Position numbers and translations under genes: made by a program
Source of the DNA: a virus
Length of the DNA: 24,034 nucleotides
Virus record (IMG/VR): IMGVR_UViG_3300046000_002606
Coordinates: 1-24,034 of that record
Strand: one strand, 5' to 3'
Part shown: positions 1 through 24,034 of the stretch, in pieces
Layout of the letters: every line of letters begins with the position of its first letter
How positions within the stretch are numbered: the stretch's first letter is position 1
The notes under the pieces: model-generated
The model's input: the letters and a program-made list of their open reading frames with translations, nothing else
Databases searched by the model: none
Told to the model about the DNA's origin: nothing

Positions 1-106
1 AATAGCCGTGGAATCGGTAGCCGTCCCAGTCTGCCTCGACCAGAAACACATGGGTGATGACCAGTTGGTCATCTTCGATGGTATAAGTTGCGCCATAGTT
101 TTGCAT
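1..106 (-). CDS. Hypothetical protein, 3' part cut by window edge
   Basis: The minus-strand reading frame opens with ATG at 106 and stays open to base 1, giving the first 35 residues (MQNYGATYTIEDDQLVITHV...). The start is well placed: an AAGGAAA ribosome site lies about 8 bases upstream, and the ATG shares one base with the TAA of the upstream gene (TAATG), which implies translational coupling. The visible part is acidic with alternating hydrophobic residues and shows no motif I recognise. It is the last visible gene of the leftward operon. Function unknown; that it is coding is likely from the ribosome site and the overlap. Confidence 0.6.
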   Translation of the reverse strand, partial: MQNYGATYTIEDDQLVITHVFLVEADWDGYRFHGY

Positions 107-285
107 TATGCTGTTTCCTTTTTATTCAAAGCTGAGATAAGTAATCTGGCAAAATGTTGAACAGACGCATAGTCTTGCTGCTCTCTGTGAGTCAGTGCTT
201 CGATGTTGCTTCCGTGACTTACGAAAGCAACAGCGCTGTGAATGCCAGCCTGTACTGCCAGCTTTAAAATGTCGTCATTGCTCAT
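106..285 (-). CDS. Small hypothetical protein (59 aa)
   Basis: This gene starts at MSNDDILKLAVQAG. A longer frame extends back to 522, but that extension is antisense-like filler overlapping the upstream gene, while ATG 285 has an AGGACA ribosome site within the leader AGGACATAGCACCATG and lies 4 bases past the upstream stop (290-292). The protein is mostly helical in appearance, with a region HREQQDYASVQHFARLL. The same 16-base leader precedes the gene starting at 1010. The stop overlaps the next start by one base. No function can be assigned; it is a typical phage accessory gene. Confidence 0.6.
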   Translation of the reverse strand: MSNDDILKLAVQAGIHSAVAFVSHGSNIEALTHREQQDYASVQHFARLLISALNKKETA

Positions 286-289
286 GGTG

Positions 290-625
290 CTATGTCCTGC
301 CAGACCCGCTACAGGCAGGGCAGATACCCGGCTCTGAGTCGCATTCATAAACCCCGTCATCCGGCACTGTAAAAGTCTCGCAGCTTCCACTTTTAGTGGC
401 GTTGGCTTGCATTTCAACCATTGGCGGGTTTCCATTGCCCATGGATTCCTCAGCTTCGCTACACCATGCCTCCTCAGCTTCGCCGCCAGTGTCAAAATTG
501 TGGTCTTCGTTTTGGGTGGCAAGAATCCAAGCCTTGATATAGGCCCAGCCTTTACCGTTAACGCGCCTTACAGGCGGCTCTGAGTCGTCCGGGCCATCAT
601 CGCGCCAATCGTCATCGTAATTCAT
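290..625 (-). CDS. Acidic protein with C-terminal Cys pair, possible zinc ribbon (111 aa)
   Basis: The frame begins MNYDDDWRDDGPDDSEPP and ends in CDSEPGICPACSGSGRT. The tail has a CPxC pair preceded by two further cysteines, which could bind a metal as a small zinc ribbon; the CxxCxGxG pattern resembles phage and DnaJ-type zinc knuckles, but only part of such a site is present. The body is strongly acidic (EAEEAWCSEAEESMG). The ATG shares bases with the preceding gene's TGA (ATGA), so it is probably coupled to it. Specific function unknown. Confidence 0.65.
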   Translation of the reverse strand: MNYDDDWRDDGPDDSEPPVRRVNGKGWAYIKAWILATQNEDHNFDTGGEAEEAWCSEAEESMGNGNPPMVEMQANATKSGSCETFTVPDDGVYECDSEPGICPACSGSGRT

Positions 626-816
626 TTGTAATCCTTCAATATTGAGTCAATTTCCGCATTTAGAACGGTCTGTTCGTAGATATGGCTGCGCTGAATGTAC
701 GCGGTTCCCATGTCAAAATTTAGCCCTAAGGCTTGCGCTTTTTGCAGTAGCTGCAAGATTTTTTGAATCTGATCGGCTTCAATTTGACGCCCAGCTGCAA
801 GTGGTTTATTGGTCAT
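622..816 (-). CDS. Small helical hypothetical protein (64 aa)
   Basis: I place the start at ATG 816 (MTNKPLAAGRQIEADQIQ), because it overlaps the TGA of the upstream gene as ATGA; an ATG at 846 in the same frame would put 30 bases inside that gene. Residues from about 10 to 28 (IEADQIQKILQLLQKAQALG) look like an amphipathic helix, and the C-terminus (EIDSILKDYK) another. It ends by overlapping the next start by four bases. No family recognised. Confidence 0.6.
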   Translation of the reverse strand: MTNKPLAAGRQIEADQIQKILQLLQKAQALGLNFDMGTAYIQRSHIYEQTVLNAEIDSILKDYK

Positions 817-1010
817 GCTGGCACCCCGTCGTGAAAACCAAGCCACAATTCTGCGCTGAGGAGGTCACCCATGAGCCACCAGCCTACAGTTCTGGCATCA
901 GGCATGAGTCCGTAGACATGGACTTCGCCGTTTCGAGTTATGCGGTGGCTTCGTGGCCCGAATTTAGCCCTTAGGGCAGCACGTAGAATTTTGATAGGGA
1001 TTTTTTTCAT
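813..1010 (-). CDS. Small basic-then-aromatic hypothetical protein (65 aa)
   Basis: MKKIPIKILRAALRAKFGPRSHRITRNGEVHVYG opens with a basic amphipathic stretch and is followed by a short beta-like segment and a tryptophan-containing C-terminal half (GWWLMGDLLSAELWLGF). That half is not long or hydrophobic enough to call a membrane segment with confidence. The leader AGGACATAGCACCATG supplies a ribosome site and is identical to the one before the gene starting at 285. ATGA overlaps occur at both ends, so it belongs to the same polycistron. The pattern is reminiscent of small phage proteins of unknown role. Confidence 0.6.
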   Translation of the reverse strand: MKKIPIKILRAALRAKFGPRSHRITRNGEVHVYGLMPDARTVGWWLMGDLLSAELWLGFHDGVPA

Positions 1011-1192
1011 GGTGCTATGTCCTTTGTGTGTGTAATCGTTACATGGGGCTGTGTGTATCTTTGCAGTCGTCGATGTGCCGCCACCTCTGTAGCATACACA
1101 GCAAAATTAACCCAGTCGTCATAGTCTGGACGATAGCGCTGCAGCATGTAGCAGCCGTCTAAGGGTATCATTCTCACACCTGTATCATACAT
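1007..1192 (-). CDS. Small hypothetical protein (61 aa)
   Basis: The likely start is ATG 1192 (MYDTGVRMIPLDGCYMLQRY), which has a GAAAGG site 9 bases upstream and overlaps the end of the previous gene by only 8 bases. A longer in-frame start at 1315 would lie deep inside that gene and adds proline- and threonine-rich shadow sequence. The protein is rich in tyrosine and arginine (RYRPDYDDWVNFAVYATEVAAHRRLQRY), suggesting a compact alpha/beta fold. It ends overlapping the next ATG by four bases. Function unknown. Confidence 0.6.
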   Translation of the reverse strand: MYDTGVRMIPLDGCYMLQRYRPDYDDWVNFAVYATEVAAHRRLQRYTQPHVTITHTKDIAP

Positions 1193-1538
1193 AAATGAAG
1201 CCTTTCTTTTCGTGGACAATGAGGGCTGCTGTGTCGGCTGTGAGCATAGGATCACCAGTGGCGCTGAGTACAAAGGTGTTGCCTCTGTAGGGGTTGTAGG
1301 TGACTCGCAGCACACCGACGCTCTCTAGGCTGTCTACAAGGGTGCCAACGACACCAGCATGTACATTCTTGCGCTTCTCTTGCAGCACTCGCTGACGCCC
1401 TGCCTCTGACACCTTGAACGTCACATTCTCAAGTGCCACAAAGGTGGCATGCTTGATTACAAGGCCCTTGCTAGCACCCTCAAGCGCTTTGACGCTGAAA
1501 CACTTGCGGTGCAGGTTGAAGTAGACGAAGACTTTCAT
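1185..1538 (-). CDS. Conserved-looking phage protein of unknown function (117 aa)
   Basis: The protein starts MKVFVYFNLHRKCFSVKALEG, carries a central basic segment (EAGRQRVLQEKRKNVHAG) and ends in a hydrophobic and basic segment. I recall very similar openings (MKVFVYFNLH...) in small early proteins of other phages, all without a known role; this is memory, not a search. The ribosome site AAAGGAAA lies inside a 20-base sequence that is repeated exactly ahead of the gene starting at 2073 and can form a small hairpin. It begins 20 bases after the upstream stop and overlaps the next gene by 8 bases. Confidence 0.75.
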   Translation of the reverse strand: MKVFVYFNLHRKCFSVKALEGASKGLVIKHATFVALENVTFKVSEAGRQRVLQEKRKNVHAGVVGTLVDSLESVGVLRVTYNPYRGNTFVLSATGDPMLTADTAALIVHEKKGFIYV

Positions 1539-1539
1539 G

Positions 1540-1559
1540 TGTGTTTCCTTTCAGGAAAT
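1540..1559 (-). repeat. 20-bp leader repeat, copy 1, with hairpin over the ribosome site
   Basis: The + strand sequence TGTGTTTCCTTTCAGGAAAT is identical to 2075-2094. In the mRNA the arms UUUCC and GGAAA can pair around a UGAAA loop, covering the AAAGGAAA ribosome site of the gene starting at 1538. Confidence 0.7.
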
Positions 1560-1798
1560 TACGCTATCAATGTATTGTAATAACTCTCGGGTAGATCAAA
1601 GCATGTGTTTCGATCATCTGTGCCATCATCGTCAATGACAATTTCACCTGCAGATAATAGCTGATCAATAGCTGCAGCGAAAAGTAGATTGTCGTATGGT
1701 ACTGCCTGATCACGGCATTCCCGGCGCAAATCTTGGCGATATTGTGGACCGCTTGATTTCATCATGTCAACGATGCATTCAGTGCATGGATATGTCAT
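1559..1798 (-). CDS. Hypothetical protein, possibly winged-helix-like (79 aa)
   Basis: The ATG at 1798 is preceded by GAAGGACA, a good ribosome site, and by a degenerate copy of the repeated promoter/leader cassette. The sequence MTYPCTECIVDMM has a CxxC pair at residues 5-8, which lacks partners for a full zinc site. Residues from about 38 (LLFAAAIDQLLSAGEIVIDDDG) read like a recognition helix followed by a beta wing, as in small winged-helix proteins, so a DNA-binding role is possible but only a guess. Its stop lies inside the repeated 20-base leader of the next gene. Confidence 0.6.
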   Translation of the reverse strand: MTYPCTECIVDMMKSSGPQYRQDLRRECRDQAVPYDNLLFAAAIDQLLSAGEIVIDDDGTDDRNTCFDLPESYYNTLIA

Positions 1799-1841
1799 TA
1801 TGTGTCCTTCAGAACGTGTTGAAAATTAAACCGATGGACGG

Positions 1842-1871
1842 ATTATGCCAACCTTTGAATACCCTTGCTTG
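1842..1871 (-). promoter_or_regulatory. Degenerate promoter (cassette copy A)
   Basis: By alignment with copy C this has CATAAT (1842-1847) and an 18-bp spacer starting AGGGTATT, as in copy C, but the -35 has decayed to CAAGCA (1866-1871). It overlaps the 3' end of the gene ending at 1843 and precedes the gene starting at 1798. It is probably weak or activator-dependent. Confidence 0.45.
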
Positions 1872-2073
1872 CTGTAGGGGCAATATTGATAAGGGGATGC
1901 ACGGTGAAAAATCCACTTAGGTGGATTGTTGCCCCTGTCAGACGGTAGCACTTAGCCCATGCCATGGCTTCGCTGTAGGTATGAGTGTAATGACGCTTGG
2001 TGCAACCTATGCCTATGATGGTATAGCCTATACGCTTAGCGACGGCGGTGGAAATGATGCGAGAGATTTTCAT
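1843..2073 (-). CDS. Small conserved-looking phage protein (76 aa)
   Basis: The protein begins MKISRIISTAVAKRIGYTII and has a central segment THTYSEAMAWAKCYRLTGAT. The pattern (basic N-terminus, TYxEAxAWAxCY) resembles short phage proteins I have seen unannotated. A ribosome site, AAAGGAAA, lies in the 20-base sequence shared with the gene starting at 1538. The last 10 or so codons (ending GIQRLA) run across the degenerate promoter cassette at 1842-1871, so the C-terminus doubles as regulatory DNA. Function unknown. Confidence 0.6.
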   Translation of the reverse strand: MKISRIISTAVAKRIGYTIIGIGCTKRHYTHTYSEAMAWAKCYRLTGATIHLSGFFTVHPLINIAPTASKGIQRLA

Positions 2074-2074
2074 A

Positions 2075-2094
2075 TGTGTTTCCTTTCAGGAAAT
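2075..2094 (-). repeat. 20-bp leader repeat, copy 2, with hairpin over the ribosome site
   Basis: This is the exact second copy of the leader at 1540-1559, placed at the same distance from the ATG of the gene starting at 2073. The same 5-bp stem overlaps the ribosome site. Confidence 0.7.
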
Positions 2095-2114
2095 GTAGTG
2101 CAGGAGTACACTGA

Positions 2115-2135
2115 TATGGGCTTTATAGGCCCATA
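2115..2135 (-). other. Intergenic hairpin after the 254-aa gene
   Basis: TATGGGC and GCCCATA pair perfectly (7 bp) around a 7-base loop, 30 bases past the stop at 2165. No T-tract follows on the minus strand, so it is not a classical terminator. It may protect or process the transcript, or be a weak terminator. The surrounding 2074-2164 gap holds no convincing gene. Confidence 0.5.
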
Positions 2136-2164
2136 CCGCTGTGCTATCTGCCTTGCGGCCTTGC

Positions 2165-2929
2165 TCAGCCTACATATGCTGCCTTTGCTGTGCCGTGTGC
2201 CACAATCGCTATCGACTTTGCCGCCACAGTAGTGCCAGCACACAATCCACATTTGTCACATGTGGTTTTGAAACCTGCTTCGGCACTGGCAGGGCACAGC
2301 GCTTCTCCCTTATCAAGGGAAAGCTTACCCTGTGCAATCCATTGGTTGACGGGGATAACCCGGAATGTACGCTGTCCCTTAGCCCATGCACTCTGTGCCA
2401 CTGTCAGGTTATCGGCACTCACCATGTACAGCGCTGCATTGAACGAAGCACTAGGCATGTTGCTTTGATGGCTGTATCCTGTGTGACCCTCAGCTTCGCT
2501 GATAAGCGCTGTCCATACGCTCTGTGGCACTGCAGCACCATCGCCGTATGTACCGATTCTAACCATGCGGTCCTTGCCCAATGATGCCAATTGGTCCGGT
2601 GCTGCTACAGGATACTTACCTGCCTTGAAACCTTTGTACACAATCAGCACACCTTGTCCCATGTTGACATAGCATGTACGGCCTACGGCAAGCTTTTTGT
2701 CTGGGCTGTTGGTAGCAGTGCCACGATGGATACAGGTGCCACAGATAGAGTAGTCTTCGCCGCTTTTGTTTGCATCACGTGGGTCTATGTCACTACGTAG
2801 TATGTATGTCTGCATCATGTTGGCTGTCTTTTTGTTGCTGCTTTTTGTCAGTGCAACGACGACGATGGGCTTGCCATCAAGTGTAGACGGACCGCTATAG
2901 ATGATGTAACCTGTAGGTGCTTTAGCCAT
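2165..2929 (-). CDS. Conserved phage protein of unknown function, Cys-rich (254 aa)
   Basis: This is the largest gene of the minus-strand block. I choose ATG 2929 (MAKAPTGYIIYSGPSTLDG), which has an AGGACA site in the repeated leader; an upstream ATG at 2980 in frame would lie within the promoter's -10 element. The N-terminal segment GPSTLDGKPIVVVAL, a GEDYSICGTCIHRG cluster near residue 75 and a C-terminal TTCDKCGLCAGT cluster are landmarks. I recall this combination in a widespread phage family of unknown function (annotated as a DUF), not verified here. The cysteines could form one or two metal sites. A strong promoter stands directly upstream (2979-3008), so it is probably transcribed strongly, and a 7-bp hairpin lies just after the stop. 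Confidence 0.8.
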   Translation of the reverse strand: MAKAPTGYIIYSGPSTLDGKPIVVVALTKSSNKKTANMMQTYILRSDIDPRDANKSGEDYSICGTCIHRGTATNSPDKKLAVGRTCYVNMGQGVLIVYKGFKAGKYPVAAPDQLASLGKDRMVRIGTYGDGAAVPQSVWTALISEAEGHTGYSHQSNMPSASFNAALYMVSADNLTVAQSAWAKGQRTFRVIPVNQWIAQGKLSLDKGEALCPASAEAGFKTTCDKCGLCAGTTVAAKSIAIVAHGTAKAAYVG

Positions 2930-2978
2930 GATATGTGTGTCCTGTAGAACGTGGTTGAAAATTGAATCGACGGGTTGC

Positions 2979-3008
2979 ATTGTAGGGGCTTTTTAAAGGC
3001 CCCGTCAA
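2979..3008 (-). promoter_or_regulatory. Sigma-70-type promoter with palindromic spacer (cassette copy B)
   Basis: TTGACG (3003-3008), an 18-bp spacer and TACAAT (2979-2984) form a strong promoter for the 254-aa gene starting at 2929. The spacer contains an inverted repeat, GGGGC...GCCCC on the + strand (2985-3003), placing a dyad between the two promoter elements, where a repressor or a MerR-like activator could act. Confidence 0.85.
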
Positions 3009-3022
3009 GTGTAGGGTATTTG

Positions 3023-3190
3023 TCAGGCTGTCAGTGCATTGTACAGGTCGGCCAGTTCATTGTATGTTGCAACCTTACCCGTCGCTACAGCTACAAGCAT
3101 GGACATGTTATCTACGTTACCGCACTGAAGCTTTGCTGCTTCGTAAAGCTTTGCTTCTTGCAGGGCGCTGATGACGTCGTTTGTTTGCAT
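3023..3190 (-). CDS. Small hypothetical protein (55 aa), first gene of the minus-strand block
   Basis: A short frame begins at ATG 3190 with MQTNDVISALQEAKLYEAAK and ends LADLYNALTA at TGA 3023-3025. It is supported by a near-consensus promoter about 50 bases upstream (3236-3264), an AGGACA ribosome site, and the same leader type as the genes at 2929 and 1798. The sequence looks wholly alpha-helical. A competing frame at 3112-3312 reads through the promoter and lacks a ribosome site, so I discard it. No family recognised. Confidence 0.7.
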   Translation of the reverse strand: MQTNDVISALQEAKLYEAAKLQCGNVDNMSMLVAVATGKVATYNELADLYNALTA

Positions 3191-3235
3191 GATATGTGTC
3201 CTATAGAACCACAGCGAAATTGCTGCATGGCCTCA

Positions 3236-3264
3236 ATTATGCCGAGCTTTAATACCCTTGTCAA
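3236..3264 (-). promoter_or_regulatory. Sigma-70-type promoter (cassette copy C)
   Basis: On the minus strand a perfect -35 TTGACA (3259-3264) is followed after exactly 17 bp by CATAAT (3236-3241), one base from consensus. It sits 46 bases ahead of the 55-aa gene at 3190. It implies recognition by host RNA polymerase holoenzyme. Confidence 0.85.
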
Positions 3265-3310
3265 CTGTAGGGCTTTTATGGCAGCTTTGCTGCAGCGCGG
3301 TACAGGCGTC

Positions 3311-3343
3311 ACATCACGCGAGCATCACGCAAGCATCACGCGA
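3311..3343. repeat. Three tandem 11-bp repeats
   Basis: Three adjacent units ACATCACGCGA, GCATCACGCAA and GCATCACGCGA follow each other without gaps. The 11-bp period is close to one helical turn, so a protein binding each unit would line up on one DNA face. They lie about 45 bp upstream of the -35 of the leftward promoter at 3236-3264. Confidence 0.8.
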
Positions 3344-3447
3344 GGCTTTGACGGATAAATTGGGTGGTGGTGGTCTGGACAGCCCTAAAGGGCGGTGTAC
3401 CTGTACAGGAAGCTTCACAGGCGCGTGAGGTGGTGGTGTGATGTTGT

Positions 3448-3501
3448 AGACTGGTTAGTCTTTTTTGTGTACCGCCAGTCTATTTTGTGACTGATCAGTC
3501 T
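3448..3501. repeat. AGTCT elements at exact 20-bp spacing with two dyads
   Basis: AGTCT occurs at 3457-3461, 3477-3481 and 3497-3501, each 20 bp apart. The first is the right arm of AGACT-GGTT-AGTCT (3448-3461) and the third belongs to the perfect palindrome GACTGATCAGTC (3489-3500). Dyad centres are 40 bp apart. This is a typical look for operators or iterons bound by a dimeric protein. Confidence 0.75.
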
Positions 3502-3636
3502 AAAAGCTGTATGTTTAACCAGTATTTCTATCTCTGAAATCCGATTTTGAATCAGTTTACATGATGCGCGTAAGTCGTTGATCTTAAAAGGTATTCTTAA
3601 ATCTAGGTGAAACGCACACACACCTATGTCATCACC

Positions 3637-3659
3637 TGCATCATCACGCGCATGATGCA
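3637..3659. repeat. Perfect 8-bp inverted repeat
   Basis: TGCATCAT and ATGATGCA are separated by CACGCGC. The loop CACGCGC echoes the CATCACGC repeats at 3311-3343, so one protein may recognise both. No T-run follows, so a terminator is unlikely. Confidence 0.6.
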
Positions 3660-3922
3660 TGTGACGTGCGCGCGCAGCCACGGCTGACGGGGGCGGGCGT
3701 GGGCCATGGGGGGTACCCGCGTATATTGTATATAGCCTCGTCCTAAAATCAGGAAAATAGGGTTTGTTAACCAGCCTTTCCCACACGCACTGCTTTGCCC
3801 AGCATATACATAGCTTAGAACGCATCAGAACAGCCTGTGGCAGCTTTAAACCATAGCAGCAATGGCTACATAGCAACGCAGCCTTAAAAGCCATCCTAGC
3901 CCTTCTAATCCAATGTGTTGTT

Positions 3923-4033
3923 TGTTAGCAACACACAACAAACATTGTTGACACAACATACCAAGCTGTGTAACACTATGGGTAAGCAGTTGGGAATGAA
4001 AACACCGTGGGCTGCTCAGTTGTTGTTACAACA
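3923..4033. repeat. Family of TGTTG-N3-CAACA dyads
   Basis: TGTTG-ACA-CAACA (3946-3958) and TGTTG-TTA-CAACA (4021-4033) share arms and the 3-base centre. A shorter relative, TGTT-AGC-AACA, lies at 3923-3933. The first overlaps a TTGACA element. They look like binding sites of a symmetric regulator. Confidence 0.6.
3948..3976 (+). promoter_or_regulatory. Possible rightward promoter with operator over -35
   Basis: A perfect TTGACA (3948-3953) lies 17 bp before TAACAC (3971-3976), which matches only half of the -10 consensus. The -35 is inside the TGTTG-ACA-CAACA dyad. No convincing gene starts until 4332, so the product would have a long leader. Tentative. Confidence 0.35.
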
Positions 4034-4161
4034 GCTTTCGCTACCAACACGGGGTTGACATCAGAGGTAGCAGCGTGGGACATAATTCTAGTGCGCGATG
4101 TAGCAGGGGCTTATTCCTTGTAAAGACTGGATGAAATGAAGTGTTATAAGCAACACGGATT

Positions 4162-4236
4162 CTAAAGTTTTTGCTTTAGTAAATTGTCGAACCTTCTTCT
4201 TTAAGCGGGTTAAGACAAACTTTAACTAAAGTTTTT
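4162..4236. repeat. CTAAAGTTTTT direct repeats within inverted repeats
   Basis: CTAAAGTTTTT occurs at 4162-4172 and 4226-4236. The first continues into a dyad CTAAAG-TTTTTG-CTTTAG (4162-4179) and the second is the right half of AAACTTTA-AC-TAAAGTTT (4217-4234), both perfect. They lie about 100-170 bp before the first rightward gene and could be operators or AT-rich hairpins ending upstream transcription. Confidence 0.55.
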
Positions 4237-4323
4237 AGAAATATATGATTTATGACCCAATACAACTTCTAATTAGTCTATATAGCTATATTGTTTAATG
4301 TAAGTATTGTTAATAGATTAATG

Positions 4324-4329
4324 TATAAT
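4324..4329 (+). promoter_or_regulatory. Consensus -10 box abutting the first rightward gene
   Basis: A perfect TATAAT preceded by TG lies 2 bases before the ATG at 4332. No acceptable -35 is present 15-19 bp upstream. If used, transcription would begin near 4336, just ahead of the second in-frame ATG at 4338, giving a leaderless message. It may instead be chance in an AT-rich stretch. Confidence 0.3.
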
Positions 4330-4331
4330 CT

Positions 4332-4592
4332 ATGTTTATGAACACTACTGCTTACTATACTAGACAACAACTTATTGATAGTGGACAACTAGATGCTAAA
4401 CCCTACAGCATCACTAATAGCGCCTACATTGCATTACATAATGAATGCTTGAATAGTGTTCACATACCTCATAGTGATGTTTACTATGTACGTGCTGCAT
4501 TAGAGAAACATAGTGGTATATTTCTTCCTTTAGATGTTGTTGAGAAAGCAATGAAAGCTGAAGGATGGAGAGATAAGAAGTTTGTTGTATAA
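4332..4592 (+). CDS. Hypothetical protein, first gene of the rightward block (86 aa)
   Basis: The frame opens MFMNTTAYYTRQQLIDSGQL; ATG 4338 (the third codon) is an equally possible start. Neither has a ribosome site, unlike most genes here. The protein is polar and tyrosine-rich, with a helical C-terminal part (LDVVEKAMKAEGWRDKK) that looks natural for a small globular protein. It follows the repeat-rich control region and precedes the KGG-protein cluster. Codon choice (GCT, AGT, TTA endings in A/T) agrees with the neighbouring rightward genes. Function unknown. Confidence 0.6.
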   Translation: MFMNTTAYYTRQQLIDSGQLDAKPYSITNSAYIALHNECLNSVHIPHSDVYYVRAALEKHSGIFLPLDVVEKAMKAEGWRDKKFVV

Positions 4593-4605
4593 CTCTTATA
4601 GTTGT

Positions 4606-4622
4606 GAGGCATAGCCTCTTTA
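4606..4622 (+). terminator. Weak hairpin, possible attenuator
   Basis: GAGGC-ATA-GCCTC forms a 5-bp GC-rich stem followed by TTTAGTTGTT. The stem is short and the T-run broken, so it would be a leaky terminator between the first gene and the KGG cluster at best. Confidence 0.35.
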
Positions 4623-4641
4623 GTTGTTAATGAAAGAAACC

Positions 4642-5037
4642 ATGGCTACCACTCCTCCATCTGCTTCAAACACTGCAGCCAAAGCTGCTAAATATCGTGA
4701 GATGGCTAAAGATAAGTCTTTGCCACAAGATGTTCGTAATGTCTATCTTGATAAAGCCAATGAGCTAGAGCAGGCGTCTTATAAGCCATCAATGGCTAAA
4801 GGGGGAATGGTGAAAAATGTTAAAATGTCTATGGGTGGTGCAATGATGAACTATGGAGGTATGGCTATGAAACAACCAATGATGGCTAAGGGTGGTGCTG
4901 TAGCCGCCAAGGCTCCTGCTAAGGGTGCTGCTAAAGGCATGTCTAAAGCTCCTTCTATTGTCATTGCTGTTGGTATGGCTAAGCCTTCTAAGAAGCCTAT
5001 GATGAATAAGGGTGGTTCTGTTAAAGGGAAGTGCTAA
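4642..5037 (+). CDS. Met/Lys/Gly-rich KGG-repeat protein (131 aa)
   Basis: I choose ATG 4642 (MATTPPSASNTAAKAAKYRE); ATG 4630 and upstream alternatives add only a few residues, and the GAAAG site favours 4642 only weakly. Residues 1-50 form a predicted helical domain (AKYREMAKDKSLPQDVRNVY). The remainder is low-complexity and very basic, with three copies of a MAKGG/MNKGG motif followed by a small residue and V, many methionines, and a C-terminal cysteine (GGSVKGKC). Such KGG proteins are familiar to me from aquatic phages as unannotated, possibly virion-associated, proteins. The basic, disordered character would suit DNA or capsid contact. Role unknown. Confidence 0.7.
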   Translation: MATTPPSASNTAAKAAKYREMAKDKSLPQDVRNVYLDKANELEQASYKPSMAKGGMVKNVKMSMGGAMMNYGGMAMKQPMMAKGGAVAAKAPAKGAAKGMSKAPSIVIAVGMAKPSKKPMMNKGGSVKGKC

Positions 5038-5039
5038 CA

Positions 5040-5600
5040 ATGGCTACTAAGACACGTTCAATGTTTGGTGAAGATAAACCAGTACAACGTAATAAAGAAT
5101 CTCGTGGTGGTGATGAGAAACCTAATCGTAGTCCCGGTCAAAGCAATGCTGCAAGAGCATTTCCTTCTGTTAAAGAAGATGTTGGAAAATCTGTTAGTGA
5201 AGATGTAAGGCGCATTCGTACAGGGATGGAACCAACTGGCAAAAGCGAACTTACTCGTTCTGCTCAACAGAATGCTGGTGGTCGTGCTGTTACTAGAATG
5301 GCTAGTCGTGCTGGTTATGCTGGTGCTGCTTTAGAGGCTGGATATGCTGCTGGTAGAAAGCTTGATGAAGAAACAGGTGTTGGTAAGAAGGCTGTAAATA
5401 ATTCGCAGGTTCTTAAAGAAGTGGCATCAAAGCTTTCTAAAAGCGACAGGGTTGAACTTTCTAAAGCTTCTAAAGAACGTCTTGCTGATATTGAAAACGA
5501 TGAAGCTTTGCGTAAAGTTGACAGTGAAAAAGAATATGCAAAAGGTGGTTATGTTAATTGTGGCGCATCAGTACCGCCTGCACAGAAAGCTAAGAAGTAA
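5040..5600 (+). CDS. KGG-tailed hypothetical protein (186 aa)
   Basis: The start is ATG 5040 (MATKTRSMFGEDKPVQRNKE), 2 bases after the previous stop, with AGGGAAG upstream as ribosome site. The first 80 residues are basic and polar, likely disordered. Residues about 85-120 (GGRAVTRMASRAGYAGAALEAGYAAGRKL) are small-residue-rich and could insert into a membrane or pack as a glycine-rich helix. A charged helical segment follows (SKLSKSDRVELSKASKERLADIENDE). Near the C-terminus is EYAKGGYVNCG, matching the KGG signature of the previous gene including a following cysteine. Possibly a minor virion protein; this is inference from context. Confidence 0.7.
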   Translation: MATKTRSMFGEDKPVQRNKESRGGDEKPNRSPGQSNAARAFPSVKEDVGKSVSEDVRRIRTGMEPTGKSELTRSAQQNAGGRAVTRMASRAGYAGAALEAGYAAGRKLDEETGVGKKAVNNSQVLKEVASKLSKSDRVELSKASKERLADIENDEALRKVDSEKEYAKGGYVNCGASVPPAQKAKK

Positions 5601-5601
5601 C

Positions 5602-5856
5602 ATGCCAATTAAACGAGGCTCTGAAGAGTTCTCTGGCTACAACAAACCTAAAGCAACTCCGTCACATCCCAGCAAGAGCCATGTTGTGTTGGCTAAAGAT
5701 GGTGATGTGGTGAAGCTCATTAGGTTTGGTCAGCAGGGTGTGCAAGGCAGTCCTGATGGTAGTAAGCGTAATGAGGCGTTTAAAGCTAGGCATGCTAAGA
5801 ACATTGATAAGGGTAAGATGTCTGCTGCTTATTGGGCAGATAAAGTTAAGTGGTAG
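5602..5856 (+). CDS. Conserved small phage protein, RFGQQG type (84 aa)
   Basis: Starting at ATG 5602 (MPIKRGSEEFSGYNKPKATP), one base after the upstream stop, this protein contains a beta-like core GDVVKLIRFGQQGVQGSP and a basic C-terminus with FKARHAKNIDKGKMSAAYWA. I recall this arrangement (VKLIRFGQQGVxG, then FKARHAKNI and SAAYWAxKVKW) as a recurrent family in podovirus-like phages and phage metagenomes, with no known function. A different frame at 5452-5856 starting earlier is not needed. The position among small basic proteins suggests a role in head assembly or DNA binding, unproven. Confidence 0.8.
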   Translation: MPIKRGSEEFSGYNKPKATPSHPSKSHVVLAKDGDVVKLIRFGQQGVQGSPDGSKRNEAFKARHAKNIDKGKMSAAYWADKVKW

Positions 5857-5859
5857 ATT

Positions 5860-6069
5860 ATGTTTATAGCTCAATATCTTCTTTGTATTGGCCTCTCTTG
5901 CACTGTTGTTGAATATCAAAACTGGCAAGTCTTTAAAGACAAAGAAAGCTGTGAAGCTAAAACAGAAGAGACAGTATTAGAGGTTGTTGCTTTGTTATCT
6001 GCTACTAACATAAAAGTGGCAGCTATCAGATGTGTTGATAAAAGTAATAGTAATGTTAAACATCGCTAA
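5860..6069 (+). CDS. Small protein with N-terminal hydrophobic segment (69 aa)
   Basis: MFIAQYLLCIGLSCTVVEYQ begins with about 17 mostly hydrophobic residues, then becomes polar and lysine/glutamate-rich. This could be a signal peptide; LLCIGLSC loosely resembles a lipobox, but no charged residue precedes it, so a lipoprotein is only possible. It starts 3 bases after the previous stop without a clear ribosome site, suggesting coupling. The mature part has two cysteines (one near KESCEAK and one near AIRCVDK) that could form a disulfide in the periplasm. Function unknown. Confidence 0.6.
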   Translation: MFIAQYLLCIGLSCTVVEYQNWQVFKDKESCEAKTEETVLEVVALLSATNIKVAAIRCVDKSNSNVKHR

Positions 6070-6076
6070 GTAATTT

Positions 6077-6253
6077 ATGGCTACTAAATCTAAAGTTAAT
6101 GCTGCTGGCAATTATACCAAACCCACAATGCGTAAAGCTTTGTTTGAAAAGATTAAAACTGGTAGCAGCGGTGGTGATGCTGGTGAATGGTCAGCTAGAA
6201 AAGCTCAGCTATTAGCAAAATCATATAAAGCAAAAGGTGGAGGTTATAAATAA
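6077..6253 (+). CDS. Small conserved KGG-tailed protein, WSARKAQ type (58 aa)
   Basis: ATG 6077 opens MATKSKVNAAGNYTKPTMRK and the protein ends YKAKGGGYK, with GDAGEWSARKAQLLAKSY in between. I recognise the pattern KPxMRKxLFxKIKxG, GGxxGxWSARKAQ and a GGGY(K/R) end as a widespread small family in phages and large DNA viruses (a domain of unknown function, possibly DUF5872; not verified). The stop shares one base with the next start (TAATG), and the next gene belongs to the same virus-associated pairing, so they probably act together. Highly basic; role unknown. Confidence 0.75.
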   Translation: MATKSKVNAAGNYTKPTMRKALFEKIKTGSSGGDAGEWSARKAQLLAKSYKAKGGGYK

Positions 6254-6486
6254 TGAAAGCTCCTCAGAAGTCTTTGAAGGATTGGGGAGATCAGAAATGG
6301 CAAACAAAGTCTGGTAAACCCTCGTCTGAAACAGGAGAGCGTTACTTGCCTGAGAAGGCCATCAAAGCTTTAACCTCTGCTGAGTATGCTGCCACAACCA
6401 AGGCCAAGCGTAAAGGCACAGCACAGGGTAAACAGTTTGTAGCACAGCCTAAGGGTGTGGCTAAGAAGACAGCTAATTTTAGATGA
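6253..6486 (+). CDS. Small basic conserved protein, KSGKPSSxTGERYLP type (77 aa)
   Basis: The protein opens MKAPQKSLKDWGDQKWQTKS and contains SGKPSSETGERYLPEKAIKA and a C-terminal AQGKQFVAQPKGVAKKT. I recall this as a conserved small protein that often sits right beside the WSARKAQ protein, as it does here, with one-base overlap. It has many lysines and few acidic residues, suggesting nucleic acid contact. No function is established to my knowledge. Codon use matches neighbours. Confidence 0.75.
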   Translation: MKAPQKSLKDWGDQKWQTKSGKPSSETGERYLPEKAIKALTSAEYAATTKAKRKGTAQGKQFVAQPKGVAKKTANFR

Positions 6487-6496
6487 GGAAATAACA

Positions 6497-6658
6497 ATGG
6501 CAACAATGACAAAGAAACAAACAAAGAAGGTGGCTACGGTAATGGGCGAGTTTAAGGACAAGGGATTGCATAGTGGTAAGGGTGGTCCTCTTGTTAAAAA
6601 CCCAAAGCAGGCCATTGCCATTGCTCTGTCTGAAGCTTCACGGATGAAGAAGAAATAA
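6497..6658 (+). CDS. Small basic protein, DUF6496-like (53 aa)
   Basis: ATG 6497 has a good GAGGAAA ribosome site; an earlier frame opening at 6455 would overlap the previous gene and lacks one. The sequence VMGEFKDKGLHSGKGGPLVK followed by NPKQAIAIALSEASRMKKK matches my memory of DUF6496: a short protein with (E)(F/Y)K.G.L.SG.G..VK..KQAIAIALSEA. Members occur in phages and bacteria; the function is unknown. It contains one KGG. It closes the small-gene cluster just before the virion protein genes. Confidence 0.8.
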   Translation: MATMTKKQTKKVATVMGEFKDKGLHSGKGGPLVKNPKQAIAIALSEASRMKKK

Positions 6659-6660
6659 TA

Positions 6661-7905
6661 ATGAGTATAACAAGCTATCCTTCAGTAGTTAGGCTTGCTG
6701 GTAATGGGGGCAATGCCGTTTCCTTTGACGGAACTGCTGTTGATGCTTTTGGTAGGCTTCGTGTAAGTCAACCATACACACTCTTTGATAGCCAGAATAG
6801 ATATGCTATTGACGGTCAGTTTAGCACATCAACCTCTGGTTCTGGAGCAGCTACTCATCTCCCTAATGAATCTTCAGTGAGTATGGATGTATCAGCTACT
6901 TCAGGTGATGAAGTGGTTAGACAGACCTTCCGAGTATTTCCATATCAACCGGGCAAGAGTTTGTTGTTGTTGGCTACATTTAAGATGAATCAAGCTAAGA
7001 CAAATCTTCGTCAACGAGTTGGTTATTTCAATACAGCTAATGGTGTGTTTTTAGAACAAGGTGCCAATGGTATTACATTTGTTTTAAGAACAGCTACGAG
7101 TGGTAGTGCTAGTGATGCTAGGTATGTAGACAAGGCTAGTTGGAATGGAGATAAACTAGATGGTACTGGTGCTAGTGGAATTACACTTGATCTTACTAAA
7201 ACACAAATATTGTTCTTAGACTTTGAATGGCTTGGTGTTGGTAGTGTTAGATGTGGTTTTGTCATTAATGGCAGTTTCATTGTTGCTCATACATTTCATA
7301 ATGCTAACGAGCAAACTTCTGTATATATGACTACAGCAATTCTTCCTGTTCGTTATGAAATTACTAACACTGGAACCACTACATCATCTTCAACACTAAA
7401 ACAGATTTGTTCTTCCATTATGTCTGAGGGTGGTTATGAAGCAGTATCACAAGAACACTCAGCTAGGATGGTGTCTGCTACATCTGGAACATACATAACA
7501 ACAACGTTTAAACCATTAGTGTCTATTAGGTTGGCTTCAACAGCATTAGGTGCTGTAGTGCTTCCATATAATTTAAACTTCTTACCAACCACCTCAGACA
7601 ATTATGAGTTGGCTTTATTTAAAAATACTACACTGACAACACCAACATGGACAGCAGTTGCTTCAGACGCTAATGTAGAGCAAGACTTAGTTTCTACTTC
7701 TATGTCTGGTGGAACAATTGTATATAGTGAATTCACTACAGGAAAATCAGGAAGAGTACCATTGGCTACAGGTTCTGGTTACAACTGGGACTTACAGATT
7801 GGTGTTTCTTTAACTAGCGTTAGTGATATTTATACATTAGCTGCTAGAACAATATCGGGGACTGGTGGTGGTATTGGTTCTTTTTCTTTCTACGACTTAA
7901 CATGA
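6661..7905 (+). CDS. Probable virion structural protein, DAFGRLRVS type (414 aa)
   Basis: It begins MSITSYPSVVRLAGNGGNAV and carries DAFGRLRVSQPYTLFDSQ at residues 28-45, a segment I have repeatedly seen in large structural proteins of cyanophages and other aquatic phages. The rest is Ser/Thr/Gly-rich and beta-strand-like with no enzyme motif, consistent with a tail appendage, fibre or baseplate-like component. It sits 2 bases after the previous stop and overlaps the next gene by 4 bases (ATGA). The start lacks a strong ribosome site (AAGAAGAAATAATA upstream). Whether it is a receptor-binding protein cannot be told from sequence. Confidence 0.7.
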   Translation: MSITSYPSVVRLAGNGGNAVSFDGTAVDAFGRLRVSQPYTLFDSQNRYAIDGQFSTSTSGSGAATHLPNESSVSMDVSATSGDEVVRQTFRVFPYQPGKSLLLLATFKMNQAKTNLRQRVGYFNTANGVFLEQGANGITFVLRTATSGSASDARYVDKASWNGDKLDGTGASGITLDLTKTQILFLDFEWLGVGSVRCGFVINGSFIVAHTFHNANEQTSVYMTTAILPVRYEITNTGTTTSSSTLKQICSSIMSEGGYEAVSQEHSARMVSATSGTYITTTFKPLVSIRLASTALGAVVLPYNLNFLPTTSDNYELALFKNTTLTTPTWTAVASDANVEQDLVSTSMSGGTIVYSEFTTGKSGRVPLATGSGYNWDLQIGVSLTSVSDIYTLAARTISGTGGGIGSFSFYDLT

Positions 7906-8234
7906 TAACTAAAAATAGAACGCTAGGTAAAGAACTAACGACAAGTAATATTGTTGTCTACACCGCCCCTGTTAGACGTACTTCTGAAATTACTAGCATC
8001 GTTGTATCTAACAGTTTAAACACCACCGTCACCTTCTCATTAGACTGGTACGATTCTGTTAGTTCAACCTACTACACAATAGCTGAGCAAGTTCCAATGT
8101 ATGGACGTAGTGTTATTCAACTAACTAACGGTTTCACCCTGCAACAAAACGATGTAATCAGAGGGCTTGCTAGTAGCAACTCTGCAATCACAGTGTCAAT
8201 TAAAGCTGAAGAACTTTATTCAGTAGTAACTTAA
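7902..8234 (+). CDS. Small beta-rich probable virion protein (110 aa)
   Basis: This protein, opening MITKNRTLGKELTTSNIVVY, is dominated by alternating hydrophobic and Ser/Thr residues (EITSIVVSNSLNTTVTFSLD, QNDVIRGLASSNSAITVSIK), indicating an all-beta sandwich like phage head decoration or tail accessory proteins. It is translationally coupled to the 414-aa gene by an ATGA overlap, suggesting the two products are partners. It ends 8 bases before the small terminase. No specific family assigned. Confidence 0.65.
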   Translation: MITKNRTLGKELTTSNIVVYTAPVRRTSEITSIVVSNSLNTTVTFSLDWYDSVSSTYYTIAEQVPMYGRSVIQLTNGFTLQQNDVIRGLASSNSAITVSIKAEELYSVVT

Positions 8235-8242
8235 GGAAAAAC

Positions 8243-8611
8243 ATGGCTAAAGAATTATCAGAAATGCACAAGAAGTTTCTTGAAGTTTTGTTTGACGAAG
8301 CAGGCGGTAACATTAACGTTGCTAAAGAGCTTGCTGGTTTCTCTCGTGGCTATAGCACTCGTCAGCTAACCAACTATCTCAAAGAAGAGATTATTGATGC
8401 TACCCAACTCTACATTGCAATGAATGCCCCTAAAGCTGCTTATGCTGTAGTTGGCGCTATTGACGATCCTACACAGCTTGGTATTAAAGAAAAGATTAAT
8501 GCTGCTAAAGACTTTCTTGATCGTGCTGGTTTTGTTAAGACAGAGAAGGTGGTTGTTGAAGCAACCAATGGTGTAATGATATTACCTGCGAAAGACCGCG
8601 AGGAAGACTGA
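8243..8611 (+). CDS. terS: Terminase small subunit
   Basis: The small terminase recognises phage DNA and stimulates the large subunit at packaging initiation. The protein (122 aa) begins MAKELSEMHKKFLEVLFDEA; residues 1-55 (helix, GGNINVAKELAGF, STRQLTNYLKEEI) look like the N-terminal helix-turn-helix domain common to small terminases. The middle is helical (APKAAYAVVGAIDDPTQLGI), suggesting the oligomerisation core, and the tail has GVMILPAKD. It is followed at once by the terminase-associated ORFs. Length is within the usual range. It has a good AAGGA site 6 bases upstream of the ATG. Its stop and the next ATG share one base. Confidence 0.75.
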   Translation: MAKELSEMHKKFLEVLFDEAGGNINVAKELAGFSRGYSTRQLTNYLKEEIIDATQLYIAMNAPKAAYAVVGAIDDPTQLGIKEKINAAKDFLDRAGFVKTEKVVVEATNGVMILPAKDREED

Positions 8612-9075
8612 TGAGTGGTTTAGGGGCGTGGGTGCTTCCACAGCCAATAGATACAACAACATATGTTAGCATCCCAAAAATAGGAAGAACTGTTCCGTTT
8701 GGTTATAAAGAAGGGGTTGATGATGGTTGGCTTGACCCCATACCAAACGAGCTTGAGGCGTTAGAGAAAGCTAAGAAGCATTTAAAGCAGTATTCATCTA
8801 GAGATGTTGCAGCATGGTTGAGTAAGCTAACTGGTAGAACAATATCTCACGTAGGTTTGTTGAAACGAATCAAAGATGAACAGTCCCGTAAAAGAAAATC
8901 TGCAACTTATCGCAAGCTTGCCCAGCGCTACGAGGAAGCGCTTAGGAAGGCCGAAGAGTACGAGCAGCGCCTCGGCGTCAAAGAAGAAGACCCCTACCTC
9001 AGCAGCGACAAATATAGAAAGCTCAGAGCCAGTTTTGACAGTGGCACCCTTGGAGACTCAGAACATTGTATTTAA
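8611..9075 (+). CDS. DNA-binding-like ORF upstream of and overlapping TerL (154 aa)
   Basis: ATG 8611 has a GAGGAAG site and overlaps the terS stop. Residues about 28-100 run VPFGYKEGVDDGWLDPIPNE, SSRDVAAWLSKLTGRTISHV and GLLKRIKDEQSRKRK, which reads as a helix-turn-helix domain. A highly charged coiled helix follows (YRKLAQRYEEALRKAEEYEQ). I recall this VPFGY...RDVAxWL...TGRxISHxGL segment as the N-terminal part of large terminases in related phages (memory, not verified). Here it is in a different frame from the ATPase and overlaps it by 200 bases. Either it is an independent accessory packaging protein, or it is joined to TerL by a +1 frameshift. Confidence 0.7.
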   Translation: MSGLGAWVLPQPIDTTTYVSIPKIGRTVPFGYKEGVDDGWLDPIPNELEALEKAKKHLKQYSSRDVAAWLSKLTGRTISHVGLLKRIKDEQSRKRKSATYRKLAQRYEEALRKAEEYEQRLGVKEEDPYLSSDKYRKLRASFDSGTLGDSEHCI

Positions 9076-10453
9076 ACCCAATGCTGGCCCTCAGTCAGTC
9101 TTTCTAGCAGCTTCTGAGCGTGAGGTTTTGTATGGCGGTAGTGCTGGTGGTGGTAAAAGCTATGCCATGTTAGCTGATCCTTTGCGATATATGGGTCATC
9201 CACAATTCTCTGGTTTGTTGTTGCGGCATACAACCGAAGAACTTCGTGAACTTATCTGGAAATCTCAGGAGATGTATCCCAAGATTTACCCCGGTATTAA
9301 ATGGAGTGAGCGTAAGATGCAATGGCAGGCTCCTTCAGGGGCTAGATTGTGGATGTCATACCTAGATAGGGACGAAGATGTGCTTCGTTATCAGGGACTA
9401 GCCTTTAGTTGGATTGGTTTTGACGAACTTACGCAGTGGCATACGCCGTTTGCATGGAACTATATGCGTTCGCGGCTTCGTACTCCTGCAGCAGACCTTC
9501 CTATTTTCATGAGAGCAACGACAAATCCGGGTGGGCCGGGTCATGCTTGGGTGAAAAAGATGTTTATTGACCCTTCGCCTGCTAGAAAAGCTTTCAATGC
9601 CACCGATATTGAAACAGGGCAGACAATGTTGTACCCAAAAGGCCACAGCAAAGAGGGTTTACCCCTGTTTAAACGTAGGTTTATACCAGCAATGCTGGCG
9701 GACAATCCTTATTTGGCAGAATCTGGTGATTATGAAACCATGTTGTTGTCTTTGCCAGAACAACAACGCAAGCAATTGCTAGAAGGCAACTGGGATGTGG
9801 CTGAAGGTGCAGCATTTCCAGAGTTTAATAGAACTATTCACGTTGTTGAGCCTTTTGACATTCCACAAAACTGGACTAGGTTTAGGTCAGGCGATTATGG
9901 GTATGGAAGCTACAGCGCAATAGTGTGGTTTGCTGTGTCTCCTAGCGATCAACTCATAATTTATAGGGAATTATATGTATCTAAAGTTATTGCTATTGAT
10001 TTAGCTAAGATGATTAATCAAATTGAAGCAAAAGATGGGATAATTAGGTATGGTGTTTTAGACAGTAGCTGCTGGGCTAAGCGTGGTGATAACGGCCCCT
10101 CCATTGCTGAGCAAATGATACTGGAGGGCTGTCGTTGGCGTCCTGCTGATCGTAGTGCTGGTAGTAGGGTTGCTGGTAAGCAGCAGTTACATAGGCGATT
10201 ACAGACTGATCCATTTACAAATATGCCTAAAATGGTTATAACAAGTAACTGTATTAATGTTATTGCTCAATTACCTGTAATACCATTAGACAAAAGAAAT
10301 CCTGAAGACATTGACACTAAATCAGAAGACCATTTGTATGACGCTATTAGGTATGGTATTATGAGTAGACCGCGTAGTAGTATTTGGGACTATAATCCTA
10401 CTACTTCAAAGGCATCAGGAATGCCTATGGCTGATAAAACTTTTGGCTATTGA
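8876..10453 (+). CDS. terL: Terminase large subunit (ATPase and nuclease)
   Basis: The enzyme translocates DNA into the prohead and cuts it. Walker A is GGSAGGGKS (residues 87-95), Walker B WIGFDE (179-184), and a coupling motif ATTNPGG lies at 214-220. The nuclease domain shows the expected acids: GDYG near D340, VLDSS near D396 and DHLYDAIRY near D489. Length (525 aa) is usual. The frame is open only from 8864; ATG 8876 has no ribosome site, and no other ATG precedes Walker A, so the true N-terminus is uncertain. The first 60 residues are Ser/Thr/Lys-rich (GRPKSTSSASASKKKTPTS). They overlap the upstream ORF in another frame, so the protein may be a frameshift product. Confidence 0.95.
   Translation: MNSPVKENLQLIASLPSATRKRLGRPKSTSSASASKKKTPTSAATNIESSEPVLTVAPLETQNIVFKPNAGPQSVFLAASEREVLYGGSAGGGKSYAMLADPLRYMGHPQFSGLLLRHTTEELRELIWKSQEMYPKIYPGIKWSERKMQWQAPSGARLWMSYLDRDEDVLRYQGLAFSWIGFDELTQWHTPFAWNYMRSRLRTPAADLPIFMRATTNPGGPGHAWVKKMFIDPSPARKAFNATDIETGQTMLYPKGHSKEGLPLFKRRFIPAMLADNPYLAESGDYETMLLSLPEQQRKQLLEGNWDVAEGAAFPEFNRTIHVVEPFDIPQNWTRFRSGDYGYGSYSAIVWFAVSPSDQLIIYRELYVSKVIAIDLAKMINQIEAKDGIIRYGVLDSSCWAKRGDNGPSIAEQMILEGCRWRPADRSAGSRVAGKQQLHRRLQTDPFTNMPKMVITSNCINVIAQLPVIPLDKRNPEDIDTKSEDHLYDAIRYGIMSRPRSSIWDYNPTTSKASGMPMADKTFGY
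8992..8995 (+). other. Candidate +1 ribosomal slip site (CCC-T)
   Basis: In the 8611 frame, GAC CCC TAC lies at 8989-8997. A +1 slip on CCC (to CCT) would continue ACC TCA GCA in the TerL frame, joining ...GVKEEDP to TSAATNIESS. CCC followed by U is a known +1-prone context. No stop codon adjoins the site to stimulate it, so evidence is limited to frame offset and motif. Confidence 0.3.
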
Positions 10454-10466
10454 TATTAAGGAAAAC

Positions 10467-12578
10467 ATGGCAACGAAACAAACACAATATACGCCAGATA
10501 CTTCTTTAGCGCTAGCAGATGCTAAGAATGTTGGTGACCCTTTGGGGTTTAAGGGAAACTCTCTTATTGCTTTTATGAGGGAACGATTTACTCGCTCCGA
10601 AGAAGGTCGTCGCGCTGATGAAATTCGTTGGCTTCGTGCCTATCGAAACTATCGTGGTTTGTACGGACCCGATGTTCAATTCACCGAAACTGAAAAGTCT
10701 CGGGTGTTTATTAAAGTTACAAAGACCAAGACACTTGCCACTTACGGGCAAATTGTTGATGTGTTGTTGTCTAACAATAAGTTTCCGATTAGCATTGATC
10801 CTTCGGTATTGCCAGATGGTATTGTTGCTGATGTTCATTTTGATCCTAAAGAGCCGCCTTCTGAAGAAAAACAAAAGTTAAATATTCCTTATGGTGAAAA
10901 AGGAAGTGCAGGAATCACTGCAGACTTTAACCTAGACACGCTTGAAGAGCTTCTTGGTTCAATGAAAGATGAACTCAAAGACTTGCCGGGATTAAAAGAA
11001 GGCCCCGGTGTAACACCAACATCAATTACTTTTAGTCCAGCTATGGTGGCTGCTAAGAAGATGGAAAAGAAAATTCATGACCAGCTTAATGAAAGCAATG
11101 CGTCGAAGCATCTTCGTTCTGTTGCTTTTGAAATGGCCCTGTTTGGTACGGGGGTAATGAAAGGGCCTTTTGGTACAAATAAGGAATACCCATATTGGCA
11201 AGAAGATGGCAAATACAATCCTCTGATTAAAACTGTACCAGAGCTTTCTAGCGTTTCTATTTGGAACTTCTATTGGGACACTGACGCTAATAACACTGAC
11301 GAATGTCAATATGTAATTGAACGACACAAACTTAATCGTTCACAGATGAGAGCGTTGAAACGGCGTCCGTTCTTTCGTAGCAAAGTTATTGACGAAGTTA
11401 TTGAAGAAGGAGAATCGTATACAAAGAAATATTGGGAAGACGATCTAAAAGACTTTGCTCCAAACTTTGGTATTGATCGGTTTGAAGTGTTGGAATATTG
11501 GGGTAATGTCGATATTGAAATGTTGATTGAAAACGACATTGATATTCCCGCAGACCTTGAAAATGAAGGAGAGCTACAAGCAAACATCTGGTATTGTAAC
11601 AATAAGATTATTAGGCTTGTGTTGAATCCTTTCAAGCCATCAAAGATTCCATACTATGCTGTGCCGTATGAGTTAAATCCATATTCTCTAGCAGGCGTTG
11701 GTGTTGGTGAAAACATGGACGACACACAGACTCTGATGAACGGCTTTATGCGTATGGCTGTTGATAATGCTGTGTTGTCTGGTAATTTGGTTTTTGAAAT
11801 TGACGAAACCAATCTAGTCCCCGGACAAGACTTTTCAGTTCATCCGGGTAAAGTGTTTCGCAGACAAGGCGGCGCACCGGGTCAAAGCTTGTTTGGTACA
11901 AAGTTTCCTAACGTAGCTCAAGAGAATTTGCAACTGTTCGATAAAGCTCGTCAGCTTGCTGATGAATCTACAGGGGTTCCTTCCTTCTCTCATGGACAGA
12001 CAGGAGTGTCTGGTGTAGGTCGCACAGCCTCTGGTATTTCCATGTTGATGAACGCTGCCTCTGGCAGTGTTAAAACAGTAATTAAAAATATTGATGATTA
12101 TTTGCTTGGCCCAATTGGTAAAGCATACTTTAACTTCAATATGCAGTTTGATTACGATCCTGAAATTAAAGGAGACTTGGAAGTTAATGCTCGTGGTACA
12201 GAAAGCTTAATGGCTAACGAGGTTCGTAGTCAACGATTGATGCAGTTCTTGCAAATTGCTAGTCAGCCCTCTCTTGCTCCCTTTGCTAAGTTTCCTTACA
12301 TCATTCGTGAAATTGCTAAGAGCATGGAGCTTGATCCAGAAAAGGTTACTAACAACATGGATGAGGCAATGAAGCAAGCAGCTTTGCTTCAGCAACAACA
12401 AGCTCCTGCAGCATCACCACCCGGAGCACCCCCCTCACAGGGCGTAGCAGGCCCACCAAGCGTTGCAGATCAGACAGGCGGTGGTGGTGGCAACATTGGC
12501 GTTGGAGCGCCTCCTGAGCCGGGAATGCAGGGCTTCTCTGCCGCTCCTCCTGCTCCTGCACCGGGTCCAATGGCATGA
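10467..12578 (+). CDS. Portal protein (head-tail connector), 703 aa
   Basis: The portal ring sits at one capsid vertex, is the DNA channel and docks the terminase. The identity rests on position directly after TerL, size, and segments such as FMRERFTRSEEGRRADEIRW near the N-terminus, NIWYCNNKIIRLVLNPF and KIPYYAVPYELNPYSLAGVG in the middle, and STGVPSFSHGQTGVSGVGRT, all usual for the large podovirus-type portals. I start at ATG 10467 with AAGGAA upstream, 13 bases after TerL's stop; an in-frame TTG at 10443 is inside TerL. The final 80 residues are Pro/Ala/Gly/Gln-rich (PPGAPPSQGVAGPPS), a probable disordered tail. The stop overlaps the next ATG. Confidence 0.85.
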   Translation: MATKQTQYTPDTSLALADAKNVGDPLGFKGNSLIAFMRERFTRSEEGRRADEIRWLRAYRNYRGLYGPDVQFTETEKSRVFIKVTKTKTLATYGQIVDVLLSNNKFPISIDPSVLPDGIVADVHFDPKEPPSEEKQKLNIPYGEKGSAGITADFNLDTLEELLGSMKDELKDLPGLKEGPGVTPTSITFSPAMVAAKKMEKKIHDQLNESNASKHLRSVAFEMALFGTGVMKGPFGTNKEYPYWQEDGKYNPLIKTVPELSSVSIWNFYWDTDANNTDECQYVIERHKLNRSQMRALKRRPFFRSKVIDEVIEEGESYTKKYWEDDLKDFAPNFGIDRFEVLEYWGNVDIEMLIENDIDIPADLENEGELQANIWYCNNKIIRLVLNPFKPSKIPYYAVPYELNPYSLAGVGVGENMDDTQTLMNGFMRMAVDNAVLSGNLVFEIDETNLVPGQDFSVHPGKVFRRQGGAPGQSLFGTKFPNVAQENLQLFDKARQLADESTGVPSFSHGQTGVSGVGRTASGISMLMNAASGSVKTVIKNIDDYLLGPIGKAYFNFNMQFDYDPEIKGDLEVNARGTESLMANEVRSQRLMQFLQIASQPSLAPFAKFPYIIREIAKSMELDPEKVTNNMDEAMKQAALLQQQQAPAASPPGAPPSQGVAGPPSVADQTGGGGGNIGVGAPPEPGMQGFSAAPPAPAPGPMA

Positions 12579-12787
12579 AAGAGTATTTAGCTAAACTGAA
12601 ACCGATGGTTAATACACCTCTTCAATGGCAAGCTTTTGAAGAAATGATTGATCACTACATTATGCAGCACCAACGAAGACTAGAACAGTCAACAGAGCCA
12701 ATTGATTTGTATAAAGCACAAGGTGCCATTTCTGCTTTGCGGCATCTTAAGTATTTGAAGGATGAAATAAATGTACAAAAATCGTAA
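12575..12787 (+). CDS. Small helical protein after portal (70 aa)
   Basis: MKEYLAKLKPMVNTPLQWQA is followed by an uninterrupted predicted helix (FEEMIDHYIMQHQRRLEQST, YKAQGAISALRHLKYLKDEI). Its start overlaps the portal stop as ATGA and its end overlaps the next gene by 17 bases, so it is coupled on both sides. Small helical genes in this slot are common in phages and may assist portal or scaffold assembly, but the role is unknown. Confidence 0.7.
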   Translation: MKEYLAKLKPMVNTPLQWQAFEEMIDHYIMQHQRRLEQSTEPIDLYKAQGAISALRHLKYLKDEINVQKS

Positions 12788-14231
12788 AAGTAAAATGCTT
12801 GCTGACGGCGGCATTATGCAAGAGGGCGGAACCGTTGATGAAGTTAGCGGTAATGACGTTCCTTTAGGTTCTTTGAAAGAAGAAGTTAGGGATGACGTTG
12901 ATGCAAAACTTAGCCCCGGTGAATATGTCTTTCCTGCAGATGTTACAAGATATTATGGCATTGCTAAACTTGAAGCAATGCGTAAAGAAGCTCAAGATGG
13001 TTTAATGAAGATGGAACAAGGCGGACGCATGGGCAACGCTGAACAAGTTTCAGAAGAAGCCGTTGATAGCTATGACAATGATGAAGAGTTTTCTAAATCT
13101 GTTGACGCAGCAATGAGTGAACACGATAGTGAAACTGGGTATAACAAAGGTGGTGTTGTTCCATACGACCCCGCTACCAACGCTGCAATTTATAAACGTG
13201 CTCCTATTAAGGGATTTGAAATGATTCCTATGGAAGACGATAAAGGCAATAGGATTTTTATTCCATTCATTAATGGTCAACCTCAACTTGCTGTTCCTGC
13301 TGGCTATAGCATTCGTGCAGCAGCTACAGATACAACTCCGACAAAGGGAACAACCCCAACTGGACCGGCTGCACAGCAAGGCGATGCTGGTGGTGGTCAA
13401 GACAGTGCTGGTGATCGTGATTTAGGATATTCTCCAACATCTGGATTAACTTCTCCGGGGCCTGTGTCTTTTCAAGGAAAAGTGCAACAAGGACTTGAAA
13501 ATTATGGTGGTCTTTTCTTTGGCTTACTTCCCGGTGCTAACATAGCAAATCTTGCATCAAAAGCAATGCTTGACTCAGCTACTATTTCTGAAACAGCAAA
13601 ACAACAATCTATTATTTCTGATAATGTATCAAGGTTTGGTCCGTCTTATGCTGGCGCTGGTTATGGTGTGGAAGTTGATGATGGTGGATTTGGTGTTACT
13701 TCTATGACAGGGGCAGGCATTGCCGCAAATCCAATGGGGATTGATCCTGCTACAGCACAAGGCCAGAGAGCACTTATTGATTCTGTTATCAGTTTATCAA
13801 TTGATAACAACATATCGCCAAAAGCTGCGCTAGCTAGTATACTATCAGATAATGATGAAAGCACTCGTGACGACACTCGCAGTCCTATTGGTAATATGGG
13901 CGGAATTGCTCCTCTTGGTAGTGGTATGAGGGCTGCAGACAAGGCTAGTGAGGGTGATGTTATTGTCGGTGCTCCGATAACCCGTAGTAATATTTCTGCT
14001 AGACCTATAGACGCTGAGGCATTTTTCACTCCATTTACTGGAATTGATCAGGATTTATCTGCAAATATTTCTAACGTTAATACTGGAACGGGCGTCAAAG
14101 GATCAACTAACACGGGAACTTCGGGTGGCACTCCGGGTACTGCCGAAAGTATTGATGTTGGTGGCGCACTTGCCGGTGGTGGTAAGGAAGGTGTAGATTT
14201 TGGTGGATATAGTGCTGAAGGATATCAATAA
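12771..14231 (+). CDS. Large KGG-containing hypothetical virion-module protein (486 aa)
   Basis: ATG 12771 has AAGGATG upstream. The N-terminus shows LADGGIMQEGG, then a conserved-looking block DDVDAKLSPGEYVFPADVTR and YYGIAKLEAMRKEAQDGLMK, which I recall in many phage proteins of unknown function in the portal-capsid interval. YNKGGVVPYDP follows near residue 125. The C-terminal two-thirds are Gly/Ser/Thr/Asp-rich with little predicted structure, ending GGKEGVDFGGYSAEGYQ. No catalytic motif is seen. Position suggests a head-associated or internal protein. Downstream of the stop the same frame again encodes a glycine-rich stretch after several stops (14286-14336). Confidence 0.7.
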   Translation: MYKNRKSKMLADGGIMQEGGTVDEVSGNDVPLGSLKEEVRDDVDAKLSPGEYVFPADVTRYYGIAKLEAMRKEAQDGLMKMEQGGRMGNAEQVSEEAVDSYDNDEEFSKSVDAAMSEHDSETGYNKGGVVPYDPATNAAIYKRAPIKGFEMIPMEDDKGNRIFIPFINGQPQLAVPAGYSIRAAATDTTPTKGTTPTGPAAQQGDAGGGQDSAGDRDLGYSPTSGLTSPGPVSFQGKVQQGLENYGGLFFGLLPGANIANLASKAMLDSATISETAKQQSIISDNVSRFGPSYAGAGYGVEVDDGGFGVTSMTGAGIAANPMGIDPATAQGQRALIDSVISLSIDNNISPKAALASILSDNDESTRDDTRSPIGNMGGIAPLGSGMRAADKASEGDVIVGAPITRSNISARPIDAEAFFTPFTGIDQDLSANISNVNTGTGVKGSTNTGTSGGTPGTAESIDVGGALAGGGKEGVDFGGYSAEGYQ

Positions 14232-14457
14232 TTATGACTTATTTAATTGCTTTTAAAAACACATTTTTTGCTGATGTAATAACAGAATGGTGGTGGAGAT
14301 GGAAATGGAGGAGCCGTTGGTGGTCTACTAAATAATATATAATACTAATATCTAAACCAGTGGTGGGCTGGAAGATACTTTATAACAACTCACCATTAAT
14401 GGCTACCTATCTCCCCAGTTTTGCTGGCTACAGTTAGCCCCAACTTAAAAGGTAAAT
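14232..14457 (+). other. Intergenic gap before scaffold, with a Trp-rich mini-ORF
   Basis: This gap holds a 34-codon frame at 14234-14338 ending in a Trp/Arg-rich stretch (TEWWWRWKWRRSRWWSTK). It has an AAGGA 11 bases upstream of its ATG. It also holds a perfect 10-bp palindrome CCATTAATGG (14393-14402), a direct repeat TGGCTAC, and the AAAAGG ribosome site of the next gene. No convincing promoter is seen. Translation of the mini-ORF is uncertain. Confidence 0.4.
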
Positions 14458-15297
14458 ATGACAGAAGCAGTTATTGAACAATCAAAGGTTGTGTCTTTTT
14501 ATGGCAAACGCAATGCCAATACTGAGCGTATTGAAAAAGAAGAAGCAGAGTTGAAGCTTTTGATTGATGGAGTTGAACAAGCTCCCGTTCCGGTTGTTGA
14601 AGCGGAACCAGAGAGTGCTGAAGAAAAAAGCTTTAAGAAACGATATGGTGATTTACGTAGGCACTCTCAAGAGCAACAACTTAATTTTCAAAAACAAATT
14701 GATGAACTAAAAACACAACTTCAACAAAGCACAGAGCAACAAATTAAAATGCCAAAGAGTGAGGAAGAGCTTGCTGCTTGGGTGCAGAACTATCCTGATG
14801 TTGCAAAGATTGTTGAAACCATTGCGTTGAAAAAAGCTAAAGAACAATCTTCCTATTTAGAAGAACGCTTTAAAGCTTTGGACGAACAAGAAAAACTAAC
14901 CGCTCGTGAAAAAGCTGAGGCGGCTTTGTTAAAGATTCATCCTGATTTTGAAAAGATTAAAGATACTGACGAGTTTCATGAGTGGGTTGAAGAACAACCC
15001 AAGTACATTCAAGAAGCTTTGTATAACAACGAAACAGATGTAAAGTCTGCTTCTCGTGCAATTGATCTTTATAAGGCTGATAAAAACATTGGGCGTTCAA
15101 ACAACAAAGAAGCAGCAGCTAGTGTTGGCATTCGTCGAAGTAAAGCGGCTCCAGACTCAGACAACGTCGAAGGCTCATTTAAAGAGAGCGATGTTAATCG
15201 AATGAGCATTCAGCAGTATGAGGCTAACCAAGAAGCCATCACTAAATCTATTCGATCTGGTAAATTTATTTACGATATTAGTGGTGCAACTCGATAA
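14458..15297 (+). CDS. Capsid assembly scaffolding protein (279 aa)
   Basis: Scaffold proteins shape the procapsid and are expelled before packaging. This protein opens MTEAVIEQSKVVSFYGKRNA, is strongly charged and almost entirely helical, with a Gln/Glu-rich coiled coil at about residues 60-100 (RYGDLRRHSQEQQLNFQKQI, DELKTQLQQSTEQQI) and a basic C-terminal region (SIRSGKFIYDISGATR), the end that usually contacts coat protein. It lies immediately before the capsid gene. The coiled coil, charge and position are typical although scaffolds are not conserved in sequence. The AAAAGG site is 5 bases from the ATG. No protease motif is seen. Confidence 0.8.
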   Translation: MTEAVIEQSKVVSFYGKRNANTERIEKEEAELKLLIDGVEQAPVPVVEAEPESAEEKSFKKRYGDLRRHSQEQQLNFQKQIDELKTQLQQSTEQQIKMPKSEEELAAWVQNYPDVAKIVETIALKKAKEQSSYLEERFKALDEQEKLTAREKAEAALLKIHPDFEKIKDTDEFHEWVEEQPKYIQEALYNNETDVKSASRAIDLYKADKNIGRSNNKEAAASVGIRRSKAAPDSDNVEGSFKESDVNRMSIQQYEANQEAITKSIRSGKFIYDISGATR

Positions 15298-15300
15298 TAG

Positions 15301-15330
15301 TTGACAAAGTAAAAAAAGCAGTGTTATAAC
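15301..15330 (+). promoter_or_regulatory. Strong sigma-70-type promoter for the capsid gene
   Basis: TTGACA (15301-15306), an 18-bp A-rich spacer and TATAAC (15325-15330) lie immediately after the scaffold stop. Transcription would start near 15337 and give a leader of about 310 bases before the capsid ATG. It allows the capsid to be made in excess of upstream genes. Confidence 0.85.
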
Positions 15331-15646
15331 TATCTTACAGAACGAACAGAAACTGCTTTCTTGGTTTATTAAATAAGCCTAGTTCTGTAAAGAGTGACAA
15401 GTTGCCGTAGCAATACCAACCATCTTGTAAGAAACTCTTTTTGGGTAAAGACAAATATGACTGAAGATTGGTTTATTTTTCTTTGCTTGTGACGAAGAAC
15501 AGCTAGTTGACAGAATTACCTGTAACTTAATTGCCCGTATGTGTGTCTAAGGCATTAGACATTGATACGCACCGATTCAAGCCAGCCTCTGTAGACATGT
15601 TTATCGTATTTGATTATATGCCAAACTATCTATAGGAGATTTAAAA
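15331..15646 (+). other. Long structured 5' leader of the capsid gene
   Basis: No gene is seen here (only an 11-codon frame at 15458). Perfect arms TTACAGAAC (15335-15343) and GTTCTGTAA (15382-15390) can pair, and AAAGAGT (15389-15395) can pair with ACTCTTT (15434-15440), with ACAAG and CTTGT nested inside. The two stems share bases 15389-15390, so they may stack or compete. The end carries a strong AGGAG ribosome site. It may be an mRNA-stabilising leader or an independent small RNA. Confidence 0.55.
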
Positions 15647-16717
15647 ATGGCTTTTCCATCAGCACCGGGGTACGGTCAACTAAGTAATGGCAATTTTTCC
15701 CCTGCTATTTATTCCAAGCAAGTACAAGTTGCTTTCCGCAAGTCGTCTACCGTAGAGGCTATCACCAATAACGACTACTTTGGTGAAATTGCCAACATGG
15801 GCGACTCTGTCAAAATCATCAAAGAGCCTGAAGTGTCGGTTCAAAACTATGCTCGTGGTACTCAAATCACTGCACAGGAACTTGACGATCAAGACTTCAC
15901 GTTGGTGGTTGATCAAGCTAACTACTTTGCCTTCAAGATTGACGACATTGAGGCCGCTCACTCGCATGTAAATTTCATGCAAATGGCTTCTGACCGCGCT
16001 GCTTATCGCTTGCGTGATCAGTATGACCAAGACGTTCTTGGCTATCTGACAGGCTGGCAACAGGCTGCAAAGCATGCTAACGCTAGCGTTGCTCGTTCAA
16101 CCGCTCCCGGCACCAAAGCTGTTTCTACGGCTGGTTCTGACGAGTTGCTTGCTACAATGAAGCTGAAAAAAGGTAGCTTTGGTAACATCACCACCGCTTC
16201 TGCTGGTGAGCATTCCATTCCGTTGGCTGCTCGTCTGCCCGGTGCTACCACCATCCCTACCGACGTTGCTTCTCCTTTGATGGTGCTGGCTCGTATGGCT
16301 CGTTTGCTGGATCAACAATTTGTTGACACAAATGGTCGCTGGTTGGTGGTCGATCCTGTGTTTGTTGAGTTGCTCAAAGACGAAGACAGCCGTCTTATGA
16401 ACAGCGACTTTGGTGGTAGTGGTCTGCAGAATGGCCTGATCATCAACAACCTGCACGGCTTCAAAGTGTATGTGTCGAACAACCTGCCATCAATTGGTAC
16501 TGGCCCCGGAACCACTGGTTCTGCTAACCAGAACGCCAACTACGGCATCATTGTTGCTGGTAGCGAATCGGCTGTGGCGTCTGCTCAACAGATTACCAAG
16601 ACCGAAACCTATCGTGACCCTGATAGCTTTGCTGACATTGTTCGTGGTATGCACCTCTACGGCCGAAAGATACTGAGGCCTGAGGCTCTGGTAACTGCCA
16701 AGTACAACGCGGCATAA
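15647..16717 (+). CDS. Major capsid protein (356 aa)
   Basis: The shell protein begins MAFPSAPGYGQLSNGNFSPA. The block FSPAIYSKQVQVAFRKSSTV, then NDYFGEIANMGDSVKI and QELDDQDFTLVVDQANYFAF are typical of HK97-fold coat proteins of podovirus-like phages: N-arm, E-loop-like segment and spine helix (AHSHVNFMQMASDRAAYRLR). It ends in a segment with VRGMHLYGRKILRPEALVTA, the usual close of this family. The GC-richer codons (GTC, ATC, AAG, CTG) differ from the AT-ending codons of neighbouring small genes, as expected of a highly expressed gene. It has its own promoter, a long leader and a downstream hairpin. No N-terminal protease domain is seen. Confidence 0.92.
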   Translation: MAFPSAPGYGQLSNGNFSPAIYSKQVQVAFRKSSTVEAITNNDYFGEIANMGDSVKIIKEPEVSVQNYARGTQITAQELDDQDFTLVVDQANYFAFKIDDIEAAHSHVNFMQMASDRAAYRLRDQYDQDVLGYLTGWQQAAKHANASVARSTAPGTKAVSTAGSDELLATMKLKKGSFGNITTASAGEHSIPLAARLPGATTIPTDVASPLMVLARMARLLDQQFVDTNGRWLVVDPVFVELLKDEDSRLMNSDFGGSGLQNGLIINNLHGFKVYVSNNLPSIGTGPGTTGSANQNANYGIIVAGSESAVASAQQITKTETYRDPDSFADIVRGMHLYGRKILRPEALVTAKYNAA

Positions 16718-16726
16718 TGTAGATTT

Positions 16727-16757
16727 AACAGGGGTAATTTAGGTTATCCCTGTTTCT
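16727..16757 (+). terminator. Hairpin after the capsid gene
   Basis: AACAGGG (16727-16733) pairs with CCCTGTT (16748-16754), with additional TAA/TTA pairing inside. TTTCTC follows, a short weak U-tract, so termination may be partial, letting some transcription reach the next gene. Confidence 0.6.
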
Positions 16758-16783
16758 CATAATATTTAAAGAAAGAAACTCTT

Positions 16784-17191
16784 ATGTCTATCGTTCAATC
16801 CATTCGTCCTCAAGCCGTATTGCTTGAGAAAGATGTGTCGCTTGCTGCCGCTTCTGGCACCACTGTCGGCATCTCCGTGCCTGCCGGTGTAACCGTGTTG
16901 GCTGCTGGTTTTCAGAACTATGTTGTAGTTGCTGATGTGACCACGTACACCTTGGATGTTACTGACGGCACCACTGTGTTTGCCAATGACCTCAACTTTG
17001 ACAACACCGCTGCTAATAGCAACAAGGGTGGTGTTACTCCCGGCTTCATTGCTGCTGCTGACACCATTGACGTTGTAACCACCATCTCTGGTTCTCCCGG
17101 TGTCATCACTGGTCGTGTGTGGGCTGTTGTTATTGATTGTGGTGCTGGCACTCTTGCTGCTGCCACTGTTGATCGTGACCAACTGGCTTAA
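16784..17191 (+). CDS. Probable capsid decoration or head-associated protein (135 aa)
   Basis: The protein starts MSIVQSIRPQAVLLEKDVSL and consists of alternating beta-strand-like and Ala/Thr/Gly-rich segments (AAASGTTVGISVPAGVTVLA, VDVVTTISG type), ending TVDRDQLA. Cysteine is almost absent. It lies between the capsid gene and the adaptor, between two hairpins, and shares the GC-richer codon choice of the capsid gene, so I infer abundant production as a head decoration or fibre protein. Its ATG has only a modest AAAGAAAG site. It includes one NKGG (residues 80-83). Confidence 0.65.
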   Translation: MSIVQSIRPQAVLLEKDVSLAAASGTTVGISVPAGVTVLAAGFQNYVVVADVTTYTLDVTDGTTVFANDLNFDNTAANSNKGGVTPGFIAAADTIDVVTTISGSPGVITGRVWAVVIDCGAGTLAAATVDRDQLA

Positions 17192-17206
17192 TCGCCTGTA
17201 ACTCAT

Positions 17207-17240
17207 GGGGTGGGTCGTCAAAGGCTCACCCCTTTCTTGC
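17207..17240 (+). terminator. Rho-independent terminator
   Basis: GGGGTGGG (17207-17214) pairs with CTCACCCC (17225-17232; one G-T pair) around a 10-base loop, and TTTCTTGCTT follows. It ends the capsid transcription unit; no promoter is evident before the next gene, so read-through is probable. Confidence 0.75.
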
Positions 17241-17249
17241 TTATAAAAT

Positions 17250-17963
17250 ATGTCCACATACATCTCCTTAACAAATGAATTGCTGCGACGAATGGGTGAG
17301 GTCGTTATGGACATCACCGAATTCAGCGGTGCGCGTAACGTGCAAGCATTGGCTAAACAGGCTATCAATTCATCTGTTAGAGAGTTGATGCATTCTGCAC
17401 AAGAATGGCCTTTCGCACTCACTACATATTCTCAAACACTTGCCACCAATGGCACAGCCACTTACAACTTTCCATCAGACACATCAAGTGTTGATTGGGA
17501 ATCGTTCTATCTCAAACAACTAACAGCAGCCAATAACGAACCACGGCGTTTGCCTGTATTGGCTTATCCAGAATACTTGAACACTCTTCGGCCTATCGAT
17601 GAGGCTGCTGGTGCTGGTGGTTATGGTCCTACACAAGCTGTCGTTCAGACACAAGAGAGCAAGTTTAGTATCACACCACCTGCTGACCAAGCTTATGTTA
17701 TTGAATATAAATATTGGTCGTTTCCTGCTGACATGGTAGAACCCACTGATACATGTATTGTTCCCACTCGCTTTGATAGTGTTGTCATTGATTGCGCTAT
17801 GACATACATGATGATCTATCGCTCTAATGAGCAAAGCGCTAATTTACATCGTGAACGATTTGAACAAGGTATTAAGACAATGCGTCGATTGCTGATGGAT
17901 GAGCCATTGGCTATGCGTTCGACAATGATTGTTCAGTCGCGTACATCACAACGAGTTGCATAA
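17250..17963 (+). CDS. Head-tail adaptor, tail tubular A / gp4-like (237 aa)
   Basis: The protein opens MSTYISLTNELLRRMGEVVM, then an FSGARNVQALAKQAINSSVR helical segment and QEWPFALTTYSQTL; the C-terminus has VVIDCAMTYMMIYRSNEQSA and LHRERFEQGIKTMRRLLMDE. This layout (N-terminal helix, NG(T)ATYxxP beta strands, C-terminal helical bundle) matches the ring adaptors under the portal in podovirus-type phages. Length (237 aa) fits. Its ATG lies 18 bases past the terminator stem and has no ribosome site. It overlaps the next start by one base (TAATG). Confidence 0.75.
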   Translation: MSTYISLTNELLRRMGEVVMDITEFSGARNVQALAKQAINSSVRELMHSAQEWPFALTTYSQTLATNGTATYNFPSDTSSVDWESFYLKQLTAANNEPRRLPVLAYPEYLNTLRPIDEAAGAGGYGPTQAVVQTQESKFSITPPADQAYVIEYKYWSFPADMVEPTDTCIVPTRFDSVVIDCAMTYMMIYRSNEQSANLHRERFEQGIKTMRRLLMDEPLAMRSTMIVQSRTSQRVA

Positions 17964-19519
17964 TGGCAGACCGCATATTAGGCTACAAAGTTACATCGAT
18001 TGGTGGCATGAACACCAACCGTGATGTACTGTCACAGGGTGAACAAGAACCGGGATCGGCTACACAGCTTATCAACTACGAACCATCTACATTGGGTGGT
18101 TATCGCCGTGTGAGTGGATACGCTAACAACTATGGCACTGTGACTGGCACAGGCAGTGTGTTGGGTGTTGCCGTTGCTGAAGGCATTAACAATGCCATCT
18201 TTGCATGTCGTAAGCCTTCGTCGGGTACAAACTACTTCTATAGGTGGAACAATGGCACTTCAGCGTGGGTAGCTATTACAACTCCCGGCACAGTGACAAT
18301 GACTGGTGTAAAGAAGGTAAGGATGTTTCGGTATAACTGGATTGCCAGTAAGCTATTCTTAACAGACGGTATCAATCCTGCTGCAACATATAACGGCACA
18401 ACCTACACACAGATAACAGATACCAATGCCCCTACCGCTCCTAAGTATGCTGCTGCTTTTAAGAACCACATGTTCTTGGCTGGTCAGGCTTCTGAACCAT
18501 TCAATCTGTATTTCTCCGCACCACTTGATGAGACAAATTTCAGTCCAGCCAATGGCGCAGGTGTTATTAACGTAGGCTTTGAGATTGTACAGATTAAACA
18601 GTTTCGTGACACACTCTACATCTTCGGTAAGAACGCTATTAAAGCATTGACCGGTACAAACCTTGCTGACTTTGTAGTTAGTGAAGTCACTACCAACTTG
18701 GGATGTATTGCTTCTGATAGTGTGGTAGAACTTGGTGGTAATCTGTTGTTCTTAGGACCAGATGGTTTTAGACCAGTGGCGGGTACAAGTAAGATTGGTG
18801 ACGTTGAATTGGAAACAATCTCTAAGCAGATTCAGTTTACAATTAATGCCATCTTGCAAGAACTTATTGCTGAAGACCTTGATCCTGACTTATTGACTTC
18901 AGTAGTTATTAGAAAGAAGTCTCAGTTTAGACTGTTCATTCCTACCAGTGGTACATTTGGTTTGCTTGGTGGTCTGAGACAGCGTGATGGTGGTTTCAGT
19001 TTTGAGTTTAGTCAGTTGTTTGATTTTCCAGCAACGTGCGCGTCAAGTGGTTACGTAGGTGTGGACGAGATTGTTATTCATGGCGATGCTGCTGGTAAGG
19101 TATATAAGCAAGAAACAGGATCGTCCTTTGATGGACAGCCAATATTGTCTGTTTACCAAACTCCGTATTACTACTTTGAAGACCCCACCATTCGTAAGAA
19201 CTTTTACAACTTGACAACGTTTCTGAGAAGTGAAGGTGTTGCAACAATCTCATTGGGTGTGGCATACGACTTTGAAGAAAGCCAAAGCGTTTTCAACCCT
19301 GCCAACTACACAATGACAACAAGTGGTGCTGCTGCCTATTACAACGAAGCTGTGTATGACGCTGCTGCTGTGTTTGATGGTAACCCTTCACCAGTAGAGA
19401 AGATAAATATTGAAGGCTCTGGTTTCTCTATAGCTTTTAAATATGTGACGAATGACACAAATGCTAGTCACACGGTTCAGGGAATGGTGATGAACTACTC
19501 CGTGAACGATAGACGATAA
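17963..19519 (+). CDS. Tail stabilisation/nozzle protein, podovirus gp10-like (518 aa)
   Basis: MADRILGYKVTSIGGMNTNR followed by LINYEPSTLGGYRRVSGY (residues 37-54) is the standard opening of the beta-propeller-type tail proteins that close the adaptor in short-tailed phages. The body contains repeated beta segments (e.g. VRMFRYNWIASKLFLTDG, FKNHMFLAGQASEPFNLYFS, FRDTLYIFGKNAIKALTG), as in propeller blades. It follows the adaptor with one-base overlap and is followed by the fibre. T7-like tubular B would be larger, so a P22 gp10-like role is favoured. The assignment is by pattern, not by search. Confidence 0.75.
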   Translation: MADRILGYKVTSIGGMNTNRDVLSQGEQEPGSATQLINYEPSTLGGYRRVSGYANNYGTVTGTGSVLGVAVAEGINNAIFACRKPSSGTNYFYRWNNGTSAWVAITTPGTVTMTGVKKVRMFRYNWIASKLFLTDGINPAATYNGTTYTQITDTNAPTAPKYAAAFKNHMFLAGQASEPFNLYFSAPLDETNFSPANGAGVINVGFEIVQIKQFRDTLYIFGKNAIKALTGTNLADFVVSEVTTNLGCIASDSVVELGGNLLFLGPDGFRPVAGTSKIGDVELETISKQIQFTINAILQELIAEDLDPDLLTSVVIRKKSQFRLFIPTSGTFGLLGGLRQRDGGFSFEFSQLFDFPATCASSGYVGVDEIVIHGDAAGKVYKQETGSSFDGQPILSVYQTPYYYFEDPTIRKNFYNLTTFLRSEGVATISLGVAYDFEESQSVFNPANYTMTTSGAAAYYNEAVYDAAAVFDGNPSPVEKINIEGSGFSIAFKYVTNDTNASHTVQGMVMNYSVNDRR

Positions 19520-19527
19520 GGAATATT

Positions 19528-22500
19528 ATGACAGGTTATGTAAGACAATCTTCTGCTGACATCGTACCAACCGCTGTTGTACGTGCAGCACCAATCAATA
19601 ATGAATACAACGCTTTGCGTGATGCTTTCTCTGCGACCATTGGTCACAAGCATGACGGCACAGCCGCTGAAGGCCATCCTGTTCCTGTCATTGGTGATGC
19701 CGATCTTCTTAATAAGATTGCCACTGATACAGCTAATAACCGTCACGGTGTATTCGTTGAGGTGGGTGCTGCTGCTGTTGAGCAAGTTCGCTTCCAAGAC
19801 GGTGCAGTTGTTCCAGTTACAGATAACGACATTGACCTTGGTACTGGCTCCTTAGAATTTAAAGACCTGTACATTGATGGCACAGCAAACATTGATAGCT
19901 TGATTGCTGATACTGCTGACATCAATGCAGGCACTATTGACAACACTGTTGTTGGAGCAACAACACCTGCTGCTGCTACCGTGACCAACCTGACGGTTAA
20001 TACCGCAGCCACCATTGCTTCTGCTGACATCAACGCTGGTACGATTGACGGTGCTGTCATTGGTGGTGCTTCAGCACAGGCCATCACAGGCACTACCATT
20101 ACAGCCAACACAGGCTTCGTTGGTGGCTTGACAGGCAACGTCACAGGAAACACTGATGGTACACACACTGGTGCTGTTGTTGGCAACGTCACAGGCAACT
20201 TGACTGGTAACGTCACAGCCTCCAGCGGTTCTTCCACGTTCAACGATGTTGTCATCAACGGTGGCTTGAACATGGATGCTTCTTCAGCAGCCACCATCAC
20301 CAACCTCACAACACCAACCAATGCTGCTGATGCAGCCACTAAGGGTTATGTAGACACATCGATTAGTAACTTGGTTGCCTCTGCTCCATCTACATTGGAC
20401 ACACTCAACGAAATTGCTACAGCGTTAGGTAGTGACCCTAACCTGTCCACAACACTTACCAACTCTATTGCCACTAAGCTTCCATTAGCTGGTGGCACTA
20501 TGACTGGTGCTATCGCTATGGGTACTAGCAAGATCACAGGTCTTGGTAATCCTACGGCAAACCAAGACGCTGCAACAAAGACCTATGTAGACACTGCTGA
20601 TGCTTTGAACTTGCCTAAAGCTGGTGGCACTATGACTGGTGCTATCGCTATGAGCACCAACAAGATTACTGGTCTTGGTACTCCCACTGCTGATGCCGAT
20701 GCCACTACTAAGGTGTATGTTGATACCATTTTAGGTAGTGCCACTGCTGCTGCTGCCTCTGCTGCCGCTGCTGCTACATCAGCCTCTAACGCCGCAACTT
20801 CTGAAACCAATGCTGGTAACTCAGCGTCGGCAGCTTCTGCTTCTGCTACAAGCGCTGCTGCAAGCTATGACAGTTTTGATGATCGTTACCTTGGTGCTAA
20901 AGCTTCTGCTCCTAGCGTGGACAATGACGGTAATGCATTGCTCACAGGCGCTCTGTACTGGAACACTACAAGCAGCAATCTGTTTGTATGGACTGGCTCT
21001 GCGTGGACTAGCGCAGCCTTTACTGCTGGTAGCTTTGCTACTTTGGCAGGCACAGAAACCTTAACGAACAAGACTCTTACATCACCTGTTATTAACACAC
21101 CTACAGGAATTGTCAAAGGTGACGTTGGTCTTGGTAACGTAGATAATACATCTGATGCTACTAAGAATGCTGCAACAGCTACACTGACAAACAAGACGAT
21201 CAACGGCAGCAACAACACGATCACCAACGTCAGCTTGACCGCTGGTGTTACAGGCACACTGCCCGTAGCTAACGGCGGCACAAGCCTGACCACCCTCACA
21301 GCAAACAACGTCATTCTGGGCAACGGCACATCAGCACCCACCTTTGTAGCGCCAAGCACCAACGGCAACGTGCTGACCAGCAACGGTACGACTTGGACAA
21401 GTGCTGCGCCTGCGGCAGGCTTGCTGGGAGTTACAGACTCAGCATCTCCATTTGAGACTGCCTTGGGTTATCAGGCAGGTAACGTCACTACGGGTACGAA
21501 CAACACTTGGGTCGGTTATCAATCGGGTCTGCTGACAACAACGGGCGTTAACAATACTGCTGTTGGTTTTTCCGCACTTAAAAATAACGTAAGCGGATAT
21601 CAGAATGTTGCAATTGGTCAAAGTGCTCTCCAAGACAACACCGCCTATAACAATGTTGCGGTTGGTAGATGGGCTTGTTTTACAAGTACAACAGGCCAAT
21701 CAAATGTTGCAATTGGGCAGCAAGCATTGGTTTCGGTAACAACAGGCAGTTATAACACTGGTGTAGGGCTTTCCGTAGGTAGCGCACTATCAACAGGCTC
21801 CAACAATACTTTACTAGGGTCTACAGCAGGTGGTAGTTTGTCCACCGGCTCTAACAACATTATTATTGGTTCTGCTGCTGCCCCGTCATCTGTCTCAATA
21901 AGCAATGAAAACACTTGGGGCAACTCATCCAGTACCAGCAACAGGTTTTGGGGTGACATGAAAATGGGCGGCTCATCCGCTGGCTCATCTGGTCAAGTGC
22001 TGACATCCGCTGGTGCAGGGGTTGCGCCTACATGGGCGGCGGTGTCCGCATCTGCCGCTACACCGACTGCTTTGGGTACTGTGTATGGACTTACGAATAC
22101 TTCTGACCAAAATACCGCATTAGGTTATCAAGCGTTGTCTTCTAATACAACTGGGGGCAGTAGTCTTGTGGCTATAGGTTGGCAAGCATTACAAACTATA
22201 AACGGAAATAGCGAATGTACAGCAGTAGGATATGCAGCGTTAAGAGCAAACACAGTACAAAGAAACACTGGTATTGGAACATACGCGTTAGCCGCCAATA
22301 CAACAGCATACGATAATACTGCTGTTGGGCATAAGGCATTAAAAACAAATACTACAGGCGCACAAAACGCAGCCTTGGGTTCATTAGCATTAGAGGGAAA
22401 CACTACAGGTTCATACAACACAGCAATTGGTTCGAACACTCTTAACAGTAATACTACAGGTCAACAAAATGTAGCAATCGGCAATGATGCTCTTAGAGTA

Positions 22501-23307
22501 AACAGCACAGCAAACTTTAATGTGGCGGTTGGATACAACACACTGTATAACAGCACCACTGGCGCAAGCAACACCGCTGTTGGTTATTTAGCAATGAATA
22601 CCAACAGTACAGGCTCAAACAATGCAGCCTTTGGTAGTGAGGCTCTTAGATTTAGCACCACAGCAGATGGCAATACGGCTTTTGGTGTTGAGGCGCTCAA
22701 ATCCATCATCACTGGTAGCAATTGCGTGGCTGTAGGTTATGGGGCTGCAAAAGCAACTACTGGGCAAGCAAATACTGCGCTTGGAGCTAGAGCATTAGAG
22801 GCTAATACTACGGGTATTTACAATGTAGGCATTGGATATTACGGCCTTATTCAAGTTACCACGGGTTCTGGAAATACCGAAATCAACCCTCTTTCATCCT
22901 CAACCTATGATCCTGTGTTTACTGTCACAAGTGAAGATAATCGTCTTTGCATGGGTTCAAAAGGCGTTACAAATGCTTATGTAAAAGTGGCATGGACAAT
23001 AGTGTCGGATGAACGCGATAAAATGAATTTTACCCCTGTTGCTCACGGGTTAGATTTTGTCAACAAACTTAATCCGTTGGCGTACCAATACAAAAAGAAT
23101 CGTCAAAGCAATGAGCCAAGTGGCCCCGTAAGGTACGGATTTAAAGCCCAAGAGATTCTTGCGTTAGAAGGTGATAACCCAATTATCATTGACACTGAAG
23201 ATGCTCAAACACTCCGATACAACGGAGAGGCACTTGTTCCTGTTTTAGTAAAAGCATTGCAAGAGTTAAACGCAAAGTTTGATGCTTATGTAGCAACCCA
23301 CCCTTAA
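19528..23307 (+). CDS. Tail fibre with YadA-like repeats and S74 chaperone (1259 aa)
   Basis: The fibre recognises the host. The N-terminus (MTGYVRQSSADIVPTAVVRA, NNEYNALRDAFSATIGHKHD) probably anchors to the tail; DNDIDLGTGSLEFKDLYIDG near 100-120 is a common fibre motif. Residues ~320-405 hold two 44-aa AGGTMTGAIAM...YVD repeats, 405-455 an Ala/Ser coiled stretch, and ~642-790 and ~855-1118 many NTAVGYxALxxNTTG-like repeats, as in YadA-type beta rolls. The C-terminus is an S74 intramolecular chaperone: SDERDK, with S1160 and K1165 spaced as in the catalytic Ser/Lys pair. It trims itself before S1160 after trimerisation. AAGGA precedes the ATG. Confidence 0.88.
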   Translation: MTGYVRQSSADIVPTAVVRAAPINNEYNALRDAFSATIGHKHDGTAAEGHPVPVIGDADLLNKIATDTANNRHGVFVEVGAAAVEQVRFQDGAVVPVTDNDIDLGTGSLEFKDLYIDGTANIDSLIADTADINAGTIDNTVVGATTPAAATVTNLTVNTAATIASADINAGTIDGAVIGGASAQAITGTTITANTGFVGGLTGNVTGNTDGTHTGAVVGNVTGNLTGNVTASSGSSTFNDVVINGGLNMDASSAATITNLTTPTNAADAATKGYVDTSISNLVASAPSTLDTLNEIATALGSDPNLSTTLTNSIATKLPLAGGTMTGAIAMGTSKITGLGNPTANQDAATKTYVDTADALNLPKAGGTMTGAIAMSTNKITGLGTPTADADATTKVYVDTILGSATAAAASAAAAATSASNAATSETNAGNSASAASASATSAAASYDSFDDRYLGAKASAPSVDNDGNALLTGALYWNTTSSNLFVWTGSAWTSAAFTAGSFATLAGTETLTNKTLTSPVINTPTGIVKGDVGLGNVDNTSDATKNAATATLTNKTINGSNNTITNVSLTAGVTGTLPVANGGTSLTTLTANNVILGNGTSAPTFVAPSTNGNVLTSNGTTWTSAAPAAGLLGVTDSASPFETALGYQAGNVTTGTNNTWVGYQSGLLTTTGVNNTAVGFSALKNNVSGYQNVAIGQSALQDNTAYNNVAVGRWACFTSTTGQSNVAIGQQALVSVTTGSYNTGVGLSVGSALSTGSNNTLLGSTAGGSLSTGSNNIIIGSAAAPSSVSISNENTWGNSSSTSNRFWGDMKMGGSSAGSSGQVLTSAGAGVAPTWAAVSASAATPTALGTVYGLTNTSDQNTALGYQALSSNTTGGSSLVAIGWQALQTINGNSECTAVGYAALRANTVQRNTGIGTYALAANTTAYDNTAVGHKALKTNTTGAQNAALGSLALEGNTTGSYNTAIGSNTLNSNTTGQQNVAIGNDALRVNSTANFNVAVGYNTLYNSTTGASNTAVGYLAMNTNSTGSNNAAFGSEALRFSTTADGNTAFGVEALKSIITGSNCVAVGYGAAKATTGQANTALGARALEANTTGIYNVGIGYYGLIQVTTGSGNTEINPLSSSTYDPVFTVTSEDNRLCMGSKGVTNAYVKVAWTIVSDERDKMNFTPVAHGLDFVNKLNPLAYQYKKNRQSNEPSGPVRYGFKAQEILALEGDNPIIIDTEDAQTLRYNGEALVPVLVKALQELNAKFDAYVATHP
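20488..20652 (+). repeat. 33-bp exact direct repeat inside the fibre gene, period 132 bp
   Basis: Bases 20488-20520 and 20620-20652 are identical over 33 bp and start 132 bp apart, matching two 44-residue repeats of the fibre protein (AGGTMTGAIAM). The flanking codons differ between units, so either the exact block was homogenised by recombination or it is conserved by chance. Confidence 0.8.
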
Positions 23308-23317
23308 AGGAAAAACC

Positions 23318-23530
23318 ATGATTGACACCCAGACACCAGAGCAAATTGCTCAACACTACAGCGCAGCTATGGACAGCGTAAAGCTGATCAACGGCGCAAA
23401 ACCAGCGTACATGAGCGACACCGACTGGACAGATTGCTTGAGCCGCAACAAAGAGCATCTGAACATCATGCTGGCTAAAGACTACTGGACAAACGAAGAC
23501 TTGACACCACTGCGCAACGCCGCCGCATAA
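23318..23530 (+). CDS. Hypothetical protein next to fibre (70 aa)
   Basis: ATG 23318 has AAAGGA upstream. The protein opens MIDTQTPEQIAQHYSAAMDS, and its second half reads LSRNKEHLNIMLAKDYWTNE followed by DLTPL, a pattern I recall in small proteins that follow fibre genes in similar phages. It is polar with no membrane segment, so a chaperone or fibre accessory role is possible. It ends 5 bases before the next start. Role not established. Confidence 0.65.
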   Translation: MIDTQTPEQIAQHYSAAMDSVKLINGAKPAYMSDTDWTDCLSRNKEHLNIMLAKDYWTNEDLTPLRNAAA

Positions 23531-23535
23531 AAACC

Positions 23536-23706
23536 ATGACCGAACTAGACATCCGATTGACAAGCCACGAGGCCGTTTGTGCTGAGAGGTATGCACAGAT
23601 CAATGCTCGGCTCAAGCGGCTTGAGGGCGTGATTATGAAGACCACTGGCGTCTTGATCGTCTCCATGTCAGCCATCGTTTACGCATCTCTGACGCTGGGC
23701 AGATGA
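23536..23706 (+). CDS. Small membrane protein, holin/XhlA-like candidate (56 aa)
   Basis: The frame ATG 23536 - TGA 23706 reads MTELDIRLTSHEAVCAERYA, then a coiled segment QINARLKRLEGVI and a hydrophobic C-terminal segment LIVSMSAIVYASLTLG that could span a membrane. N-terminal coiled coil plus single C-terminal helix is the layout of XhlA-type haemolysin/holin accessory proteins, and the position after the fibre fits a lysis cassette. It lacks a second membrane segment. No ribosome site; the next start is 2 bases past its stop. Confidence 0.65.
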   Translation: MTELDIRLTSHEAVCAERYAQINARLKRLEGVIMKTTGVLIVSMSAIVYASLTLGR

Positions 23707-23707
23707 A

Positions 23708-23860
23708 GTGGACTTCTTCGACGTCCTCACTAAAGGTTGGCCCATACTACTGGCTTTGATTACACTCATAATTGTTTTGAGCAAATTAGATTTAAGGGTT
23801 GCTGTAGCTGAAGAAAAAATAAAAACTCTATTTGAATTATTTAATAAAAAGGACAAATGA
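23708..23860 (+). CDS. Small one-helix membrane protein with GTG start (50 aa)
   Basis: Starting at GTG 23708 the product is MDFFDVLTKGWPILLALITL and then IIVLSKLDLR, a clear membrane helix at about residues 11-25, followed by a charged helix (VAVAEEKIKTLFELFNKKDK). This layout is common in small phage lysis-cassette proteins. No ATG exists in this frame and no ribosome site is present, so translation likely depends on termination of the upstream gene one base before. It overlaps the next gene by 4 bases (ATGA). Function is inferred as lysis-related. Confidence 0.6.
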   Translation: MDFFDVLTKGWPILLALITLIIVLSKLDLRVAVAEEKIKTLFELFNKKDK

Positions 23861-24034
23861 TGCTAACCCTACTCTCATCGCTATTTGGTTTTCTTGCTGG
23901 CGGCTTGCCCAAGGTGCTTGGTTTTTTCCAAGACCGGGCCGACAAAAAGCATGAGATGGCAATGGCCCAACTACAGACAGAGCGCGAACTGGAACTCCGC
24001 AAAGCTGGCTTTGAAGTCATGCAGCGGGTGGAGG
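23857..24034 (+). CDS. Membrane-anchored coiled protein, cut by window edge
   Basis: The start is ATG 23857 or 23860, after AAGGA at about 23849. The visible 59 residues begin MMLTLLSSLFGFLAGGLPKV, a hydrophobic segment, followed by FFQDRADKKHEMAMAQLQTE and a long charged helix. I recall similar proteins (short hydrophobic N-terminus, then DRxDKKHExAMAQLQ) in lysis-adjacent positions of other phages; a spanin or holin-like role is possible but unproven. The 3' end is outside the window. Confidence 0.7.
   Translation, partial: MMLTLLSSLFGFLAGGLPKVLGFFQDRADKKHEMAMAQLQTERELELRKAGFEVMQRVE

Follow-up and report, generated by a model that had tools for sequence, protein, structure and literature searches.

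A terminase N-terminal domain probably encoded as a separate protein by a conserved gene overlap in HMO-2011-type phages

When 338 prokaryotic genomes were surveyed in 2008, no co-directional gene overlap longer than 60 nt was accepted as real (PMC2478687); among reference genomes of double-stranded DNA viruses, overlaps of more than 50 nt are annotated in 61% (PMC7017920). The long unidirectional overlap of holD and rimI (32-56 nt; PMC2478687) resembles the arrangement described here in that co-directional genes share sequence in different reading frames, but it is far shorter than the overlaps of the HMO-2011-type phages, which span 116-314 nt (from the start of TerL, the terminase large subunit, to the stop codon of the gene upstream, across the 87 sequences introduced below). 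The closest counterparts are the cultured phages HMO-2011, CRP-1 and CRP-2, of subgroup I (the subgroup names of HMO-2011-type phages are those of PMC9038755). They have the same overlapping pair, and it is visible in their deposited annotation; the arrangement is therefore not unseen. In HMO-2011, ADW08443 overlaps AFV50590 by 122 nt; the overlap analyzed here is longer, at 200 nt. The word "overlap" is not used in the HMO-2011-type paper (PMC9038755), and no discussion of the overlap between TerL and its upstream gene was found in the literature searched. A different solution is found in the subgroup III roseophages CRP-3, CRP-212, CRP-235 and CRP-738, and in the rhizobiophages phiM6 and RHph_N3_19: both domains are present there, in unchanged order, but as one uninterrupted TerL ORF of about 618-659 aa, which in the subgroup III roseophages lies downstream of TerS, the terminase small subunit.

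The stretch of DNA under analysis (the window) is a virus record of 24,034 bases in which TerS, an upstream ORF, TerL and the portal gene follow one another; the features described here are all on the forward strand. TerS (122 aa, 8243..8611) matches PHROG phrog_2538 with E=4.5e-5, and its orthologues in relatives are annotated as terminase small subunit. The upstream gene (8611..9075) encodes 154 aa. TerL (525 aa, 8876..10453) matches Pfam PF03237 (Terminase_6N) with 30.6 bits, above the cut-off of 22, and its translation contains the Walker A motif GGSAGGGKS. Its frame is at +1 to the upstream ORF, is closed by a TGA at 8861..8863, is open from 8864 and has its first start at ATG 8876; 200 nt (8876..9075) are consequently open in both frames. 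The two ORFs, the +1 offset and the overlap are where the initial annotation had put them. It had also called the overlap unusually GC-rich, and the GC content is indeed 0.55 at 8900-9019, the other windows between 8540 and 9379 having 0.36-0.50, but 0.525 is also reached elsewhere in TerL, at 9440-9559.

Relatives of the window, placed by tblastn, are phages of the HMO-2011 type. Removing near-copies at 95% nucleotide identity left 87 non-redundant sequences, the window included, among which TerL identity to the window ranges from 64% to 97%. Whether related genomes keep the +1 offset, as the initial annotation had asked, has a simple answer: TerL stands at +1 to the upstream frame at all 165 fetched loci that have both genes (a count made before de-duplication). 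A separate upstream ORF accompanies TerL in at least seven cultured phages (HMO-2011, CRP-1, CRP-2, CRP-9, CRP-13, CRP-345 and CRP-603), and the window's 154-aa protein recurs at 100% identity in two more contigs. A quick TerL tree groups the window with CRP-1 and its kin (subgroup I-like), apart from subgroup III, in a clade (SH-aLRT 95) whose 32 rows comprise 31 with a long overlap and one gapped. The phages with a fused gene form the sister clade to these long-overlap phages; pelagiphages with short overlaps or gaps fall outside both. The root of the tree is not relied on, because the outgroup and HTVC033P have long branches. In the pelagiphages related to HTVC103P the two genes overlap by 14-26 nt or are separated by gaps of 128-146 nt; in some (L363, L365, L369, L374 and others) the gap contains a small hydrophobic ORF-like stretch. 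In HTVC033P (L166) an unannotated HTH ORF at 1041-1379 shares about 110 nt with TerL, whose start is annotated at 1270, again at +1.

The start of TerL is a fixed point. Its alignment column holds a start codon in all 87 sequences (62 ATG, 24 GTG and one TTG; the start was picked by hand for L154, L045, L041 and L048, where an earlier start codon is also open), and in 86 of them the TerL frame is closed by a stop 0-21 nt 5' of it, as it is by the TGA of the window. The upstream-frame residue that spans this start varies (N/H/S/D/Y/R/I); the last base of its codon is T in 87 of 87, whereas 39% of comparable codons in other parts of the genes end in C. That relatives might start TerL at the equivalent of ATG 8876, behind a separate upstream protein, was what the initial annotation had named as speaking against a fusion, and it is what they do. 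Its remark that ATG 8876 lacks a ribosome site also holds: no canonical Shine-Dalgarno sequence was found 5' of it, and Shine-Dalgarno matches at the TerL start across relatives stay at background level; several other starts in the window are likewise without a clear one. Mean local folding energy of the predicted mRNA structure is weakest at the TerL start (-1.7 kcal/mol), slightly stronger in the adjoining windows (-2.6 and -2.9 kcal/mol), and -3.7 to -7.6 kcal/mol at distances of 40 nt or more, including windows of equal A+T. In the proposed mechanism, the ribosome would bind within the translated upstream gene and initiate at the conserved codon, with weak structure assisting at an SD-poor start, and translation of TerL would begin on its own at ATG 8876, with 200 nt of the upstream gene still to come. 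Ribosomes translating the upstream gene probably help TerL to start; translation of the two genes would then be coupled. (The comparison also brings out annotation that needs correction, in loci L173, L164, L420 and L161: TerL begins further upstream than annotated in CRP-345 (annotated at VLYGG), CRP-603 and CRP-207, and of the upstream gene just a short fragment is annotated in MW202701 and CRP-207.)

Nature has separated the two genes in two contigs, L322 and L332. In L322 the HTH gene occupies 734-1132 and TerL 1597-3165, with no overlap left: between them lies an HNH-like ORF (1104-1595; motif HHVDHIIPLQ; Pfam HNH 11.8 bits, below cut-off), and downstream of it the overlap is present once more, in diverged form. 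The copy on the HTH side has an intact HTH frame, and its TerL frame begins LMNDSVRTKLEASASG and then meets a stop; the copy on the TerL side keeps the TerL start and MENNTSIKLKASASTQAMRKRQSPKRK in the TerL frame, and its HTH frame has a stop near the start. L332 too has an HNH-like ORF between the genes, and each overlap copy is open in the frame that is needed; L322 and L332, being alike here, may represent one event. No intron family model matched there. The comparison shows each copy to have kept just its needed frame, and the two genes to be independent of each other in these contigs.

Do both frames of the overlap matter? The open TerL frame might be a by-product, either because TerL really starts after the upstream stop or because the tail of the upstream protein is unselected. 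The lack of a Shine-Dalgarno sequence at ATG 8876 fits such a reading, as does the later TerL start chosen by several annotators. With nothing but the upstream protein to preserve it, an open TerL frame has a chance of 0.023 in the window and a median chance of 0.119 per relative; the frame is open in 87 of 87, relatives that are not independent of one another. Synonymous change was measured over 43 disjoint pairs, with bootstrap intervals, as the fraction of conserved residues that have switched codon. In the upstream frame it drops from 0.349 in the upstream-only part to 0.158 in the overlap, which shows that the TerL frame imposes constraint; in the TerL frame the overlap has 0.133, where the TerL linker has 0.328 and the TerL core 0.311, and this shows the corresponding constraint by the upstream frame. 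The intervals for overlap and non-overlap do not meet. A lowered synonymous rate could, on its own, also be caused by constraint at the level of RNA. The start column, invariant although the upstream residue across it varies, and L322, which retains the TerL frame of the overlap where the upstream gene imposes no constraint, add to the case against a single meaningful frame, and such a reading is very unlikely. The alignments instead support purifying selection at the protein level on both frames: the earlier impression that both look protein-like in the overlap is borne out by a synonymous change roughly halved in each, and the proposed check in related genomes gave low values in both.

Are the two frames, then, joined in one chain? 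If ribosomes were programmed to shift frame by +1 (or -2) in the overlap, an HTH-TerL fusion would result, as sole or additional product. Genes with programmed +1 frameshifts are alike in their +1 offset, which is present here in every locus, in their long overlap and in having fused homologues; the single chain of the sister phages shows both domains to be workable when fused, so that a low level of frameshift fusion retains a small probability; and the window does have a CCC-T at 8992..8995, in the reading frame of the upstream ORF, which the initial annotation had proposed as the slip site. The likeness ends there. CCC-T occupies that column in 6 of the 17 sequences having it and occurs in frame anywhere in the overlap in 8 of 87; AAA-A/G occurs in all 87, yet its best-conserved column reaches 54%; the remaining motifs are rare, and no +1 slip motif stands at a conserved position in the overlaps of the 87. 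Not being conserved, the CCC-T was rejected as slip site. The downstream ORF has its own start codon, at one column throughout, and in L322 and L332 the genes lie apart, both intact. A programmed frameshift is extremely unlikely on these grounds, and of the two possibilities originally entertained, dual coding stands, on its conserved TerL start and low synonymous change in both frames, while fusion by +1 slippage finds no support, given the unconserved CCC-T and the separated genes of L322 and L332. (That the frames might be joined by a group I intron was considered separately and rejected: neither 8400-9300 of the window nor 700-2000 of L322 gave a plausible Rfam match.) What of a trivial origin, a single fused gene split by an indel from sequencing or assembly, or by fission in one phage not long ago? 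Sister phages do have the fused gene, and in one survey of cellular genomes long co-directional overlaps were mostly misannotations (PMC2478687). Against this stand the two other contigs with an identical 154-aa protein and an arrangement that recurs across many samples, in 87 non-redundant sequences and in at least seven cultured phages. Misassembly and a recent fission confined to one phage are thereby excluded, and this possibility, raised at the outset, is left with next to no probability. The reading that we favor, with a probability of about 0.9, is that of a conserved unidirectional +1 overlap between two separately initiated genes, one for a 154-aa DNA-binding-like protein and one for TerL, translated from ATG 8876; it derives from comparison of genomes.

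What is the upstream protein? AlphaFold2, given an alignment of the window and viral-contig loci only, returns a confident core (mean pLDDT 81.8) made of a hairpin, two short helices and one long helix. Its structural matches among viral models include a phage protein, uncharacterized and 97% identical, and, as weak matches, resolvase-like proteins; a fold search of the PDB gave no significant match (best E=0.3). The structural resemblance to resolvases and serine integrases is no more than weak. No convincing family emerged from Pfam, PHROGs or PDB sequences, and the 'Recombinase' domain of serine recombinases (PF07508) was rejected, with no match among 42 homologues and 12.0 bits in the TerL of phiM6, below the cut-off of 21.1. 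With no named family to go by, we infer the DNA-binding-like (HTH-like) nature of the protein from its predicted fold and its place. Its kinship is clearer. Related phages were said at the outset to carry this domain fused to the N-terminus of TerL, and a search for single-chain proteins found exactly that in the roseophages and rhizobiophages named above: profiles of the separate protein and of the fused domain align with 98.9% probability in hhalign (E=2.5e-17), and 71 loci are classed as fused. The upstream gene would accordingly produce, as a protein of its own, a homologue of the TerL N-terminal domain of sister phages, and since that homology is joined by a place between TerS and TerL, the protein probably acts with both in DNA packaging. 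(In two loci TerL is interrupted at the Walker A motif by group I introns (Rfam RF00028): L418, Rhizobium phage RHph_N3_13, at 1262-1479 with 60.7 bits, and L266 at 1293-1566 with 54.6 bits; in RHph_N3_13 the two TerL exons are annotated as separate genes.)

Which form came first? Weak similarity to the domain (hhalign 75.7%, E=2.4e-5) is seen at the N-terminus of TerL in Vibrio phage CHOED, Aeromonas phage 1233 and Slicky01, a hint that the fused form may be the older. The helical stretch that follows the HTH part belongs to the TerL ORF in HTVC103P and to the HTH ORF in phages of the long-overlap clade, a hint, in turn, at separate fissions. The residues K, S, P, T and R abound in the overlap as read in the TerL frame, and over the first 50 TerL residues the median net charge is +7. 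(The structure model of TerL is poor, with a mean pLDDT of 49 over tail and core alike, and is unusable for the tail.) The most likely account is that a terminase N-terminal domain is here encoded as a separate protein and that a basic TerL tail has been written over its gene, probably over the older helical region and after fission.

The pair is, by comparative analysis, apparently a new and well-supported case of long overlapping phage genes: a long co-directional overlap that passes comparative tests and involves a hallmark gene, in a group of marine phages that ranks among the most abundant. Natural controls are on hand in phages in which the two domains are fused, overlapping, just touching or separated by an HNH-like ORF, and the finding points to a testable accessory domain of the terminase. 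One can go further, tentatively and at somewhat less than even odds, and think of a packaging machine in three parts, in which a DNA-binding domain that is elsewhere carried on TerL has become a subunit of its own, with a new basic TerL tail encoded over its gene. If so, subunit and TerL would be tied together in evolution and perhaps, through coupled translation, in dose.
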